Source: an uncultured Thermomicrobiaceae bacterium
GTDB lineage: Bacteria > Chloroflexota > Chloroflexia > Thermomicrobiales > Thermomicrobiaceae
Reading direction: 5' to 3'
Assembly: GCA_938082375.1 (NCBI GenBank)
Contig: CALKCJ010000019.1
Coordinates: 1 to 64,000 of the forward strand
DNA: 64,000 nucleotides
Of the stretch, positions 1-64,000 are shown piece by piece. Numbering within the stretch: the stretch's first letter is position 1; each line of letters starts with the position of its first letter. Position numbers and translations under genes: made by a program. The notes under the pieces were generated by a model. That model did no database searches. It had not been told where the DNA came from and worked only from the letters and a program-made list of their open reading frames with translations.

Positions 1-40
1 CGCGCTGCCGCACACGGCAGCGCGCCTTCTCTTTCGTCTT
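1..40 (+). terminator. Rho-independent terminator of a gene left of the window
   Basis: A perfect 10-bp stem (CGCGCTGCCG against CGGCAGCGCG, positions 1-10 and 15-24) closes a 4-base CACA loop and is followed by a pyrimidine-rich tract to about position 40. It most likely ends a plus-strand transcript whose gene lies outside the window. Confidence 0.6.
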
Positions 41-141
41 TGGCATGACCGACTCGCCTTCGGCGCGTACACTGGGCGCCAGCGCGAGCGCGTCCGCCTG
101 GTGGCGCAGTCGTTCTTCTTCAGTGAGAAAGGCGAGGCACG

Positions 142-1368
142 GTGGAGCCCGGGAGCCGACACCGCCGTGGTTCAGGCCGTCCGCGCGTGCTTGCGCTCGG
201 CACGTTTCAGTCGGACTACCCGCGCAACGCGCTGACCCAGGCAGGGCTGCGAGCGCTCGGCTGCACAGTAGAGGTTCTCAACCTGCCGGTGTGGGATCGA
301 CTCCGCGATCGCCTGGCGCCGGTACGTGGCTGGCGCGCGCTCGTGGCGCTCGGCCTGCGGCTGCTGTGGGCCTACCTGGCCCTTCTGCTTCAGCTGCCGG
401 GTAGGCTCCTACGGGCCGACCTGGTGCTGGTCGGCTATCCAGGCCACCTCGATATGCTGCTCTTCGGCCCCGTGATTCGCCTGTGCCGGCGCTGGCTCGT
501 CTTCGATCCGCTGGTCACCTTGACCGACACGCTGGTCGAAGACCGTCGACTGGTCGCTCGCCGGAGTCTGCGCGCCCGTGCGCTGCGGTTGCTCGATCGA
601 ACGGCCCTGCGGCTGGCCCATGTGGTGCTGGCTGATACTGAGGAAAATGCGCAGTACATGCAGGCGCTGGTGCGCGCCCCACGCACGCGTATCATCGTGG
701 TGCCGGTCGGTGCGGACGAGGGCGTGTTCTCTCCTCGCTCTGCGGGAAACTCGCCTGTTACCTGGCCGACAGATACGCCAGGGACGCTTCGGGTACTCTT
801 CTACGGCACCTTCATCCCGCTCCATGGCCCCGAGACGATCATCCGCGCGGCGGCGATGCTGGACGCGGAGCGGGCGAGCTTCGTCCTGATCGGCCGGGGG
901 CAGCTCGCGGATGAGACGCGCGCGCTCGCCGAGCGCTTGGGGCTCTGTAACGTCATGTTTCTGCCTTGGGTACCGTATCCCGAGCTTCCGGCCTGGATCG
1001 CCGAAGCCGATGTCGTGCTCGGGATCTTCGGCGATACCGCCAAGGCGGCGCGGGTAGTGCCGAACAAGGTCTATCAGGCGATGGCGATGGGCGCCGCGAT
1101 CGTCACGCGCGACTCTCCGGCCGTGCGTCGGCTGCTCGTGCACGGGCGCTCGGCGTTGCTCGTGCCGCCGGCTGACCCAGCTGCGCTGGCGGACGCCATC
1201 ACGTCGCTGCGTGTCGCGGACGTGCGATTCCGGCTCGGGTGTGCCGCCCGCGAGGTTTTCCTTCAAGTCGCCACGCGCGAGGCTATTGCCAGGCGGCTGG
1301 TTGCGGCACTGCCGCCAGTGTACGGGGCGAGACGCGAGCTTGAATGTGGCAAGGGGGACGGGCGATGA
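142..1368 (+). CDS. Glycosyltransferase, family 4 type
   Basis: A 408-residue GT-B glycosyltransferase that probably moves a sugar from a nucleotide donor to a lipid- or polymer-linked acceptor at the inner face of the membrane. The N-terminal half carries a hydrophobic patch (about residues 65-90) that may touch the membrane. The C-terminal half has the Rossmann donor-binding domain, with a YGTFIPLHG strand-loop, an FVLIGRGQ segment and a late VVPNKVYQAMAMG motif typical of GT4 donor binding. The start is GTG after a GGCGAGG-like site. It is the first gene of an operon: its stop overlaps the next start as ATGA. The acceptor cannot be read from the sequence. Confidence 0.82.
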   Translation: MEPGSRHRRGSGRPRVLALGTFQSDYPRNALTQAGLRALGCTVEVLNLPVWDRLRDRLAPVRGWRALVALGLRLLWAYLALLLQLPGRLLRADLVLVGYPGHLDMLLFGPVIRLCRRWLVFDPLVTLTDTLVEDRRLVARRSLRARALRLLDRTALRLAHVVLADTEENAQYMQALVRAPRTRIIVVPVGADEGVFSPRSAGNSPVTWPTDTPGTLRVLFYGTFIPLHGPETIIRAAAMLDAERASFVLIGRGQLADETRALAERLGLCNVMFLPWVPYPELPAWIAEADVVLGIFGDTAKAARVVPNKVYQAMAMGAAIVTRDSPAVRRLLVHGRSALLVPPADPAALADAITSLRVADVRFRLGCAAREVFLQVATREAIARRLVAALPPVYGARRELECGKGDGR

Positions 1369-2300
1369 GGTTGCCGGCGCCGGGACGTCAGTTTGCGGTC
1401 GCTTGGCGCGCGGCCTGGCTCCTTGGAGGGCTGGGGCTCATCGCTGTGGTCGTGCTCCAGGCCACGCGGTCTGGGTTGACGCTGGCTGCCCTTCAGGTGG
1501 CAAACCCGGTGCTCCTCTTGCTTGCGCTGCTACCAGCGTTGGTCGCCCCGGTCGCCCATGCCTGGCGATGGAAACGGATGCTTTTGGTGCTTGGACAGAC
1601 GCTGCCGCTGCGCTCGGCGCTCGGCGCGACGGTGGCTGCGACCGTGGCGAGCTACGCGGTACCGGGGTACGCGTGGGCTCCGGTGAAGGGGCTGGTTGCA
1701 CGGCAGGCCTACGGCGTTGGACTGATGCGGTCAGCCCCCACGCTCGTAATCGAGCAGGCGCTGGACGCCGCGATGTTCGTGGTCGGTGCAGGATTCGGCT
1801 TCGTGCTGGCACCGGGTCTCGTCGGCGGGTGGAGTTTGCGCCCACCGTTGGCAGCGCTCGGCATCGCTGTCCTGGGGGTGATCGCACTCGCCGCGCTGGT
1901 GGTAACAAGGAGGCGTAGACCGCCAAGGTTTTCCGTACTGCGCTCGAGTGGATACCAGTTGCTCCGCTCGCAGGCGCTCTATCCGTGGCTGGCCGGCCTG
2001 TCGCTGCTCCGCTGGATCGCTGATCTCGCCGCTTTTTGGCTGGTTGCCGCGGCGCTCGGGCTTAGGCTCGAACTCGGCCGGCTCCTCGTGCTGGCGAATC
2101 TGCCAGCGCTGCTCGGCATGGTGTCGCCGGTTCCCGGTGGGCTCGGCATCCGCGAGGGGAGCGTTTTGGCCGCCGGGTCGATGCTCGGTCTGTCTCCTGG
2201 CACACTGGCGCTGGTGGCACTGTTGCACCGGACAGTCTTGCTCGCCGGCTTACCGCTGGCGCTCGTGGTGTCCTCGCTGGTCTCCCGGAGCCGGCCATGA
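1365..2300 (+). CDS. Flippase-like membrane protein (LPG-synthase TM / UPF0104 type)
   Basis: A 311-residue integral membrane protein with about eight hydrophobic segments, matching the lysylphosphatidylglycerol synthase transmembrane-region family (DUF/UPF0104). Visible family traits are the VAHAWRWKRML stretch near the N-terminus, a Y-A-V-P-G-Y segment in the middle and the late LLGMVSPVPGGLGIRE motif. Members often sit beside glycosyltransferases and are thought to flip or bind lipid-linked intermediates; the exact substrate is unknown. The ATG overlaps the stop of the upstream glycosyltransferase (ATGA) and follows AAGGGGGA. It shares a further ATGA overlap with the next gene, so the first genes are translationally coupled. 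Confidence 0.78.
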   Translation: MRLPAPGRQFAVAWRAAWLLGGLGLIAVVVLQATRSGLTLAALQVANPVLLLLALLPALVAPVAHAWRWKRMLLVLGQTLPLRSALGATVAATVASYAVPGYAWAPVKGLVARQAYGVGLMRSAPTLVIEQALDAAMFVVGAGFGFVLAPGLVGGWSLRPPLAALGIAVLGVIALAALVVTRRRRPPRFSVLRSSGYQLLRSQALYPWLAGLSLLRWIADLAAFWLVAAALGLRLELGRLLVLANLPALLGMVSPVPGGLGIREGSVLAAGSMLGLSPGTLALVALLHRTVLLAGLPLALVVSSLVSRSRP

Positions 2301-3652
2301 CGGCGAGCGCCGCTACGCAGCCCGCGCGCGAGTCTGGCCAGTGTCCGGCAGAAATTCCCCGGGCGGGTTTGACGCTGGTCACGGCTGTCTGGCTCGCTGG
2401 CCTACTCGTCCGGCTGGCGCTGATGCCGGCGACTTTCCATAGCGACCTCTACCAGATCTACTCCCGCGCCAATGATGCCGTCACCCACGGCGCCTGGTTG
2501 AGCTGGAGCGGGCAGGTGGTGATCCAGCAGATCCACAACCTGTGGTTCCTGGCCATCCGGCCCCTGCTGCCGGGTAGCGCCGGGATCTGGTCGGCCTACT
2601 CGGGCATCGCCGGGGTGGGAGCACAGCCGGAGGAGCTGCAGCGCTTTCTGGAGTACGCCTACCTCGGTCGTGCGCTGGTCTTGATGAAGCTGCCCTACCT
2701 GCTCGCCGATGCATTGACCGGCTGGCTGCTCACCTGGCTGGTAGCTCCGGCGTGGCGAGCGCGCGCCCTGGCGCTCTGGTGGCTGAACCCGTTGGTCATC
2801 TATACGAGCATGGTCTTCGGCCGCCACGATTCACTCTCCGTCCTCGCTCTGGTCGCCGCGGTGACGCTGGCGCGGCAGGGTCATCGCCTGCCTGGGCTGC
2901 TGCTACTCGGTCTGGGGGGACTTGCCCGCTTCTTTCCCCTCTTCGTGCTGCCGCTCTATGCGGTCGCCTACCGCCGCTCGTGGCGGCAGGCCGTCGCGCT
3001 GGGAGGGCTGGCGGTCGGGATCTGGGCAGGTGTCGACCTGGCTGTGCTCGGCCTGGCCGGGGAGAGCCCAACGCTGGCCTTGCTTGGGCGCTACCCGCAC
3101 ATCCGGTACCTGGTCAGCCTGAGCCTGCCGGTCGGCGACGAGTTACTACCGGTTTTGCCGCTGGCCTACGCGCTGCTGCTCCTCTGGTGGCTCCACGAGC
3201 CGAACCAAGGCACCGACGCCTTCCTGGCCGGCGGTGCGGCGACGATGCTCCTCTTGATCGCCTTGATGCCGTTCAACCCGCAGTACGTGCTTTGGGCCGT
3301 GCCGCTTCTGGTGCCCTGGCTCGTCGTCGAGAGGCGTCTGATCCTGGCGCATGCGGCGCAGGTGATACTCTATGCGATTTGGCTGGCGCGCTGGGGCAGC
3401 AGTGTCACCTGGGCACTCTTCCAGCCACTGGGCAAAGACCTGGTCGAGCGCCTGCCCGACCCGCAACTTGTGGCCGCTGCGTTGCTGCCGGCTGAGGTCT
3501 GGCAGCCGGTTGTGCGTGGGCTCTTCGCCGCGGTGACGCTGTGGCTAGCCTGGCGTGTGCTGGTCCTCTGGCGGGGCGGGGTACCGCTTACGGGCGCGGC
3601 GGGTGGCGCCCCGACCACTGACGCGCCGGGGAACGAGGAGAGGGCATGCTGA
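2297..3652 (+). CDS. Polyprenol-phosphate-sugar glycosyltransferase-like membrane protein (GT87/DUF2029 type)
   Basis: A 451-residue multi-pass membrane protein with about ten transmembrane helices. An acidic, aromatic-rich first periplasmic loop (HSDLYQIYSRANDAVTHG) resembles the catalytic Asp loop of GT-C enzymes such as the alpha-mannosyltransferases of GT87. The segments LYTSMVFGRHDSL and MPFNPQYVLWAVPLLVPWL are also typical of that fold. Such enzymes add a sugar from a polyprenyl-phosphate donor on the outer face of the membrane. It is coupled to both neighbours by short overlaps, so it probably works with the flippase-like protein and the cytoplasmic glycosyltransferase in assembling a surface glycan or glycolipid. 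Family assignment is by fold pattern and is moderately sure. Confidence 0.7.
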   Translation: MTASAATQPARESGQCPAEIPRAGLTLVTAVWLAGLLVRLALMPATFHSDLYQIYSRANDAVTHGAWLSWSGQVVIQQIHNLWFLAIRPLLPGSAGIWSAYSGIAGVGAQPEELQRFLEYAYLGRALVLMKLPYLLADALTGWLLTWLVAPAWRARALALWWLNPLVIYTSMVFGRHDSLSVLALVAAVTLARQGHRLPGLLLLGLGGLARFFPLFVLPLYAVAYRRSWRQAVALGGLAVGIWAGVDLAVLGLAGESPTLALLGRYPHIRYLVSLSLPVGDELLPVLPLAYALLLLWWLHEPNQGTDAFLAGGAATMLLLIALMPFNPQYVLWAVPLLVPWLVVERRLILAHAAQVILYAIWLARWGSSVTWALFQPLGKDLVERLPDPQLVAAALLPAEVWQPVVRGLFAAVTLWLAWRVLVLWRGGVPLTGAAGGAPTTDAPGNEERAC

Positions 3653-5040
3653 GGTCGCTGCCCCCAACCCCTGGTATCCCCGGGGGACACCGTTTCAGAG
3701 GCGAGAGCCGCTGGCACCTGGGGCTGGCCGCACTGCTCGGGCTGGCGCTGTTCCTGGCCGGCTGCCGAGCTCCACTCGCCCTCGTCTCCGCGCTCCCGCC
3801 GAGCGCCAGTACGATCACCGTGTACACCAGCGCTAGCCAACCGTTCTATTCGGCGCACGATGGCCTGCGCGGCGTCCAGCTTCGCGTAAACGTGCCCGAC
3901 GAGTTCTTGCCCGGCCAGACGCCAGCGCTGACCGGGGGTGCCGTGCTGCGCGTCACCTACGAGCCGCACCTCGACCCGCGCTATCCGGACCGCGACTTCT
4001 ACGCCTGGCCGGAGAGCGAGGAGTGGCTCGGTGAGCTGCTCGACGACCGGGTGGTCGGGCAGACCTTCCTCTCACTCTACCCCGGCCTGAACGGCATCAC
4101 GCTAAGGGTTTCGACGTACGGGGCCGACTTCTCGCCCGGCACCGGGCGGCTGCGCGAGGGGGAGCCCGCCATCGTGCGTGAGGCCCCCATCGCTGGCCGC
4201 GAGGTGACGGCCCTGCCGGGCGGCACGGAGCTGCAGGTCGGCTCGGCCCGCGAAGGCTGGGCCGAAGTCATCCTGCCGGATGGGCGGCGGGGCTACGTCG
4301 ATCAGGATCAATTCGCCAGCCTGCCGCCACCCTCACGCCGCAACACCGGAGAGGTGGTGCTGCGGCTCTACCGGCTCTCCGACGGCGCGCTGCTCCGCGA
4401 GTCGCGGCTGCTGGCGTCCTCGCTCCACGACCAGAGCCACGTGACCTTCTCCTTCGAGCCGCTGCCGGACTCCTACCGACAGGAGTACCGCTTCACCCTG
4501 ACGGCGGCCGGCGCACGGCCAGGGAGCGCGGTCACTTTCCGCTTCAGCCCCAGCGATGTCTATCCAGACGGCCATCGGCTCGAGAGCGATGCCGAGGCCG
4601 ACGGCGACCTGATCTTCCGGCCAACCTATGCGGAGCGCGTGCTGGTCGAGACGCCGCTCGACCAGGCCCAGTGGTCGGGGCTCACCGGGGTGCTCGAGGC
4701 GACCTTCGCACCCACTGGCCCGACGCGCGACTGCTACCTGCGGGTGACGATCGAGGCTGGTGACCGGCCGGTGATCGTGCACTGGTCGTGGGTGCGGCCG
4801 CCGGGCGGGCTACCGCTCGCGAGCGCGGACGACCCCGGCGCGCCGGCCGGCGGGCTGGTGCTCAACGCGCTGTACGCCGACGAGGTGCCGCTGCTCTCCG
4901 TGCTCGCTGGCCTGGCCCGCGGCTACGCGCGCCTGTTCTGGCGCGACCCCTGGCTATCCGTGGCCTATTTTGCCGTCGTGACCGGGTCGCTGGCCTGGGT
5001 GGCGCGCCGCCTGCGCGAGGGCTGGAGCCATGGTGGTTGA
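3646..5040 (+). CDS. SH3-domain lipoprotein with C-terminal membrane helix
   Basis: A 464-residue exported protein of no recognised family. After an unusually long basic N-terminus (about 25 residues) come a hydrophobic stretch and a lipobox, LFLAGC (Cys near residue 41), so a lipid anchor is likely. Residues about 165-225 look like a bacterial SH3 domain (AIVREAPIAGREVTALPGGT, then GWAEVILPDGRRGYVDQDQF). The rest is predicted beta-rich. A second hydrophobic helix (LSVAYFAVVTGSLAWVARRL) lies at the extreme C-terminus, which would anchor both ends. It overlaps the preceding gene by 7 bases and the next by 11, so it belongs to the same operon. A cell-wall-binding role is an inference from the SH3 fold. 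Confidence 0.65.
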   Translation: MLRSLPPTPGIPGGHRFRGESRWHLGLAALLGLALFLAGCRAPLALVSALPPSASTITVYTSASQPFYSAHDGLRGVQLRVNVPDEFLPGQTPALTGGAVLRVTYEPHLDPRYPDRDFYAWPESEEWLGELLDDRVVGQTFLSLYPGLNGITLRVSTYGADFSPGTGRLREGEPAIVREAPIAGREVTALPGGTELQVGSAREGWAEVILPDGRRGYVDQDQFASLPPPSRRNTGEVVLRLYRLSDGALLRESRLLASSLHDQSHVTFSFEPLPDSYRQEYRFTLTAAGARPGSAVTFRFSPSDVYPDGHRLESDAEADGDLIFRPTYAERVLVETPLDQAQWSGLTGVLEATFAPTGPTRDCYLRVTIEAGDRPVIVHWSWVRPPGGLPLASADDPGAPAGGLVLNALYADEVPLLSVLAGLARGYARLFWRDPWLSVAYFAVVTGSLAWVARRLREGWSHGG

Positions 5041-5830
5041 GCGCTCGCGCCGCTGCTGCCTGCTCTGCGGAGCCGCCTTCGTTGGGCGGGCGTTTCTCTG
5101 TCGTGGCTGCGCAGCGCGCTACCGCCGCGAGCTCCCCTCGCCCGCGGTGCGCCGCCAGTTCTACGAAGCGGTCGACCGGACCTACCCGGGCTGGGCCAAC
5201 ACCTATGGTGACCACAACCTGCCGCGCGGCCTCTTACGCGTGCTGGAGTCGCTGCCGCGCCATCTCTCGATCCTCGAGCTCGGCGCCGGCGGCGGGTTCC
5301 TGCTGCAGGCGCTTCAGAGACTGGGTTTCCACACGCTGATCGGGCTCGACCTAGCCCGCACGGCGCTCGAGCCGCTGCGGCAGCGGGTACGCGGGGCGCT
5401 CGCGGTCTGCGGCGACGCCGAGCGCCTGCCGTTCGCCGACGAGAGCCTGGACATCGTGATCTCGAGCGACCTGGTCGAGCATCTGCCTGATCCAGATCGG
5501 CATTTCCAGGAGGTAGCCAGAGTGCTGCAGCCCGGCGGCCTCTACCTGTTCAAGACGCCGAACCGCCTCCTCGCCGTGCCGTACTACCGGCTGGCTGGGC
5601 TGTACGACTACCACTTCTGGCACCCCTCGATGTTCTCGCCAGGCGACCTGCGTGCCCGCCTGAGCGCCAGCGGCTTTGCTTGCCGCTTCGTGGCACAGCC
5701 CGGACTGACGCCAGCACAGCTCCGCAAGGTCCCGATCCGAGCGCTGCGGCCGCTGGCCGGGCGCCTTCCCATAGGCCGGCTGCCACCCTGGCTACGGCCG
5801 CATCTCGAAGTGGTGGCCCGGCGCTGCTGA
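5030..5830 (+). CDS. Class I SAM-dependent methyltransferase with N-terminal zinc ribbon
   Basis: A 266-residue methyltransferase. The N-terminus has two Cys pairs (CLLCG and CRGC) that could bind zinc. The SAM fold starts at about residue 80 with motif I, ILELGAGGGFLLQAL, then the acidic loop of motif II (LIGLDLA) and the later motifs SSDLVEHLPDP and LQPGGLYLFKTPN. It resembles methyltransferases that act on sugars or lipid-linked glycans rather than nucleic acids. It is the last gene of the envelope operon and starts 11 bases inside the previous gene. The natural acceptor is unknown. Confidence 0.75.
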   Translation: MVVERSRRCCLLCGAAFVGRAFLCRGCAARYRRELPSPAVRRQFYEAVDRTYPGWANTYGDHNLPRGLLRVLESLPRHLSILELGAGGGFLLQALQRLGFHTLIGLDLARTALEPLRQRVRGALAVCGDAERLPFADESLDIVISSDLVEHLPDPDRHFQEVARVLQPGGLYLFKTPNRLLAVPYYRLAGLYDYHFWHPSMFSPGDLRARLSASGFACRFVAQPGLTPAQLRKVPIRALRPLAGRLPIGRLPPWLRPHLEVVARRC

Positions 5831-6098
5831 GCGTCGCTCAAGCGCCGGGACGGTAGGCCCTTCGGAGCGGCTCGATCACCTCATCGGCTGATGGGTGATG
5901 CCCGCGGGGAAGGGCGGCCGCAGGATGAGCACAAGGGGGATTGTGTTGCCGTTAGTCACATACCGGTTGACGGCCCCAGAAACGAGGCTCCCCCCAGGAT
6001 GCCTCCAGAGGCGAAGAAGCTGTCCGCCAGTTTGCGGACAAGATCACCCATTTCGGCTATGCTGAGCGCGGACGTGGCTTGATAGAGGGGGACGCAGG

Positions 6099-7733
6099 AT
6101 GACGAGTTGGCGGGCAAGCGAGACGCGGCGAGCGGCGGTGCTGGCACGGAGCGGCATGGTGGCCACCGCCCACCCACTGGCGACGGCAGCTGGGCTGGAA
6201 GTGCTCCAGCGCGGCGGTAACGCGATGGATGCAGCGGTTGCGGCCGCGCTGGTGACCGGCGTGGTCCTGCCCGCCATGTGCGGCCTGGGCGGCGACGCTT
6301 TCGTCCTTTACTACGAAGCAGCGAGCCGAAAGGTCACGGCCATCTACGGCTCCGGGCCCGCGCCGGCCACCGCGACGCGCGACTTCTTCGTCGAGCGGGG
6401 CTACCAGAAGATGCCCTTCTACGGCCCGCTCTCGGTCTCGGTACCTGGCGCGGTCTCGGTCTACTTCACCGCCATCGAGCGCTTCGGGACCTGGAAGCCA
6501 GGCGCGCTGTTCGAGCGGGCTATCCAGTACGCCGCAGAAGGGTTCCCACTGACCGAGCAGGGGAGCCGAACCATCGCCGCCAATGCCGCCGAGCTAGCGA
6601 AGTATCCTACCTCGGCCGCCATCTTCCTGGCCGGCGGCGATGTTCCCCGGCCCGGCACGATCTTCCGCCAGCCCGACCTGGCACGCTCGCTCCGGCTCGT
6701 CGCCGAAGGCGGCCCCGGCGTCTTCTACCAGGGCGAGATCGCTGAGGAGATCAGTCGCTTCATGGCCGAGAGCGGCGGGCTGTTGACGATAAACGATCTG
6801 GCCGGCTATCGCTGCGAGGCCGGCGAGCCGATCCAGACGACCTATCGCGGCTACACGGTCTATGAGACCGGCCTGCCGACGCAGGGACACATCGTCCTCG
6901 AGGAGCTGAACATCGTGGAGCAGGCCGACGTGGCCAGGCTCGGGCCCGCGAGCCCCGACCTGATCCACCTGCTCGTCGAAGCCAAGAAGCTGGCCTTCGC
7001 CGACCGGTTGGCCTACTCAGGCGACCCGCGCTTCGTCGACGTGCCGCTCAGCACGCTCTTGAGCAAGGACTTCGCCCGGCATCGCTTCGGCCAGATCGAC
7101 TGGGGGCGGGCGCGGGACGAGGTCTTGCCAGGCAGCATCGAGCGCGGCGGCGAGACAACGTACCTCTGCGTCATCGACCGCTGGGGCAATGCCGCCTCCT
7201 TCATCCACAGCTTGTCCGCGGCCTTCGGTAGCCAGGTGGTGGCCGGACGCACTGGCATCCTGCTGAACAACCGGGCCGGCCGGGGCTTCACACTGGAGGA
7301 GGGGCACCCGAACGTGATCGCCCCCGGCAAGCGGACAATGCACACGCTCAACTGCTGGCTGATCACTCAGGGCGACCGGCTGCGCTGGGTCGGCGGCACG
7401 CCGGGCGGTGACCAGCAGCCGCAGTGGAACCTGCAGGTCATTGTCAACTTGATCGACTTTGGCATGGATCCCCAGCAGGCGGTCGAGCACCCGCGCTGGT
7501 ACAGTTTTCCCGGCACCGACCCGATCAACCTGCCGAACGACTTCGTGCTGCGGATCGAAGACCGCTACGGTGACACGGTTTTCGCCGAGCTGGAGCGCCG
7601 TGGCCACCGCGTGCAGCGGCTTGGCGACTGGGGTTCCGGTGGGGCGGCCCAGGTCATCGCGGTGGATCCCGAGATCGGCGTGTTCACCGGCGGCTCGGAT
7701 CCGCGCGTCGAGGGGTTGGCGCTCGGTTTCTAG
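6099..7733 (+). CDS. Gamma-glutamyltransferase family protein
   Basis: A 544-residue Ntn-hydrolase of the gamma-glutamyltranspeptidase family, which self-cleaves and transfers or hydrolyses gamma-glutamyl groups. The N-terminal block MVATAHPLATAAGLEVLQRGGNA and MCGLGGDAF is conserved. The predicted cleavage and catalytic Thr lies in GGETTYLCVIDRWGNA (near residue 350), close to the family's T-T-x-x-x-x-D. A C-terminal GGTPGGDQQPQ motif follows. No signal peptide is visible, so this member is probably cytoplasmic and may act on a related amide rather than glutathione. It stands alone after a 268-base gap in which I see no convincing promoter. RBS-like GGGGGACGCAGG precedes the ATG. Confidence 0.85.
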   Translation: MTSWRASETRRAAVLARSGMVATAHPLATAAGLEVLQRGGNAMDAAVAAALVTGVVLPAMCGLGGDAFVLYYEAASRKVTAIYGSGPAPATATRDFFVERGYQKMPFYGPLSVSVPGAVSVYFTAIERFGTWKPGALFERAIQYAAEGFPLTEQGSRTIAANAAELAKYPTSAAIFLAGGDVPRPGTIFRQPDLARSLRLVAEGGPGVFYQGEIAEEISRFMAESGGLLTINDLAGYRCEAGEPIQTTYRGYTVYETGLPTQGHIVLEELNIVEQADVARLGPASPDLIHLLVEAKKLAFADRLAYSGDPRFVDVPLSTLLSKDFARHRFGQIDWGRARDEVLPGSIERGGETTYLCVIDRWGNAASFIHSLSAAFGSQVVAGRTGILLNNRAGRGFTLEEGHPNVIAPGKRTMHTLNCWLITQGDRLRWVGGTPGGDQQPQWNLQVIVNLIDFGMDPQQAVEHPRWYSFPGTDPINLPNDFVLRIEDRYGDTVFAELERRGHRVQRLGDWGSGGAAQVIAVDPEIGVFTGGSDPRVEGLALGF

Positions 7734-7749
7734 CGCAGTCCGGTGTAAA

Positions 7750-7779
7750 CGAAAATCCCCGCCAGGCCGGCAGGGGATT
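7750..7779 (-). terminator. Terminator of the tRNA-Glu transcript
   Basis: AATCCCC (7754-7760) pairs with GGGGATT (7773-7779), extended inward by GCC/GGC with one bulged A. On the minus strand the stem is followed by TTTT. It lies just past the tRNA 3' end and could also slow transcripts from the gamma-glutamyltransferase gene. Confidence 0.7.
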
Positions 7780-7785
7780 GAGGGG

Positions 7786-7859
7786 TGGCGCATACGGGAT
7801 TCGAACCCGTGATCTCCGCCTTGAGAGGGCGGTGTCCTAGGCCGCTAGACGAATGCGCC
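7786..7859 (-). tRNA. tRNA-Glu (anticodon CTC)
   Basis: The minus strand folds into a 74-base cloverleaf. The acceptor stem GGCGCAT pairs with ATGCGCC, the T-arm carries GGTTCGAATCC, and the anticodon stem CCGCC/GGCGG closes a loop CTCTCAA with anticodon CTC at 7823-7825. The discriminator base is A and the CCA tail is not encoded. It reads GAG codons. Confidence 0.93.
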
Positions 7860-8378
7860 CCAAAAGGCCACAAACTACTATACCACACTGGCAATTTCGC
7901 CGTCCACTCGATGGCTGCTCGCCTGGAGAACAGATTCGGTGGCCGCCAGACCCAGCCTGGTCTGTCTTGCCTTAGACAGGCGCTGCGGCTCGTCCACAGC
8001 CCCACGCAGAGTATCGACCAGCACGGTCTGGCAGCGTGCGCAACCAGGAGGGCGCCCGTCTCCAAGACGACCAGCCGGTGAGGCGTCCGCGCCGTTTGAC
8101 GCGCCTTCTGGACATAGCGTATACTGCGTTGACCTGGCTGACGGGATCTTGTGCATGCAGCTCGACTTTTCCGAAGCCATCCATGCGCAGCGTATCCGTA
8201 GGCTCCCGGGGCGGGTCGGTGTCGAATCCACGGCGGCGCGGCTGAACGCGGTGATCCCTGAGCCGGGTGCTTCCGGCGAGCGGCGAGGTCAAATCGTCGG
8301 TTCGCTCGCGGGCGGTGGCACTCGAGGGTCGCGTGCTCTGTCTGGTTGCGCGGCTGTGACGTGTGAGAAGGAAGAGCG
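7860..8378 (+). other. Gap and leader region before the yqeY-like gene
   Basis: These 519 bases hold no gene that I recognise. A near-consensus promoter lies at 8096-8125. Downstream of it an ATG at 8155 opens a 75-codon frame ending at 8382 with a GTGA overlap onto the next gene. Its translation (MQLDFSEAIHAQRIRRLPGR at the start) matches nothing I know and has low complexity towards the end. I regard it as a possible small upstream ORF or simply leader RNA. Confidence 0.35.
8096..8125 (+). promoter_or_regulatory. Sigma70-type promoter for the yqeY-like gene
   Basis: TTGACG (8096-8101) and TATACT (8120-8125) are separated by 18 bases. Transcription would begin near 8132 and give a leader of about 245 bases before the GTG at 8379. 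Confidence 0.65.
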
Positions 8379-8840
8379 GTGAGCGCACTAGCCCAACGTC
8401 TGCTGGACGATCTGCAGCAGGCAGTCCGAGCGGGGGATGTGACCCGGCGTGAGACGCTGCGCTTCCTGCGGGCCGATATCAAGAATGCCGAGATCGAGCG
8501 GGGCAGGCCGCTCACTGACGAGGAGATTATCGAGGTGATCCGGCGCCAGATCAAACTGCGCCGCGATGCTATCGAGCAGTTCGCACAGGGCGGACGCCAG
8601 GATCTCGTCGAGCGAGAGCAGGCCCAGATCGCTGTGCTCCAAGAGTACCTGCCGTCCCAGCTCTCGGACGCGGAGCTCGTGCAACTCGCAAGAGAGGTGG
8701 CACGCGAACTGGGAGCCAGCGGCCCACGGGACATGGGCCGGCTGATGCCGATCTTGCGCGAGCGCGTCGGTGCGCGGGCAGAAGGCCGGGCCATCGCCGA
8801 AGCGGCCCGGCGGGCGCTGGCCGAGCTGGCGAGCGGGTAG
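8379..8840 (+). CDS. GatB/YqeY domain-containing protein
   Basis: A 153-residue stand-alone YqeY protein, related to the tail domain of the GatB subunit of the tRNA-dependent amidotransferase. That domain contacts the tRNA; the role of the free form is not settled. The family signature is clear: an N-terminal helix LAQRLLDDLQQAVRAGD, then RRETLRFLRADIKNAEIE, and the middle IAVLQEYLPSQLSD. The length of about 150 is usual. The start is GTG with GAAGGAAG upstream. The gene often follows rpsU in bacteria; no S21 gene is present here, only a long leader. Confidence 0.88.
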   Translation: MSALAQRLLDDLQQAVRAGDVTRRETLRFLRADIKNAEIERGRPLTDEEIIEVIRRQIKLRRDAIEQFAQGGRQDLVEREQAQIAVLQEYLPSQLSDAELVQLAREVARELGASGPRDMGRLMPILRERVGARAEGRAIAEAARRALAELASG

Positions 8841-8924
8841 AGTTGTATCTGGATGCCTCCGGAGGCGTGTGGAGCCTTCGCTTTCGGCTCCCGGGACGCG
8901 AGCTGGCCGGAGGGAACCCGAGAG

Positions 8925-11117
8925 ATGCCAAGCCGTCGTCACACAATCCGACTCCCTGGGCTGGCCCAGCTTGTGGCGATGCAGCGCCAGCATCCCTGGG
9001 CGGGATCGGTGCTGGCGATGGCAGCGTTCTTCTTCTTGGTCGCCCTTGTCCTCACGGTCGTCCTCTACACGACCTGGGAGACAGGTGAGCTGAACCTACG
9101 CGCCGGTCAGATCGCCGACCGGACGGTCAAGGCGCCTCGTACCGCCACATTCGAGAGCAAGCTCCTGACGGATCAGGCGCGTAAAGAAGCCTACGACGAC
9201 GCGCGCAACATCGTCCTCGTCCACGACCCGCTGATCGCGACGGCACAGCTCGAGGCGCTGAACCGACTACTGGCGCAGGTCGAGACGATCCGCGCCGAGC
9301 GGGGAGGGGATCTCACGGCGGCGACGCAGAAGGCGCAGGCAGCACTGGAAGGGCTGAGCGCAGACGATGCGCAGCTCTTGGTCAGCGTTAGCGACGCCTC
9401 GTGGTTACGGATCGAAGCCGAGGCCCGCCGGCTGCTTATGGCGGTGATGGGCGGGGAGGTGCGCCCGGAGAATGTCGCTGCGGCGAAAGAGTCGCTCTTC
9501 GGCCTGGCTGATCCATCGTTGAACTCCACCGAGCGCCGCTTGGCGGTCACGCTGGCACGGCCGTTTATCCGCGCTAACGTGCAGGTGGACGAGGAGCGTA
9601 CCAAGGCCGCGCGCGAGGCAGCCGCGAAGCAGGTGGAACCCGTACTCATCACGGTGCAGGCTGGACAGGTCATTGTGCGCGACGGGGATGTCGTGACTCC
9701 GGAGGTGATCGAGAAGCTCGAGTATTTTGGGCTGCTCACCCCAAGGCAGTCCTGGCAGCAGTTCATCGGCCTGCTCGGCGTACTGGCGCTGATCACCGCC
9801 GGGCTGACGTTTTCCTTGCATCGGTTCCTGCGTTATACGCGCCAGATGCGGCAGCTTCTGCTGATCGCGGCAATGGTGGTCGCGTCGGTTTCCCTCGGCC
9901 GGCTCGTGCTGCCCCACCCAGAACTCCGCTACATGTTCCCGATCGCCAGCGCAATCATGCTCCTGGCGATCCTGCTCGATTTCCGGATCGCTGCCATTAC
10001 CGCCGCCTTCACCAGCTTGTACCTCGGTGCTGTCGCCGGGCTCTCATATCAGATCACGCTCTTCGCGTTCCTGAGCAGTTTGGCCGGCGCTGCAGTGATC
10101 TGGCGGGCCGAGCGAACCGTGACCTTCCTGTGGAGCGGGTTGGCGGTCGCCGCAGCGACGGGCACGACCGCCCTCCTGTTCGCGCTGGTCGACAGCCGTG
10201 TGGCTGCTGCGCAAGCGGTGACGTTCCTGGTGTATGCGGCGGTGAACGGCGCGTTGTCGGCGAGCCTGTGCTTCCTTTCGTTCAGCCTGCTGGGCAGGCT
10301 GCTGGGCATTACCACACACCTCCAGCTTCTCGAGTTGGCGCACCCCAATCAGCCGTTGCTAGCCCGCCTCGCCCGCGAGGCGCCGGGTACCTACCACCAT
10401 AGTCTGGTTGTCAGCAACCTCGCCGAGGCGGCAGCGGAGGTGGTTGGTGGTGATCCGCTCTTGACCCGGGTCGCGGTGCTCTACCATGACATCGGTAAGG
10501 TGGTTCGGCCTACCTTCTTCGTCGAGAACCAGGCCAACCGGACGAACGTCCACGATACGCTCCACCCGCGCACCAGCGTGCAGCTCATCAAGGAGCACGT
10601 ATCCGAGGGCGTCCGGCTAGCGCGCAAGGCCCGCCTGCCGAAGCCGATCGTTGACGTGATCCAGCAGCACCACGGTACCTCGTTGATCCGGTACTTCTAC
10701 TCAAAGGCACTGGCGAGTGGCGAACCGGTGGACGAGGCCGAGTTCCGCTACCCTGGCCCCAAGCCGCAGACCAAGGAGGCGGGGGTCATCCTCCTGGCCG
10801 ACAGCGTGGAGGCGACGGTGAGGGCGGCCGCGCAGTCAGGCAAGCTCTACGAGGACGCGGCTGAGGGCGAGGCGGGCCGCCCGGGGAGCAAGCTCGAAGA
10901 GCTCGTTGACCGGATCATCCGCGAGCGGCTCGAGGACGGCCAGCTCGATGAGTGCGACCTGACCCTGCGCCAGGTCGGCGAGGTCCGCCGGGTATTCCTG
11001 AGCATCCTCGAGGGGATCTACCATCCGCGCATTGAATACCCGGAACTTGTGCGCCAGCCAGGACGGTATGCCGCTGTCGAGGAGACGACAGCACCGGCAA
11101 TGACTGAGGCCGACTAG
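8925..11117 (+). CDS. 7TM-HD family phosphohydrolase (PgpH-type c-di-AMP phosphodiesterase)
   Basis: A 730-residue membrane protein of the 7TMR-HD family, whose Listeria member PgpH degrades cyclic di-AMP. One helix near residues 25-45 leads to an extracytoplasmic 7TMR-HDED domain (to about 280). Seven membrane helices follow (about 285-460), then a cytoplasmic HD domain with the metal-binding pattern TYHHSLVVSNLAEAA and LYHDIGK. I chose ATG 8925 because GGAGGGA precedes it; an upstream ATG at 8853 lacks a site and would add 24 unrelated residues. It lies just before ybeY, the usual arrangement. The cyclic di-AMP substrate is inferred from the family. Confidence 0.86.
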   Translation: MPSRRHTIRLPGLAQLVAMQRQHPWAGSVLAMAAFFFLVALVLTVVLYTTWETGELNLRAGQIADRTVKAPRTATFESKLLTDQARKEAYDDARNIVLVHDPLIATAQLEALNRLLAQVETIRAERGGDLTAATQKAQAALEGLSADDAQLLVSVSDASWLRIEAEARRLLMAVMGGEVRPENVAAAKESLFGLADPSLNSTERRLAVTLARPFIRANVQVDEERTKAAREAAAKQVEPVLITVQAGQVIVRDGDVVTPEVIEKLEYFGLLTPRQSWQQFIGLLGVLALITAGLTFSLHRFLRYTRQMRQLLLIAAMVVASVSLGRLVLPHPELRYMFPIASAIMLLAILLDFRIAAITAAFTSLYLGAVAGLSYQITLFAFLSSLAGAAVIWRAERTVTFLWSGLAVAAATGTTALLFALVDSRVAAAQAVTFLVYAAVNGALSASLCFLSFSLLGRLLGITTHLQLLELAHPNQPLLARLAREAPGTYHHSLVVSNLAEAAAEVVGGDPLLTRVAVLYHDIGKVVRPTFFVENQANRTNVHDTLHPRTSVQLIKEHVSEGVRLARKARLPKPIVDVIQQHHGTSLIRYFYSKALASGEPVDEAEFRYPGPKPQTKEAGVILLADSVEATVRAAAQSGKLYEDAAEGEAGRPGSKLEELVDRIIRERLEDGQLDECDLTLRQVGEVRRVFLSILEGIYHPRIEYPELVRQPGRYAAVEETTAPAMTEAD

Positions 11118-11129
11118 TGAGCGACGCCG

Positions 11130-11582
11130 ATGGGCAGATTGACCGTTGAGCTCCAGGTCAGCCCCGGTATCTTTCTTCCCTCGATTGAACGCCTGAAGGA
11201 ACTCCTGCAGTTCGCCGCCGAGCAGGAAGGTGCTTGGGGTGAGCTTGGCCTCTGGATCTGTCGAGACGAGGAAATCGCCGAACTCCACGCGCGTTACCAG
11301 GGGATACCCGGCCCCACCGATGTGCTGAGCTTTCCGGGAGACCCTCCCTATCTGGGGGACATTGCGGTGTCGGCCGATACGGCCGCGGCGCAGGCTCGGG
11401 AGGTCGGACACAGCGCCCGTCGCGAGATCGCCTACCTTGCGCTGCATGGCTTGCTCCATTTGCTCGGTTACGATGACCTTGACGACGCGAGCCGCGCGTT
11501 CATGCTGGCTCGGCAAGACGAGCTGCTCCAGGCATTCGAGCAGGAGTGCCCAGGTGCGTGGGAAGACCCGTCCGGCCATTAG
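11130..11582 (+). CDS. ybeY: Endoribonuclease YbeY (rRNA maturation factor)
   Basis: A 150-residue UPF0054 protein involved in 16S rRNA 3'-end maturation and ribosome quality control. The family core is present: YQGIPGPTDVLSFPG, then GDIAVS and the zinc motif. That motif normally has three His (H-G-x-L-H-L-x-G-Y-D-H). Here it reads HGLLHLLGYDD, so His106 and His110 are kept but the third ligand is Asp116. Asp can bind zinc, so activity is possible. The gene follows the HD phosphohydrolase by 12 bases, and the next gene starts 29 bases inside it. Confidence 0.86.
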   Translation: MGRLTVELQVSPGIFLPSIERLKELLQFAAEQEGAWGELGLWICRDEEIAELHARYQGIPGPTDVLSFPGDPPYLGDIAVSADTAAAQAREVGHSARREIAYLALHGLLHLLGYDDLDDASRAFMLARQDELLQAFEQECPGAWEDPSGH

Positions 11583-12624
11583 CCTGATCCTGACCGTCAA
11601 AGACGAGGCGGAGTCGCTGCCCGGACTCCTGGCATCGATCGCCGCGCAGACCTGGTTGCCCGACGAGGTCATCGTCGTGGACGGCGGCTCACGCGACCAG
11701 ACGGTGGCGATCCTGCAGGAGTGGATCGCCCGGCTGCCGCTCACTGTCGTCGAGCTGCCGGGCGCCTCGATTGCCCAGGGGCGGAACGCGGCGCTAGAGC
11801 GAGCGCGCGGCGAGCTGGTGGCGGTGACTGACGGCGGGGTGATCCTGGAACCGGACTGGCTGCAGCGGCTTGTCGAGCCATTCCTGGTGGACGAGCGCGA
11901 GCAGCCGGATGTCGTATCTGGTTTCTTTCGGGCGGCACCGCACACGCTCTTTGAGCTGGCCCTGGGGGTGACGACGCTGCCTGACGTTGAGGAGATCCGG
12001 CCGGCGCGATTCCTCCCTTCAAGTCGCTCGGTGGCGTTCCGGCGGAGCTGGTTCCAGGCCGGAATTCGCTATCCGGAATGGCTCGACTACTGCGAGGACG
12101 TGGTGTTCGACCTGCGCCTGCGCCGCGCAGGTGCCCGCTTCTGCTTTCGCCCCCAGGCAGTGGTCTGGTTCCGCCCACGGCACTCCCTCAGGGAGTTCTG
12201 GCGCCAGTACTACCGGTACGCGCGCGGCGACGGCAAAGCCGGGCTGTTCACCGGCCGGCACCTGATCCGCTACGCGACGTACCTGGGTCTGATCCCAGCA
12301 GTACTGCTCACGCGCGACCGCTGGCTGGCGCTGGTGGCTGGGCTGGGCGCGCTAGCCTACCTGCGTCGCCCGCTGTGGCGACTCTGGCAGCGCCGCGAGG
12401 TCGACCCCAAGCGTCTCGTGGTTGCCGCGCTGCTGGTTCCCCTGATCCGGCTGGTGGGCGATCTCGCCAAGATGGCCGGCTATCCAGCCGGCGTCGCCTG
12501 GCGGGTGCGACGCTACGGCCCCCGGCGTACCTGGCGGAGCATCCCCGAGCCGGTCAACCCGGCAGACGCTGGCGTGCCTGCTGGAGTAACGCCAGCCGAA
12601 GAAACTCGGCTGCCCATAGGCTGA
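11554..12624 (+). CDS. Glycosyltransferase family 2
   Basis: A 356-residue GT-A glycosyltransferase. The N-terminus shows the donor-binding start SLILTVKDEAESLPGLL, then DEVIVVDGGSRDQT. The usual DxD is replaced by TDGG in LVAVTDGGVILEPDW. A central acidic YCEDVVFDLRLRRAG resembles the ED-x-x-x base motif of this family. One or two hydrophobic helices (IRYATYLGLIPAVLL onward) near residue 250 suggest membrane attachment. The GTG at 11554 has AGGAG eight bases upstream and lies 29 bases inside ybeY. The 3' end overlaps cinA on the other strand by 71 bases, an unusually long convergent overlap. The acceptor is unknown. Confidence 0.78.
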   Translation: MRGKTRPAISLILTVKDEAESLPGLLASIAAQTWLPDEVIVVDGGSRDQTVAILQEWIARLPLTVVELPGASIAQGRNAALERARGELVAVTDGGVILEPDWLQRLVEPFLVDEREQPDVVSGFFRAAPHTLFELALGVTTLPDVEEIRPARFLPSSRSVAFRRSWFQAGIRYPEWLDYCEDVVFDLRLRRAGARFCFRPQAVVWFRPRHSLREFWRQYYRYARGDGKAGLFTGRHLIRYATYLGLIPAVLLTRDRWLALVAGLGALAYLRRPLWRLWQRREVDPKRLVVAALLVPLIRLVGDLAKMAGYPAGVAWRVRRYGPRRTWRSIPEPVNPADAGVPAGVTPAEETRLPIG

Positions 12625-13771
12625 CACGCCGTCGGATCTCGGAGGCAGGTGACGTGACCTGATGTCGTCGCTCCAGAGTAGCGGCAGGGGTTTGCAGCCG
12701 GAGGATCGCCTCGCCTCGTGTCCGGTCGGGTGTCGCACCCGGCGTCATCCTGATCACCACGGCGTAGAGGCAGTCAGCCCTCTCGAGGTTGACGTGGCCC
12801 AGCGCGATCGCCTCCTGAGCTAGCGTCTCCAGAGTGAGCGTGTCGCTCGCGGGCCAACAGGGATAGACCAGGCAACCAGCGAGGGTATCCCTCGCGAGTG
12901 GCTCCTCGACCAGGACGTTCGAGATCCGGCCGCCGCTGTCGACCTCGACGACGCCGAGCCGCCACCGCAGCCAGAGCAGCGGTTCCAGCACCGCGGTGCC
13001 GAGCGAGGTCGTCTCGTCACCGTAGACGTGGTCGCCCAGCCGCGAGCGGATCTCCTGCGCGACGCGTGCGATGGTCGTCTCAGCCTGCGCCGCGTTCGCC
13101 GCCTGGGCCGTGATCCTCACGTGGACGCCGTCGTCCTTCGCATAGGTAGCGACGACTGGATAGCTGGCTGCGACCAAGTCGGCGATGGCCTGCTCGACGA
13201 CCGACTCGCCCAACCCGATCGTCTTGAGCGTGACCGAGCGGATGGCGCCGCCACCGAGATACGGTATCAGGCGGGGTACGGCGTGCTCGCGCCACATCCG
13301 CATCATCTCCCGCGGCACGCCGGGCATGGTGACGATGAAGTGGCCATCGCGGCGTACGAGCCATCCTGGTGCGGTACCGATCGGATTCGGCAGCGGTTCC
13401 GCCGAAGGGATAAGCCAGGCCTGCTTGGCATTCTGCTCGGGCATGACCAGGCCGCGTGCGGCGAAGAAGGCCCGGATCTGCTCGAGCAACTCGGGGTTGA
13501 CCGTGACCGGCTCGCCGAGCAGGGAGGCGATGGCCTCGCGGGTGAGGTCGTCGGCCGTCGGGCCGATGCCGCCGGTGGTGATGATGAGCTCGGCGTCCTC
13601 CCAGGCACGCTGTAGCGCGCGGAGGATGTGGTCGAGCGTGTCACCGACCTGGCAGACGCCGAGTAGCTCGACACCAAGCCCAGTCAACTCCTGTGCGAGA
13701 AACGTGGCGTTCGTATCGGTGAGGTGGCCGTCGAGGAGCTCGGAGCCGATCGAGAGCACAACTGCGCGCAT
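12554..13771 (-). CDS. cinA: CinA family protein with degenerate amidase domain
   Basis: A 405-residue CinA-type protein. The N-terminal COG1058 (MoaB/MogA-like) domain, which in relatives hydrolyses ADP-ribose, is intact: IGSELLDGHLTDTNATFLA, TTGGIGPTADD, and MPGVPREM. The C-terminal nicotinamide-mononucleotide amidase domain normally has A-E-S-C-T-G-G with a catalytic Ser. Here the matching stretch reads V-E-V-D-S-G-G (residues 275-281), so the Ser is replaced by Val277. The amidase is therefore probably dead while the N-terminal domain may work. The ATG at 13771 has GGAGGT upstream and is preferred over an ATG seven codons earlier. Confidence 0.82.
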   Translation of the reverse strand: MRAVVLSIGSELLDGHLTDTNATFLAQELTGLGVELLGVCQVGDTLDHILRALQRAWEDAELIITTGGIGPTADDLTREAIASLLGEPVTVNPELLEQIRAFFAARGLVMPEQNAKQAWLIPSAEPLPNPIGTAPGWLVRRDGHFIVTMPGVPREMMRMWREHAVPRLIPYLGGGAIRSVTLKTIGLGESVVEQAIADLVAASYPVVATYAKDDGVHVRITAQAANAAQAETTIARVAQEIRSRLGDHVYGDETTSLGTAVLEPLLWLRWRLGVVEVDSGGRISNVLVEEPLARDTLAGCLVYPCWPASDTLTLETLAQEAIALGHVNLERADCLYAVVIRMTPGATPDRTRGEAILRLQTPAATLERRHQVTSPASEIRRRVSLWAAEFLRLALLQQARQRLPG

Positions 13772-13843
13772 CGGTGACCTCCAGGCAGGCACGGTTCGGT
13801 TGCGCGGCCGATCATAGCACGCGGTGGTGGCTGCAGGTTAAGG

Positions 13844-13876
13844 AAAAACCGAGCGGGCGCCGCCGAGCGCCCGCTC
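13844..13876 (-). terminator. Terminator of the tRNA-Arg transcript
   Basis: A perfect 10-bp stem (GAGCGGGCGC at 13851-13860 against GCGCCCGCTC at 13867-13876) with a 6-base loop is followed on the minus strand by GGTTTTT. It lies just past the tRNA-Arg 3' end. Confidence 0.8.
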
Positions 13877-13881
13877 TGGAG

Positions 13882-13954
13882 TACCCTCGGAGGGATTCGA
13901 ACCCCCAACCCCTTGGTCCGAAGCCAAGTGCTCTGTCCGTTGAGCTACGAGGGC
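13882..13954 (-). tRNA. tRNA-Arg (anticodon TCG)
   Basis: A 73-base cloverleaf on the minus strand. GCCCTCG pairs with CGAGGGT with a terminal G-T wobble. The D-arm has TAGCTCAACGGA, the anticodon stem CTTGG/CCAAG closes CTTCGGA with anticodon TCG (13919-13921), and the T-arm carries GGTTCGAATCC. The discriminator is A and no CCA is encoded. It reads CGA and related Arg codons. Confidence 0.92.
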
Positions 13955-14026
13955 TCGTTCACTCCTCAGGCCATAGTGTAGCACACGAAGCCGCAATTCG
14001 GCCAGACGGTCTGTTGGAGCTGCTCC

Positions 14027-14926
14027 TTACCGTTCCCGTCGCCAGGGGTCGAGCGCATCGCGCAGCCCATCGCCGACGAGATTGAACGCGAGTACAGTGA
14101 CAAAGATGGCCATACCCGGGAAAACCGCGACCCACCAGCCCATCCGCATGTCGACTCGGCCATCGGCAAGCATGTTGCCCCAGGAGGGCGTGGGCGGCTG
14201 CACGCCGAGGCCCAGGAACGAGAGGCTCGACTCGAGCAGGATGGCGTAGGAGAGCCAGAGTGTGGCCTGGACAATAATAGCCGGTAACGCGTTCGGCAAC
14301 AGGTGCCGTACCATGATCCGCGCCGTCGAGGCCCCAAGCGCCCGGGCGGCAAGCACGTAGTCTAGGGCCTTTAAGCGGAGGAACTCGCCGCGCACGAGCC
14401 TGGCCGTCGTCATCCACGAGGTGAAGCCGATTACGATGACCGTCGTCTTGATACCCGGGGTGAAGAGGGCCGCTGCAGCGATGAGCAAGAAGAGCAAGGG
14501 TATCGCCAGCATAATGTCGGTCAAGCGCATGATGACGTTGTCCACGATTCCGCCAAGGTAGCCGGCCACGGCGCCGAGTGTGATCCCGATCAGCATGATG
14601 AGCGAGACCGCAGCGAAACCGACTGAAAGAGAGACCCGAGAGCCGACCAGTACCCGGCTGAAGACGTCGCGCGTCTGCCGATCGGTTCCCATCCAGTGCT
14701 GGGCGCTCGGGGGCTTCAATGGCTGACCAGGGTTAAAGGCGCGGTAGTCGTAGGGGGCGAGGAAAGGTGCGAGGATGGCGGTCAGGTAGAGGAGCAGGAG
14801 CACCACGCCGCCCGCGACCGCCAGCCGGTTACGCCTGAAGCTTCGCCAGGCCAGGCGCAACTGCGATTCTGGTGGGCGGCTCAACCGGTCGACTCTCAGG
14901 GAAGGCGTCGCAACGGTCTCGGCCAT
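14027..14926 (-). CDS. Peptide-type ABC transporter permease (DppC/OppC family)
   Basis: A 299-residue inner-membrane permease of the binding-protein-dependent family. A first helix (VAGGVVLLLLYLTAILAPFLAPY) is followed by the OppC-type HWMGTDRQTRDVFSRVL segment, four to five more helices and the ATPase-docking EAA loop, EFLRLKALDYVLAARALGAS. It pairs with the upstream DppB-type permease to form the channel for a peptide, nickel or sugar substrate. The ATG at 14926 has GGAGG twelve bases upstream. It is the last gene of this cassette and no ATPase gene follows; next downstream is tRNA-Arg. Confidence 0.87.
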   Translation of the reverse strand: MAETVATPSLRVDRLSRPPESQLRLAWRSFRRNRLAVAGGVVLLLLYLTAILAPFLAPYDYRAFNPGQPLKPPSAQHWMGTDRQTRDVFSRVLVGSRVSLSVGFAAVSLIMLIGITLGAVAGYLGGIVDNVIMRLTDIMLAIPLLFLLIAAAALFTPGIKTTVIVIGFTSWMTTARLVRGEFLRLKALDYVLAARALGASTARIMVRHLLPNALPAIIVQATLWLSYAILLESSLSFLGLGVQPPTPSWGNMLADGRVDMRMGWWVAVFPGMAIFVTVLAFNLVGDGLRDALDPWRRER

Positions 14927-14967
14927 AACTTTTTTACGCCTCCAGTCCGTGACCCGGGTGCGCGCAG

Positions 14968-15927
14968 CTAGTCGAATGCAATGCGCGGGTCGACCAGTGC
15001 GTAGACGATATCGACGAGCACGTTCACAATCAGGATGAAGCTGCCGGCCAGCAGCGTGAGCGCGAGGATGACGGGGTAGTCGCGGCGAAGGATCGATTCG
15101 TAGGCGAGCGAGCCCAGCCCCGGCCATCCGAAGATGTACTCCACGATCACAGAACCGCTGAGCAGCCCGGCGAGCTGGTTGCCGACCACCGTGACCATGG
15201 GGATCAGCGCGTTCCGAAGCGCGTGGCTATAGATCACCACGCGCTCGGGTAAGCCCTTGGCGCGTGCCGTCCTAACGTAGTCCTGCGCGATCACGTCGAG
15301 CATGCTCGAGCGCATAAAGCGGACAAAGATCGGCAACACGGCTGTAACCAGAACCGTGATGGGCATGACGTAGTACGCGAGGCGTGAAAACCCCTGCGCA
15401 CTTGCTCCGGAGCCGAATGGCGGCAGCCAGCCCAGTTTGACCGCGAAAAGGAGTTGGAGGAGCAGTGCGATCCAGAAGTTGGGCATCGCGAGGCCGAGCA
15501 GCACGCCGACCGTCGTCGTATGGTCGAAGAGGGAGTAGCGCCGCTGGGCGGAGATCACGCCGATCGGGATCGCGAGTGCCAGCGCGATCAGGAGGGCGAG
15601 GCTCTGGAGCTGTACCGTCACCCACAGCCGCGCTTGGATGAGATCGATCACCGGAGTACGGTTGAACGTATACGCTGTGCCGAAGTCGAGCCGAGCCACG
15701 CGCGAGGCCCAGATCGCATACTGCACGGGGAGTGGCTTATCGAGTCCGAGGTTCCGGCGCACTTGTGCAACCAGTTCTGGGTCGATGGCTTGCTCGGAGA
15801 TGAAGGCGAGTGCTGGGTCGCCGGGGGCGAGGTGAATGAGGGTGAAGACAACGATGCTCAAGCCGACCAGGAGGAACGGCAGGAGCAGGAGGCGACGGAC
15901 GATGTAGGCACGGCTTCCTGGCGTCAC
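14968..15927 (-). CDS. Peptide-type ABC transporter permease (DppB/OppB family)
   Basis: A 319-residue permease with six helices, starting with IVRRLLLLPFLLVGLSIVVF and the family's LAPGDPA. The EAA loop is DYVRTARAKGLPERVVIYSH and the C-terminus ends in VDIVYALVDPRIAFD, typical of DppB. The GTG start has GGGGAGG upstream. It lies between the solute-binding protein and the DppC-type permease, 41 bases from the latter. Substrate specificity cannot be read from the permease; peptides are the default for this family. Confidence 0.87.
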   Translation of the reverse strand: MTPGSRAYIVRRLLLLPFLLVGLSIVVFTLIHLAPGDPALAFISEQAIDPELVAQVRRNLGLDKPLPVQYAIWASRVARLDFGTAYTFNRTPVIDLIQARLWVTVQLQSLALLIALALAIPIGVISAQRRYSLFDHTTTVGVLLGLAMPNFWIALLLQLLFAVKLGWLPPFGSGASAQGFSRLAYYVMPITVLVTAVLPIFVRFMRSSMLDVIAQDYVRTARAKGLPERVVIYSHALRNALIPMVTVVGNQLAGLLSGSVIVEYIFGWPGLGSLAYESILRRDYPVILALTLLAGSFILIVNVLVDIVYALVDPRIAFD

Positions 15928-15960
15928 GAGGTGACGGCCTCCCCAGCGAGCAACGATTGG

Positions 15961-16013
15961 CCTCGGCGGAGCGAGTGCACGCCCGGCCCCGGGATTGGCT
16001 CACCCCGCCGAGG
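15961..16013 (-). other. Intercistronic stem-loop after the solute-binding protein gene
   Basis: CCTCGGCGG (15961-15969) pairs with CCGCCGAGG (16005-16013), with a smaller CCCGG/CCGGG hairpin inside. It sits between the binding-protein gene and its permeases. Such structures usually stabilise or partly end the upstream message, so that the binding protein is made in excess. Confidence 0.5.
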
Positions 16014-16031
16014 TTTCCTTACGCGGCTGCG

Positions 16032-17828
16032 CTAGCTCTTGACCCGGTACCACTCCTCGAGGCGCTCGAAGAACGAGAGCACCGTGTTGACATACCCAGC
16101 GAAGTCTTTCGTGACGACGTTAATGAACGGCCGATCCCACGCGTAGAAGACTGGCACGTCCTTTTGGATCAACTCTTGGACGCGCCCGTAGATCTCCTTC
16201 CGCTTCTGGATATCGAGTGTTCGGCGTCCCTCTTCGAGCAGGCGGTCCATCTCGGGATTGGAATACCCCGAGACATTGCGTGGCGAGCTGGAGTGGAACC
16301 ACAGGTACAGCTCATCGGGGTCGACCGTCATGCCAGAGAAGGTGGGGCAAATGAGCTCGAAAGTACCTTTGGTGCCCTCCTGAACGACCTGTGTCCACTC
16401 CTTGAGGTCAGGCACTCCTTCCACGCCAATCTCGGCGAGGGCCTGCTGAGTGAAGGTGACCCAGTCTTCCCGGAACTTGTTTCCGGCGTTCGCCGTGAGC
16501 CGCACGCGCAGGCCAGTGGCGCCAGCCTCCTGGATCAATTGCTTGGCCGCTTGCGGGTCATAGGGGATGCGCTGCAGCCCTTGCTTGAAGGCCCAATGCC
16601 CGGGCGGAACCGGCCCGATGGCCGGCTTACCAAGTCCCAATAGGAAGTCTGAAGCGAACCGATCGACATCGATCGCCATCGCGATGGCCCGGCGCACCCG
16701 GGGATCGGCGAGTGCCTCGACGTTCTTCTCCCCGAAGTTCCAGCCGTTGATGTCGACCCCCGGCGGCCGCACCAGCACGACAAGGTTCTCACGCGCTCGC
16801 AACTGATCGGCCAGCGTCGGCTGGGCGTACATCGAGGCTTCGATATCGCCGGTCTCGAGCGCGATCACGAGCGACTGGGAGTCGGCGATGGTGCGATGGG
16901 TGAAGCCGTCGAGGTACGGCAAACCCTGCTGCCAGTAGTGTGGGTTGCGCTCGGCGACGAAATCGCCGCCGATATTCCAGCTCTTGAAGATGAACGGCCC
17001 GGCACCGACGGGTTGCTGGAAGAAGGGATCGTCAGTAAGGCTCTTCCCCTCCAGCAGGTGCTTCGGCAAGGGCCGCAGCCAGCGCAGGTTGGCGAGGAAG
17101 GCCGCGTTCGGCTCCTTGAGCGTGATCTTGATCGTCTTCTCGTCGACGACTTCGATCCCTTTAATCGTGTCGGCCTGGCCCTGGTTGTACTCTTCGGCCC
17201 CCTGGATACCGATAAAGCGCGGTACAAAGGGGCTCGCGGTCTCCTTCTTCAGGATCGCGTGCAGCGTAAAGGCAATGTCGTCTGCGGTCAGCGGCGTCCC
17301 ATCGCTAAACGTGACGCCGTCCTGTAACGTGAAGGCATAGGTCGTGTCTCCCTCGACCTTCCACTCCTTGGCGATGTTCGGCACCGGCTCAAGGGTCTCG
17401 AGGTCGAGCTTGAGGAACTCGTCGAAGAGCATGCGGGCACGCCACTGGCCTTCGCTCTCGTTGGTCAAAAGCGGGTTGATAGTCTGCGCCTCGCCGAGTG
17501 TGCCGATGACGATCGTGCCACCCCGCTGCGGCCCGCCGGCTGCGGCTGTCGGTGTCGCGCCTGTCGCTGGGGTGGGCGCCGCGCCGGTAACCGGGGTCTG
17601 AGCGGCCGCCGGTGTGGTCGGCGTTGGGGTCGCCGCTTGAGTTGCCTCGCGCTCGCTCACCTGGCCGCACGCCACCAGCACGGGAATGACGGTCGCCGCG
17701 GCGCTGCCGGCCGCGATCATGCGCAAAAACTGCCGGCGGTCGATGCCGAGCTCGGCGAAGTACGCTTCGTAGCGACGAAACTGGCGTACGATCGTTTCAG
17801 CTCGCTCGCGGGAGATTCTTTCAGCCAT
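16032..17828 (-). CDS. ABC transporter substrate-binding lipoprotein, family 5
   Basis: A 598-residue extracytoplasmic solute-binding protein of the peptide/nickel family (SBP_bac_5). The N-terminus has a twin-Arg signal, DRRQFLRMIAAGS, and a lipobox ending VLVACG, so it is probably Tat-exported and lipid-anchored. A linker rich in Thr, Pro and Ala follows. The family core shows as NIAKEWKVEGDTTYAFTL, FSDGTPLTADDIAFT and VGAGPFIFKSW. It is the first component of the cassette with the two downstream permeases. The M24 gene lies 71 bases upstream on the same strand, so the substrate may be a peptide or small amide, but this is inference. Confidence 0.87.
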   Translation of the reverse strand: MAERISRERAETIVRQFRRYEAYFAELGIDRRQFLRMIAAGSAAATVIPVLVACGQVSEREATQAATPTPTTPAAAQTPVTGAAPTPATGATPTAAAGGPQRGGTIVIGTLGEAQTINPLLTNESEGQWRARMLFDEFLKLDLETLEPVPNIAKEWKVEGDTTYAFTLQDGVTFSDGTPLTADDIAFTLHAILKKETASPFVPRFIGIQGAEEYNQGQADTIKGIEVVDEKTIKITLKEPNAAFLANLRWLRPLPKHLLEGKSLTDDPFFQQPVGAGPFIFKSWNIGGDFVAERNPHYWQQGLPYLDGFTHRTIADSQSLVIALETGDIEASMYAQPTLADQLRARENLVVLVRPPGVDINGWNFGEKNVEALADPRVRRAIAMAIDVDRFASDFLLGLGKPAIGPVPPGHWAFKQGLQRIPYDPQAAKQLIQEAGATGLRVRLTANAGNKFREDWVTFTQQALAEIGVEGVPDLKEWTQVVQEGTKGTFELICPTFSGMTVDPDELYLWFHSSSPRNVSGYSNPEMDRLLEEGRRTLDIQKRKEIYGRVQELIQKDVPVFYAWDRPFINVVTKDFAGYVNTVLSFFERLEEWYRVKS

Positions 17829-17899
17829 CGTCCTCCTCCGTTTCTACCCGTATGAGCGAATCGAGCTCTACGCGCTATTTCCTCAGCCCATCTTGCTGG

Positions 17900-19087
17900 T
17901 CAGATCGGGATGGTCAGACTCGCCAGGTCGCGCGGGTAGTAGGTAATCATCTCGACGCCGTCCGGCGTCACTGCGACCGTATCGGAGTGGCGAAATCCGC
18001 CGAGGTCGGGTACGTAGATCCCCGGCTCGACTGTAAAGACCATGCCGATCTCGATCGTGCGGTGGTCGCCAATGTCGAGGAAGGGGGCCTCGTGCACAAG
18101 CGTCGACTTGGCATGCCCCGTGTGATGCCGCCAGTACTGCTCCAGCCCGTTCTCCTTGAAAAAGTCGCGCACCACCTTGTCGACCGCCGAACAGGGGATC
18201 CCCGGCCTGATCGTTTGGATCGCGAGGGTCTGCACTTGGAGCATCAGGTTGAAGAAGCGTTCCTGCTCGGGCGTCGGCTCGCCCATGACCATGGTGCGCT
18301 CCAGTTCGCAGCTATATCCCCAGATGTAGGCGGTTGCCCCGGTGACCAGGATGTCGCCGGGTTTGAGCCGAGCGTTGCTCGTCATCGCGTGTGGCAACGC
18401 GGAATCCTTGCCGATCTGGCCCCGGAAGCCAGCAGAGGCGAGACCCCGGCCGAGCGGGCGATACTCCGGGCCGAGCGTCCGGATCATCGCTTGCGACGCC
18501 TCATAGGAGGCGCGCATCGAGATCTCGGTCTCGGTGGCACCGACGCGGCAGTATTCCTGCAGGTAGGCGTGGGCCAGGTTGGCCCAGCGGGCGCTCTCGC
18601 GCAGGAGTTCGAGTTCCTCTTCGGAATTGATCATCTGCAGGTACTCGACATCGTCGGCGACATTGACGACCTCGGCCTCGGGGAGCAGCTCGCTGACTTT
18701 CGGGCCTCGATATCCATAGAGCTGGCCGTAGCCGTCGGAGTCAACACCGATCTTGGCCCGGCTGAGTCGCAGGTCGGTCAGGATGTCCTTGAGGAACTGC
18801 ATCGGGTGGCGTTCATCAGGGTATTCGGGATAGGCCACGATCCGGTCGACCAGGGCGAACTCCTGCGCGTGCTCCAGCTCCAGGCGCGGCACTAGGAGAG
18901 CCGAGGTGTCACGCGTCAGCACGAAGGCGATGGGGCGCTCGGTGGGAATGAACCCGAAACGACTAAAGTAGGAGACGTTGTTGGGACCGAACACCACGAG
19001 CGCGGTGAGATCGCGGGCGCCGAGACGCTCGAGGATTCTGCCACGTCGGCGAGCGTACTCACCGTCGCTCAGGCGCAAGCGAGGCAT
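17900..19087 (-). CDS. M24 (pita-bread fold) family protein lacking metal ligands
   Basis: A 395-residue protein with the creatinase/prolidase architecture: an N-terminal creatinase-like domain (to about 150) and a C-terminal pita-bread domain. M24 peptidases use two Asp, one His and two Glu to hold two metals. Here His325 (HHTGHAKS) and Glu354 (FTVEPGIY) remain. The first Asp position is Gly250 (TGATAYIWGY), the second is Glu261, and the last Glu is Ser368 (GFRHSDT). This resembles metal-free family members such as creatinase rather than aminopeptidase P. RBS AAAGGAG precedes the ATG. It is probably co-transcribed with the peptide transporter genes. Specificity is unknown. Confidence 0.8.
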   Translation of the reverse strand: MPRLRLSDGEYARRRGRILERLGARDLTALVVFGPNNVSYFSRFGFIPTERPIAFVLTRDTSALLVPRLELEHAQEFALVDRIVAYPEYPDERHPMQFLKDILTDLRLSRAKIGVDSDGYGQLYGYRGPKVSELLPEAEVVNVADDVEYLQMINSEEELELLRESARWANLAHAYLQEYCRVGATETEISMRASYEASQAMIRTLGPEYRPLGRGLASAGFRGQIGKDSALPHAMTSNARLKPGDILVTGATAYIWGYSCELERTMVMGEPTPEQERFFNLMLQVQTLAIQTIRPGIPCSAVDKVVRDFFKENGLEQYWRHHTGHAKSTLVHEAPFLDIGDHRTIEIGMVFTVEPGIYVPDLGGFRHSDTVAVTPDGVEMITYYPRDLASLTIPI

Positions 19088-19167
19088 CGCGCCGTTCTCC
19101 TTTCCCTCATATGCGCGCCGTCTGGTTCAGGCGGCACCGAGGAGGACGGCTCCAGGGTGCCAGCATG

Positions 19168-19197
19168 GTTATAGCAGGTAGGGCGGGAGGAGAACAA
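19168..19197 (-). promoter_or_regulatory. Promoter for the M24-transporter operon
   Basis: On the minus strand TTGTTC (19192-19197) and TATAAC (19168-19173) are 18 bases apart, and TGC precedes the -10 as an extended element. Transcription would start near 19161, 75 bases before the M24 gene. Confidence 0.55.
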
Positions 19198-19224
19198 GAT
19201 TCCGTTATGCCCAGCAAAACGCGG

Positions 19225-20223
19225 TCAGTCCAGAAGCCGGGCGATGATGCGGATCCGGCCAGACCGCCTGGCGACGGCTGCCGCCAGCGCAACGGGGGTC
19301 GCACTTGCCGCGAGCGGCATGTGCAGCAGGGTGAGCAGTCGATCCAACAGGTCGTGGTGGTGTCCACGCTGGCGGAGGGCTAGCCTGAGCCCCCACGACC
19401 ATTCAATGCCCACCCACTCGTGGCGCACAGCAACCACGCTGAATCCCTGCCGCTTCAGGAGGGCGGTCAGAGTGCGGAGGTCGAAGGTGTAGAGGTGCCG
19501 TGGCGCATCGTAGCCCATCCAGGCACCCTTCCACACGCGCGCCGCCCACGAGTCCGCATTGGGCAACCAGAGGACGAGGACGCCTCCGGGATGCAGCACG
19601 CGCCTCAGCTCGGCAAGCGTGGCTGACGGCGAGGGCACGTGTTCCAACACGTGCTGTGCCAGCGCCACCTCGAAGCTGAATGAGGGCAACCATGCAGTCT
19701 CAAGCGTGCCGGTCACCACGTCCAGCCCCCAGCGGCTGCGGGCGTAGTCTGCCGCGGCTGCGCTCGGCTCGATGCCGACGACGTTCGGGTTGCCGAGTTC
19801 ACGCACGAGCTGGAGCAGGTCACCAGAGCCGCAGCCGAGTTCGAGCACCCGGCGCGGGGGAGCGAGCAGTGGCCATATGCTGCGCAACTCCCGGCGAAGG
19901 AGCCGGCGACGCACGCTGGCCGAGAGGCCATTTCGCCGGTGGGGGGTGTAGGCCGCTGGATAGAAGCGGTCGAGCTGGCTTGGGATGGGACGGGGATTCA
20001 GGTAGCGTAGGCCGCAGCAACGGCACCGTGAAAGCGTGAACTGCTCCCCAGTGGTCTGATGTATCAGGTCGCGCAGGGTACGGATTGGCTCGGCGTCGTC
20101 GGCACCGCAGAGATCACAGGCGACCCATTCGACCTCGGGAGGGGGGCTCGACGCCCTTGGCAGGTTGGCCGCGCTCTCACCTGGTCGATCTGCGCTGTGA
20201 CCGCTTCCGAGCCTAGGCGTCAT
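19225..20223 (-). CDS. SAM-dependent methyltransferase with N-terminal Cys cluster
   Basis: A 332-residue methyltransferase. CDLCG and CRCCG, about 30 residues apart, form a probable zinc site followed by LRYLNPRPIPSQLDRFYPAAY, a layout known from sugar and surface-polymer methyltransferases. The SAM fold follows with RVLELGCGSGDLLQLV (motif I), VVGIEPS (motif II) and QHVLEHVPSPSATLAELRRV. The chosen ATG lies 11 bases inside the upstream glycosyltransferase, so the two are coupled. A longer in-frame extension upstream exists but falls entirely inside the neighbour's coding region. The acceptor is unknown. Confidence 0.76.
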   Translation of the reverse strand: MTPRLGSGHSADRPGESAANLPRASSPPPEVEWVACDLCGADDAEPIRTLRDLIHQTTGEQFTLSRCRCCGLRYLNPRPIPSQLDRFYPAAYTPHRRNGLSASVRRRLLRRELRSIWPLLAPPRRVLELGCGSGDLLQLVRELGNPNVVGIEPSAAAADYARSRWGLDVVTGTLETAWLPSFSFEVALAQHVLEHVPSPSATLAELRRVLHPGGVLVLWLPNADSWAARVWKGAWMGYDAPRHLYTFDLRTLTALLKRQGFSVVAVRHEWVGIEWSWGLRLALRQRGHHHDLLDRLLTLLHMPLAASATPVALAAAVARRSGRIRIIARLLD

Positions 20224-21292
20224 GTGGGTGGGTTCCGTCACTGGTGGCTGGAGGAACAGCTCCGGTAGCTGGCGCGTGGTGGCGAAGGTGGCGTCGGATA
20301 CTGTAGTCCGGCCGTGGTGCCGCGTGAGCGATGAGTTCGGCCAGGAGGCCGGTGAGGAAGAACTGCGCACCGATCGTCATCAGTAGCACGCCGAGCGTCA
20401 AGAGCGGCCGGTGCCCGATCGGGTGACCGAGAAACCACTGCGCGCTGAGATAGGCGTTGATCAATGTGCCGAGCCCGAGTGACAGCAGGCCGAACCAGCC
20501 GAACAGGTGGAGTGGCCGGCGGATAAACTGTGTCAAGAAGAGGACGGTCAAGAGGTCGAAGAAGCCGTTGGCGAAGCGCCTGGCTCCGAACTTGGAACGT
20601 CCGAAGCGCCTCGGCCGGTGCGCGACCGGGAGTTCGGTTACTCGAAAGCCGCGCGCGTACGCCAAGACTGGAATGTAGCGGTGCAACTCACCGTAGAGCG
20701 GCAGCTCGCGCAAGACTTCGGCTCGATAGGCCTTGAGTCCGCTGTTGAAGTCGTGGAGCGGCACACCGGTCAGCACGCGGACGACGAGGTTGAACCACAA
20801 CGAGGGCAGACGTTTGGACAGCGGGTCGCGGCGTGGCCGCTTCCAGCCGCTCACCAGGTCGGCATGCTCGAGACCCTCGAGCAGTCGAGGGATCTCGGCT
20901 GGCACGTCCTGCAGGTCGGCATCCAGTGTCACGACCCACTGGCCGCGAGCGGCCGCGAAGCCGGCTTGCAGCGCTGCGGCTTTCCCGAAATTGCGCCGCA
21001 GCTCGATCACCTGCACGCGTCCGTCGCGCTCGAAGAGCTGATGTAGCACGGCGGTCGAACCGTCGCGGCTACCGTCGTCGACGAAGATGACCTCGGCAGG
21101 CCAGGGGAGCGTGTCCAGCGTTTCCCGGAGCTCGTCGTAGAGCAGCGACAAGCTCTCGGCCTCATCATAGACCGGGATGACGACCGAGAGCGGCGGCTCT
21201 GGGAACGCACCGCGGATGCACTCGTCCGGGTGTGCGGCCGGCAGGGTGGGCGACGGCGAGCTTGCCAGAAGCACTCCCCCTTCCCTTCCCAC
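20213..21292 (-). CDS. Polyprenyl-phosphate glycosyltransferase, GT2 family (DPM1/GtrB-like)
   Basis: A 359-residue protein that probably transfers a sugar from a nucleotide donor to undecaprenyl phosphate. The GT-A domain shows SVVIPVYDEAESLSLLYDEL, AEVIFVDDGSRDGST, RRNFGKAAALQAGF, and the metal motif TLDADLQDVP. The HDFNSGLKAYRAEVL segment is diagnostic of the DPM1/GtrB branch. Two or three C-terminal helices (from about residue 255) anchor it in the membrane. The GTG start has GAGGAG seven bases upstream. It forms a two-gene unit with the overlapping methyltransferase and presumably feeds a surface glycan. Confidence 0.84.
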   Translation of the reverse strand: MGREGGVLLASSPSPTLPAAHPDECIRGAFPEPPLSVVIPVYDEAESLSLLYDELRETLDTLPWPAEVIFVDDGSRDGSTAVLHQLFERDGRVQVIELRRNFGKAAALQAGFAAARGQWVVTLDADLQDVPAEIPRLLEGLEHADLVSGWKRPRRDPLSKRLPSLWFNLVVRVLTGVPLHDFNSGLKAYRAEVLRELPLYGELHRYIPVLAYARGFRVTELPVAHRPRRFGRSKFGARRFANGFFDLLTVLFLTQFIRRPLHLFGWFGLLSLGLGTLINAYLSAQWFLGHPIGHRPLLTLGVLLMTIGAQFFLTGLLAELIAHAAPRPDYSIRRHLRHHAPATGAVPPATSDGTHPHDA

Positions 21293-21469
21293 GACAGTCT
21301 CCTCGTCTCAGACATCTTACAGGATCAGCGCGCGTGAGACTGGCTTCCGGGTGCGTGCTATGAGCCGTCGCCGGTGCGGGATCCGGTATGTCTCGTCTGG
21401 AGGAACATTCAGAGGCGCTGGGCCGTCTGCTCGATGAGGACACAGAGTCAAGCCGAAAGGAGAAGGCCA

Positions 21470-22426
21470 GTGCTCTCGACCCGAAGGCAACTCCTTGCTC
21501 GTGCGAGCGGGGTGCTGATCTTGCCCCTCCTGGCCGCCTGTGCGCAGGCGGACACCGGCGGTGGTGCGGGAACCCAACGACCGCCCTCTCCCACCCCCAC
21601 CGCAGCGCCGAGCCCAACGGCCGAAGCGGGCAGAATCGCTCATCCGACGGGAGCGGATGAACTGGTGCTCCGCATCGACCGCACCGGCGGTCTGCTCCCG
21701 CCCTTCCACATTGCGACCGAGCTGCCGCTCTTCGTGCTGTACGGTGACGGCAGCGTGATCACGCAGGGGCCGCAGATCATGATCTACCCGCCGCCAGCGC
21801 TCCCGAACCTGCTGGTGACCGGGCTCACCGAGGAGGGTATGCAGGCGATCTTACGGGAGGCGGAGATCGCCGGCCTGCTCGAGGGTGACCGGCGCTACGA
21901 GTTCCCCGTTATCGCCGATGCGCCAGTAACGATCTTCACGGTCAATGCCGGCGGTCGCACCTCGGTCGTGTCCGCCTACGCGCTCATAGAGGCCGAGGTG
22001 GACGATCCGAAGATTCCCATGGAGGAGCGGGAAGCCCGGCGCCGACTGCGGGAGTTTCTGGACAAGGCGCTCAGCCTCAGCTCCTGGTTGCCCCGGGCGG
22101 CGATCGCGCTGCCGGAGCGAGCGTACACGATCGAGCGCCTGCAACTGATCGTGCTTCAGGCCGACGAGGCGATCGAGGAGCCGACTGATGTCGAGCCATC
22201 GGAGCTGGACTGGCCGCTCTCGGCAGCGCTGGCCGAGTTCGGCTCGCCCTACCAGGTGCTGGGCAGGCAGGCCCGCTGTGGGGTGGTCGAGCGCGAGGAG
22301 CTGGCCGCCGTGGTGGACGCGATGAGCAAGGCGAACACGCTGACCCGCTGGCGCAGCGACGGCACGCTCTTTGTGATCTTCCCGCGCCCACTCCTACCGG
22401 ATGAGACGGGCTGCGTCCAGCGCTAA
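21470..22426 (+). CDS. Secreted lipoprotein of unknown family, copy 1
   Basis: A 318-residue lipoprotein. A twin-Arg-like STRRQLLARASGVLILPLLAAC leader ends in a lipobox, then a Pro/Thr-rich linker leads to a folded domain starting HPTGADELVLRI. Conserved blocks shared with the gene at 28147-29097 are LYGDGSVITQGPQIMIYPPP, the AILREAEIAGLLEGD helix, FTVNAGGRTSVVS, a late ARCGVV and the terminal LLPDETGC. The two late Cys could form a disulfide. No enzymatic motif is recognised. The GTG start follows AAAGGAGAAGG; an ATG twelve codons earlier is possible. It stands alone between divergent glycosyltransferase genes and the CpsB-type gene. Confidence 0.7.
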   Translation: MLSTRRQLLARASGVLILPLLAACAQADTGGGAGTQRPPSPTPTAAPSPTAEAGRIAHPTGADELVLRIDRTGGLLPPFHIATELPLFVLYGDGSVITQGPQIMIYPPPALPNLLVTGLTEEGMQAILREAEIAGLLEGDRRYEFPVIADAPVTIFTVNAGGRTSVVSAYALIEAEVDDPKIPMEEREARRRLREFLDKALSLSSWLPRAAIALPERAYTIERLQLIVLQADEAIEEPTDVEPSELDWPLSAALAEFGSPYQVLGRQARCGVVEREELAAVVDAMSKANTLTRWRSDGTLFVIFPRPLLPDETGCVQR

Positions 22427-22524
22427 AAGTCATGCGCTCCCAGGCGGTGGGTTGGGGGTACTGGCGGTAGCCGTACACGCTCTTTCCCCCTTCGGACTGT
22501 GCTGGCCACTGGTTGGCACTCTCG

Positions 22525-22530
22525 TATAAT
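22525..22530 (+). promoter_or_regulatory. Consensus -10 element before the CpsB-type gene
   Basis: A perfect TATAAT lies 84 bases before the gene start. No good -35 is found at the usual distance (CTGGCC occupies it), so the call rests on the -10 alone. Confidence 0.35.
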
Positions 22531-22614
22531 CTGGCCCTGACGATGACAGCTTTCCTGTGAGTACGAGTGTCTCGACTGTCAGGCAAGCGCCTGGTGTCGA
22601 CGAGGGGAGAGTAC

Positions 22615-23499
22615 ATGGCAGAAGGGGAGCCGGGCCTGCCGACAGGCGAGACTAGCGGGGCGAGGGCCGAGGTCACCGGAGCGCCTTCACACATGCCAGG
22701 CACCGAGATTCCGCAGGTCGACGTGCACAGCCACCTGATTCCTGGTGTGGACGACGGCGCGAGAGACGAGGCCATGGCCCTCGCGATGCTTCAGGTGGCT
22801 TCGGCTGACGGCACGAGGATCATCGCGGCGACGCCCCATGCCGGTGAGGTGCATCCTGAGGCGATCCCGGGCGCGGTACGGCGTCTCAACGAGCTGGCGC
22901 GAGCGGCGGAGATCCCCATCGAGGTGATACCGGGGTGTGAGTACAAGCTCAGCCGCGCTCTGGGCGACGAGCACAAGCTGGGCCGGCTGATGACCTTAAA
23001 TGGGACGCCCTACGTGTTGGTGGAGTTGCCGGACTGGAACCAGTGGCCGAACTCGGTTGGAGAGTCGATCACGTCTCTCAGGGACGATGGACTCTGGCCG
23101 ATTCTCGCCCATCCAGAGCGCCATCCGCCCGTCCAGCGCTGTCCGGAGCTCGTCCTCGAGGCCGTACAGGTCGGCGCGCTCGTGCAGCTCAACGCGGGCT
23201 CGTTTCTCGGCTACAACGGCCGGGAAGCCCAGCGTGCCGCTGTGCTGCTCCTCAGCGCGCGAGCTGCTCACCTGATCGCGAGTGACGCGCATCATCCCGA
23301 GGCTCGGCCGCCGCGCGTCGCCGATGCCCTCGCGCGTGCCGCTGCGCTAGCCGGAGAGGAGTATGTTCGCTGGATGCGCTGGGCCGCGATGCGGGTCGTT
23401 ACTGGAGAGCCGGTCGAGCTACCGGAGCCAGACCTGCAAGCGCTGCGCCTGCGCGAGTCCTGGCTCGAGCGGATCCGGGACTGGTTAGCGAACCCCTAG
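22615..23499 (+). CDS. CpsB/CapC-family PHP phosphatase
   Basis: A 294-residue metal-dependent phosphoesterase of the PHP fold, the family of CpsB/YwqE tyrosine phosphatases that control capsule and exopolysaccharide kinases. Metal ligands are visible in DVHSHLIPGVDDGA, TPHAGEVHPE, the E of GCEYKLS, PILAHPERH and SDAHHPEARPP. A roughly 30-residue N-terminal extension precedes the fold. The ATG at 22615 has GAGGGGAGA upstream. No capsule kinase gene is adjacent, so the physiological target is not evident here, though glycosyltransferase genes lie close by. Confidence 0.83.
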   Translation: MAEGEPGLPTGETSGARAEVTGAPSHMPGTEIPQVDVHSHLIPGVDDGARDEAMALAMLQVASADGTRIIAATPHAGEVHPEAIPGAVRRLNELARAAEIPIEVIPGCEYKLSRALGDEHKLGRLMTLNGTPYVLVELPDWNQWPNSVGESITSLRDDGLWPILAHPERHPPVQRCPELVLEAVQVGALVQLNAGSFLGYNGREAQRAAVLLLSARAAHLIASDAHHPEARPPRVADALARAAALAGEEYVRWMRWAAMRVVTGEPVELPEPDLQALRLRESWLERIRDWLANP

Positions 23500-23522
23500 G
23501 CGAGCTCGGCTGGCCGCCTCGA

Positions 23523-24941
23523 TCAGGGGAGCGCGGACGCCTGCATCTGAAGGCTCGCCAGAGTCACTCGGGCGGCCCGCTCGGCGCTCGCGATACAGTC
23601 AGGCACGCCGACGCCGCGGTATGCCGCCCCGATCAGGGAGAGTCCCGGCCACCGCGCGAGCCGTTCATCGATGCTGGCCAGGCGCTCGAGATGACCGACC
23701 AGGTACTGCGGCATCGAGCGTGGTAATCGATGGACAACGGCATAGAGAGGTTCGGCTCGGAGCCTCAGCAGCCCTTGCAGTTCCTCGAGCGCGAGCTCGA
23801 CCAGGCGGTCGTCTGGTCGTTCGAGGATCCCTTCCTGCCCATAACGCCCGAGAAAGACTCGAACCGGAGCCAGGTCGGGCGGAGCGCGACCCTCGAACTT
23901 GTTCGCGACCCAGGTAACGGCAGTCACCTGCCGCCCTTCGACTGCCGGCACGACGATGCCTCGGCCGCGGGCTACCGGCGCGACGTCATGCGCACGGTAG
24001 ACGAGGGTTACGGTGGCGCTGGAGGCGTAGGGGATGCCACGCAGGAGCGTTGCTAGCTCAGGATCCAGTGGCTCCAGCAACTGCGCGGCGGCGTAGGCTG
24101 GCGTCGCCACGAGGACGGCGTCGGCCTCGAGCTCGCCGCCACGCGAGAGCTTGATCCGGTAATTCCCCTGGCGGCCCGTGAGTGCCGTGGCCGCCTCGCC
24201 CAAACGTAGCTCGACAAGATCGAGCTGGTTCACCAACCCTTCGATCAACGTGCCCATCCCTCGCCGCAGCGTGAGGAAGGCCGAGCCGACTCGCTGGCCA
24301 GTATGGCGCCGGGCGAGTGTCCCGCGAATCAGGCTTCCGTAACGCACTTCCAGCTCGCGGAGCTGGGGGAAGGTCGCGAGCAGGCTGAGTTGCTCGGCGT
24401 CACTGGCATAGATCCCCGCAAGTAGCGGTTGGGCGATCCGCTCGTACACCTCACGCCCCAGGCGCCGGCGCACGAACGCCGCAACCGACTCGTCCCCGTC
24501 ATCTCGGCGTGGGGCTAAGACCAGGTCGAGTGCGAGCCGCAGTTTCCCTTGGATCGAGAGCAGGCCGGTGGTAAGGAGCGGTCGCAGCCGGGTGGGGATC
24601 ATCAGCGAGAAGCCTTCCGGCAGCGGTTCCAGCCGGCCCCTACACGCGATGGACGCACCTTCGTAGCCCTGCCGGAGTCCGATGAGTTCGTCGCCGAGCC
24701 CGAGTTCGAGCACCAGGGATTTCGCGGCTGGCTTGGCGGACAGGAAGGAGTCGGGCCCGGCTTCGATGAGTATGTCGCCCCAGCGGACGGTGCGCACCCA
24801 GCCGCCCACTCGCTCCGTCGCTTCGACCAGCGTAATGCGCACCGGCGCGGACGCAACGGCTGCCTGCAGCCGGTAGGCGGCGGCCAGGCCGGCGATCCCA
24901 CCGCCGATGATCACGATGTGGCGAGCGATTGCTCCAGCCAT
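23523..24941 (-). CDS. hemY: Protoporphyrinogen/coproporphyrinogen oxidase HemY
   Basis: A 472-residue FAD-dependent oxidase that aromatises the porphyrin ring in haem synthesis. The N-terminal dinucleotide fold reads HIVIIGGGIAGLAAAYRL, followed by RVGGWVRTVRWGDILIEAGP. The C-terminal FAD contact is GLSLIGAAYRGVGVPDC. The length is typical. It is the last gene of the hemE-hemH-hemY operon, 2 bases after hemH. In Bacillus subtilis the same order belongs to the coproporphyrin-dependent route, which suggests coproporphyrinogen III as the substrate; this is inference. Confidence 0.92.
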   Translation of the reverse strand: MAGAIARHIVIIGGGIAGLAAAYRLQAAVASAPVRITLVEATERVGGWVRTVRWGDILIEAGPDSFLSAKPAAKSLVLELGLGDELIGLRQGYEGASIACRGRLEPLPEGFSLMIPTRLRPLLTTGLLSIQGKLRLALDLVLAPRRDDGDESVAAFVRRRLGREVYERIAQPLLAGIYASDAEQLSLLATFPQLRELEVRYGSLIRGTLARRHTGQRVGSAFLTLRRGMGTLIEGLVNQLDLVELRLGEAATALTGRQGNYRIKLSRGGELEADAVLVATPAYAAAQLLEPLDPELATLLRGIPYASSATVTLVYRAHDVAPVARGRGIVVPAVEGRQVTAVTWVANKFEGRAPPDLAPVRVFLGRYGQEGILERPDDRLVELALEELQGLLRLRAEPLYAVVHRLPRSMPQYLVGHLERLASIDERLARWPGLSLIGAAYRGVGVPDCIASAERAARVTLASLQMQASALP

Positions 24942-24943
24942 CC

Positions 24944-25915
24944 TCAGCTCGCTGCCGCCGTGCGCTCCTCGGCTACCCGACGGCGAACCACGTCGGCGAG
25001 CGCCTGGCAGAGCAACGGGTGATCGTTGAGCGACGCGGTGCGCTCCAGGCGCAGGCCGATCCCGGCGGCGTACTGGCGGTGCTCGATGTCGATGTCGTAC
25101 AGTACCTCGACGTGGTCACAGACGAACCCGATCGGCACCAGCAGCACGTTCTCGATGCCCTCCGCTGCCAGCCGATCAAGCGTCTCCTCGACCGTCGGGC
25201 CGAGCCAGGGTTCCTCGCTGGCACCCTGGCTCTGGAAGGCAAAGACCCAGCGATGGGCTGGGAACCGCTGGGTGACCTGCTCGACCGAGGTGAGGATCTC
25301 CTCGCGGTAGGGGTCGCCCCAGCTCAGGATGCGCTCCGGCAGGCTGTGCGCGGTGAAGAGGAGGACGACGTCGTCGCGTTGCTGCTCCGGGAAGCGAGCC
25401 AGACCCTCCGCGATCCGGTCGGAAACCGCGTCGATGAAGGCCGGCTCGTCCTTCCAGCTCTCTACGGTCAGCACTGGGAGATCAGCGCGGTGGACCTCCA
25501 GCGCCTCGGACAACCGCTGCAGGTAGGCGCCGACGCTCATCCTCGAGTAGTGCGGCGCCATCACCACTGCCACTAACCGGTCGGCACCGTCGCGCAGGAT
25601 CTCCGGCACCACCTCGTGGATGTAGGGGTGCCAGTGCCGCATGCCGACGTAGGTGCGGTAGCGAATGCCCTCTGGGGCAGCCTCGGGGCTGTTGAGCAGC
25701 CGCTCGACCCCGGCAGCCTGGGCACGGGTCAGCTCCACGATCGGCGAGCGGCCGCCGATACGCCGGTAGCGCTCGGTGATCTCCTCGAGGAGCTCCTGGG
25801 AGAAGGGCCGCCCGTGGCGGACATCGGCCAGGTAGGCCGGGATATCCTCGAGCTTGTCCGGGCCGCCGTAGGCCAGCAGCAGCACCGCCACCGTCTCACT
25901 CGGCCTCACTGGCAT
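24944..25915 (-). CDS. hemH: Ferrochelatase HemH
   Basis: A 323-residue ferrochelatase, which inserts ferrous iron into a porphyrin. The N-terminus LLLAYGGPDKLEDIPAYL resembles the Gram-positive (coproporphyrin) type. The catalytic His is in LLFTAHSLPERI, and the acidic PIGFVCDHVEVLYDID near the C-terminus holds the iron-path Glu. AGGAG lies 7 bases before ATG 25915, which I prefer over the long unrelated upstream extension. It follows hemE by 8 bases. Whether the product is coprohaem or protohaem cannot be decided without checking for hemQ elsewhere in the genome. Confidence 0.92.
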   Translation of the reverse strand: MPVRPSETVAVLLLAYGGPDKLEDIPAYLADVRHGRPFSQELLEEITERYRRIGGRSPIVELTRAQAAGVERLLNSPEAAPEGIRYRTYVGMRHWHPYIHEVVPEILRDGADRLVAVVMAPHYSRMSVGAYLQRLSEALEVHRADLPVLTVESWKDEPAFIDAVSDRIAEGLARFPEQQRDDVVLLFTAHSLPERILSWGDPYREEILTSVEQVTQRFPAHRWVFAFQSQGASEEPWLGPTVEETLDRLAAEGIENVLLVPIGFVCDHVEVLYDIDIEHRQYAAGIGLRLERTASLNDHPLLCQALADVVRRRVAEERTAAAS

Positions 25916-25923
25916 CACGACTC

Positions 25924-27012
25924 CTACCTTTCTCCAGTGATTCCGTCGACCGCAGCCTGTTCCTCGTTGCCAGCCGCGGTGGAGGCAGCTCCGAGCTCGT
26001 GCACGAGATCGACCAGGTAGCACACGTTCTCGGCTGGCGTCTCCGGGAGGACGCCATGTCCCAGGTTGAAGATATGTCCTGGACGACCGCCAGCTTGCTC
26101 CAGGATCGTCCGCACTTGCCGCGCGATCTCGCGGCGTGGTGCGAAGAGCACCGCAGGGTCGAGGTTTCCCTGGATGGCTCGCTCGGGCCCGATCGCCGCC
26201 CAAGCGTCCGCTAGCCGGACGCGCCAGTCCACACTGATCACGTCGGCCCCGCTGGCGGCTAGTACCTGAAGGAAGCCAGCGGTGCCGGTGCCGAACAGGA
26301 TCACCGGCACGCCGAGCGGGCGCAGCCTTGTGACGATCCGCTTGACCCAGGGTAGGACGCGCTCCTGGTAGTCCAGCGGGCTCAGCGCACCGGCCCAGCT
26401 ATCGAAGAGCTGCACGGTCTGGGCGCCGGCCGCGACCTGAGCGCGGAGGTAGCGCGTGGTGACGTCAGCCAGCGTGTCCATGAGCGCGTCCCAGGCCCGC
26501 GGCTCGCTGAACATGAAGCGCTTTGTCTCCAAGTAGTGTCGCGAGCTGCCGCCTTCGATCAGGTAGCTGGCGACGGTGAACGGCGCACCAGCGAAGCCGA
26601 TCACCGGCACCTTGCCGCCCAGCTCCCGCCGCACCAGGCGGATCGCGTTGTAGATTGCCGGCGCGATCTCCTCAGTCTCCGGTCTGCGCAGGCGCGCGAC
26701 TGCTTCCGAGGTACGCACCGGATCGCGGATGACCGGCCCCTCGCCGGCCGCGAACTCGAGCCGGATCCCCATCGATACCACTGGCAAGAGGATGTCGGCG
26801 AAGATGATCGCGGCGTCGACGCCGAGCCGACGCACCGGCTGGAGCGTTACCTCGGCCGCTAGCTCCGCTCGGTTGCAGATGTCGAGCAGCGAGGCGCGCG
26901 CACGGATGGCCCGGTACTCGGGCAGATAGCGGCCGGCCTGGCGCATCAGCCAGACCGGAGTGGTATCGGTTCGCTCCCGCCGGCAGGCCCGGAGGAAGCG
27001 TGAATCTGCCAT
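25924..27012 (-). CDS. hemE: Uroporphyrinogen decarboxylase HemE
   Basis: A 362-residue enzyme that removes four carboxyl groups from uroporphyrinogen III to give coproporphyrinogen III. The signature WLMRQAGRYLPEYRAIR, with the substrate-binding Arg and Asp pattern, is intact, as are IIFADILLP, GFAGAPFTVASYLIEGG and NLGHGVLPETPAENV. The ATG at 27012 has GGTGGAG upstream; a TTG six codons earlier is less likely. It is the first gene of hemEHY and runs divergently from the nitroreductase gene across a 230-base gap. Confidence 0.94.
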   Translation of the reverse strand: MADSRFLRACRRERTDTTPVWLMRQAGRYLPEYRAIRARASLLDICNRAELAAEVTLQPVRRLGVDAAIIFADILLPVVSMGIRLEFAAGEGPVIRDPVRTSEAVARLRRPETEEIAPAIYNAIRLVRRELGGKVPVIGFAGAPFTVASYLIEGGSSRHYLETKRFMFSEPRAWDALMDTLADVTTRYLRAQVAAGAQTVQLFDSWAGALSPLDYQERVLPWVKRIVTRLRPLGVPVILFGTGTAGFLQVLAASGADVISVDWRVRLADAWAAIGPERAIQGNLDPAVLFAPRREIARQVRTILEQAGGRPGHIFNLGHGVLPETPAENVCYLVDLVHELGAASTAAGNEEQAAVDGITGER

Positions 27013-27242
27013 TGTGCTCCACCGTTCCAAGGCGGCTATGCAGAAACCGGCGTCGCGATACGGACTCGCACCACCGGTGCACGCGCAATTCTACCAGTAC
27101 GACCGCGCTGTGGCGGGCTGGAAAAATCGGAGTTGCTGCCCGATCATTCGAGTGACAAGCATGGTGTGGTAGGCCGAGGCGGCATAGTGCGCCACCGCAA
27201 CCGCGCGGGGGGGCACGAGGCGGTTCGGAGGTGAGCGACACG

Positions 27243-27797
27243 ATGGCAACGCTGCCCAACGCCCGTGAGGTGCTCGAGCAGATCCGAAAGGTGCGGCAGA
27301 TCCGGCGGTACCGGCCTGATCCAGTCCCCGAGGACGTGGTCACCGAACTTCTGGAGGTGGCTCGTTGGACGGGCAGCTCGCGGAATACCCAGCCCTGGCA
27401 CTTCATCGTGGTCGACGACCGGGAGATCTTGCGCCAGATCAGCCTGCTCCGCGCGCCGATCAACTGGGTATCCGATGCCCCGCTGGGGATCGCCATCGTG
27501 CTCGATGGCGCGAGTGAGATCAGTGAAGCCTATGACGAGGGACGGGTCACCGAACGCCTGCTGATCGCAGCCAAGCTGCTCGGACTCGGCGGTGGCGTCG
27601 CCTGGTACGGCGACGCCGGCCAGCAAGCCGAGGCTAAGCGCATTCTCGGGATTCCAGCGGAGCGCACGGCGCGCTCGCTCGTGACCATCGGCTACCCCCG
27701 CTCGACGCGTGATCCGCGGCCCGTTCTCGCACGCGGTGGCCGCAAGCCGCTGGCCGAGCTGGTCAGCTTCAACCGTTACGGCGAGCGCTGGCACTGA
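27243..27797 (+). CDS. Nitroreductase family protein
   Basis: A 184-residue FMN-binding nitroreductase-fold protein. The N-terminal VRQIRRYRPDPVPEDVV with the FMN-phosphate Arg residues and the following ARWTGSSRNTQPWHFIVV are typical. The middle RLLIAAKLLGLGGGVAWYG contacts FMN. The length fits the small NfnB/BluB-like group, which reduces nitro compounds, quinones or flavins with NAD(P)H. GGAGGTGAG precedes ATG 27243; a GTG at 27231 lies inside this site and is rejected as the start. It is not part of an operon. Confidence 0.82.
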   Translation: MATLPNAREVLEQIRKVRQIRRYRPDPVPEDVVTELLEVARWTGSSRNTQPWHFIVVDDREILRQISLLRAPINWVSDAPLGIAIVLDGASEISEAYDEGRVTERLLIAAKLLGLGGGVAWYGDAGQQAEAKRILGIPAERTARSLVTIGYPRSTRDPRPVLARGGRKPLAELVSFNRYGERWH

Positions 27798-28146
27798 CTG
27801 CTGTCCCGTTCGCTCGGCAACGTGCGGGGCTGCGTGGTCGCCAGTCGACTTGCTCTGGCAGAGAGGCTCCAGGCGGTCGGCAACGCTCTCGAATGGTCGA
27901 GCTGCGGCTGAGGCGGTGCTCGCCGAGCGGCGCTGAGCAGCGGCCGCCGAGCCTCGCTGTGCCAGTACTGGCCTTTCGGGGAGCATGGGCCTCGACATGA
28001 TGTACACTCAGGTTGGCCCGAGTGAGCTGGTTAGGTCGCGAGCCGGGAACACGGCCTCCACTGATCTACGCTCGGGAGCGCATCATCGGTCGCCGCTAAT
28101 GGCCGAGGGGGCGATCCTGGAGCGCGCCGACCGCAGAGGGATGCGC
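27798..28146. other. Gap without a recognised gene
   Basis: These 349 bases separate the nitroreductase gene from the second lipoprotein gene. Short open frames continue upstream of the lipoprotein start, but they lack a ribosome binding site and any resemblance to its paralogue. A TACACT at 28003-28008 has no -35 partner. I see nothing else of note. Confidence 0.4.
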
Positions 28147-29097
28147 ATGGAACTGAGCGCAGCGTGGAGACACCACCGCCAACGTCGCGAGAGCTGGTTG
28201 CGCGACCAACCGGTCGTCGTGTTGGCTGCCCTGCTGCTCCTGACGGCGTGTACCGGCATCGGCGTGCCGGGGGCGACGCCGACGCCGACTCCGATCGCCC
28301 ACCCGAGTGGGCCTGACGAGCTGGTACTCCGCATCGACGTTGGTGGGGGCTGGCTCCCACCACTGTATTCGGTCACCTGGCCTCCGAAGCTCTCGGTCTA
28401 CGGTGACGGCGCGGTGATCCAGCTCGGCCCTCAGATGACGATCTACCCTCCGCCCGCGCTGCCCAATGTCCTCCAGAGCCGAATCAGTGAGGCGGGCCTC
28501 CAGCGCGTGCTACGTGAAGCTGAGGCCGCTGGCCTGCTGGCTGGCGACGCCGATTATCCCCTGCCTGGGGTCTACGACGCTCCGACGACCTTCTTCACTG
28601 TGAATGCGGCCGGCCGAACCAGCCGGGTATCGGTCTACGCCTTAGGCCTCGACGAGGGAGCCGATACGTCCGCGCTCTCGCCGGAACAACGTGCCGCTCG
28701 CCAGCGCCTGGCTGCCTTTTACGAGACGGCGATGAATCTCCTCAGCTGGTTACCAGCCGAGGAGGTGATCGAGCGGGATGCCCCCTACCTCATCACGAAG
28801 CTACAGGTGGTCGTGATCCCAGCGGAACTGCTCCAGCAACCGCCGGAATGGAGTCCAGCGCGGGCCAAGCCGTGGCCACTGGCGACCCCACTGGCGACCT
28901 TCGGCGAGCCCGCGCCCTGGTTCTCACCGCAAGCGCGTTGTGGTGTCGTCTCGAGCCGCAAGGAGCTGCCGCGACTGCTCCAGGAGCTCCAGCAAGCCAA
29001 TACCCTCACCCGCTGGGAGAGCGAAGGGAAGGAATACGGCCTGGTAGTGCGTCCGCTTCTGCCCGACGAGACGGGGTGTAGCCCACCGTTCACGTAA
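28147..29097 (+). CDS. Secreted lipoprotein of unknown family, copy 2
   Basis: A 316-residue paralogue of the lipoprotein at 21470-22426. The leader VVVLAALLLLTACTG gives a lipobox Cys, then a short TPTPTP linker and the folded domain starting HPSGPDELVLRI. Shared blocks are VYGDGAVIQLGPQMTIYPPP, VLREAEAAGLLAGD, FTVNAAGRTSRVS, QARCGVV and the terminal LLPDETGC. The N-terminal leaders differ, so the copies are not a recent duplication. AGAGGG precedes ATG 28147. The 3' end overlaps the hydratase gene on the other strand by 8 bases. Function unknown. Confidence 0.68.
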   Translation: MELSAAWRHHRQRRESWLRDQPVVVLAALLLLTACTGIGVPGATPTPTPIAHPSGPDELVLRIDVGGGWLPPLYSVTWPPKLSVYGDGAVIQLGPQMTIYPPPALPNVLQSRISEAGLQRVLREAEAAGLLAGDADYPLPGVYDAPTTFFTVNAAGRTSRVSVYALGLDEGADTSALSPEQRAARQRLAAFYETAMNLLSWLPAEEVIERDAPYLITKLQVVVIPAELLQQPPEWSPARAKPWPLATPLATFGEPAPWFSPQARCGVVSSRKELPRLLQELQQANTLTRWESEGKEYGLVVRPLLPDETGCSPPFT

Positions 29098-29899
29098 AGC
29101 GGACGGTCAGCGGCGGCTGGCCGAACATCTCGACCACGAAGAGATCGCCGGCCTGCGCCCGGATAGCGCGGGCAAGCGAGCCAGAGATGACGATGTCGCC
29201 CGGCTCCAGCCGAATCCCGAACTCGCCCAGCTTGTTGGCCAGCCAGGCGACCGCGCGGGCCGGATGACCGAGCGCCGCGGCACCGATCCCCTCGGCGGCT
29301 GGCCGTCCATTGTGGTGAACCAGCATGCCGATCGTCCGCAGGTCGGCCTCGCGGAGGCTGCGGCTCCAGGTGCCGACCACGAAGCCGCCGTAGGAGGCGT
29401 TGTCGGCGATAGTGTCCGCCAGTTTAATGCGCCAGCCCTCGATCCGGCTGTCGACGATCTCGACCGCGAGTGCCACGGCCTCGGTGGCGGCCAGCACGGC
29501 CTGGAGCGTCACCCCGGGGCCGGCCAGCGGCTTGCCGATCAGGAAGGCCAGCTCACCCTCGAGCCGGGGCTGGATGAAGAGCCGCGCTGGCACGTCGGCC
29601 CGCCCGCGCTTAGCTGGGAAGAAGCGGGAGGCCCAGAGGTTGCCGTAGTCCGGCTCGAAGACACCCATCTGCTCCTGCATCGCCCGGCTCGTCAGCCCGA
29701 TCTTGCGGCCGACGGTGCGCTCGCCCCGGCGTGCGCGCAGCTCGCTCCACCGCGTCTGGATCGCATAGGCCTCCTCGGCGCTAAGCGGACCGACGCGCTC
29801 GGTCAGCGGCGGGATCGTCGTCGCCGTCTCCCAGGCGTGGTCGAGCCGCTCGGCCAGCGCCTCAATGTCCGAACCTGCAACCACGCGCTGCTCTGCCAT
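29090..29899 (-). CDS. 2-oxopent-4-enoate hydratase / 4-oxalocrotonate decarboxylase family protein
   Basis: A 269-residue member of the MhpD/DmpE/DmpH family of the fumarylacetoacetate hydrolase fold, acting late in meta-cleavage of catechols. Recognisable are [18 protein letters not shown], the metal-binding [15 protein letters not shown], and [20 protein letters not shown]. Hydratase (DmpE) and decarboxylase (DmpH) are hard to separate by eye; the tautomerase gene at 32876 makes either plausible. AGGAG lies 7 bases before ATG 29899. It appears intact, whereas the two upstream operon members (DmpG, DmpF) are only fragments. It may therefore be an orphan enzyme. Confidence 0.8.
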
Positions 29900-29913
29900 C
29901 ACCCGCTCCTTCC

Positions 29914-30215
29914 TCACGGCTCGAGCTGGGCGAGCAAGACGCTCCCCTCCGGCCCGTACGCCTCGAGCACGCCCGGCCGGGCGGGAACGGCCGCTGCCGG
30001 CGCGCGGTCTCGATCAGCTCGATCTCCGAGGTGCCGGAGAAGCCGTACTGGATCGAGCTCCCCGCGACCCCATCGCCGTGGGTCACCTCGATCACCGGGA
30101 CGCCAGCGGCATCCAGCGCCTGGACGATCCTTTGCACCTGCTCGCGGGTGAACTGGTGTTTCATCGCGTGCGAGCCATCGCGCAGGGTCGTGTCGGTCAC
30201 CCGTGGGGCGTTCAT
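29914..30215 (-). pseudogene. Truncated 4-hydroxy-2-oxovalerate aldolase (DmpG/MhpE) remnant
   Basis: About 72 codons from ATG 30215 match the start of the DmpG aldolase: [33 protein letters not shown] and SEIELIETA. Family members have about 340 residues. After codon 72 the frame becomes Pro/Arg/Ser-rich junk. In the next frame a 28-codon tail (ending [18 protein letters not shown], stop 29914-29916) reads like a real C-terminus, but I cannot assign it. This fits an internal deletion with frame change. The start still overlaps the DmpF stop as ATGA, a relic of the original operon. Confidence 0.75.
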
Positions 30216-30334
30216 GCCGCCACCTCCTCGCGCACGCCGAGCAGGTGCCGGGCGAACAGCTCGCCCACCTGCCGGGCGGCTGCGGTCATGATGTCCAGAT
30301 TACCAGCGTAAGGCGGCAGGAAGTCGCCGGCACC
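30212..30334 (-). pseudogene. C-terminal remnant of acetaldehyde dehydrogenase (acylating), DmpF/MhpF
   Basis: Forty codons read [19 protein letters not shown] and on to a stop at 30212-30214. This is the characteristic C-terminus of the acylating acetaldehyde dehydrogenase that partners DmpG. The rest of the roughly 300-residue protein is missing; upstream codons are unrelated. The stop overlaps the DmpG start. The breakpoint is near 30334. Confidence 0.75.
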
Positions 30335-30536
30335 TGGATCCCCATATTCGTTGTGTTGTTCCCGAGGACACGTGCTGCCCATCGCACCCTCAGCGTCTGT
30401 CATGGGTGATCCTTAGGCGATTGCACAGGACGATCGTCAACACCGAGCCACCGCCCGTTGACTGCGACGGCCTCACTAGTTTCGTGTCCGCTCTTGTGAG
30501 GCTCGCCATCTCGCACGCGAACCGAGGAGGAACGAA

Positions 30537-30918
30537 ATGAACAACCTCGTGAAGCCGGTCTTGAGGCTCCTGCCCGGCGAGGAGTACCTGGAAAGCCTGC
30601 GCGAGGGGCGACGTGTGCTCTTCCAGGGTGAATGGGTCAAACACGTCACCACTCATCCCGCATTCCGGAACGCGGCCCGCTCGGTGGTCCGCTTCTGCGA
30701 TGCCCTGCACGCGCCCGAGACGACGAACACGCTCCCGGCCACTGACCGCTGCCAAGAGCCCCTTCGATAGCCCTCGAGCTACCGCACCCTTGCTCAACCC
30801 AGAGGTGCAGCCGATCCTCGAGCGCTACCGACGCAGGACCGGTATGCCGGCCAAGGAGCAGAGCAAACTCTACAAACTAGTGTGGGACGCGATGTACTCC
30901 GAGTTCGCGGGCCGGCAC
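30537..30918 (+). pseudogene. Deleted 4-hydroxyphenylacetate 3-monooxygenase (HpaB family) remnant
   Basis: After a strong AGGAGGAACGAA site, ATG 30537 starts a good HpaB N-terminus: [20 protein letters not shown] and [17 protein letters not shown], lost after about codon 65. In another frame, from about 30793, comes the HpaB C-terminus EQSKLYKLVWDAMYSEFAGRH. Family members have about 480-520 residues, so roughly three quarters has been deleted. The flavin-dependent hydroxylase would have made a catechol for the dioxygenase downstream. It cannot be functional. Confidence 0.78.
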
Positions 30919-31747
30919 AGGAGGACTGGTACCTCTACACGCTGAAGCTGACCGAAGCGCTGGACGCATGGCTGGCGCACGTGGCTTTACAGGTCTCGAC
31001 GCCCGAGCTGTTGCAGATCGGGGCGGAGAAGATCGAGCGGCGCGGGCTAGGCCTGGGCTGGAGCGAGGGCGACCTCGGCCCGGGGACGAGCTTCCGGTTC
31101 CGCGTGCCCGACGGCTACCAGATGGAGGTGGTGTGGGAGCTCGGGTACTGCCAGGCGCTGGAGGAGCAGCACAGTCCGCTCCGCAACCGCTCCAGCGCCG
31201 ACCGCCACGCGGTGTCCCCCTCCTGCGGCTCGACCACGTTAACTGCTTCGTGCGCCAGGTGGAGTCGCATGAGGCGTTCCTCTGCGAGGCGCTTCAAGCT
31301 GCGCGAGACCAAGATCGGCGGGGATCGGCTCAAGGTCGGATCCTGGCTCAGCGTCAGCCCGTTGGTGCATGAGATCGCGGTCATGCGCGACGGCACGGGG
31401 CAGGGGGAGCGGCTCCACCACGTCGCTTACTGGCACGGCTACCCGCAGCACCTGTACGACGTCGCCGAGCTGTGCATGGATTGGGGCGTGCGCATCGAGG
31501 CTGGCCCGGGCAAGCATGGGACTACCCTGGCGTTCTTCCTCTACCTCTTCGAGCCGGGGGCAACCGCGTCGAGCTGTTTGGCGACACGGGATACCTGATC
31601 TTCGATCCAGACTGGAAAACGGTGGTCTGGGACGTGGCTAACGAGTCCGATCTCTACCACAGCACCATCTGGATCGGGGCGCCCACGATGCCGGAGTCGT
31701 TCTACACCTACGGCACGCCCGAGAGGGCCATCGTCACCTCGCCGTAA
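30915..31747 (+). pseudogene. Frameshifted catechol 2,3-dioxygenase
   Basis: Pieces of an extradiol ring-cleavage dioxygenase lie in alternating frames: AHVALQVSTPELLQ and FRFRVPDGYQMEVVWE (to about 31190), then LLRLDHVNCFVRQVE in a second frame, then KLRETKIGGDRLKVGSWLS and LHHVAYWHGYPQHLYDVAEL back in the first, then GGNRVELFGDTGYLIFDPDW in the second to the stop at 31747. The iron ligands (His of LDHVN, His of HHVAYW, Glu of RVELF) are all present but in different frames. The first 60 or so residues are lost at the junction with the HpaB tail. At least three frame changes make it inactive. Confidence 0.82.
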
Positions 31748-31807
31748 CCTGACGATTCGGGGGATGCCCTGGAGGAGGACGCGGGAGTACTCAGGGAGCA
31801 GGAAGAT

Positions 31808-32856
31808 ATGATCGATGTCCACGCGCACTTCATCCCGCCGGCCGTGCTGGACTGGGTGCGCGGGCACGCCGACGCCTCGGACGCACGCTGGGAGCAGCGC
31901 GACCCGGCGAAGGCGCCGTTTCTCACGGTCGGCGGGAAGTGGGCCTTCGAGCTGAAGCCGGCCTTTTACGATGCCGATCTCTTCCTGGCCGAGCAGGCAC
32001 GAGCCGGCGTGCGGCACAGTCTCGTCTCACCTGTCCCGCAGCTCTTCCTCTACGACGCCGAGCCGGCGCTGACGTGCGAACTCGCGCGCCTCTACAACGA
32101 CGAGCTTATCGCCTGGCATCGGGAGCGACCCGACCGGCTCTCCGGCCTGGCGACGCTCCCACTCAATGCGCCGGAGCTGGCAGCGCGCGAACTGGAGCGC
32201 GTCTGCGACGCTGGCCTCCGCGGTGCCATCATCGGCCCGGGCTGCGGCGACCGGTTGCTGAGCGACCCGGCCTTCGCTCCCGTGTGGGAAACCGCCGACC
32301 AGTTAGAGGCCGTGCTCTTCCTCCACCCGCTCCTGAGCTAGGATCTCCGGCTCCGTCGCCCGCAGATGCCCAACCTGATCGGCGTGCTCTGGGAGACGAC
32401 AGTGTCGCTGACGGACCTGGTCTTGAGCGGGCTGCTGATCGTTATCCACGGATCACGCTGCTGGTCACGCACGGCGGTGGCTTCCTGCCGTAGCAGATCG
32501 GGCGAATCAACCAGGGATACCGAGTGTGGCCGTCCGGAGCGGGCCACCGGTTCAGTCCAGCGACTATCCTCGTCGCCTGTGGTTCGACACAGTACTGTGG
32601 GGTACTGTGGGCTCCGAAGGCGATCCGGCTCCTGATCAGCTTCGTGGGGCGAGAGCGCGTCGCTCTCGGGTCGGACTATCCCTTCGGCTTCTCGATGTGG
32701 CCGCCACTCGGTGAGGAGGTTTTGGGTGTTAAGATGCTGCTGCATGTGCCCGGTATCCCCACTCTCCGTGGCACATGGCGCAATCCGATAAAAGGGCTTG
32801 CATCCCGCACCGTCGGCGGCACCGCTGGCACGCCGGTGATGGTTGAGCCGAGCTGA
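31808..32856 (+). pseudogene. Broken ACMSD-type amidohydrolase (decarboxylase family)
   Basis: An intact N-terminal half (177 codons) starts MIDVHAHFIPPAVLDW, with the metal-binding His-x-His, and runs to FLHPLLS, where a TAG (32339-32341) interrupts the frame. The same frame continues with LRLRRPQMPNLIGVLWETT and TDLVLSGLL. It then shifts to another frame for RYPRITLLVTHGGGFLP, meets a second TAG (32491-32493) in place of an expected sense codon, and resumes with QIGRINQGYRVWP, ending in a later GSDYPFGF segment. Relatives include 2-amino-3-carboxymuconate semialdehyde decarboxylase and resorcylate decarboxylases. At least two nonsense changes and several frameshifts are visible. Confidence 0.8.
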
Positions 32857-32875
32857 CCGGAAGGAGGGGAGAGGG

Positions 32876-33091
32876 ATGCCGCTTCTCGAGGTGATCTATG
32901 CGCGGGCAGAGCCGCTGCCGGTCGAGCGGCGGCGCGCCTTCGTCCGCGAGGCGGAGGAGATCTTCCGCGCGGTGCTCGGCACGCCGCCGGGGCGCCTGCG
33001 GCTGGCTTTCTACTCCCTCGAACCAGAAGAGAGCCTCTCTCTTCTGGACGAAGGGCCGTCGGAGACCTACGCCGGCCAGCAATCCTCCTAA
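32876..33091 (+). CDS. 4-oxalocrotonate tautomerase family protein
   Basis: A 71-residue tautomerase-superfamily protein, slightly longer than the usual 60-65. Met is followed directly by Pro (MPLLEVIYARAEPLPVERR), so processing would expose the catalytic Pro1. The helix RAFVREAEEIFRAVLGTPP follows. The enzyme would ketonise 2-hydroxymuconate in meta-cleavage. GGAGGGGAGAGGG precedes the ATG. It is the only apparently intact gene on the plus-strand side of the decayed island. The last 15 residues do not resemble the family, so the C-terminus may be altered. Confidence 0.68.
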   Translation: MPLLEVIYARAEPLPVERRRAFVREAEEIFRAVLGTPPGRLRLAFYSLEPEESLSLLDEGPSETYAGQQSS

Positions 33092-33194
33092 ACGAGAACC
33101 CACATGCTTGAGCGTTGGATTCCGACCCTCCAGCCGATGGCGTAGAATGGCGCGAGCTGCTCGTCGTTTGGTCGGGGAAAGGAGCGTGGTTCTG

Positions 33195-34148
33195 ATGGCG
33201 AAGGACGTGCTGGTGCTGTCCTGGAAATACGGCGGAGTGCGCGAGGAGATCGCACGGTTCCTCGAGTCTCGCGGCTGCCGACTCGCTGAGCGCGAGATCG
33301 TCTACCCGGTCACCGAGGACCACCTCTGCGAGTTGATCCGCGACGTCGACGGACTGATTACCGGGCTCGAGCCGGTGACGAAGAAGGTGCTCGCGCACGC
33401 CAACCGCCTGAAGGTAATCAGCACCAGCGGGGTCGGGTACGACCATATCGATGTGGAGGAGGCGAGCCGCCGCGGCATCGCGGTCTGTATTTGCGCCGGG
33501 TGCAACAACCACTCGGTCGCGGAGCTGGCGGTTGGCATGATGATCGGCCTCTCGCGGCGGATGCTCGAGGCCGATCGCGCCATGCGGCGTGGTGAGTGGG
33601 GACGGTTTTTCGGGCAGGAACTGTGGGGCAAGACGCTCGGCATCATCGGCCTCGGACGTGCCGGTAAGAGCGTGGCTCTACTGGGTCGAGCGTTCGGGAT
33701 GCGGGTGCTGGCCTACGATATCCGCTGGGACATTACCTTCGCCAACGAGCACGGGATCAGCTACGTGCCGCTGGAGCGGCTGCTGCGTGAAGCTGACTAC
33801 GTGTCGCTCCACGTGCCGCTGACACCCCAGACGCGCTACCTGATCGACGAGGGCGCGCTTAGCCTGATGAAATCCACCGCTTACCTGATCAACGTGGCCC
33901 GTGGCCCGGTCGTAAAGCAGTCCGCTTTGGTCGAGGCGTTGCGCAACGGCAAGATCGCAGGAGCGGGCCTCGATGTCTTCGAGGTCGAGCCGATCGACGA
34001 CAACCCGTTCATCCAGTTCGAGAATGTGATCATGACGCCGCACCTCGGCGGGTCGACGCAGGAAGCGCTGGAGCGAACGCTCTATCTCTCGTTGACCAAC
34101 GTGACGAACGTACTCAATGGTTTGCCCGCGCATTGCCAGGTCAACTAG
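33195..34148 (+). CDS. D-isomer-specific 2-hydroxyacid dehydrogenase
   Basis: A 317-residue NAD-dependent dehydrogenase of the phosphoglycerate-dehydrogenase-like family. The NAD fold is LGIIGLGRAGKSVALLGRAF. The catalytic Arg lies in LINVARGPVVKQ, the Glu in GLDVFEVEPI, and the His in MTPHLGGSTQEA. There is no C-terminal ACT domain, which argues against a regulated serine-pathway enzyme; glyoxylate, hydroxypyruvate or another 2-keto acid is possible. ATG 33195 has AAAGGAG about 11 bases upstream. It is followed on the same strand by the M42 peptidase gene. Confidence 0.86.
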   Translation: MAKDVLVLSWKYGGVREEIARFLESRGCRLAEREIVYPVTEDHLCELIRDVDGLITGLEPVTKKVLAHANRLKVISTSGVGYDHIDVEEASRRGIAVCICAGCNNHSVAELAVGMMIGLSRRMLEADRAMRRGEWGRFFGQELWGKTLGIIGLGRAGKSVALLGRAFGMRVLAYDIRWDITFANEHGISYVPLERLLREADYVSLHVPLTPQTRYLIDEGALSLMKSTAYLINVARGPVVKQSALVEALRNGKIAGAGLDVFEVEPIDDNPFIQFENVIMTPHLGGSTQEALERTLYLSLTNVTNVLNGLPAHCQVN

Positions 34149-34268
34149 GTACCGGCTCGATACACGCGCATCGAGGCGCGCACCGCGCGTACTGCTGGTC
34201 GATGGTTACCGCCTTGTCGCGGCGCGAGGGAGAGAACGCGCGATGCAGCACAGCAGGAGGTATAGGTC

Positions 34269-35327
34269 GTGGAGCGAGAGCGCAAAGACTTCTTGATCCG
34301 GCTGCTCGAAGCGCCGAGCCCGTCCGGCTTTGAGGAGCTGGCGGCTCGTGTCTGGCGTCAGGAGGCAGAGAGGTTCGCTGACGAGGTCACCGTCGACCAG
34401 AACGGGAACAGTTTCGCCCGGCTCCGCGGCGAGGGCTCGGTCGTCGTGGTCGAGGGACACATCGATGAGATCGGCTTGATGGTCACCCATATCGACGATG
34501 AGGGCTATCTCTGGTTTCGCAGCATCGGTGGCTGGGACGACCAGGTCTTGACAGGCCAGCGGGTGCGAGTGCTCGGGCGTGGAGGGCCGGTGTTGGGCGT
34601 GATCGGGCGGAAGCCAGCCCATCTCCTGACCGAGGAGGAGAAAGGCAAGGCGGCTCGGATCAAAGACTTGTGGATCGATATCGGTGCGAGGAGCGGTGAC
34701 GAGGCCCGCGAGCTCGTCTCGGTCGGCGACCCGGCAGTGCTGGAGCACGCTCCCGTGGAGCTGCGCAACCACCGGCTGGTGGCGCGGGGAATCGATAACC
34801 GGATGGGTGCGTTCGTGGCGTTGGAGGTGCTACGCACGTTGTCGGGCGACCGGCCGCGAGCCGATGTCTACGCGATCGCGGCGACACAGGAAGAGATCAG
34901 CTTCCTCGGCGCGCGCACCAGCGCCTTCACCCTGAACCCGAGTGTGGCCATTATCCTGGACGTGACTCACGCGACCGACCACCCGGAGGCTGACAAGCGC
35001 GGAGGTGGCAACATCAAGATCGGCGGCGGGCCGGTACTCGATCGAGGCTCGATGGTGCATCCGTTGGTCTTCGAGCGCTTGCTGGCGGCGGCTAGGGCCG
35101 AGGACATCCCGGTACAGCTCTCGGCAGCGCCTGTCCGTACCGGCACGGACGCCGACGCCATCGCGCCAGCGCGGGCCGGTATCCCCTGTGGGCTGGTGTC
35201 CGTCCCGAACCGGTACATGCACTCGCCGAACGAGCTGATTAGCCTCGACGACCTCGACGCCGCCATCCGGCTCATTGCACGCTTCGTACGCGATCTGGGC
35301 CCATCGCCCGACTTCACGCGGAGATGA
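34269..35327 (+). CDS. M42 family aminopeptidase
   Basis: A 352-residue dinuclear-metal aminopeptidase of the PepA/FrvX/TET group, usually a large cytoplasmic multimer that trims short peptides. Metal and catalytic residues are visible: His and Asp in EGHIDEIGLMV, Asp in GIDNRMGAFVALEVL, the Glu pair in AATQEEISFLGART, Asp in ILDVTHATD and His in RYMHSPNEL. The start is GTG with GGAGG upstream. It lies 13 bases before the MFS gene and probably shares its transcript. Together with the two peptide importers nearby it fits use of external peptides. Confidence 0.9.
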   Translation: MERERKDFLIRLLEAPSPSGFEELAARVWRQEAERFADEVTVDQNGNSFARLRGEGSVVVVEGHIDEIGLMVTHIDDEGYLWFRSIGGWDDQVLTGQRVRVLGRGGPVLGVIGRKPAHLLTEEEKGKAARIKDLWIDIGARSGDEARELVSVGDPAVLEHAPVELRNHRLVARGIDNRMGAFVALEVLRTLSGDRPRADVYAIAATQEEISFLGARTSAFTLNPSVAIILDVTHATDHPEADKRGGGNIKIGGGPVLDRGSMVHPLVFERLLAAARAEDIPVQLSAAPVRTGTDADAIAPARAGIPCGLVSVPNRYMHSPNELISLDDLDAAIRLIARFVRDLGPSPDFTRR

Positions 35328-35340
35328 GGAGCGTCTCACG

Positions 35341-36579
35341 ATGCGGCGGGCGCGGTTGTGGGCCTGGCGCGGGTTGCTGACCTTCATGCTCGGCCACTTC
35401 ACGGTGGACCTGTACAGTGGCCTGCTGCCGATCCTGTACGCGCTTGCGGCTCAGCGGCTGCAACTGGACAACCGCGATATCGGGCTACTGGCGCTGTGCT
35501 ATACAGCGGCGTCCTCGCTCTCGCAGCCGCTTTTCGGCTACATCGCCGACCGCTGGGGTGGACAGCTCTTGGCGCCGCTCAGCCTGGCCTGGTCGGCGGT
35601 CTTCGTCAGCTCACTTGGCCTGGTTGAGACCCCGGAGCTGTTGTACGCGGGCGCGCTGCTCGCTGGCCTCGGCTCAGGGGCCTACCACCCGGTCGGTGCG
35701 TCCAACGCCTCGATGCTGGTGGACGACCGGCACCGGAACACGGCGATGTCGGTGTACACCGTCAGCGGCACGTCAGGTTACGCGCTCGGGCCGCTTATCG
35801 CCGCCCTCTTGTTCGGCGCGCTCGGGACGCGTGGGTCGCTGGCGATGCTGCCGCTGGGACTGAGCGTAGCGGTCTCGCTGCGGCTGGCACTGCGGCAGTT
35901 CCAGCTCGGCTTGCCGAGCCTGCGCACGCGCGAGCACGCCCGCCGCGAGCCCATCCGTTGGGGCGCGCTAGCGCCGGTGATGGCGGTCGTGATGCTGCGG
36001 AGTTGGGTCTTCATGGCGGTCGTCACCTTCGCGCCTGTCTGGTACCGGGATCTCGGCTACGATGTGCGTTTCTACGGCCTGCTCGCCAGCGTCGTCATCG
36101 CCAGCGGGTCGCTGGGGACGCTGCTCGGCGGCATGCTGGCCGATCGGGTCGGCCAGCACCGGATCCTCGTCAGTTCGCTGGCGCTGGCGATCCCCGCGCT
36201 CCTGCTCTTCGCTGGTTTCCCCGGCCCGCTGGCGCTGCTCACCGGCGCGCTCTTCGGGGCACTGGCCGACGCCTCGATCTCGGTGACGCTGGTGGCGGCC
36301 CAGCGGCTGCTCCCTGGACGCATCGGTGTCGCTTCAGGATTTATCCTGGGGATGGGATTCGTCACCGGGGGCATTGGCGCGCCGGTCACCGGCGCAGTCG
36401 CCGACTTGATCGGCATCCAGCGCGCGCTGTTGCTCACCTCCGTGCTGCTGCTCGTGGCGCTGGCTGCCTGCTTCCTTATCCCCCGCCGCGTGTTGAGCCC
36501 GCAGGTGAGTCACCCGGCGGCGTCGGAGACGGCTCCCGCGAGAGCGGTTTCCACCGTACGACCGAGGAGCAGCGAGTGA
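35341..36579 (+). CDS. MFS transporter, fosmidomycin-resistance type
   Basis: A 412-residue 12-helix transporter. The N-terminal helix LTFMLGHFTVDLYSGLLPIL and the loop FGYIADRWGG (motif A variant), together with GSGAYHPVGASNAS, are characteristic of the Fsr branch. The second half repeats the pattern with GGMLADRVGQHRI. The family exports drugs or small organic acids in exchange for protons. ATG 35341 follows GAGGAG by about 9 bases. The C-terminal 30 residues are polar and variable. Substrate unknown. Confidence 0.83.
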   Translation: MRRARLWAWRGLLTFMLGHFTVDLYSGLLPILYALAAQRLQLDNRDIGLLALCYTAASSLSQPLFGYIADRWGGQLLAPLSLAWSAVFVSSLGLVETPELLYAGALLAGLGSGAYHPVGASNASMLVDDRHRNTAMSVYTVSGTSGYALGPLIAALLFGALGTRGSLAMLPLGLSVAVSLRLALRQFQLGLPSLRTREHARREPIRWGALAPVMAVVMLRSWVFMAVVTFAPVWYRDLGYDVRFYGLLASVVIASGSLGTLLGGMLADRVGQHRILVSSLALAIPALLLFAGFPGPLALLTGALFGALADASISVTLVAAQRLLPGRIGVASGFILGMGFVTGGIGAPVTGAVADLIGIQRALLLTSVLLLVALAACFLIPRRVLSPQVSHPAASETAPARAVSTVRPRSSE

Positions 36580-36711
36580 GGCCGCTCCTGTCCACTCGAG
36601 CAAAGGGTGAACCTGTTTGCTGTTGGCGGGGATCGCGCCAGGGATCCGATCGCCGCTAATGGGGATGAGACCGACCACATCTACCGTTTGGTTAGGGGAA
36701 GGGGATGGAAC

Positions 36712-37527
36712 GTGAGCGTACCGCTGGACAGGATGCGTGTTCTCGACCTCTCGCAGGACTGGGATATCCATACCCCGGGCTTCGCCCTCTACGAGGGACC
36801 GACGGTAACCTGGGTCAAGCGGCTCGCCTTCGAGAGAGCAGGCGGCCAGCGGATTACCTCCACGCTCCACGTTGGGACGCACCTCGACGCGCCGCTGCAC
36901 TTCCAGACCAATGGGCTGGATATCGCGTCGATCCCGCTCTCGAAGCTGGTCGGCTGGGGCTGCGTCGTCGACCTGACTCATTACGGCGTCGGTGACTACG
37001 ACATCTACGGCCCCGAACACTTCGAGCAGTGGGAGCGCGACACCGGGATCCGGATTCAGCCCGGCGATATCCTCGTGATCCATACTGGTTACCACCGCCA
37101 CTACCCGAGCGACTGGGCTGCGGCCTGCGCCGAGTCCGACCCCGACGATACTCGGTACTTCATCAAGCACCCCGGCCCGACGCGCGCCTTTGCCGAGTGG
37201 GTGCTCGATCGCGGCATCTCCTGGCTGGCTGTCGATGCCGGCTCAGCCGACCACCCGATGAATACCGTCATTCGCCGGGTGCGGCCGGACTTGGCGGCCG
37301 AGGCCGAACAGAAACTGGGGCGCCCGCTGAACCAGCTCTTTCCCGACGAGGACTACCAGGTCATGCATGTCCACCTGTTTCCGCGTGGCGTGATCCACGT
37401 CGAAAACGCGGGCGGGCAGATCGACCAGGTCTTGGATCGGCGCGTGATGGTGGGGTGCTTCCCCTGGCGTTTCAAAGGCGGTGAGGCGGCGTTCTGCCGG
37501 CTCGTCGCCTTCATCCCAGAGGACTAA
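36712..37527 (+). CDS. Cyclase-family metal hydrolase (kynurenine formamidase-like)
   Basis: A 271-residue member of the Cyclase family (PF04199), which includes bacterial kynurenine formamidase KynB and isatin hydrolase. The metal motif is LHVGTHLDAPLHF, matching H-x-G-T-H-x-D-x-P-x-H. Other conserved parts are VDLTHYGVGDYDIYGPEHFE and LVIHTGYHRHYPS. It is longer than KynB (about 210), with an extra C-terminal segment. GTG 36712 follows GGGGAAGGGG; an upstream extension is not conserved-looking. It may hydrolyse an N-formyl or cyclic amide, possibly of an aromatic compound given the nearby decayed catechol genes, but this is inference. Confidence 0.8.
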   Translation: MSVPLDRMRVLDLSQDWDIHTPGFALYEGPTVTWVKRLAFERAGGQRITSTLHVGTHLDAPLHFQTNGLDIASIPLSKLVGWGCVVDLTHYGVGDYDIYGPEHFEQWERDTGIRIQPGDILVIHTGYHRHYPSDWAAACAESDPDDTRYFIKHPGPTRAFAEWVLDRGISWLAVDAGSADHPMNTVIRRVRPDLAAEAEQKLGRPLNQLFPDEDYQVMHVHLFPRGVIHVENAGGQIDQVLDRRVMVGCFPWRFKGGEAAFCRLVAFIPED

Positions 37528-37569
37528 ACTTCCAATGAGTGAGTGTCCACATCGGTGGGAGGCGTAGCG

Positions 37570-38556
37570 GTGCGGGCGATGGTGCTGACGGCACCCCGTC
37601 GGCCACTCGAGCTCCGGGAGCTACCTAGGCCCGCGCCTGGGCCCGGGCAGGTTCAGCTCCGCGTGCGTGCCTGCGGTGTCTGCCGGACTGATCTCCACGT
37701 CGCCGATGGCGAGCTCCCAGAGCCGAAGTTGCCGCTGGTGCTCGGCCACCAGATCGTCGCAGTCGTCACCGAATTGGGCGAGGGAGTCGGCCAGTTCGCT
37801 GTGGGAGATCGGGTCGGTGTGCCCTGGCTGGGCTGGACGTGCGGACACTGCCGCTACTGTCTGAGCGGGCGCGAGAACCTCTGCGACGAGGCGCGCTTCA
37901 CCGGCTACCAACTCGACGGCGGCTATGCCGAGTACGCAGTTGCCGATGCCCGTTACTGCTTCCCGATCCCCGAGGGCTACCCGGACTTGCAGGCCGCCCC
38001 GCTGCTGTGCGCGGGACTGATCGGGTACCGGGCCCTTCGGCTGGCAGGGGAGGCCGAGCGGCTCGGCCTCTACGGCTTCGGCGCGGCGGCGCACATCGTG
38101 GCGCAGGTCGCCCGCCTCCGCGGCCAGCGTGTGTACGCCTTCACCCGGCCGGGCGATACCGAGGGCCAGCAGTTCGCTCGCGAGTTGGGCGCCGTCTGGG
38201 CTGGCGGCTCCGACCAGCCGCCGCCGGAGCCGCTCGACGCTGCCCTCATCTTCGCCCCAGTCGGCGGGCTGGTACCCCAGGCGCTGCGCGCGGTGGCCAA
38301 AGGTGGGGTCGTCGTCTGCGCGGGAATCCACATGAGCGACATCCCGTCGTTTCCCTACGAGATCCTCTGGGGCGAGCGGGTACTGCGCTCGGTTGCCAAC
38401 CTCACCCGCCGAGACGGCGAGGAGTTCCTGGCACTCGCACCGCAGGTGCCAGTGCGGACGACGGTTCAGGCCTATCCCCTGGAAGAGGCGAATCGGGCAC
38501 TGGAGGATCTCCGTGCTGGCCGGATTCACGGTGCCGCGGTGCTGGTCGTGGAATGA
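37570..38556 (+). CDS. Zinc-dependent alcohol dehydrogenase
   Basis: A 328-residue medium-chain dehydrogenase of the AdhA-like zinc group. The catalytic zinc site is ACGVCRTDLHVADGE with GHQ in place of the more common GHE. The structural zinc site has four Cys in CGHCRYCLSGRENLC. The cofactor fold is LYGFGAAAHIVAQVA. The family oxidises primary alcohols or reduces aldehydes with NAD(P). The GTG at 37570 has GGGAGGCG upstream; an ATG three codons later is possible. It follows the cyclase gene by 42 bases and may be co-transcribed with it. Confidence 0.86.
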   Translation: MRAMVLTAPRRPLELRELPRPAPGPGQVQLRVRACGVCRTDLHVADGELPEPKLPLVLGHQIVAVVTELGEGVGQFAVGDRVGVPWLGWTCGHCRYCLSGRENLCDEARFTGYQLDGGYAEYAVADARYCFPIPEGYPDLQAAPLLCAGLIGYRALRLAGEAERLGLYGFGAAAHIVAQVARLRGQRVYAFTRPGDTEGQQFARELGAVWAGGSDQPPPEPLDAALIFAPVGGLVPQALRAVAKGGVVVCAGIHMSDIPSFPYEILWGERVLRSVANLTRRDGEEFLALAPQVPVRTTVQAYPLEEANRALEDLRAGRIHGAAVLVVE

Positions 38557-38614
38557 TCGGCGTGAGTGGCTCATCACCACTGGGTGGAGGCCTTCTGGTC
38601 GGGCTGTGCGATTG

Positions 38615-39295
38615 TCACAGTGTCCAGAGACCGAGCCCAAGCGTGACCAGGCCGGCCAGCGCGAGCGCGCTCACCCAGATGAGATCCAGGTTGATCCAGG
38701 CTCGGCGCAGCACCTCCACACCGATAGCTTGGTAGACTGTCACCGCGATGAGGCCCATCACCAGGAACATGGCCAACGTGTGAACGGCGACCGCGGTCAC
38801 CCCCAGTCCAAGCGAACCACCGATGACACCCGTATGGCTCGTATGCCCGGTACCCGAAGTCCTCAGTGTGGCGTCGTCTCCGAAGAGGTGAACGAGCAGC
38901 GGCACGAGCATCAGGCCTGCGCCGTGGGCGGTCGCCATCAGGAACGACCAGAGAGCAAGCTGGCGCGGCCCGACGCGCATCCCGACCCACCGCCGGTGGC
39001 GAAAGCGTGTCACGACCTTGTAGGCGGCGAAGGCCAGCAGCGCGGCCCCGCCCGCGAGAAGCAACGTGGCCCGGGAAACCACGAGCTGCAGCACGCCGAC
39101 AGCGACCGCGACCAGGCCGATCGACGCGGCATGGCCGATCGCGATCGGCAGGAGCGCCGCGACGACCGCGCGTAACCGGCGCTCCTGTAAGCCGAGCGCG
39201 ACGGCAAAGAGCCAGCCCATCGCGGGGTTCAGCCCGTGAAACGCCCCCAGGAGGGCCAGCGAGAGCCAGGGCCAGATACTCCCCGGATCGACCAT
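38615..39295 (-). CDS. Multi-pass membrane protein, distant NicO/UreH-like
   Basis: A 226-residue protein with about six hydrophobic helices. Distinctive is LALLGAFHGLNPAMGWLFAV near the N-terminus: a His-Gly-x-Asn-Pro motif in a helix recalls the His-rich first helix of NicO/UreH metal transporters. A second ATAHGAGLMLVPLLVH and a His-rich loop (TGHTSHTG) could also bind metal. I cannot assign a named family with certainty. It is the last gene of the sulfur operon, 73 bases after SBP56. No good ribosome site precedes ATG 39295. A role in metal or sulfur-compound transport is inference. Confidence 0.6.
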   Translation of the reverse strand: MVDPGSIWPWLSLALLGAFHGLNPAMGWLFAVALGLQERRLRAVVAALLPIAIGHAASIGLVAVAVGVLQLVVSRATLLLAGGAALLAFAAYKVVTRFRHRRWVGMRVGPRQLALWSFLMATAHGAGLMLVPLLVHLFGDDATLRTSGTGHTSHTGVIGGSLGLGVTAVAVHTLAMFLVMGLIAVTVYQAIGVEVLRRAWINLDLIWVSALALAGLVTLGLGLWTL

Positions 39296-39314
39296 CGCCG
39301 CGCAGTAGCGTACA

Positions 39315-39345
39315 CCTACCCCTCCCGGCTGCCGGGAGGAGTAGG
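39315..39345. other. Long palindrome between SBP56 and the membrane protein
   Basis: CCTCCCGGC (39321-39329) and GCCGGGAGG (39331-39339) form a perfect inverted repeat around one T, with flanking CCTAC/GTAGG extending it to 31 bases. No T-run follows on either strand. It may be an mRNA stem-loop that lowers expression of the last gene, or an operator. Confidence 0.5.
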
Positions 39346-39367
39346 CGCAGGCCGTGAGCATCTCGCC

Positions 39368-40759
39368 CTACGGGAAGCAGTACGAGTCGGTCGAGGCATC
39401 GCCGCCCTGCAACCGAACCTGGTGTGCCCGCTGGTCGCCGAAATCGATGAAGAAGTTCGGGTCAAAGCTGATCCCGCCCTCCGGGTCGACGTCGAGCTTG
39501 ACCATCCAGCCCCGGATGCCGTCCGGGTAGAACTGCGCGTCCCACGGCAAATAGAGCGAGTTGGTGAAGTAGACGCGCCGACCGTCGCGGCTGACCTCGA
39601 CCATCTGCGGGCCGCCGTTGAGCGGCGCGGGGTGAGCCGGATGGCCTGCACGCCGGACGATACCACCGATCTGCACCGAACCGGTGAGCCTGGGGTTGAA
39701 CGGGTCGGAGACGTCGTACTGTCGCAGCTCGCCGGTGCCCCAGCAGGAGACGTAGAGGAACCGGTCATCGACGCTCAGATCAATATCAGTCACTAGTGGC
39801 GGAACCGCTTTGAACGGCTTCAGGATGTCCGGGAGCTGCTCCTCCTCCGCCGGTTCGGCGGGGATCTCGATCACTTTCTGGATGGCCCAGGATCCGTTCT
39901 GCCGGTGCCACAGCCAGATGGAGGAGGAGAGATTCTTCAGGCTCACGACGCTGTTGACGAAGCCGTATGCCTTGGTGGGGTCGTGGGCCGGGCGCAGTTC
40001 CAGCACCATCTGGTGCTCGCTGCCGAGATCGAGTGCCTGGAGCCGTCGGCGCCGGTGGAGATCCCAGAGATGGATCCGGTGGCCGTACTGGCCAGCCAGC
40101 AGTAGCTCCCCTAGTACGCCATTCTCGATCATCTTCGGCGTGCCCCACTCGCTGGTGACCATGGTGTCATAGCCGAGGTGCCACCAGAAGTCGTAATGGA
40201 GGTATTGGTCGCCGCGGTCGATCTCCCAGCGGCCCAGCACCTCGAAGCTGTCGTGGTCGAGGATGAAGATACCGCCAGGGCCATCGCCCTCGGGGGTGCC
40301 GAGCGCGGAGATGTAGATGCCGTCGGGGCCACAGTGCACCGTGTGTGGGCGAGCGTAGTAGGCGCGCTCGAAGAGCTCCTCCGGCTCGATCACCTTCACG
40401 ATTTTGGGCTGGGCGGGATCCGGCTTGGTGTCGATGATGGTGATGTGCGAGCTCCGGATGTCGGGCACCACGAGATAACGCCGCTCGACATGCGGGTGCG
40501 GCGCGTTGGGGCAGAGCATCGAGCTGCAAGCATTCCACCCGAAGTGGTGCAGCTCGCCGCCGGTATACGGCATCTCGACTTGGCTGACGACCTTGCCGTA
40601 GGAGCTCGACCGAGGGTTGACGTCGACCACGCCGATCGCGTCGGGTCGGCCGTCTCCGTTGGGGTTGATGCGCACGACATACGCGAGCTCTTCCGGCGGA
40701 GCTTTCATTGCCGAGCGTGGAGACGGGTAGAAGGTCGGGTCGGGTCGCCAGGTTGCCAT
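39368..40759 (-). CDS. Selenium-binding protein 56 / methanethiol oxidase family
   Basis: A 463-residue beta-propeller protein of the SBP56 family. Bacterial MtoX and human SELENBP1 oxidise methanethiol to formaldehyde, hydrogen sulfide and peroxide. Conserved blocks are ELHHFGWNACSSMLCPNAPH (the CSSC-like site, here C-S-S-M-L-C), the His-rich RPHTVHCGPDG, YDFWWHLGYDTMVTSEWG and GQYGHRIHLWDL. No signal peptide is seen, so it is cytoplasmic unless the start is wrong. The ATG at 40759 has GGGAGG upstream. It lies 45 bases after the SufU gene in a sulfur operon, which supports a role in sulfur metabolism. Confidence 0.87.
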   Translation of the reverse strand: MATWRPDPTFYPSPRSAMKAPPEELAYVVRINPNGDGRPDAIGVVDVNPRSSSYGKVVSQVEMPYTGGELHHFGWNACSSMLCPNAPHPHVERRYLVVPDIRSSHITIIDTKPDPAQPKIVKVIEPEELFERAYYARPHTVHCGPDGIYISALGTPEGDGPGGIFILDHDSFEVLGRWEIDRGDQYLHYDFWWHLGYDTMVTSEWGTPKMIENGVLGELLLAGQYGHRIHLWDLHRRRRLQALDLGSEHQMVLELRPAHDPTKAYGFVNSVVSLKNLSSSIWLWHRQNGSWAIQKVIEIPAEPAEEEQLPDILKPFKAVPPLVTDIDLSVDDRFLYVSCWGTGELRQYDVSDPFNPRLTGSVQIGGIVRRAGHPAHPAPLNGGPQMVEVSRDGRRVYFTNSLYLPWDAQFYPDGIRGWMVKLDVDPEGGISFDPNFFIDFGDQRAHQVRLQGGDASTDSYCFP

Positions 40760-40804
40760 GGCATACCTCCCTACTGACCTACTGATCAGCGATTCCTGCA
40801 CTCT

Positions 40805-41221
40805 TCACCATTCACGTTCGAGCTCGGCCTGGCGCTGAGCACGCGCCAGCTTCTGCACGGCTGCCTTGAGCACGCTCAGTGCCAACGACGCACAGCGCGG
40901 GCGGGCGTGCGCAGCCTCGGGGCCGACCAGCTCCTGGACGAGCCGAAAGTCGGCTTGGACGACGTCGTCCACCGTCCAGTGGTGCTGGTTGACATGGTCC
41001 ATCAGGAGCGAGGCTGCTGCCTGGCTCACTCCGCAGCCCTCGCCGGAGAACTGAGCAGTGGCGATCGTGTGGCCGTCCTCCGCCAGCTTAAGGTAGACCG
41101 TCACGACGTCGCCGCACTCGGGGTTGCCTCCCTCGAGGACGACGTCGGCGTCCTCGAGGGGGCCGTAGTGATGCGGCTCTCGCGCGTGCTCGCGTAGCCG
41201 GTCGAACGCGCTCGTCGCCAT
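40805..41221 (-). CDS. Iron-sulfur cluster scaffold SufU/NifU family
   Basis: A 138-residue U-type scaffold or sulfur acceptor. The three conserved Cys sites are in GNPECGDVVTVYL, FSGEGCGVSQAAASLLMD and HARPRCASLALSVLK. The insertion before the last Cys places it nearer SufU than IscU. In SufU-type systems the protein accepts persulfide from a cysteine desulfurase. Here its partners in the operon are a rhodanese upstream (11 bases) and SBP56 downstream, with no desulfurase beside it. ATG 41221 follows GGAGAATCGGAG. Confidence 0.87.
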   Translation of the reverse strand: MATSAFDRLREHAREPHHYGPLEDADVVLEGGNPECGDVVTVYLKLAEDGHTIATAQFSGEGCGVSQAAASLLMDHVNQHHWTVDDVVQADFRLVQELVGPEAAHARPRCASLALSVLKAAVQKLARAQRQAELEREW

Positions 41222-41232
41222 CTCCGATTCTC

Positions 41233-42126
41233 CTACCGCTCGATCGGCACGCCGACGACGTTGCCCCACTCTGTCCAGGAGCCGTCGTAGTTGCGCACCT
41301 TCGGGTAGCCGAGGAGCTCGTGCAGGACAAACCAGGTGTGTGACGACCGCTCGCCGATTCGGCAGTAGACGACGATCTCCTCGTCTGGCGTGATCCCCTT
41401 GCCCTGGTAGAGCTGGCGCAGCTCCTCGGGCGACTTAAACGTCCCCTCCTCCGTGACCGCTTGCGCCCAGGGGATGTTTACTGCGCCGGGGATGTGTCCG
41501 CCTCGCAGGGCCCCCTCCTGTGGATAATCGGGCATGTGCAAGAGCTCGCCGCTGTACTCACCCGGGCTACGCACATCGACGAGTGGCTTCCCCTCGGCGA
41601 CTTTCTGCCGGTCTCGATAGCCGATGTGCGTCAGTACCTGCTCGCGGAAAGCCCGCAGCTCCGGGTTCGGCGTCGGCACCGGGTACTCTGTCGGCGGGTA
41701 CTGCGGCACCTCCCGGGTCAGCGGCCGGCCTTCTGCCTCCCACTTCTTGCGGCCCCCGTCCATGATCGCGAGCGGCCCGTGGCCCATGTAGCGGAAGAAC
41801 CAGTAGGCATAGGCCGCCCACCAGTTGTTCTTGTCACCGTAGAAGATGACTCGCGTCTGGGGGCTGATACCCAGCCGGGAGCAGAGCCGAGCGAACTGCT
41901 CCGGGCCGATGAAGTCGCGCACCAGTGGATCTTGGAGATCGGTATGCCAGTCGACCTTTACCGCGCCAGGAATGTGCCCGAGCTCGTAGAGCAGCACGTC
42001 CTCGTCGGACTCGACGATGCGGATGGACGGATCGTCCAGGTGTTCAGCGACCCACTCGGTCGTTACCAGCGCCTCCGGATGCGCGTACCCACGTCCGGCA
42101 ACTCGAGGATCGATCGACACGCTCAC
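41233..42126 (-). CDS. Thiosulfate/3-mercaptopyruvate sulfurtransferase (tandem rhodanese)
   Basis: A 297-residue two-domain rhodanese. The inactive N-terminal domain holds [20 protein letters not shown]. The C-terminal domain carries the active-site Cys in [16 protein letters not shown]. The six-residue loop CRIGER is that of CysA-type thiosulfate sulfurtransferases. The enzyme moves sulfane sulfur to an acceptor such as cyanide, a thiol or SufU. The GTG at 42126 has GGAGGGAGGAT upstream. It is the first gene of the sulfur operon, behind a strong promoter. Confidence 0.9.
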
Positions 42127-42175
42127 GGTGATCCTCCCTCCGTGAATCTGTTTCTTTGACGGTCGATATGAGCCT

Positions 42176-42204
42176 ATACTAGCCCTCAAGGATTTGGCTG
42201 TCAA
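42176..42204 (-). promoter_or_regulatory. Strong promoter of the sulfur operon
   Basis: On the minus strand TTGACA (42199-42204) and TAGTAT (42176-42181) are separated by exactly 17 bases. Transcription would start near 42169, giving a 43-base leader before the rhodanese gene. Confidence 0.75.
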
Positions 42205-42222
42205 GCAAGGGTCGGCATAGTT

Positions 42223-42771
42223 TTACGACCGGCTGGCGCTCATGCTGTGTTTGGGCGGGCGCTCGATCGCGAGCGAGGTCGTGATCGGTACCGGGTTGGT
42301 CAGCATGTCCTGAACCGGGCAGAACCGTTCGACCAGATCCGTCAACTCGCGGAGTCGCTCCTCGGGCGCATCGCTGACCAGCCGTACCCGCGTCTCGATG
42401 CGCGTAAAGCCGGGGCGAATCGATGGCTCAATGCCGAGAAAGCCACGCAGGTCGATGGTTCCGGTGAGCTCGATCTCGATCGCGTCGAGCTGGATGCCGA
42501 ACTGCTCCGCATAGGCAGCATAGACGATCTCCTGGCAGGAGCCGAGGGCGATCAGGAGGAGTTCAACCGGCGTCGGCCCCTGATCGCCGCCGCCGAGACC
42601 GGGTGGCTCGTCGACCGTGATCGGCGCGAAGTCTCGGGCGTTGCCAATGACCTTGGTGCCGCCGGCCCAGCGGGTACGCACCCGGACAAAACCCACCGCC
42701 ATTCCTGGGTTGGCCTGGATGGCCGAGCTCAACGTGCTCATCGCTTCGGTGACACGGCCGTTTTCAGTCAT
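42223..42771 (-). CDS. OsmC family peroxiredoxin-like protein
   Basis: A 182-residue OsmC/Ohr-fold protein. The two redox Cys are in LLLIALGSCQEIVYAAYAEQ and LVERFCPVQDML; the first reduces organic hydroperoxides in known members. The core GGGDQGPTPVELL is typical. It belongs to the general OsmC/YhfA group rather than Ohr. The ATG at 42771 has AGGGAGAG upstream. It lies just upstream of the sulfur operon promoter and has its own promoter far upstream at 43203-43231. A link to reactive sulfur or peroxide defence is inference from position. Confidence 0.82.
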   Translation of the reverse strand: MTENGRVTEAMSTLSSAIQANPGMAVGFVRVRTRWAGGTKVIGNARDFAPITVDEPPGLGGGDQGPTPVELLLIALGSCQEIVYAAYAEQFGIQLDAIEIELTGTIDLRGFLGIEPSIRPGFTRIETRVRLVSDAPEERLRELTDLVERFCPVQDMLTNPVPITTSLAIERPPKHSMSASRS

Positions 42772-43202
42772 ACTCTCCCTCTTCTTTGGCTCTGGTTTCT
42801 GGCACAGCATCCACTCGGTCACGCAGTGCTGCCCACCGTTGGTGCGTTCCGGTGAAGAGCTCGAAAGGGCGAACCATGCCCTGACTGCATCAGGACAGTG
42901 CCCGCTCAGGCGAGCGTCACGAACCGAACGTTCGCGCGCTCGGTTGGGCTCGGAACTACCCTCGGAGATACCGGGGAACTGATCGGCAAGCTCGCGCCTG
43001 CAAGCGGCCGATCAGCGGCAGGTACAGCCACAGATACGGGGCCAGAAGGAGAACACGCCGATCATTGGCGGGCATGGGGGAACCGGCCAGTCGCAGGCGC
43101 ACCGGTGATCGCACACTAGTGGCGTAAGCCGTATCCCTCGCATGCCTCCCTCGATCCAGCGCCATGCCTCGCCGAGTTGGCCTCGGATCGACGCGCTGCC
43201 AC

Positions 43203-43231
43203 AGTATAGTGGCACGGCGACAGGCTGTCAA
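43203..43231 (-). promoter_or_regulatory. Consensus promoter facing the osmC-like gene
   Basis: TTGACA (43226-43231) and TATACT (43203-43208) on the minus strand are 17 bases apart, close to a perfect sigma70 promoter. The next clear gene in this direction is the osmC-like gene, whose start is about 425 bases downstream of the predicted start site. Confidence 0.7.
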
Positions 43232-43334
43232 ACCACTCACGGCATAAACCTAAACCAGTGCATCTTAGGCCTTTCAGACGACTCAGCGAGGGGTTCCATT
43301 GAGTGAAATGCCCTTGCGTAATGTAGAAGACTGC

Positions 43335-43364
43335 TTGACCAGTGCGAGAAAGGCTTGCTACAAT
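43335..43364 (+). promoter_or_regulatory. Promoter of the complete peptide transporter operon
   Basis: TTGACC (43335-43340) and TACAAT (43359-43364) are 18 bases apart. The predicted start near 43371 leaves a leader of about 110 bases before the binding-protein gene. Confidence 0.7.
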
Positions 43365-43482
43365 GGGCCTGCAGACAGCACGGACAAGCGGCGTGCCGTT
43401 GCTGCACGCCCTCAATCCGGTGCGGCGCAGGAGTTCTACAGTCTTACGCGTGTGGGCCGTCAGGCCTGGTGAGGAGGGGACG

Positions 43483-45402
43483 ATGCGACGACGTGACGAG
43501 GCTGTGGAAGCCCGGTTGATTGCGGACGCGCTGAGCGGGCGCCTGACACGTCGCGATGTGCTCAAGCGTGCCAGCGCGCTAGGCTTGAGCGCGTCCTTGG
43601 TTTCGACGCTTCTCGCCGCCTGCCGGCGCGCGCCAGAGGCGACACCCACCGCGCCAGCGGCTCAGACGCCTGCACCAGGTGTGACGCCGACGCCAGCGGC
43701 TCTGGCCACGCCGGCTCCGGGTCAGGTGCGCCAGGTGCCGCGCGAGCGCACGCTGATCGTGATGCAGGGTGGTGACGCTGGTCAGAACCCCGACTATGCG
43801 AACTTCAACCTCTACGTCACCGGCTCGCAGGCCGGCTGGCACGCTGGCCCGCTGCAGACCATGAACGAGCCGCTGATCATGTTCAACGTCTTGACTGGTG
43901 AGTACGAGAACTGGCTGGCCGAGTCCTGGGAGTACAACGCCGACTTCACCGAGCTCTTGATGAAACTTCGCAAAGGGATCGAGTGGAGTGACGGAACCCC
44001 GTTCACGGCCGAGGACGTCGCCTTCACCTTCAACTTGCTGCGTGACCACCAGGACGAGCTGATTAACACGGCGGAGATTTCCTTCCTCAAAGAGGCGATC
44101 GCCGAGGACGAGGTGACCGTCCGCTTCGTGCTCAACAAGGCGAACCCACGCTGGTGGGCCACGACGCTGACCAGCAACCACGGCGTAGCCGAACAGATCT
44201 TGCCCAAGCACATCTGGGAAGGCCAGGATATCACCACCTTCAGCTTCTACGATCCAGCGAAGGGCTGGCCGGTCGCGACCGGCCCCTTCAAGTTGGTCTC
44301 GACCTCGCCAGAGCAGAAAATCTTCGACCGCCGCGACGACTGGTGGGCGGCCAAGACTGGCTTCAAGCAGTTGCCGAAGGTGGAGCGAGTGATCTATATC
44401 CCTCTCCGTGACGAGTCGCAGGCCGCTCAGATGCTCATCACCGGCGAGATTGACATGTCGAAGATCCTCTCGGTGCCGACGATCCAAAGTGCGATCGCCC
44501 AGAACCCGAAGATCATCACCTTCAGCGGGCAGAAGCCGCCCTACGGGTATCTCGACTGGTGCCCGATTGACCTCAACTTCAACTGCGACGTCGAACCGTG
44601 GAACAATCCCAAGCTGCGCTGGGCCGTCAACTACGCGTTCGACCGTGAAAAGCTGGTAGCACTGGCTGAAGCCGGTGCGGGGGTGCCGGCGTTGCACCAG
44701 TTTACCCCCTACGACTGGTTCAAGCCGTTCGAGGAGGCGCTGCAGCCGCTCTACCAGAAGTACGGCCTCGATACCAAGGCGCACCCAGACAAGGTCGAGC
44801 AGCTCATGACCGAGCTGGGTTACCAGAAGAACAAGGACGGTTTCTGGGCCAAAGATGGCCAAGTGCTGGATATGACGATCTATGTTCCGGACTGGCTCAA
44901 GGCCTATGGCCCGCCCTTGACCCAGCAGCTCAACAATGCCGGCTTCAAGGCTCAGTTCGATCCTTCGCCCGGTCTCGGTACTCAGGTGCAGACTGGCGAG
45001 CAGGCGCTCGGTTTTGGCTGCAAGGGTCCATCAGGCGTAAAGGGCATGGACCCGTACTTCATGCTCTCGATCTATACCTCGCAGTACTACCGGCCGACTG
45101 GTCAGCCGGCGCCGATCTGGTGGGCCACGTCCCGCTGGCGCAACGAGGAGTACGACAAGATCGTGGCCCAGATGGACACGCTCAAGCCGGAAGACCCGAA
45201 GACGCTTGAGCTCTTCGTGCAGGCCATGGATATCTGGTTCCGCGAGATGCCGGACGTGTTCGTCGCGCAGCTTATCATCCGGTACCCGATGAGCACGGAG
45301 TACTGGACTGGCTGGCCGACTGAGGAGGATCCGTACGGGTTCCCGCACTCCTGGCAGCAGGAGTTTCTGAAGACGATCCTTCGGCTCCAGCCCACCAAGT
45401 AG
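43483..45402 (+). CDS. ABC transporter substrate-binding lipoprotein, family 5
   Basis: A 639-residue solute-binding protein of the peptide/nickel family. The leader is Tat-like (LTRRDVLKRASALGLSAS) with a lipobox, STLLAAC, then an Ala/Pro/Thr linker. The fold shows YENWLAESWEYNADFTELL, KGIEWSDGTPFTAEDVAFTF and TGPFKLVSTSPEQ. It is larger than E. coli DppA (about 535). ATG 43483 has GAGGAGGGGACG upstream; the frame is open further upstream but passes through the promoter region. It heads a complete importer operon with two permeases and two ATPases. Confidence 0.88.
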   Translation: MRRRDEAVEARLIADALSGRLTRRDVLKRASALGLSASLVSTLLAACRRAPEATPTAPAAQTPAPGVTPTPAALATPAPGQVRQVPRERTLIVMQGGDAGQNPDYANFNLYVTGSQAGWHAGPLQTMNEPLIMFNVLTGEYENWLAESWEYNADFTELLMKLRKGIEWSDGTPFTAEDVAFTFNLLRDHQDELINTAEISFLKEAIAEDEVTVRFVLNKANPRWWATTLTSNHGVAEQILPKHIWEGQDITTFSFYDPAKGWPVATGPFKLVSTSPEQKIFDRRDDWWAAKTGFKQLPKVERVIYIPLRDESQAAQMLITGEIDMSKILSVPTIQSAIAQNPKIITFSGQKPPYGYLDWCPIDLNFNCDVEPWNNPKLRWAVNYAFDREKLVALAEAGAGVPALHQFTPYDWFKPFEEALQPLYQKYGLDTKAHPDKVEQLMTELGYQKNKDGFWAKDGQVLDMTIYVPDWLKAYGPPLTQQLNNAGFKAQFDPSPGLGTQVQTGEQALGFGCKGPSGVKGMDPYFMLSIYTSQYYRPTGQPAPIWWATSRWRNEEYDKIVAQMDTLKPEDPKTLELFVQAMDIWFREMPDVFVAQLIIRYPMSTEYWTGWPTEEDPYGFPHSWQQEFLKTILRLQPTK

Positions 45403-45431
45403 GGCGTGGCTGCCAGGAAACACGAGAGGTG

Positions 45432-45465
45432 CCAGCGAGGGGTCTCGCGGCGGGCCCCTCGCTGG
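45432..45465 (+). other. Intercistronic stem-loop after the solute-binding protein gene
   Basis: An 11-bp perfect stem (CCAGCGAGGGG at 45432-45442 with CCCCTCGCTGG at 45455-45465) and a 12-base loop lie between the binding-protein gene and the first permease. No T-run follows. It probably protects the upstream message or partly terminates transcription. Confidence 0.55.
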
Positions 45466-45494
45466 GATAACGTGCGAGAAGGGCGACGCAGTCG

Positions 45495-46499
45495 ATGCCC
45501 CTGGGATACGTGTTAAGACGGCTCGCTGTCTTTGTGCTCATCATCTGGGTCGCGGCGACGGTCAACTTCTTCATCCCTCGCCTCTCCGGCGCCGATCCAG
45601 TGCGCGAGCGCCTTTTGCAGATGGCCGCTATCGGCGGCACCGGCACCGGCACGGTCGAGGAGGTGATCAAGACCTATCAAGCGAAGTTTGGCCTGGACAA
45701 GCCGCTCTGGCAGCAGTATCTCTTCTATCTCGCCGATATGGTTCGCTTCGATTTCGGCGTGTCGATCACGCGCTTCCCCAACAGCGTAGCTGGAATGATC
45801 CTCGATGCCTTGCCCTGGACGCTGGTGCTGGTCACGGTAGCGACGCTGATGGCATTCGCGATCGGCAGCTTGTTCGGGGCATTGCTCGCCTGGCCACGAT
45901 CGCCCCGGTTCATCCACGTCCTTGCGCCGCCGCTGCTGACGCTCTCGGCCATCCCGTACTACCTGCTCGGGCTGATCCTCGTCTACTTCCTGGCCTTCAC
46001 CTGGCGCATATTCCCGCTCGGCGGCGGCTACAAAGTAGGAACCCAGCCTTCCTGGAGCTGGGCGTTCATCCAGGATGCGGCCTATCACTCGATCTTGCCG
46101 GCGCTGTCGATTGTCCTCTCGGGAATCGGTTTCTGGGCCCTCAGCATGCGGGGAATGATGGTCACGACTCAAGGCGAGGACTACGTGACCTTCGCCGAGG
46201 CGAAGGGCTTACGGCCGCGCCGCATTTTCCTGCGCTACGCGCTGCGGAACGCCATCCTGCCCCAGACCACGGCACTCGCGTTGGCGCTTGGCCACGTGGT
46301 TTCCGGTGCGGTGCTGGTCGAAATCGTGTTCGGGTATCCCGGTGTCGGTAATCTTCTCTACCAGGCTATCCGGACGTTCGACTACCCGATTATCTACGGG
46401 GTTACCTTCATGGTGATCGTCGCGATCGGCCTGGCGACCTTGATCCTCGACCTGCTGCTGCCAGTCCTGGATCCGCGGATCACGTACCACCGGACGTAG
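45495..46499 (+). CDS. Peptide-type ABC transporter permease (DppB/OppB family)
   Basis: A 334-residue six-helix permease. The first helix is RLAVFVLIIWVAATVNFFIP, and the family's EAA loop appears as DYVTFAEAKGLRPRRIFLRY. The periplasmic part contains the usual F-G-L-D-K-P-L-W. The C-terminus ends DLLLPVLDPRITY. A site AGAAGGGCG lies upstream of the ATG. It forms the channel with the following permease, whose start lies 7 bases after its stop. Confidence 0.88.
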   Translation: MPLGYVLRRLAVFVLIIWVAATVNFFIPRLSGADPVRERLLQMAAIGGTGTGTVEEVIKTYQAKFGLDKPLWQQYLFYLADMVRFDFGVSITRFPNSVAGMILDALPWTLVLVTVATLMAFAIGSLFGALLAWPRSPRFIHVLAPPLLTLSAIPYYLLGLILVYFLAFTWRIFPLGGGYKVGTQPSWSWAFIQDAAYHSILPALSIVLSGIGFWALSMRGMMVTTQGEDYVTFAEAKGLRPRRIFLRYALRNAILPQTTALALALGHVVSGAVLVEIVFGYPGVGNLLYQAIRTFDYPIIYGVTFMVIVAIGLATLILDLLLPVLDPRITYHRT

Positions 46500-46506
46500 G
46501 GAGGCC

Positions 46507-47396
46507 GTGGTGACCGCTGTACCTATCAGCCTGGAACGGGCGCAGAATCGGATTTGCCGGGTATCGAGAGGCCTGCGTAGCTATCCGATGCTCAGTGCTG
46601 GGCTGATGCTGATCCTGTTCGTGCTCCTGGTCAGCCTGATCGGGCCGTTCTTCGTGCCTCGCGAGGGCATCCAGGTCGGTTCTGCGCCTCCAGACCAGCG
46701 CCCATCGCGCGAATACTTGCTCGGCACGGATACCGTCGGCCGCCAGATCCTCGCGATCATCATCTACGGCACGCCGCTGACGCTCCAGATCGGCCTGATC
46801 GCTGGGGCGATCGGGCTCAGCGTCGGCATGGTTTTCGGCTTTGTGGCCGGCTACTACGGTGGAGCGCTGGATCACCTCTTCCGGGGGGCGGCCGATGTCT
46901 TCCTGACCGTCCCTGGACTGCTGATCCTGGTGGTGATCGCGACCACCTTCAAAGGAGCCGTCAGCGTGATGACCCAGGCGCTGGTGGTCTCGGCGCTGGC
47001 CTGGATGTACCCGACGCGCACCATCCGCTCTCAAGTGCTGAGCATGCGCGAGCGCGGCTACGTCCAGCTTGCCAAACTCTCTGGCATGAGCGGCCCGGAG
47101 ATCATCGTGAAGGAGCTGATGCCTAATTTGTTGCCTTACTTAGCGGCCAGCTTCGTCAGCGCCGTCTCGGCTGCTATCCTGGCCTCGATCGGACTGGAGG
47201 CGTTAGGGCTCGGGCCACAGAACGAGCCGACGCTGGGGATGACCATCTATTGGAGCCTGTACTATACCTCGGTGCTCCGCAACCTCTGGTGGTGGTGGTC
47301 GCCACCGATTGTCATGATCGTGATCATCTTCGTGGGCCTGTTCTTGATTTCGGCTGGCCTCGACCAGGTTGCCAATCCACGGCTGAGGAGAGCAGC

Positions 47397-47400
<4 letters not shown>
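46507..47400 (+). CDS. Peptide-type ABC transporter permease (DppC/OppC family)
   Basis: A 297-residue permease. It shows the N-terminal helix LSAGLMLILFVLLVSLIGPF, the LLGTDTVGRQILAIIIYG segment of OppC-type proteins, and an EAA loop RGYVQLAKLSGMSGPEIIVK. Two adjacent GTG codons (46507 and 46510) are possible starts, both after GGGAGGCC. Its stop overlaps the ATPase start as GTGA. Confidence 0.88.
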
Positions 47401-48433
<1,033 letters not shown>

Positions 48434-48437
<4 letters not shown>

Positions 48438-49510
48438 CGACGCTACTTGAAGCCCGCGGCGTGACCAAGATCTACGGCGGAGGGTTGTTCCGGCGCGATC
48501 GCACCGTGGCGCTCGAGGACTTCTCGCTCCGGATCGAGCCTGAGCCGCCCTCGATCACCGCGATCGTCGGCGAGAGCGGGAGCGGCAAGACAACGCTCGC
48601 CCGGCTGCTCCTCGGCATGACGATGCCGACCTCCGGGGCGATCCTCTACCAGGGCAAAGACCTCCGCAAGCTCTCGCGCCGTGAGTGGCGCGCGTTCCGA
48701 CGCGACGTGCAGGCCATCTTCCAGGATCCGTACGAGGTCTATAACCCCTTCTACCGGGTCGACCACGTGTTGCACACGCCACTGAAGAAGTTCGGTCTGG
48801 TGAAGTCGGATCGAGAGGCGCGCGAGCGTATCGTCGAGGCGCTCGAGGCCGTCGGCCTGCGCCCGGACGAAACGCTGGGCCGCTACCCGCACCAGCTCAG
48901 CGGCGGCCAGCGCCAGCGGGTCATGGTGGCACGGGCGCTCCTGGTCCGGCCACGACTGATCATCGCCGACGAGCCGGTCTCCATGGTCGACGCGTCGTTG
49001 CGGGCGACGATCCTCGAGAGCTTGCGCACGCTCACCCGCGATTTCAGCGTCTCACTCATCTATATCACGCACGACCTGATCACGGCGTACCAGATCAGTG
49101 ACAACATCATCGTGCTCTACCGCGGCTCGGTGGCTGAGGCCGGCCACGCTGAGCCGGTGGTGCAGGAGCCGCAGCACCCGTACACCCGTCTGCTGATTGG
49201 CTCAATCCCGTTGCCTGACCCCGACCGCGCCTGGAGCGAGGAGCAGGAGCCCTCTGCGATCGGCCGCCTGGCCGACCCAAGGAGTGGTTGCACGTTTGCC
49301 AGCCGCTGCCCCTACGCGATGGAGATGTGCCTGGAGCGACACCCGCCGCTGTACCAGACCGAGCGATATCGCGTGACCGCCTGCTACCTCTATCGGGAGG
49401 CCCCGGTACTGGCGAGCGAGCACCTCGACGAGGCGTTCGCCCGGCCAGGTATCCCGGGCCCAGCCGTTGCCGCCAGTGGCGCGGCGGACGAGCCGACGTC
49501 AAGCCCCTAA
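48434..49510 (+). CDS. Peptide ABC transporter ATPase (DppF/OppF family)
   Basis: A 358-residue second ATPase. Walker A is AIVGESGSGKTTLAR, the signature is HQLSGGQRQRVMVARAL, and Walker B is LIIADEPVSMVDAS. The C-terminal Cys segment SGCTFASRCPYAMEMC is retained. A further 40-residue Ala/Pro-rich tail follows the usual end. The ATG overlaps the previous stop. With its partner it forms a heterodimer. These ATPases might also serve the ATPase-less importer at 14027-17828, but this is speculation. Confidence 0.92.
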
Positions 49511-49541
49511 GCGGTGCCGGTTCCGCTCCCCTCACCTTTGC

Positions 49542-49567
49542 CCCTCTCCCGAACCTTCGGGAGAGGG
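49542..49567. repeat. REP-like palindrome, copy 1
   Basis: CCCTCTCCCGAA and TTCGGGAGAGGG form a 12-bp perfect inverted repeat with a CC centre. The flank CCCCTCACC on the left recurs inverted after copy 2. As a hairpin it may also end the transporter transcript, though no T-run follows. Confidence 0.5.
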
Positions 49568-49665
49568 ACGCGCCACGCCAGTGGTCGGATCTGGGTCATC
49601 TCGTGCGGCCTCTGGCCGCTCGTCTGCTCGGTGAGGGGTGCCCGAAGCTACCCATACCCCCTTCT

Positions 49666-49690
49666 CCTCTCCCGCGCCGCGCGGGAGAGG
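49666..49690. repeat. REP-like palindrome, copy 2
   Basis: CCTCTCCCGCG and CGCGGGAGAGG pair over 11 bases around CCG. The right flank GGGGGTGAGGG is the inverse of the left flank of copy 1, so the two elements face each other. The pattern recalls extragenic palindromic repeats common in high-GC genomes. Confidence 0.45.
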
Positions 49691-49839
49691 GGTGGCAAAG
49701 CCGGGGGTGAGGGTGGAGCAGGAGGTGGAGTGAGGGGATCCACGGCAGCCAGCGATGCCGGCTCAACGCGGCGTCGGGCCGGGCCGGCGCGCGTGCTGGG
49801 AACACGTGCAGGCTGTCCGGCTCTGAGGTCGGTCGTCAC

Positions 49840-49869
49840 TTGACACGGCGCGTCGGTGTCTGCTAGCAT
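49840..49869 (+). promoter_or_regulatory. Promoter of the leu operon
   Basis: TTGACA (49840-49845) and TAGCAT (49864-49869) are 18 bases apart, with TGC before the -10 as an extended element. The start site near 49876 lies just upstream of the T-box leader. Confidence 0.7.
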
Positions 49870-49875
49870 GCCTGC

Positions 49876-50114
49876 AAAGGCGCAGATGGGGAGTAGTAGC
49901 GCGCCTGGCCGGCCAGCGAGCCGGGGTTGTGGTGGAAGCCCGGCCCGAGTCTAGCACGCGAACTCGCCCCGGAGCCGCGCCGGCAAACCGTTCGCGTAGC
50001 CGGTGCCGGGTCGCGCCCGTTAGCGCGCGGAGAGTGGGCGTCGCACCGCATCTGGTTCGACGTCAAGTAGGGTGGTACCACGGCGCAGCCCGTCCCTTCG
50101 CGGACGGGCTGTTT
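49876..50114 (+). promoter_or_regulatory. Leucine T-box riboswitch
   Basis: The leader has the T-box core AGGGTGGTACCACGG (50069-50083) just before an intrinsic terminator. Stem I shows AGTA on its 5' side (in GGGGAGTAGTAG) and GAACTC followed by GCCCC on its 3' side. The triplet after GAA, CTC (49963-49965), is a Leu codon, which matches the leucine genes downstream. Uncharged tRNA-Leu would pair with CTC and the T-box bulge and favour the antiterminator. Specifier assignment rests on the general GAA-codon layout and is inference. Confidence 0.85.
50086..50114 (+). terminator. T-box terminator hairpin
   Basis: CAGCCCGTCC (50086-50095) pairs with GGACGGGCTG (50102-50111) around a 6-base loop and is followed by TTT. 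It lies 2 bases after the T-box core, the standard attenuator position. Confidence 0.85.
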
Positions 50115-50367
50115 CAGTGTCAAGGCTGCGTGCTCGACCCGAGCGCTAGTGAGCCCGATCGAGAGCGAGCTGGACGATGGCAGGGCGCCGAGACATGCCG
50201 AGGGAGCAACTCGCCGGGGTGCTTCGACTCTCCCTTAGTCGGCCCCGCGGAGGGGCCACGCGGAGAGCTGGGAGGTCGTGTTCGTCGTAGCGGACAGGTA
50301 TGCAGGTTCGCGCACCGGCCTCCCCAGTGGGGAGGCCGGTGCCGTGAGAGACGCAGGAGGGAGCAGG
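50115..50367 (+). other. Second part of the leu leader, with possible upstream ORF
   Basis: Between the T-box terminator and leuA lie 253 bases. A frame from ATG 50177 encodes a 37-residue peptide that contains Leu codons in close succession (QLAGVLRLSLSR) and ends at a TAG before the hairpin at 50312. Its ribosome site is weak (GAGCTGG). No other feature is clear. Confidence 0.3.
50312..50342 (+). terminator. Second strong hairpin in the leu leader
   Basis: GCACCGGCCTCCCC (50312-50325) and GGGGAGGCCGGTGC (50329-50342) form a 14-bp perfect stem with a 3-base loop, 25 bases before leuA. No T-run follows, so it may be a pause site, an mRNA stabiliser or a second attenuator rather than a simple terminator. 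Confidence 0.45.
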
Positions 50368-51900
50368 ATGAGCGAGCGGTTGATCATCTTCGATACGACG
50401 CTGCGCGACGGGGAGCAGTCTCCCGGCGCGACCATGACCGAGGACGAGAAGGTCGAGGTCGCCCGCCAGCTCGCCAAGCTGGGGGTAGATATCATCGAGG
50501 CCGGCTTCCCGGCGGCCTCGCCGGGTGACCTGGCCGCGGTGAAGCGGATCAGCCAGGAGGTCAGGGGCGTGACGGTCTGCGGGCTGGCGCGCGCCAACTT
50601 TGCCGATATCGACGCTGCCTGGGAGGGCGTGCGCGATGCTGAGCAGCCACGCATCCACACCTTCATCGCCACCTCGCCCATCCACATGGAGTACAAGCTG
50701 CGCAAGACGCCGGACGAGGTGGTCGAGGCTGCCCGGGCGGCCGTCCGCCGCGCTCGGAGCTACGTCAGCGACATCGAGTTCTCGGCCGAGGACGCGACGC
50801 GGAGCGACCGGGACTTCCTCTGCCGTATCTTCGCCGCGGCCATCGAGGAGGGGGCAACCACCATCAATATCCCCGACACGGTCGGCTACGCCACACCGCA
50901 GGAGTTCGCGGAGCTGGTGCGCTACATCCAGGAGCATACGCCTGGCATCGAGAAGGTGACGGTCAGCGTCCACTGCCACAACGACCTCGGCCTGGCCACG
51001 GCGAATACGCTGGCCGCTATCCAGGTAGGCGCACGGCAGGCCGAGGTGACGATCAACGGGCTGGGCGAGCGGGCCGGCAACACCGCGCTCGAAGAGGTGG
51101 TGATGGCCCTCCATACCCGCAAGGACATCTACGGCGGCGTGCTACCGCGCATCGTCACCGAGCAGATCGTGCCGACGAGTAAGCTGGTGCAGCGGATCAC
51201 CGGGATTCACGTGCAGCCGAACAAGGCAATCGTCGGCGCCAACGCCTTCGCCCACGAGGCCGGCATCCACCAGGACGGTATGCTCAAGCATCGGGCCACC
51301 TACGAGATCATGACGCCGCAGTCGGTCGGCTGGGAGGCCAGCCGGTTGGTGCTGGGCAAGCACTCTGGCCGGGCCGGCTTCAGCGCCCGGCTGAAGGAGC
51401 TGGGCTACGGCGACCTCTCTCGCGAGCGGCTCGAAGAGCTGTACCAGCGCTTCATCGCGCTGTGCGACCGCAAGAAGACGGTCACCGACGCCGATATCGT
51501 CGCTATCGTCGAGGAGCAGCTCGCGCAGGTGCCGGAGCAGTACGTGCTCAAGGGCTGGCGGGCACACTCCGGCTCCGACGGCCGTGCCGAGGCCTGGGTG
51601 AAGCTGCTGGTCAACGGCGTGGAGCGCGAGGCATCGGCTGCCGGGAACGGGCAGATCGACGCGCTCTTCAAGGCGATCGACCGGCTGGTGGGCCGCCACT
51701 GCGAGCTGGAGTCGTTCCACGTCGACGCAGTGACGCCCGGCGAGGACGCCCAGGGCGAGGTCAGCGTCCATCTGCGCTGCGGCGATCACGTCTATAATGG
51801 TCGGGGTGTGGCGACGGACGTCATCGAGGCTAGCGTGCGCGCCTATCTCATGGCCCTGAATCGTGCAGCCCTGACGTCATCAGCGGAGGTGATGAGCTAA
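50368..51900 (+). CDS. leuA: 2-isopropylmalate synthase
   Basis: A 510-residue enzyme that joins acetyl-CoA and 2-oxoisovalerate in the first committed step of leucine synthesis. The N-terminal barrel has IFDTTLRDGEQSPGATM and the metal-binding SVHCHNDLGLATAN, followed by EVTINGLGERAGN. The C-terminal LeuA regulatory domain (from about residue 385) would bind leucine for feedback inhibition. The length fits the long bacterial form. ATG 50368 follows AGGAGGGAGCAGG. It is the first gene of leuACDB, controlled by the T-box. Confidence 0.94.
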   Translation: MSERLIIFDTTLRDGEQSPGATMTEDEKVEVARQLAKLGVDIIEAGFPAASPGDLAAVKRISQEVRGVTVCGLARANFADIDAAWEGVRDAEQPRIHTFIATSPIHMEYKLRKTPDEVVEAARAAVRRARSYVSDIEFSAEDATRSDRDFLCRIFAAAIEEGATTINIPDTVGYATPQEFAELVRYIQEHTPGIEKVTVSVHCHNDLGLATANTLAAIQVGARQAEVTINGLGERAGNTALEEVVMALHTRKDIYGGVLPRIVTEQIVPTSKLVQRITGIHVQPNKAIVGANAFAHEAGIHQDGMLKHRATYEIMTPQSVGWEASRLVLGKHSGRAGFSARLKELGYGDLSRERLEELYQRFIALCDRKKTVTDADIVAIVEEQLAQVPEQYVLKGWRAHSGSDGRAEAWVKLLVNGVEREASAAGNGQIDALFKAIDRLVGRHCELESFHVDAVTPGEDAQGEVSVHLRCGDHVYNGRGVATDVIEASVRAYLMALNRAALTSSAEVMS

Positions 51901-51902
51901 TT

Positions 51903-53162
51903 ATGGGTATGACGATGACCGAAAAGATCCTGGCGCGGGCGGCCGCTCGCCGGTCGGTCGAGCCAGGGGAGATCCTCGAGGTCGCGGTCGACCTGGTGAT
52001 GACCAACGACATCACCGCGCCCCTCTCGATCGCCGAGTTCAAGAAGCTCGGCTTGGAGCGGGTCTTCGACCCGCAAAAGGTGGTCTTCGTCCCTGACCAC
52101 TTCGTACCAGCCAAGGACATCAAGGCGGCCGAGCAGTCGAAGATCATGCGGGAGTTCGCGCTGGCTCAGGGGGCGATCTACTTCGAGATCGGCCGGGCCG
52201 GGATCGAGCACGTAGTGCTGCCGGAGAACGGGCTCACGCTGCCCGGACAGGTGATCATCGGCGCCGATTCACACACCTGCACCTACGGCGCCTTCAACTG
52301 CTTCGCTACTGGCATGGGCTCGACCGACATCGCAGCGGCCATGGCGCTCGGCACCACCTGGGTGCGGGTGCCGCCGACGATCAAGTTCGTGTACACCGGC
52401 ACGCTACCGCCAGACGTGGGTGGCAAGGATCTGATCCTCTACACCATCGGCCAGATCGGCGTGGACGGTGCGCTCTACGCGGTGATGGAGTTCACCGGCG
52501 AGGTAATTGACAAGCTGCCGATGGATGACCGTATTGCTATGGCCAACATGGCGATCGAGGCCGGTGCCAAGACCGGTATCTTCGGCTTCGACGAGAAGAC
52601 GCGCGAATGGCTGGCCCGGGTGACCGACAAGCCCTACGAGCCGGTGGACAGCGACCCGGACGCCCGCTACCAGCAGGTGATTGAGTTCGACGTCTCGAAC
52701 CTGCGGCCGCTGGTGGCACTGCCGCACCTGCCGTCCAACGTTTACCCGGCCGATGAGCTCGAGGACATGCCGATCGACCAGGTGGTGATCGGCTCCTGCA
52801 CCAACGGCCGGCTGAGCGACCTGCGCATCGCTGCTGAGATCCTCAAGGGTCGGCAGGTGCACCCACGGGTGCGCTGTATCATCGTCCCTGGTAGCCAGGA
52901 GGTGGCCCGGCAGGCGACCCGCGAGGGGCTGGTCGACATCTTCCTGGAGGCGGGCGCGGTCTTCTCGACCTCGACCTGCGGCCCCTGTCTGGGTGGCTAC
53001 ATGGGGGTACTGGCCAAGGGCGAGCGGTGCGTCTCGACGACGAACCGCAACTTCCGCGGCCGGATGGGGCACCGGGAGTCAGAGGTCATCCTGGCCGGGC
53101 CGGCGGTGGCAGCGGCCAGCGCGGTGCTGGGCCGGGTCGCCTCACCGGCGCAGCTCAACTAG
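51903..53162 (+). CDS. leuC: 3-isopropylmalate dehydratase large subunit
   Basis: A 419-residue aconitase-family subunit that isomerises 2- to 3-isopropylmalate with LeuD. The [4Fe-4S] ligands are the Cys in [14 protein letters not shown] and the pair in [13 protein letters not shown]. Other markers are [12 protein letters not shown] and [13 protein letters not shown]. The length matches the archaeal/thermophile-type short form (about 420), not the 465-residue enterobacterial form. Several ATG codons in the first six are possible; 51903 is the earliest. It lies 2 bases after leuA. Confidence 0.93.
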
Positions 53163-53173
53163 AGGAGCGTCTG

Positions 53174-53683
53174 ATGGTGATCCGTGGCAGGGTCTGGAAG
53201 TTCGGCGACAACATCGATACTGACGTCATTATCCCCGCCCGCTACCTGGTCACGATCGACCCCGCGGAGCTGGCGCAGCACGTGATGGAGGACATCGACC
53301 CGGAGTTCGCCAGCAAGGTGCAGCCGGGCGACATCATCGTCGCTGGACGGAACTTTGGGTGCGGCTCCTCGCGGGAGCATGCGCCGATCGCGATCAAGGC
53401 GGCGGGCGTGCAGGCGGTGGTGGCCGAGTCGTTCGCGCGCATCTTCTTCCGCAACGCGATCAACATCGGCCTGCCGGTGGTGGAGGCGCCGCAGGCAATT
53501 GCCGAGACAGAGACAGGTGATGTCATCGAGATCGACACCGAGGCGGGCACTGTGCTCAATACCCGCACCGGGAAGGTCTACCAATCGACCCAGTACGACG
53601 AGTTCATCCAGCAGATCATCCGAGCTGGCGGGTTGATGCAGGCGGTGGCCGAGCGGGTGAAGGCGAGGCAGCAGGCCGGATGA
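53174..53683 (+). CDS. leuD: 3-isopropylmalate dehydratase small subunit
   Basis: A 169-residue swivelling-domain subunit that completes the isomerase with LeuC. Signature parts are [17 protein letters not shown] near the N-terminus and [20 protein letters not shown], with the substrate-binding loop. The length is that of the short form that partners a 420-residue LeuC. ATG 53174 follows AGAGGAG. Its stop overlaps the leuB start (ATGA). Confidence 0.93.
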
Positions 53684-54816
53684 GCGAGGCGTGTATCCTG
53701 CTGCTGCCGGGCGACGGCATCGGCCCGGAGGTGCTGGCCGAGGCGCGGGCGCTGCTGGAGGCGCTCGGGCCAGCGACCGGCCTGCGCTTCGGCTTCAACG
53801 AAGACCTGATCGGCGGTGCGGCCATCGATGCCTACGGCACGCCGCTGCGCGAGGAGACGATCGAGGCGGCACGGCAGTCCGACGCGGTGCTTTTGGGTGC
53901 CGTGGGCGGGCCGAAGTGGGATCACCTGTCAAAAGCGGCCCGGCCGGAGGCTGGGCTGCTCCGGCTGCGCAAGGAGCTGGGGCTCTTTGCCAACCTGCGG
54001 CCGGTCAAGGTCTTCGATGCCCTGGCCGGCGCCTCGCCACTCAAGCCCGAGATCGTGCGGGGGGTCGACCTGCTGGTGGTGCGCGAGCTGACGGGCGGGC
54101 TGTACTTCGGCCAACCCTCGGAGCTGATGCGGGGCCCGGAGGGCCGGCGTGCGGTCGATACCCTTCCATACACTGAGGAGGAGATCGCCCGCATCGTGGA
54201 TCTGGCGTTTCGCTTGGCCCGCGAGCGACGTCGCAAGGTAACCAGTGTCGATAAGGCCAACGTGCTCAATACCTCGCAGCTCTGGCGTGAGGTGGCCACC
54301 GAGATAGCTTCCCGCTACCCGGATGTCGTGCTGGAGCACGCGCTGGTCGACTCCTGCGCCATGCGGCTGGTGAGCCGGCCGCGCGACTTCGACGTGCTGG
54401 TGATGGAGAACCTGTTCGGGGACATCCTGAGCGACGAGGCGGCGGTGCTGGCCGGCTCGCTAGGCATGCTGCCCTCGGCCAGCCTGCACGGCGGAGCCCC
54501 AGAGCGGTCAGGTTCACCGGCCCGGCTTTTCGGCCTCTACGAGCCGGTGCACGGCTCGGCGCCGGACATCGCCGGACGAGGCATCGCCAACCCGATCGGC
54601 GCGCTCCTCAGTGCCGCCATGCTCTTGCGCTGGACGCTGGGGCTGGAGTCCGCTGCAACCGCGGTCGAAAGCGCAGTGGCCGACGTGCTCGACGCTGGGG
54701 CCCGTACGGCCGATCTCGCTGGCCCAGAGACGCGGACGGTCGGCACGGCCGAGTTTGGACGGCTGGTACGCGAGCGGGCGTTGGTACGCCTGGCTACGAC
54801 AACCGAGTTTTGCTGA
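53680..54816 (+). CDS. leuB: 3-isopropylmalate dehydrogenase
   Basis: A 378-residue NAD-dependent beta-decarboxylating dehydrogenase that makes 2-oxoisocaproate. Visible are [46 protein letters not shown], the catalytic [11 protein letters not shown] and the NAD-binding [18 protein letters not shown]. The metal-binding Asp pair sits in [13 protein letters not shown]. The ATG overlaps the leuD stop by 4 bases. It is the last gene of the operon; hairpins follow at 54828 and 54971. Confidence 0.94.
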
Positions 54817-54827
54817 CGACGACCGGG

Positions 54828-54846
54828 CAGGCAGCTCTCCTGCCTG
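54828..54846 (+). terminator. Weak hairpin after leuB
   Basis: CAGGCAG and CTGCCTG form a 7-bp stem with a 5-base loop 12 bases after the leuB stop. No T-run follows. Confidence 0.3.
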
Positions 54847-54970
54847 TACTCACGTGAAAGTGTTGCTGGTGTTCCGGCTCACCGATATCGTGAGGGGTTG
54901 CTGCCGGGTCGAGCTGCGGGGCTCGGTTGAGCCGGTCACTCCCACTACCCGCGTACGAAATGGATTAGCT

Positions 54971-54998
54971 CTGGCCAGGGTGTTGCCACCCTGGCCAG
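54971..54998. terminator. Bidirectional hairpin between leuB and nirK
   Basis: CTGGCCAGGGTG (54971-54982) and CACCCTGGCCAG (54987-54998) pair perfectly over 12 bases around TTGC. Flanking TGGAT/ATCCA pairs may lengthen it to 54961-55008. It sits between convergent genes and probably ends both transcripts, although T-runs are lacking. Confidence 0.55.
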
Positions 54999-55038
54999 CG
55001 CTGATCCATCGACGGGAGCTGTGGCTGTGGACTGCGCG

Positions 55039-56181
55039 CTAGTGCCCGGAGCTGAGATTCACGCCAGGCACTACCACCTCGAAGACTTCCGGATTCTCCG
55101 GGCCCTCGACGTGGATGACGCCCGAGGCACCCTTGAGCAATCGTCCCAGCGCGTGGTCGACCATCACATAGTCTCCTGGCACCTCGAACGTGAACTCAAC
55201 GATAGTGGCGCCGCCCGGCGGAACGGTCGTCGTCTGCACGTTCTCAGCCCAGACCGAGCCGGCCTCAAGTGCCACCCGGTCGAAAATCTCTCCGATCACG
55301 TGGAAGCTCGATGTCAGGTTCACACCGCCGACGCCGAAGAAGATCCGCACTCGCTCCCCGACCTTCGCCTGTAGCGCCCGCTCGCCAGTGAGCGATCCGA
55401 CCGAGCCGTTGAACACCACATAGTCCGGCTGCTCAGCAAGACACTTCTCCAGCGAGAAACCGTGGCGGCCCGGCTGTCCCCGCTGGCCCTCCAGGTAAAA
55501 GTCGCCTTGCATCACATAGAACTCGCGGTCGACCGGCGGCAGGCCACCAGGCGGCTCGACGACGATCAACCCGTACATGCCGCTGGAGATGTGCATCGGG
55601 ATCGGTGGCACAGCGCAGTGGTAGACGTAGACGCCCGGGTTGAGCGCCTTGAAGCGGATCGTCGCGGACCCACCAGGGTTGACGACGGTGTATTTGGCGC
55701 CGCCGCCTGGGCCGGTTACCGCATGCAGGTCAATGTTGTGTGGTGTCTTGTTGTTCGGGTTGTTCTTAAGTGTCAGCTCGACAGTGTCGCCCTGGCGCAC
55801 GCGGATCATCGGGCCGGGTACAGTGCCGCCATAGGTCCAAAACGTGTACACGACTCCGTCGTCGATCAACGCCTCCACCTCGAGCGTCTCAAGCTCGACC
55901 TCGACGAGCTGCGCGTCACGTCCCCCGACAGGTGGTGCCACCTCGGGCAGAGGCAGCCGCGTGAGGCCAGCGACGCTCTCGGCTGCCGGCGTTGGCTCCG
56001 TAATCGGCATGGAGCCGGTCGATGCGGGCGCGGTCTCCTGCTTCCCGCAGCTGGCCAGAACGGCGGCTCCCAACGGAACAGCAACGCCCGCGAGCCCCAG
56101 CCGCCGCAAGACCTGGCGACGCGTCAGCGGGGCGTTCAGTTCTCGCAGACGGGCCGGTGCGCGGGTCATGTTCTCGATCAT
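55039..56181 (-). CDS. nirK: Copper-containing nitrite reductase
   Basis: A 380-residue two-cupredoxin-domain enzyme that reduces nitrite to nitric oxide. Copper ligands and the catalytic Asp are visible: HNIDLHAVTG (type 1 His, Asp, type 2 His), VYVYHCAVPPIPMHISSGM (type 2 His, type 1 Cys and His), SSFHVIGEIFD (type 2 and catalytic His) and MVDHAL. The leader TRRQVLRRLGLAGVAVPLG with a lipobox ending VLASCG suggests Tat export and a lipid anchor. ATG 56181 has AGGTGAG upstream. It stands alone, separated from the molybdoenzyme locus by a 318-base gap with a hairpin. Confidence 0.92.
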   Translation of the reverse strand: MIENMTRAPARLRELNAPLTRRQVLRRLGLAGVAVPLGAAVLASCGKQETAPASTGSMPITEPTPAAESVAGLTRLPLPEVAPPVGGRDAQLVEVELETLEVEALIDDGVVYTFWTYGGTVPGPMIRVRQGDTVELTLKNNPNNKTPHNIDLHAVTGPGGGAKYTVVNPGGSATIRFKALNPGVYVYHCAVPPIPMHISSGMYGLIVVEPPGGLPPVDREFYVMQGDFYLEGQRGQPGRHGFSLEKCLAEQPDYVVFNGSVGSLTGERALQAKVGERVRIFFGVGGVNLTSSFHVIGEIFDRVALEAGSVWAENVQTTTVPPGGATIVEFTFEVPGDYVMVDHALGRLLKGASGVIHVEGPENPEVFEVVVPGVNLSSGH

Positions 56182-56499
56182 CTGCTCACCTTTCCTTGCC
56201 TGCGGACGCTCCTCCTTGCGTCCATCGCCACAAATTCCGAGCAAAAGGATCGGGCTTCTAGCGGCTCGTCACCACACGCCAGCGGATAGTTCTGACCCAC
56301 CCGACGGGATAGTCGGCTCCTACCCGCGTGGGTGGCTCCAGAGGGGGCTGCCGCTAACGCGAGGTCGGCGGAGGCCGGCAGTTGCCGCCTTACCGACGAC
56401 AGAGCGTGTCAACGTGTCAATGAGCGCGTGTTTCCCGACACGGATGTGGAAGGCCCCGGTCACGACCGGGGCCTGCGAAGGGGAGAGGTGATGAGTTGT
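56182..56499. other. Gap upstream of nirK
   Basis: These 318 bases hold no gene. A tandem repeat CGTGTCAA-CGTGTCAA lies at 56405-56420, and the hairpin at 56451 ends the upstream operon. A small hairpin (GGACGC with GCGTCC, loop AAGGAGGA) lies just ahead of the nirK ribosome site. I see no convincing -10/-35 pair for nirK. Confidence 0.4.
56451..56474 (-). terminator. Hairpin after the DoxX-family gene
   Basis: AGGCCCCGGT (56451-56460) and ACCGGGGCCT (56465-56474) form a 10-bp stem with a 4-base loop. On the minus strand it is followed by TTCC only, so termination may be partial. It lies 26 bases past the DoxX-family stop. Confidence 0.55.
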
Positions 56500-57123
56500 C
56501 TACGCGTGGGCGGGCGCGTGCCAGCGGAACAGGCGACCCGGGCTCCAGGGCGCGCCCAGCGCCGGGAGCAGGTAGCGATCGATACCCCAGTACCCGGCAA
56601 CCTTCCAGGTCAGGACCAGCAGGATGCCCAGCGAGAAGAGCACCGGGTTGGTGCTGGCCGGCACGGCCAGCATGAAGTTCAGGTTCATGATCGCTCCGAA
56701 GAAGGCGGCGATCCCGACAAGCCCGCCGACGATCAGGCCGATGCCGACCAGCAGCTCACCAGCGATCACCAGCCAGGCGAACCAGCCGTACCAGCCCTGA
56801 TCCAGCATGAACTGGATGAAGTCTCGGTACCAGCCGTAGACGATGGGCGGGCGGCCGTTCTCCGGGATGGCGACCGTGCGCTCCCAGAACCCCTTGAGCG
56901 CGCTGCCGCCCTGCGTCCAACCCGGGTCCTCCAGCTTGTGCCAGCCGGCCTCCAGCCACTGGTAGCCGAGGTACAGCCGGACCCCGAGCCAGAGCGGGGC
57001 CGAACGCGTGTGGTTGAACAGCCAGTGGACAGCCTGCGGGTCGCGGATGCCGAGCTGAGCGACATCGGTCGACTCGCCACGGAGAGCCTGGCGGAACGGG
57101 TAGCCTGCGATCAGCGGGATCAC
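56500..57123 (-). CDS. DoxX-family membrane protein
   Basis: A 207-residue protein with four to five hydrophobic helices of the DoxX/DoxD type: WLGVRLYLGYQWLEAGWHKL, then WYGWFAWLVIAGELLVGIGL and FFGAIMNLNFMLAVPAS. DoxD is the small subunit of thiosulfate:quinone oxidoreductase in Acidianus, but most relatives have no known role. About 60 residues precede the first helix. GTG 57123 overlaps the FmdE stop (GTGA) and has GGAG upstream. It is the last gene of the molybdoenzyme operon. A quinone-linked role is inference. Confidence 0.78.
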   Translation of the reverse strand: MIPLIAGYPFRQALRGESTDVAQLGIRDPQAVHWLFNHTRSAPLWLGVRLYLGYQWLEAGWHKLEDPGWTQGGSALKGFWERTVAIPENGRPPIVYGWYRDFIQFMLDQGWYGWFAWLVIAGELLVGIGLIVGGLVGIAAFFGAIMNLNFMLAVPASTNPVLFSLGILLVLTWKVAGYWGIDRYLLPALGAPWSPGRLFRWHAPAHA

Positions 57124-57827
57124 CCTCGACTCCAGCTCTCGCTTGTCTCTGCTTCTACCCTCGGCAAGGAGAGCTGAGAGGGGAATCTCTGGGGAGGCCG
57201 GTTCCCTTCGACGCCTAGGGTAGCGAGCGTCTCGATCGATTGGGCGGGATTGTCGTAGGGGCATGCGTAATATGCTTCTCCGGCGCAGGCGCTACAGAGT
57301 ATCACACCATCACGCACTACCTCGCGTTCGTTGAGGATCTCTTCGCCACAGAGCTGACATTCCACGCGATGTCCGCTCGTACTGATGAATCTCTCCAGAG
57401 AGAACAAGAGCTGGACATCCTGTATCGTCAGGAGTTCGTCGTCGGGCATCCGTTGGTAACCGAGAAGCTGGGCCTGCCATCGGTCGTCGGCTTCGGGAGC
57501 ATAGGCGCGGGCACGCTGCCGCACGTTGCTGCCGGGAGCCACTCGCACCGCCCGTCCTGTCCAGGTATCGACGAAGGTGGCCGCGACTTTGCCGTAATCG
57601 ATAACTCGCAGTGTTCGACGGCCAACCTGGCAACCCGTGGCGGCAGAAATGCCATCGGCGAAGCACCCATCGGTCTCGACGAAGACCAGGAGGCGCTTGT
57701 CCCGACGAGGGACGTCCAACTCCAAGGCTCTACCTGCAGCGAGACCCATGCGCACGCCCAGGACTTGCCTGGGGCAAAGCCGCTCATGGTTGGCTGCTGA
57801 GATGGCGAGGAGGTCATCGAGTCGCAT
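57120..57827 (-). CDS. FmdE family protein with zinc ribbon
   Basis: A 235-residue FmdE-family protein, named after a protein co-purified with methanogen formylmethanofuran dehydrogenase, a molybdenum or tungsten enzyme. The core is LCPRQVLGVRMGLAAG, DGCFADGISAATGCQVG and RTLRVIDYGKVAATFVD. The C-terminus has a zinc-ribbon, CQLCGEE with CSACAG. In bacteria such genes lie near molybdoenzymes and may aid cofactor insertion or metal handling; that is not proven. GGAGGGAC precedes the ATG. Its start lies 14 bases inside the 3' end of the ferredoxin-fusion gene. Confidence 0.82.
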   Translation of the reverse strand: MRLDDLLAISAANHERLCPRQVLGVRMGLAAGRALELDVPRRDKRLLVFVETDGCFADGISAATGCQVGRRTLRVIDYGKVAATFVDTWTGRAVRVAPGSNVRQRARAYAPEADDRWQAQLLGYQRMPDDELLTIQDVQLLFSLERFISTSGHRVECQLCGEEILNEREVVRDGVILCSACAGEAYYACPYDNPAQSIETLATLGVEGNRPPQRFPSQLSLPRVEAETSESWSRG

Positions 57828-59484
57828 GACGTGTCCCTCCCTCTGAACTGCCGGCCATCACCCGGCAGGAAGTGCAGTACCGGGAGAGTGTGCTCTGCAG
57901 GCCAGGCGGTTCGTCCGCCAGCAGGGCCATGATCCGATCGAGCATGCGACCGGATGCGATCGGCGCACCGCATCGGGCACAGCGCGCGACGAGGTCTCGG
58001 GTTACGACCTGTCCCCCTGAGCGCAGGCGCTCCCAGGCGATGGCCCGCTGAACTCGGATCGCGCCTCGGGCCCGCTCTGGGCAGATCGAGAGGCACTGCC
58101 CGCATGCGATGCAGGAGGAGGCCTCGAAGCGGAGCAGCGACTGCTCCGCCGTCGTTTCGAACTGGAGAGCACCGGTGGGGCAGGCATCAGCGCACAGGCC
58201 ACAGACGGTACAGGTCGTCTCGTCGATCTCGACGAGACCCAGCGGGGCGGCAGGGTGACGAAAGACGGAGGCGTCGCCCGCAAGGGGCGTCCACTCGTCT
58301 CGGCTGTAGCGCCGCGCCAGGTCGAGCAGCACAGCGGCAACGGCTCTGGGCTGGACGCTGAACGCTGGTTGTGGTAACCTGTCTTCCAGCTCCGTAAGAC
58401 CGATGCTGCTCCCTCGATCTGCTGGCGGGCGATCGATCGCTGGGCGGTACTGAATCAAGTCAGCTGGCGCGCCGATCGCTTCCAGGAAATCCTGGCAAAA
58501 CTGGACATGCTCTCGGACTACCTCGGTCAGAGTTCCGTGGCAGTCATCGGAGCACGGGAGTACCCCAACAGCGCTGGCCCCGAGTCCGAGCGGAACGAGG
58601 TACCAGGTCGGCGGCGCCATTGCCAGACAGGGTAACCTGAGCGGCATCCAGCCGGGATGCAGTGACTCTGGCGCGACCGAACTGTGAGCACGCATGTGAG
58701 CACACATGAACAGGATGCCGCGCGGCTGCAGAGTGCCAATGCGCGGATCCAGGAGTGCGCGCACCTGAGCGTCGATTTGCGAGGCTGTGTACCCTGGGAA
58801 CAAGACCGCCTCGCGTGGGCAGACGGTCACGCAGCGGCTGCATGACCGACACCGTGCCTTGTCGAGCCTGATGACCCCGTTCTTCGACTCCAGCGCCCCA
58901 TAGGGACAGGCGTGGACACAGAGCGTGCACCCTCGCTCGGCGACACACCGATCTCGCGAGATCGAGGGAACGACCTCGTACGTGAGGAGCGGCAACCGGA
59001 GCAGACTGCGGCGGCTGAACCGCGTAGGCAGGCGAGGCTTCACGTTCTCGACACTGCTCCCGAAGTACGCTCGTGCCTTCGCCACCGCCGCGGCCAGAAG
59101 GATCTGCGCCTTGCCGGTCGCCAGCTCGGGCGAGCTCAGTCGTGCGCACGACCATCCGAGGTCGACGGTTTCCAGGCCCACCGGATCCAAGCCTGCCTGG
59201 CGGAGCTGCGTATCGATCGCGCCAACCTCGTACTGCGATCGGCACAGTCCCAGCACCACACGGCAAGCGCCTGTTTCCGCGAGGATGTCGGGCAGGTCCT
59301 GAGGCCTCGTACAGAGCCGCGGCAGGATGTGAACCACGACATCAGGATCGTGCTCCGCGAACCAACGAAGGAGTTCGGGGAGGTCCAGTTGGCTTCCGGC
59401 ACTCGCCAGGTGGTCGCAGAGCAGGACGGCGACCCGTACCGACCCGTTCACCGATGTGCCGTGGTCGAGCCATTGAGTGCTCAT
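57814..59484 (-). CDS. HdrA_N-ferredoxin-MvhD-ferredoxin-zinc ribbon fusion protein
   Basis: A 556-residue iron-sulfur protein without membrane helices. Residues about 15-150 resemble the start of HdrA (LPRLCTRPQDLPDIL, CRVVLGLCRSQYE, an AGLDPVGLETVDL stretch and WSCARL). Then come a 2[4Fe-4S] segment (Cys at 180-222), an MvhD-like domain (about 255-335, with FMCAHMR, LRLPCLAMAPPTW and GVLPCSDDCH), a second 2[4Fe-4S] segment (425-468) and a terminal Cys4 ribbon (CARC and CTSC, 502-540). HdrA's flavin domain is absent. MvhD passes electrons between hydrogenase and heterodisulfide reductase. Here the protein may link a soluble donor to the molybdoenzyme. The ATG overlaps the TorD stop (ATGA). 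Confidence 0.8.
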   Translation of the reverse strand: MSTQWLDHGTSVNGSVRVAVLLCDHLASAGSQLDLPELLRWFAEHDPDVVVHILPRLCTRPQDLPDILAETGACRVVLGLCRSQYEVGAIDTQLRQAGLDPVGLETVDLGWSCARLSSPELATGKAQILLAAAVAKARAYFGSSVENVKPRLPTRFSRRSLLRLPLLTYEVVPSISRDRCVAERGCTLCVHACPYGALESKNGVIRLDKARCRSCSRCVTVCPREAVLFPGYTASQIDAQVRALLDPRIGTLQPRGILFMCAHMRAHSSVAPESLHPGWMPLRLPCLAMAPPTWYLVPLGLGASAVGVLPCSDDCHGTLTEVVREHVQFCQDFLEAIGAPADLIQYRPAIDRPPADRGSSIGLTELEDRLPQPAFSVQPRAVAAVLLDLARRYSRDEWTPLAGDASVFRHPAAPLGLVEIDETTCTVCGLCADACPTGALQFETTAEQSLLRFEASSCIACGQCLSICPERARGAIRVQRAIAWERLRSGGQVVTRDLVARCARCGAPIASGRMLDRIMALLADEPPGLQSTLSRYCTSCRVMAGSSEGGTRHATR

Positions 59485-60239
59485 CGGTGCACCTCGTCGA
59501 TGGTGTCAAGCAGCAGGGCGAGCAGGTCGAGGTCATGCCGAACGAGTGTGTCACAGGCGACGGCCGCAGCCGTATAGACGCCGGTGGTGTCGTAGAGCAC
59601 GAGCTGGTTGGCGAACAGCGGTAGCCACGAGCCGAGGAACCGCTCGATGAAGCGTCGCTCCCGTCGAAGCACCCGCCGCAGCGCAGTGACAGGGGCGAAC
59701 TCCCATGCTTCTGCTTCCCGCTCGCACAGCACCGCCGTGTATTCGAGTTCGACTGCGAGATGGTCAGGGGGTTCGTGGAGCGACGGTGAGAGCTCGACGC
59801 CCCCTGCGCGGTACTCGCGCTCGAGCAGGAGTGGGATCCAGCCGGTAGCGCTGCGCTCGGGGTCGAGGTAGCAGGATGCGTAGAGTGGGCAACTCGGCCG
59901 GCCACTAGGCCCGACGATGAAGAGCGCGACATAGGCGGTCGCCAGTTCCCCTGCGCTCGGCGGATCCTCTGTGGTCAGCCGGTCGAGTAACCGCCGCCAG
60001 GGCAGGTACCAGTGGAATCCTGCCAGCGTCTCCTGCTCGGCGCGCAGGGCCTGAGCAGCCTCCAGGAGCTGCGCGTGCCGATCCTCCTGCGGGGGCAGGA
60101 AAACGGCTCCCAGGAAGCGATACAACGCTCGACGAAGCCGGGCCAGGTTGGCGAGTTCGGGCGCGTGCTGAGGAGGCGGCCCTGCGGGCGCCTCCTGGCC
60201 TGAGTTGCGCAGCTCACGGATGTGACCAGTCGCCATCAT
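59481..60239 (-). CDS. TorD-family molybdoenzyme chaperone
   Basis: A 252-residue helical protein of the TorD/DmsD/NarJ family, which holds the molybdoenzyme apoprotein until cofactor is loaded and guides it to Tat export. Family traits are the early LANLARLRRALYRFLGAVFL helix, the TAYVALFIVGPSGRPSCPLYAS loop region (compare the E-Y-x-x-L-F pattern) and a DHLAVELEYTAVL motif. ATG 60239 overlaps the stop of the small membrane protein. The partner is presumably the catalytic subunit at 62697 onward. Confidence 0.82.
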   Translation of the reverse strand: MMATGHIRELRNSGQEAPAGPPPQHAPELANLARLRRALYRFLGAVFLPPQEDRHAQLLEAAQALRAEQETLAGFHWYLPWRRLLDRLTTEDPPSAGELATAYVALFIVGPSGRPSCPLYASCYLDPERSATGWIPLLLEREYRAGGVELSPSLHEPPDHLAVELEYTAVLCEREAEAWEFAPVTALRRVLRRERRFIERFLGSWLPLFANQLVLYDTTGVYTAAAVACDTLVRHDLDLLALLLDTIDEVHR

Positions 60240-60451
60240 TGAGCTTGCCTGTCCGGTAGGAGCTCGTAGACGACGGCGGCGAGGAAGACCAGCATGACCC
60301 CCAGGATGAACAGAGCCGGAGCAAAGGGTACTCGGGGGTTGCTGTAGACTGGACTTGATGGGATGCCCCAGGGAGCGGCCAAGAAGAAGTAGCTCACAGC
60401 CTGTAGGGCGAAGCCGACGATGACCATCAGGATCGCGAGCGTCGCGCGCAT
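60236..60451 (-). CDS. Small two-helix membrane protein
   Basis: A 71-residue protein with two hydrophobic helices: MRATLAILMVIVGFALQAVS and, after a polar loop (WGIPSSPVYSNPRVPFAP), ALFILGVMLVFLAAVVYEL. I recognise no family. Its start overlaps the NrfD stop by one base (TGATG), and its stop overlaps the TorD start (ATGA), so it is firmly part of the operon. It may be an accessory or assembly subunit of the membrane complex. Confidence 0.7.
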   Translation of the reverse strand: MRATLAILMVIVGFALQAVSYFFLAAPWGIPSSPVYSNPRVPFAPALFILGVMLVFLAAVVYELLPDRQAQ

Positions 60452-61941
60452 CACTGAGCTCCTTCCTCCGCGGCATGGACTTCCATAATTGGGAAGACCT
60501 TGAAGAACAAGGTGTACAGCAGGGTGCCCAGAGCGAAGAGGCCGATGACGATACTGACCTCGACCCAGGTCGGGGTATACGTTCCGTCCCCGTAGGGTAG
60601 CAGCGTGCCGTGTGTCTGGGACGGCACGACGATGAGCAGCCGCTTGCCGATGGCTGCCACGTTGACCAGGATCCCTGCGGTGGCCGCGGCGGCTACGACG
60701 TTTCGGCTCAGGTGCGGCAGGAGCAGCAGGAAGCAGAGGAGCGCCAGGGCGACGGCCAGCCAGGCAAGCAGAGACCGTGCCCCCGCCGAGAGCACGGTCA
60801 GCAGGTTCAAGCCCTGAAGCGCTACCAGGCTGGCTGGCACCAGCGCCGCGGCGCCGAAGACCAGAGCCCAGCGCGGCCGGGTTGCCGGCACGCGTGCGCG
60901 CAGTCCAGGGGGCAGGTACGGGAGGAGAAGCACGATCACCGCGAGGACGAGCGCGGCCACCGCACCCCAAAAGAGCCAGGCGAACTGGCCGGTTAAGAGG
61001 CTGAGCGAGATCCGAACCTCGTGGTGGTGTCCGGCATAGGTGGTTGTCAGCACCTCGACGACCATGAAGTACAGGTAGGCGAGGATCAGCAACAAGAGTA
61101 GGGTGCCGAGCCAGCGGAAGATCCCCTCGTGCAACTGCTCTCGCTCAGCGAGCACGACCCGCATGACGGCGGCGATCACGAGCAAGAGCCCGATCCCCGA
61201 GACCCCGGCCATCACTACGAAGCCGGGGGCTTGCAGCGTGCTGAACCAGCCCGGGCGGCCTGACTGGATGCCGAAGACGAACCCCAGCGTCGAATGTGCG
61301 GTCACGAGCAAGGGGACGATGGCGATGGCGAGCCAGAAGCTGACTCGCTCGTGGCGGGTTCGCTCAGCCGGGGTGTCGCGGTAGCCGGCTGCCCAGAGGC
61401 GATAGAAGCCGCGCAGCGGGCCCGGTTGCCGGGCGAGGAGCGCGGCGTCCCGCCGGCCGTCGAGGTAGAGGTAGATCAGGCTGGCGAAGAGATAGCCGGA
61501 GATCACTAGAGTGAAGGTTCCAAAGAACGGCGACTGGGGACGGGCATAACGGAACAAGTTGATGACTCCCCGGAGGGGTTGACCGAGATCGAGCAAGATG
61601 GTAAACGCCGCGAGGACCAAGGCGATAACGGTCAGTGCCTCGGCCATTCGTGACAGGGGCCGGAGGTGATCCAAGCGAAAGAGCCGGATCAGTGCTGCCA
61701 TCGTGATCCCGGCGAAGCTCACGCCGACGAAGTAGATCACAAAGCTGACGTAGAGTCCCCAAGTTGCTCCGCCCATCGTGCCGATATTGCGGAGCCCAGT
61801 CATGGCGAGGCCTTCCACGAACTCGCGTGAATAGGCGAAGATGCCCCACCCGACGAGGACGAGGAGCACGGCGAGCAGAAGGTACAACCGGGTCGAGAAG
61901 CGGCCGATACCGTACGGGAGCTGTTCCACGCGCGTAGCCAT
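60451..61941 (-). CDS. NrfD/PsrC-type membrane subunit
   Basis: A 496-residue integral membrane protein with about ten helices, the quinone-interacting anchor of complex iron-sulfur molybdoenzymes. Family markers include WGLYVSFVIYFVGVSFAGIT early, then LDLGQPLRGVINLFRYARPQ, HSTLGFVFGIQSGRPGWFST and a long helical C-terminal half. It is longer than PsrC (about 250) and resembles the longer NrfD-like HybB/DmsC group. ATG 61941 has GCGAGG upstream and lies 2 bases after the ferredoxin subunit gene. Confidence 0.85.
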   Translation of the reverse strand: MATRVEQLPYGIGRFSTRLYLLLAVLLVLVGWGIFAYSREFVEGLAMTGLRNIGTMGGATWGLYVSFVIYFVGVSFAGITMAALIRLFRLDHLRPLSRMAEALTVIALVLAAFTILLDLGQPLRGVINLFRYARPQSPFFGTFTLVISGYLFASLIYLYLDGRRDAALLARQPGPLRGFYRLWAAGYRDTPAERTRHERVSFWLAIAIVPLLVTAHSTLGFVFGIQSGRPGWFSTLQAPGFVVMAGVSGIGLLLVIAAVMRVVLAEREQLHEGIFRWLGTLLLLLILAYLYFMVVEVLTTTYAGHHHEVRISLSLLTGQFAWLFWGAVAALVLAVIVLLLPYLPPGLRARVPATRPRWALVFGAAALVPASLVALQGLNLLTVLSAGARSLLAWLAVALALLCFLLLLPHLSRNVVAAAATAGILVNVAAIGKRLLIVVPSQTHGTLLPYGDGTYTPTWVEVSIVIGLFALGTLLYTLFFKVFPIMEVHAAEEGAQ

Positions 61942-61943
61942 GG

Positions 61944-62681
61944 CTACACCCTCGCTTTCACCTCTTCGATCTGGCGCGACTCGGTGCTCGGCGGGTGCCC
62001 ACCGATGTAGTACACCCGTGGCTCGGTGCCCAGCTCCTCGAGGAGCCTGAACGAGGGCTTGCGGCGCAGGAGCTGCGCGACCGTGCTGTTCGGATCGTCG
62101 AGGTCGCCGAAATGGAGGGCGAAGAGCGGGCAGTTCTCGACGCAGGCTGGCTTGAGTCCTCGCTCGACCCGGTGGACGCAGAAGGTGCACTTCTCGATCA
62201 CGCCCTTGAGGCGTCCGCCGCCGGCCGTTCGCCGGTGTTCCTCACCGTAGGGCGCGTCGAGGTCGGGGTTTCGATAGGGTGGCACGGCCCCGCCGGTCAC
62301 CTGGACAACGTCCTCATCTTGCCAGTCCAGGTAGTAATTCTTAGACGGCTTTTTCCAGTTGAAGTAGTTGACGCCGTAGGGACAGGCGACCTCGCAGTAC
62401 CGGCAGCCGATGCACCGATCCCAGTCGGTGGCGACCAGTCCGTCCACTCGCTTGTAGCGGGCACCGACCGGGCACACCTTGGCGCAGGGGGCGTTGTCGC
62501 AGTGCATACATGGCCGGGGCATGAACCAGACATGGGTATTGGGATACTCCCCCTCTTCGAACCGGAAGACGTACATCCAGAAGTTGGCCATCGGCGTGTT
62601 GTTCTCCACCTTGCACGCCTGCATGCAGGCGCGGCAGCCGGTGCAGCGATCGAGGTCGATGACCATCGCGTAGCGAGCCAT
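61944..62681 (-). CDS. 4Fe-4S dicluster electron-transfer subunit (PsrB/DmsB type)
   Basis: A 245-residue ferredoxin with four Cys motifs for four [4Fe-4S] clusters: CTGCRACMQACKVEN, PCMHCDNAPCAKVCPVGA, CIGCRYCEVACPYGV and the later KCTFCVHRVERGLKPACVENC. It passes electrons between the molybdopterin subunit and the NrfD anchor. GGAGGGAGCGCGGT precedes the ATG. The C-terminal region after the last cluster (LRRKPSFRLLEELGTEPRV) is the normal DmsB-like tail. Confidence 0.92.
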   Translation of the reverse strand: MARYAMVIDLDRCTGCRACMQACKVENNTPMANFWMYVFRFEEGEYPNTHVWFMPRPCMHCDNAPCAKVCPVGARYKRVDGLVATDWDRCIGCRYCEVACPYGVNYFNWKKPSKNYYLDWQDEDVVQVTGGAVPPYRNPDLDAPYGEEHRRTAGGGRLKGVIEKCTFCVHRVERGLKPACVENCPLFALHFGDLDDPNSTVAQLLRRKPSFRLLEELGTEPRVYYIGGHPPSTESRQIEEVKARV

Positions 62682-62696
62682 ACCGCGCTCCCTCCG

Positions 62697-64000
62697 CTAC
62701 TTGTAGACCCGTACCTTCACATGGAAGGACTGGTCGGCGGTATTGGCGACGTAGCCTTCGCCGGTAAAGAAGACGCTGTTGGGTGTGGGGCCCTGCCCAA
62801 CCGTCCAGGGATGCCGGATAGCCTCGCCGTAGTGGTGGGGCATCCCGACGGTGTCAGGCCGGATGCCCTCCCGGTACCGGGCGATCGTCCGCACTCGGCG
62901 CGTCTCACCGGTGACCGCATTGTGCGACTCGACCCAGACCTCGTCGCCGTCCTGAATCCCGCGCTCCTCCGCAGTGCGCGGGTTGATATCGATCCCCGCT
63001 TTGGGAGCCAACTCGGCCAGGAGGGGAATCTGCGAGGAGCGCGATTGCTTGAACTCGATCAGCTTGTAGCTGATCAGGTAGAGGTCGTACTCGGGCGGCG
63101 ACTCCTCCATGGTGGGCTTGCGCCAGGTCGGGAAAGGCGTGTAGTCGCGCCAGTAGGTCTCGGCGACACCCCGCTGGCGCATCTCCTCACGGTAGCGTCG
63201 CAGCGACTCGCCATACAGGCGGTGGCGGACGCCACCGAACGGCGGGTCGGTGACGTAGCCGTAGAGCTTGGTCGCGGGGATCGGCTGGGCGACCGTGACC
63301 CCGTTCTTCTCGAAATACGCGACGCCGTCCGCGATGCCTGCTGAGCGGGCCCAGCGGTCGAAGATCTCCCGTACCGTCGGCTTGCGATCCAGCGGGAGCT
63401 TGTGCTCATCCTTCAGCTTCAACGCCTCATTCAGGTGGTGGAGGTAGCCGCCCTCGCCGTACAGGATCCCGGCTTTCTCGCACAGGTCGAGGTAGATCTC
63501 GATGTCTCCCCGGCTCTGGAAGAGCGGCGGCATCACCGGCACGCGCAGTGCGGTCGCCTCGAGATACTGGTCGGTGGCGGACACCGGCCCTTCGTACTTC
63601 TCGAGAGTGGCTGCTGGGAGCACGACGTCGGCGAACAGGTCAGCTGTCTTCGAAAGCCAGGGGTCGATGACGACGACGAACTTGAACTTCTTATAGCCCT
63701 CGATCAGGTCAGGCTCAGAGCCGAACGCCACGAGCGGGTTGCACATGTGGACGATGATGACCTCGGGGACGTAGTCGACCCCGTACTTCTCAGGGTTCTC
63801 CATCACCTTGGCGACGATTGCAGAGCTATTGCTGTTGATCGGGAAGAAGACAGAATCCTTGAGATAGACATTGTATGGCGGATCCTTGATCTGGACTTTA
63901 TCCAGCTTCTCGAAGTTTTCGTGGATCTTCCAGGGGCCGAGGTCGATTCGCTGGCCGCCGGCGGCACCGATCGCACCAAGGAGCATCGTAATCAGCAGCA
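62697..64000 (-). CDS. Molybdopterin oxidoreductase catalytic subunit (C-terminal part)
   Basis: The last 433 or so codons of a DMSO-reductase-family catalytic subunit; the frame runs off the right edge, so the Tat signal, the iron-sulfur site and the molybdenum ligand are not seen. Visible are the CNPLVAFGSEPDLIEGYKKF domain, DLFADVVLPAATLEKYEGPV, the fourth-domain INPRTAEERGIQDGDEVWVE and RPDTVGMPHHYGEA. The overall pattern is closest to polysulfide, thiosulfate or tetrathionate-type reductases (PsrA/PhsA/TtrA). The substrate cannot be decided from this part. It is upstream of its ferredoxin and NrfD partners. Confidence 0.85.
   Translation of the reverse strand, partial: LLITMLLGAIGAAGGQRIDLGPWKIHENFEKLDKVQIKDPPYNVYLKDSVFFPINSNSSAIVAKVMENPEKYGVDYVPEVIIVHMCNPLVAFGSEPDLIEGYKKFKFVVVIDPWLSKTADLFADVVLPAATLEKYEGPVSATDQYLEATALRVPVMPPLFQSRGDIEIYLDLCEKAGILYGEGGYLHHLNEALKLKDEHKLPLDRKPTVREIFDRWARSAGIADGVAYFEKNGVTVAQPIPATKLYGYVTDPPFGGVRHRLYGESLRRYREEMRQRGVAETYWRDYTPFPTWRKPTMEESPPEYDLYLISYKLIEFKQSRSSQIPLLAELAPKAGIDINPRTAEERGIQDGDEVWVESHNAVTGETRRVRTIARYREGIRPDTVGMPHHYGEAIRHPWTVGQGPTPNSVFFTGEGYVANTADQSFHVKVRVYK

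Follow-up and report, generated by a model that had tools for sequence, protein, structure and literature searches.

The window, a stretch of 64,000 nucleotides that is part of a 116-kb contig from a Thermomicrobiaceae genome, contains most of a minus-strand operon of eight translationally coupled genes running from 65261 to 56500 (Table 1). In the 5′ to 3′ direction they encode a molybdopterin subunit, whose start at contig position 65261 lies outside the window, a ferredoxin, an NrfD protein, a small membrane protein, TorD, a fusion protein with HdrA- and MvhD-like parts, FmdE and DoxX. The junctions are, in this order, 15 nt, 2 nt, a 1-nt overlap (TGATG), ATGA, ATGA, a 14-nt overlap and GTGA; stop/start overlaps in such a chain are not chance. 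A sequence-only reading of this DNA had described eight tightly packed genes on one strand, and open reading frames, domains (upheld by Pfam and NCBIfam) and junction overlaps bear this out. A sister species (G117, "Thermomicrobiaceae bacterium isolate Tumba.bins.21") has the identical gene order with 74–98% identity, a nitrite reductase gene included.

Table 1. Features of the operon and its downstream flank (window coordinates; strand −, minus)
Feature	Coordinates	Strand	Remarks
Molybdopterin (bis-PGD type) catalytic subunit, C-terminal half	62697..64000	−	whole gene to 65261, 854 aa, stop at 62697
Ferredoxin-type electron-transfer subunit	61944..62681	−	245 aa, 16 cysteines, without signal peptide
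NrfD-family membrane anchor	60451..61941	−	496 aa, PF03916 87.6 bits, hydropathy
Small two-span membrane protein	60236..60451	−	71 aa
TorD/NarJ-family chaperone	59481..60239	−	PF02613 86.7 bits
Fusion protein (HdrA N-term + ferredoxin + FlpD/MvhD + ferredoxin + CxxC...CxxC)	57814..59484	−	
FmdE-family protein with C-terminal DksA/TraR-type zinc finger	57120..57827	−	PF02663 97.9 bits, PF01258 33.6 bits
DoxX-family membrane protein	56500..57123	−	PF07681 32.8 bits, cutoff 23.6
Perfect 22-nt inverted repeat	56452..56473		between DoxX and nitrite reductase gene
Copper nitrite reductase	55039-56181	−	TIGR02376, 354 bits vs cutoff 296

The catalytic gene is directly preceded by genes for a histidine kinase of the GAF type and a regulator of the NarL type. 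At the other end the most likely start of DoxX is the GTG at 57123 and not the ATG at 57264: the alignment with the sister species sets in only near the former. The copper nitrite reductase gene follows about 320 nt past DoxX, in the sister species in the same order and with 94% identity. The inverted repeat between the two genes is possibly the transcript end; it has no T-run, the terminator scan made no call there, and a scan of the DoxX/NirK surroundings found neither a sigma-70-type promoter nor a T-run terminator.

The first five genes had been read as the known plan of complex iron-sulfur molybdoenzymes (CISM), and this assignment holds: a MopB catalytic subunit, a four-cluster subunit and a membrane anchor (NrfD) are encoded within one operon together with TorD. 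The catalytic subunit begins with MRISRRTFLKG, which contains a TAT motif (SRRTFLKG), and has a cysteine where PhsA-type enzymes have the molybdenum-ligating cysteine. The 16 cysteines of the ferredoxin subunit leave room for four [4Fe-4S] clusters. TorD is the sole PF02613 protein of the genome.

In a maximum-likelihood tree of the catalytic subunit, the enzyme falls into a clade of its own with 100/100 support, which comprises sequences from several Chloroflexota families and from one haloarchaeal plasmid (Natronorubrum bangense). The clade is separate from all PhsA, ArxA, SoeA, FDH, Dms and Nas sequences tested; these references were taken from annotated plasmids (an Azoarcus Arx-type operon, an Azospirillum Soe-type locus beside xsc, and E. 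coli PhsA, Dms, Nas and FDH), the Arx and Soe labels being assigned from gene order. What marks the clade is its FS0 motif. The standard pattern at the N terminus is C-x2-C-x3-C-x~27-C, from which the clade departs: in 13 of 13 members the second cysteine is replaced by glycine, giving C-W-I-G-K-Q-(D/G)-C, i.e., C-x2-G-x3-C, with KQDC in most members and KQGC in the window, where LCPKG follows about 27 residues on. Nine genes of the sister clade keep C-x2-C-x3-C and have all four cysteines. The sequences thus show a catalytic lineage (hereafter the CWIGKQ clade) in which one FS0 cysteine was lost. Another molybdoenzyme departing from four cysteines is the ArxA-like enzyme of Azoarcus (L095:7989-10625), with C-x2-C-x3-D at FS0.

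The 71-aa membrane protein is a conserved part of all the complete operons of this clade in Chloroflexota. The operon of one genus (g3) has a gene for a multihaem c-type cytochrome with at least three CxxCH-like motifs between the catalytic and the ferredoxin genes (L015:7224-8864), of which fragments occur in L036 and L025 too. On the Natronorubrum plasmid an arsenic island (L017:4811-22179) consists of genes for an LMW phosphatase-type protein, an MFS transporter and ArsR, the molybdoenzyme operon, Mrp/NBP35, arsD and arsA.

The substrate would be a small oxyanion or a sulfur or arsenic compound. That the enzyme is a sulfur-compound oxidoreductase acting on thiosulfate, polysulfide or sulfite is a tentative proposal, for which speak PhsA as the best NCBIfam match of the catalytic subunit (259 bits) and good scores for DsrO/DsrP-like subunits. 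The PhsA score stays far below the cutoff of 694 bits, however, and in the tree neither PhsA nor SoeA falls with the clade; moreover, PhsA is also the top match of ArxA and SoeA and is therefore non-discriminating. That the enzyme reduces arsenate or oxidizes arsenite, as an arsenic oxidoreductase of a kind other than Arr, Arx and Aio, appears rather unlikely to us. It would explain why the Natronorubrum operon is located between an ArsR gene and arsD-arsA, and it would agree with a fusion gene in the genome G307 that adjoins an ACR3-like transporter gene and an ArsR-like match, with ArrB as the best NCBIfam match of the ferredoxin subunit, and with a KQSR(T/S) motif common to the clade and Azoarcus ArxA. 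Yet ArrB reaches 208 bits against a cutoff of 450 and ArrA 133 against 1600, the clade does not group with ArxA in the tree, the ACR3 match in G307 is below cutoff on a contig from which the catalytic gene is absent, and the window operon, like most of the other loci, has no arsenic genes in its vicinity. The NCBIfam cutoffs for FDH are likewise not reached by the catalytic subunit.

The fusion protein is composed of pieces known from heterodisulfide reductase. A profile of nine fusion sequences matches the N-terminal domain of HdrA (9sfi_A 4-133) and the HdrA ferredoxin domain (5odc_A 554-649). Its two 2[4Fe-4S] ferredoxin domains have all 16 ligand cysteines, and the C-terminal CxxC...CxxC pair is invariant. 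The MvhD/FlpD region scores 20.6 and 22.8 bits with PF02662, around the cutoff of 22.3; of its cysteines C261 and C315 are invariant, C286 and C311 are not. The FAD domain is missing between about residues 140 and 175, scores with the HdrA equivalogs are 44–81 bits with cutoffs of 1100–1400, and neither a signal peptide nor a transmembrane span was found. An AlphaFold model computed from two sequences had a pLDDT of 32, and the fold assigned here is therefore sequence-based. Selenocysteine was considered and rejected, the single TGA in two relatives being the natural stop.

The ferredoxin parts do not account for all of the homology to the fusion relatives in Proteobacteria and haloarchaea (hhalign E 8e-40, 7e-35 and 2e-38). 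Where the FAD domain would sit, these relatives have a Rossmann-like stretch whose glycine motif is degenerate; the Chloroflexota form has no such stretch. This suggests descent from an HdrA ancestor that may have lost first flavin binding and then the domain.

Among 400 Chloroflexota genomes, sampled as fragmented assemblies, 11 contain the fusion; G107, G108 and G117 were added from a search of the class. A scan of genome contigs brought up the sister species alone, and the relatives in other phyla came from plasmids. All 11 Chloroflexota copies on assessable contigs share an operon with genes for MopB, ferredoxin and NrfD, and the fusion is present in nine of the ten assessable operons of the CWIGKQ clade, the exception being an intact operon in G307 that is without both TorD and the fusion. 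The Chloroflexota molybdoenzymes linked to the fusion belong to at least three lineages (the CWIGKQ clade, G395/G453 and G281), to which the relatives in Proteobacteria and Haladaptatus add formate dehydrogenase. Being bound to at least four separate lineages of the MopB tree, the fusion does not follow one substrate. Four Chloroflexota genomes (G184, G265, G351 and G438) have a molybdoenzyme without the fusion, and the Halomicrobium operon MopB-ferredoxin-NrfD-TorD has none in the stretch seen.

Eight genera of Proteobacteria and one haloarchaeon have relatives of the fusion gene beside TorD in loci for formate dehydrogenase; in the Proteobacteria TorD is always there, FdhD, MobAB and MoeA in some. 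A gene for the Fe-S carrier ATPase Mrp/NBP35 comes next after the fusion gene in four genera of Proteobacteria and, as an independent case, in Natronorubrum. The genomes G395 and G453 are devoid of TorD genes; in both, NrfD is immediately followed by the fusion. The fusion thus tracks exported molybdoenzymes as a class, neither one substrate nor strictly TorD. This association is partly on record already, without a function: "hypothetical ferredoxins", counted jointly with putative lipoproteins, were reported for 43% of TorD-fdh operons, and a "fer4" gene was recorded beside DUF3305/DUF3306 in such operons (Bay et al. 2015, PMC4464133). A search of the accessible literature for an experimental study of any member of the fusion family found none.

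The last two genes of the operon are another matter. The window genus and G408 are alone in having an intact FmdE gene adjoining the fusion; in G307 the distance is 2 kb. FmdE occurs in 72 of the 400 Chloroflexota genomes, far above the number with a CWIGKQ enzyme, and in few of the relatives having this enzyme. Within the short flanks seen, its neighbors in Chloroflexota are genes for MoaA, MobA, a MOT1-type molybdate transporter, FDH and three further MopB proteins. In G124 an FmdE gene closes a nitrate reductase operon (narG, PPIase-like, narH, narJ-like, narI, FmdE; L089:202-7216), and G287 encodes a MobB-FmdE fusion protein of 373 aa (L090:6983-8101), direct evidence tying FmdE to molybdenum cofactor handling. 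From these neighbors and the MobB fusion FmdE is best read as an optional helper related to the molybdenum cofactor. There are no fwd/fmd genes in the window operon; in a published survey 13 of 208 FmdE genes adjoined formylmethanofuran dehydrogenase (PMC2954224). A second FmdE gene of G124, directly after its fusion gene (L012:7960-8520), has TAG at a conserved cysteine and then TGA and TAG; selenocysteine was again rejected, since the stop at the cysteine is TAG and further stops follow, and the gene is considered decayed. DoxX is limited in these operons to the window genus and is a lineage-specific add-on. Of the combined system suggested by the sequence-only reading, the fusion has therefore stood up to the comparison of neighborhoods, FmdE mostly has not, and DoxX has dropped out.

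From these data we propose that the operon encodes an exported, membrane-anchored Mo/Fe-S oxidoreductase, which would exchange electrons with the quinone pool via NrfD, together with genes for building the enzyme. The unfolded catalytic subunit would be bound by TorD; the fusion would remain in the cytoplasm and, with or after TorD, load or reduce the Fe-S/Mo centers before export via TAT. The mature enzyme would then work on the outer face, with electrons probably moving between molybdenum, the FS0 site, the four-cluster subunit and a quinone at NrfD. The part of the fusion would be comparable to that proposed for NapF, a cytoplasmic four-cluster protein suggested to act in the Fe-S maturation of NapA prior to its export (PMC10609526). 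That the HdrA/MvhD-like fusion is a cytoplasmic, redox-active Fe-S helper in enzyme maturation we hold with slightly better than even confidence; the reading is favored because the companions of the fusion are maturation genes (TorD, FdhD, MobA, MobB, MoeA, Mrp/NBP35) and because of the NapF precedent. The "methanogen-like" genes thus look like shared helpers for building molybdoenzymes rather than a second electron pathway.

Such a second, soluble electron route had been offered earlier as a possible reading of the locus. The fusion would dock on the inner face of NrfD and shuttle electrons between the quinone site and a soluble pool of the ferredoxin type, coupling the exported enzyme to cytoplasmic metabolism. 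The families of HdrA and MvhD, to which the fusion is homologous, are electron carriers, and two complete ferredoxin domains suit such a task. In G395 and G453 the position after NrfD in genomes without TorD speaks for the route and against a helper. The G307 operon, from which TorD and the fusion are missing together, also counts against a helper. In G453 (L087:3927-9351) the fusion gene is followed by genes for a small membrane protein and two HdrD/DsrK/HdrC-like proteins, an arrangement that fits an electron route better than maturation. The fusion is, however, without a flavin domain, the MvhD cysteines are only partly conserved, and the window operon has no obvious gene for a soluble donor. 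The same family is also found beside formate dehydrogenases that have an FDH gamma membrane subunit rather than NrfD. The catalytic side is outside the cytoplasm: since the catalytic subunit is exported and the fusion has neither signal nor span, direct electron exchange between the two after export is unlikely. We therefore regard the soluble route as less likely than maturation, and as improbable in itself.

Taken together, the locus may represent a molybdoenzyme lineage of Chloroflexota and haloarchaea, exported and acting on an arsenic or sulfur oxyanion, with a remodeled FS0 site that has three cysteines and perhaps holds a [3Fe-4S] cluster or uses a ligand other than cysteine, and matured by a dedicated HdrA-derived, flavin-less Fe-S protein that serves as a general redox maturation factor for TAT-exported molybdoenzymes in Bacteria and Archaea. 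In this full form we put the proposal forward tentatively, as a doubtful one. If the fusion does act in maturation, the protein encoded beside numerous formate dehydrogenases and further molybdoenzymes, with no better annotation than "4Fe-4S binding protein" or "hydrogenase iron-sulfur subunit", would be a missing maturation factor; part of the reason why such enzymes are expressed poorly in heterologous hosts could lie here. The clade with glycine for cysteine at FS0 offers a ready test of the variability of the proximal cluster. Chemistry of the methanogen type should not be read into the names HdrA, MvhD and FmdE.

Among known systems the NrfD-anchored CISM enzymes (PsrABC/PhsABC, ArrABC, ArxABCD and SoeABC) are the closest in plan, having a TAT-exported MopB subunit, a four-cluster ferredoxin subunit, an anchor and a TorD-type chaperone. 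The window enzyme differs by its separate clade and by the glycine for the second FS0 cysteine, and its operon adds the conserved 71-aa membrane protein and the HdrA/MvhD-like helper. Over a stretch that starts with its first ferredoxin and ends with the C-terminal CxxC pairs, the fusion itself is homologous to the "4Fe-4S binding protein" of proteobacterial FDH3 loci (TorD-linked, with DUF3305/DUF3306), which likewise adjoins the TorD of an exported molybdoenzyme; the enzyme type is another one, and the Rossmann-like stretch kept in the proteobacterial and haloarchaeal forms is missing from the Chloroflexota form. With NapF the fusion has in common that it is a cytoplasmic multi-cluster Fe-S protein encoded in the operon of an exported molybdoenzyme, but the domain plan is different and the score with TIGR00402 is 43 bits against a cutoff of 102, so that the likeness is an analogy only. 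The FmdE protein of the window has the core and the C-terminal zinc finger seen in 2gvi, a structure of its family (PF02663), yet it is found beside TorD and the fusion, and its relatives beside molybdenum-cofactor genes, not beside formylmethanofuran dehydrogenase. QmoB is of the HdrA-MvhD fusion type. The window fusion shares with HdrA the N-terminal and the ferredoxin domain and has, at a borderline score, an MvhD-like domain as in HdrA-MvhD fusions; it differs from HdrA and QmoB in being without the FAD/thioredoxin-reductase domain, in having a second ferredoxin, and in its link to molybdoenzymes instead of HdrBC or Apr.

Follow-up and report, generated by a model that had tools for sequence, protein, structure and literature searches.

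A fusion of HdrA-like, MvhD-like and HycF-like modules encoded with a Tat-exported molybdopterin enzyme in Thermomicrobiaceae and other Chloroflexota

Introduction

Domain definitions of HdrA have been published (PMC9012536 and PMC12054007). One ligand of its N-terminal cluster, Cys197, is contributed by the FAD domain of the other copy (PMC9012536). HdrA2, the type Ia HdrA with a C-terminal MvhD domain, consists of an N-terminal domain, an FAD/thioredoxin-reductase domain, an inserted ferredoxin domain, a C-terminal 2[4Fe-4S] domain and MvhD. MvhD (FlpD) occurs free-standing or fused to HdrA, and its partner is a hydrogenase or a formate dehydrogenase. HycF, subunit 6 of formate hydrogenlyase, is a module of two [4Fe-4S] clusters and a C4 zinc ribbon within a membrane hydrogenase complex.

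Two other systems are relevant to exported molybdoenzymes. NapF is a cytoplasmic protein with four [4Fe-4S] clusters that is required for cluster assembly in NapA of R. sphaeroides (PMC10609526). Most quinone sites of NrfD proteins lie at the interface with PsrB and are directed towards the positive side (PMC13059093). Unnamed ferredoxins have also been noted in TorD-Fdh operons (PMC4464133).

Here we describe a 556-residue iron-sulfur protein that combines such modules in a single chain. It is encoded in the window, which is the whole stretch of 64,000 nucleotides that was analysed. Every module is known already, and the combination is genuine and unusual. No description of the protein was found in the open-access papers searched.

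Results

Modules of the fusion protein

The features of the fusion protein are as follows.

57814 to 59484, minus strand: fusion protein of 556 residues, with HdrA N-terminal, 2[4Fe-4S], MvhD and HycF-like modules in this order; open from ATG to stop, assigned by profile and model
59050 to 59442, minus strand: HdrA N-terminal domain, residues about 15 to 145, with Cys23, Cys58 and Cys81; family profile matched to 5odc_A 3-132, domain E 7.5e-13
58780 to 58974, minus strand: first 2[4Fe-4S] domain, of the HdrA C-terminal type, residues about 171 to 235; Pfam, NCBIfam, family profile and cysteines
58447 to 58722, minus strand: MvhD/FlpD domain, residues about 255 to 346, with Cys261, Cys286, Cys311 and Cys315; Pfam, family profile and structure match
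57850 to 58251, minus strand: HycF-like module made of the second 2[4Fe-4S] domain (residues about 412 to 480) and a zinc ribbon (Cys502, Cys505, Cys537, Cys540); profile and structure match

The initial annotation had proposed an unusual domain order in one 556-residue iron-sulfur chain. Profile and structure searches confirmed it module by module, and the HdrA N-terminal, MvhD and 4Fe-4S domains were all found. In the single-sequence Pfam scan, four Fer4 motifs appeared, arranged as two pairs. A family profile of 13 homologues (A3) was then compared with PDB sequences. The first dicluster and the linker before it matched the C-terminal domain of HdrA (8rvu_a 566-655, 2.3e-14). With NCBIfam and the single sequence, residues 172-338 matched positions 571-738 of the HdrA2 model collinearly (E 7e-23), and the score of 80.6 bits compares with a cut-off of 1100. 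The match of residues about 412-545 was to HycF of E. coli formate hydrogenlyase and took in the zinc ribbon (7z0s_F, 7.5e-14). The two further clusters and the zinc ribbon of the annotation are thus present, and they form one HycF-like module rather than separate parts. HycF itself is that module alone.

The MvhD domain was marginal in the single-protein scan, with 20.6 bits for FlpD/MvhD (PF02662) against a Pfam cut-off of 22.3. The same site reached 22.8 bits in the whole-genome search, and two family members are clearly above the cut-off (40.5 and 43.6 bits). The family profile matched 9sfi_K (4e-9) and 5odc_D (1e-7). The four MvhD-like cysteines named in the annotation are all in place, and from this pattern a [2Fe-2S] site is predicted. 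The other cofactors are likewise predicted from cysteine patterns.

An AlphaFold2 model built from nine sequences (pLDDT 80, pTM 0.81) matched HdrA, HycF and MvhD chains in Foldseek and VIA. HdrA chains were found with 6e-11 in Foldseek and with Z 14-15 in VIA, where 150 residues superimposed at 2.5 Å on 7bkd_A (Z 14.9). The HycF fold was matched by 7z0t_F with TMt 0.78 in Foldseek, and with Z 13.8 and 2.2 Å over 127 residues in VIA. The MvhD fold was matched by 5odc_D in Foldseek (E 1.5e-3, TMt 0.56), though the VIA list held no separate MvhD match. The TM value over the entire chain was low, as expected for a rearranged multidomain protein. Neither a signal peptide nor a membrane span was evident, and the protein is probably cytoplasmic. 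A Tat or NapF meaning was weighed for the SRRxxL stretch that precedes the first cluster, and was rejected, as the stretch has an internal position and lines up with the linker of HdrA.

Absence of the flavin domain

The annotation had also stated that the FAD domain used by HdrA for bifurcation is missing, and two results bear this out. Pfam found no such domain. Furthermore, the comparison of the family profile with the HdrA2-like proteins of Chloroflexota (L011, L019 and L021) gave two matching blocks, about 5-137 and about 150-345, which are 310-345 residues apart in those proteins and adjoin in the fusion family. The stretch absent from the fusion family is the FAD and inserted-ferredoxin part of HdrA, and the C-terminal dicluster is joined at the point where HdrA carries the FAD domain. 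By the published domain definitions the fusion protein is not an HdrA, and it cannot bifurcate as HdrA does. The fourth ligand that HdrA uses for its N-terminal cluster, Cys197, is absent together with the FAD domain that carries it.

As in HdrA2, the N-terminal domain of the fusion protein comes before the C-terminal 2[4Fe-4S] domain, and MvhD comes after it. The differences are the absent FAD/thioredoxin-reductase and inserted ferredoxin domains, the additional HycF-like tail and the setting in an operon of an exported molybdoenzyme, which has Hdr genes next to it at a single locus. The simplest history would be an HdrA2-like ancestor, that is an HdrA with fused MvhD, which lost the FAD part and gained the HycF-like tail. 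In a tree of the dicluster-MvhD region (182 columns), the HdrA2-like and FDH3 groups each formed one clade and the position of the fusion family among them was not resolved. The proposed descent from HdrA2 therefore rests on domain order and not on the tree.

The operon

The genes around the fusion gene are listed below.

57120 to 57827, minus strand: FmdE-family protein that carries a C4 zinc finger and whose ATG falls within the end of the fusion gene (PF02663, 6.5e-28)
59481 to 60476, minus strand: TorD/NarJ-family chaperone reading frame, true start probably internal, its stop overlapping the fusion ATG (PF02613, 1.9e-24)
60451 to 62190, minus strand: NrfD-type membrane subunit, DsrP-like (PF03916, 4e-24)
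61944 to 62681, minus strand: PsrB/DsrO/ArrB-like four-cluster subunit (Pfam and NCBIfam matches)
62697 to 64000, minus strand: Tat-signal molybdopterin catalytic subunit of the Psr/Phs type, running past the window end (whole gene L022:698-3406)

The order on this one strand is catalytic subunit, PsrB/DsrO-like subunit, NrfD, TorD, fusion protein, FmdE, DoxX-family protein and NirK. No heme-bearing membrane subunit is encoded in the window operon. The best solved match of the catalytic subunit is 2vpw_A of T. thermophilus. The N-terminal cluster motif of the catalytic subunit reads C-WIGKQG-C, with Gly at the usual second Cys of CxxCxxxC (L022:698-3406). The NirK-type nitrite reductase and the DoxX-family gene lie directly downstream (window:55039-57264), and a metagenome bin of Thermomicrobiaceae, L030, retains this order. 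A response regulator and a GAF histidine kinase are encoded upstream on the same strand (L022:3427-6123), and an IscA/HesB-type Fe-S assembly reading frame overlaps that of the kinase on the opposite strand.

Distribution and partner

The initial search of the phylum matched 226 genomes, nearly all through Fer4 alone, and only full-length matches were counted. A search of genome contigs with a four-member alignment gave eight loci, all of Chloroflexota or Thermomicrobiaceae. Wherever their contigs extend far enough, the Chloroflexota homologues (L023-L029, L031-L037, L050-L052) lie in an operon of this kind. They accompany a Tat-exported molybdopterin enzyme made of catalytic, PsrB/DsrO-like and NrfD subunits, usually directly after TorD. 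FmdE accompanies the order catalytic-PsrB-NrfD-(TorD)-fusion in several loci. Among 400 Chloroflexota genomes, nine have an orthologue of the catalytic subunit, 11 have the full-length Fe-S protein and eight have both (Fisher p 9.7e-14, with the 400 genomes treated as independent and relatedness ignored). In the ninth genome with the catalytic orthologue, G129, that gene is at a contig end. The presence is patchy even inside the family, as G365, a genome of the same genus, has neither protein.

In three genomes (G270, G139 and G338) the fusion protein is paired with other catalytic families. No TorD-family gene was detectable in G270 and G338, where the fusion gene directly follows NrfD. In L037 a distant NrfD type (23% identity; L037:5739-7007) takes the place of the usual one, and the catalytic, PsrB-like and Fe-S proteins stay close to those of the window despite the swap. 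The partner conserved in the family is a Tat-exported molybdopterin enzyme that has an NrfD subunit and in most cases a TorD chaperone.

Conservation of the ligands

The ligands were compared in 17 Chloroflexota members and five proteobacterial relatives. The 22 sequences share, without exception, the 16 Fer4 cysteines and the four cysteines of the zinc ribbon. Of the 17 Chloroflexota members, 13 have the full set of four MvhD cysteines and four lack one each, and the FDH3 relatives, the five proteobacterial sequences, have none of them. The N-terminal Cys23, Cys58 and Cys81 are retained or lost jointly, as expected for one cluster site. All three are lost in L032 and L050; L034 lacks Cys81, in a sequence that is incomplete. 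In this alignment the FDH3 rows are out of register at the N-terminal cysteines, and alignment A5 was read for them.

Relatives in FDH3 loci

A plasmid tblastn search found genes annotated merely as "4Fe-4S binding protein" in FDH3 formate dehydrogenase loci, for example the alphaproteobacterial WP_224555892.1. Their product is collinear with residues 171-528 of the fusion protein (hhalign 99.9%, E 3.5e-34), and the shared core consists of dicluster, MvhD-like region, dicluster and zinc ribbon. The gene is not among the fdh structural genes; it is found close to TorD and, in several loci, also close to an Mrp/ApbC Fe-S carrier gene. Both proteins are thus encoded near TorD and a Tat-exported molybdoenzyme. 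The FDH3-locus protein (L054:8173-10128, L055-L058) differs in its cysteine-free MvhD region and in an additional region before the first dicluster. Its N-terminal half has a weakly matching HdrA-like start (domain E 0.14), and the roughly 150 residues before the first dicluster look like a shrunken remnant of the HdrA FAD domain, a likeness that is weak. No function for this protein was found in the literature searched.

The shorter relatives L053 and L016 lack the HdrA N-terminal domain and directly follow TorD. L016 lies between TorD and radical SAM genes (L016:74-3287), with two molybdoenzyme operons nearby (L061).

Hdr and Mvh partners

It had further been suggested that the protein replaces a Hdr-Mvh interface. 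This idea is not applicable to the window genome, which is 99.97% complete, because no HdrA is recognisable in it apart from a 363-residue reading frame that matches the FAD part, its one FlpD/MvhD domain is that of the fusion protein and the search for a [NiFe]-hydrogenase gave a single short NuoD-like match. A hydrogenase or formate dehydrogenase of the kind with which MvhD works was not found here.

In a distant relative, L052, the gene lies directly between the molybdoenzyme and an HdrA/HdrB/HdrC/MvhD cluster. L052:124-12606 and L059:2788-10710 (G338:C100) are one contiguous cluster, in the order Psr/Qrc-like molybdoenzyme, fusion relative, NarI/HdrD-like membrane fusion, HdrD, HdrA, HdrC, HdrB, HdrA/NfnB-like fusion and MvhD, with further Fe-S and FAD genes. 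It may possibly link Hdr-type bifurcation with an NrfD enzyme.

Discussion

Our preferred reading, held with slightly less than even confidence, is that the fusion protein is a cytoplasmic, non-bifurcating Fe-S relay dedicated to Tat-exported molybdoenzymes of the Psr/Phs type, that it derives from an HdrA2-like protein and that it most likely acts in enzyme assembly. The protein would dock in the cytoplasm to the catalytic subunit, the PsrB subunit or both, while TorD, where present, holds the enzyme. Single electrons, and perhaps clusters, would pass along its 4Fe-4S chain, presumably towards the enzyme, and would complete the insertion of the Fe-S/Mo cofactors before Tat export. A role in assembly is favoured because the gene usually stands after TorD with an overlapping start and, in several loci, ahead of FmdE, and because the short relatives also directly follow TorD. 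Two further points are in its favour: the FDH3 relatives are encoded apart from the structural genes and close to TorD and genes for Fe-S carriers, and the same protein type accompanies different catalytic families and the swapped NrfD. In addition, a protein without signal peptide or membrane span, together with NrfD quinone sites that mostly face the positive side, leaves no known path from the cytoplasm to the exported site.

NapF is a precedent for this proposal. Like the fusion protein, it lacks an export signal, carries four 4Fe-4S motifs and is tied to one Tat-exported molybdoenzyme. However, it is small (149 positions in TIGR00402) and has no HdrA, MvhD or HycF modules, and the fusion protein scored 43.4 bits with this model, below the cut-off of 102.2. 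Operon position is weak evidence of function. The MvhD cysteines, complete in most Chloroflexota members, would seem to exceed the need of an assembly factor. The genomes without detectable TorD and the position of L052 between an enzyme and a full Hdr cluster also speak against such a role.

A close rival is that the protein is a standing cytoplasmic partner of the working enzyme, which we regard as quite possible, if rather doubtful. With a soluble donor or acceptor docked at its MvhD or N-terminal domain, it would shuttle single electrons to or from the membrane side of the NrfD complex, where a second quinone site may be involved. All of its modules originate in electron-transfer chains, and the preserved MvhD ligands, the gene directly after NrfD in G270 and G338 and the neighbouring Hdr genes of L052/L059 are consistent with this function. 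The compact electron adaptor of the initial annotation therefore keeps its support in the L052 lineage. In the window genome it loses ground, as no Hdr or Mvh-type partner is encoded there. The window operon is also without a heme-bearing membrane subunit, the NrfD quinone sites are mostly on the other side, the FDH3 relatives have lost the MvhD ligands and four Chloroflexota members have an incomplete set, and the fusion protein is retained when NrfD is swapped. An extended form of this proposal appears unlikely to us: a flavin-less HdrA would be a direct cytoplasmic gateway to NrfD complexes, passing electrons from soluble low-potential donors, such as the Hdr complex in L052, to Psr-like molybdoenzymes, with the FDH3 protein as its relic.

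That this Fe-S/zinc protein serves the operon in redox sensing or regulation, and takes no part in electron transfer or assembly, is improbable. The zinc ribbon, the zinc finger of the neighbouring FmdE and the upstream two-component system would fit such a function. However, a sensor would not need sixteen invariant Fer4 cysteines, arranged as in ferredoxins, or such long conserved modules of electron transfer; the ribbon belongs to the HycF fold and Pfam found no DNA-binding domain. A plain polyferredoxin with chance likeness to HdrA and MvhD was rejected as having hardly any likelihood, since the FlpD score slightly below the cut-off in the single-protein scan is outweighed by family-profile E-values of 1e-7 to 1e-13 per module, by the structure matches, by FlpD above the cut-off in relatives and by the two-block match to HdrA2-like proteins.

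The fusion protein indicates that the HdrA-MvhD electron chain of methanogens has been reused, without flavin, in bacterial respiration. A function in assembly would extend the NapF role to many molybdoenzymes that are exported; a function as adaptor would mean an uncharted connection of the electron pools of the cytoplasm with NrfD-type complexes. The core of the protein sits unrecognised in proteobacterial FDH3 loci, and relatives exist in genetically tractable bacteria. Among the HdrA-like matches in Chloroflexota, several (G139:C56, G257:C15, G049:C108 and others) contain an in-frame TGA, which possibly encodes selenocysteine.
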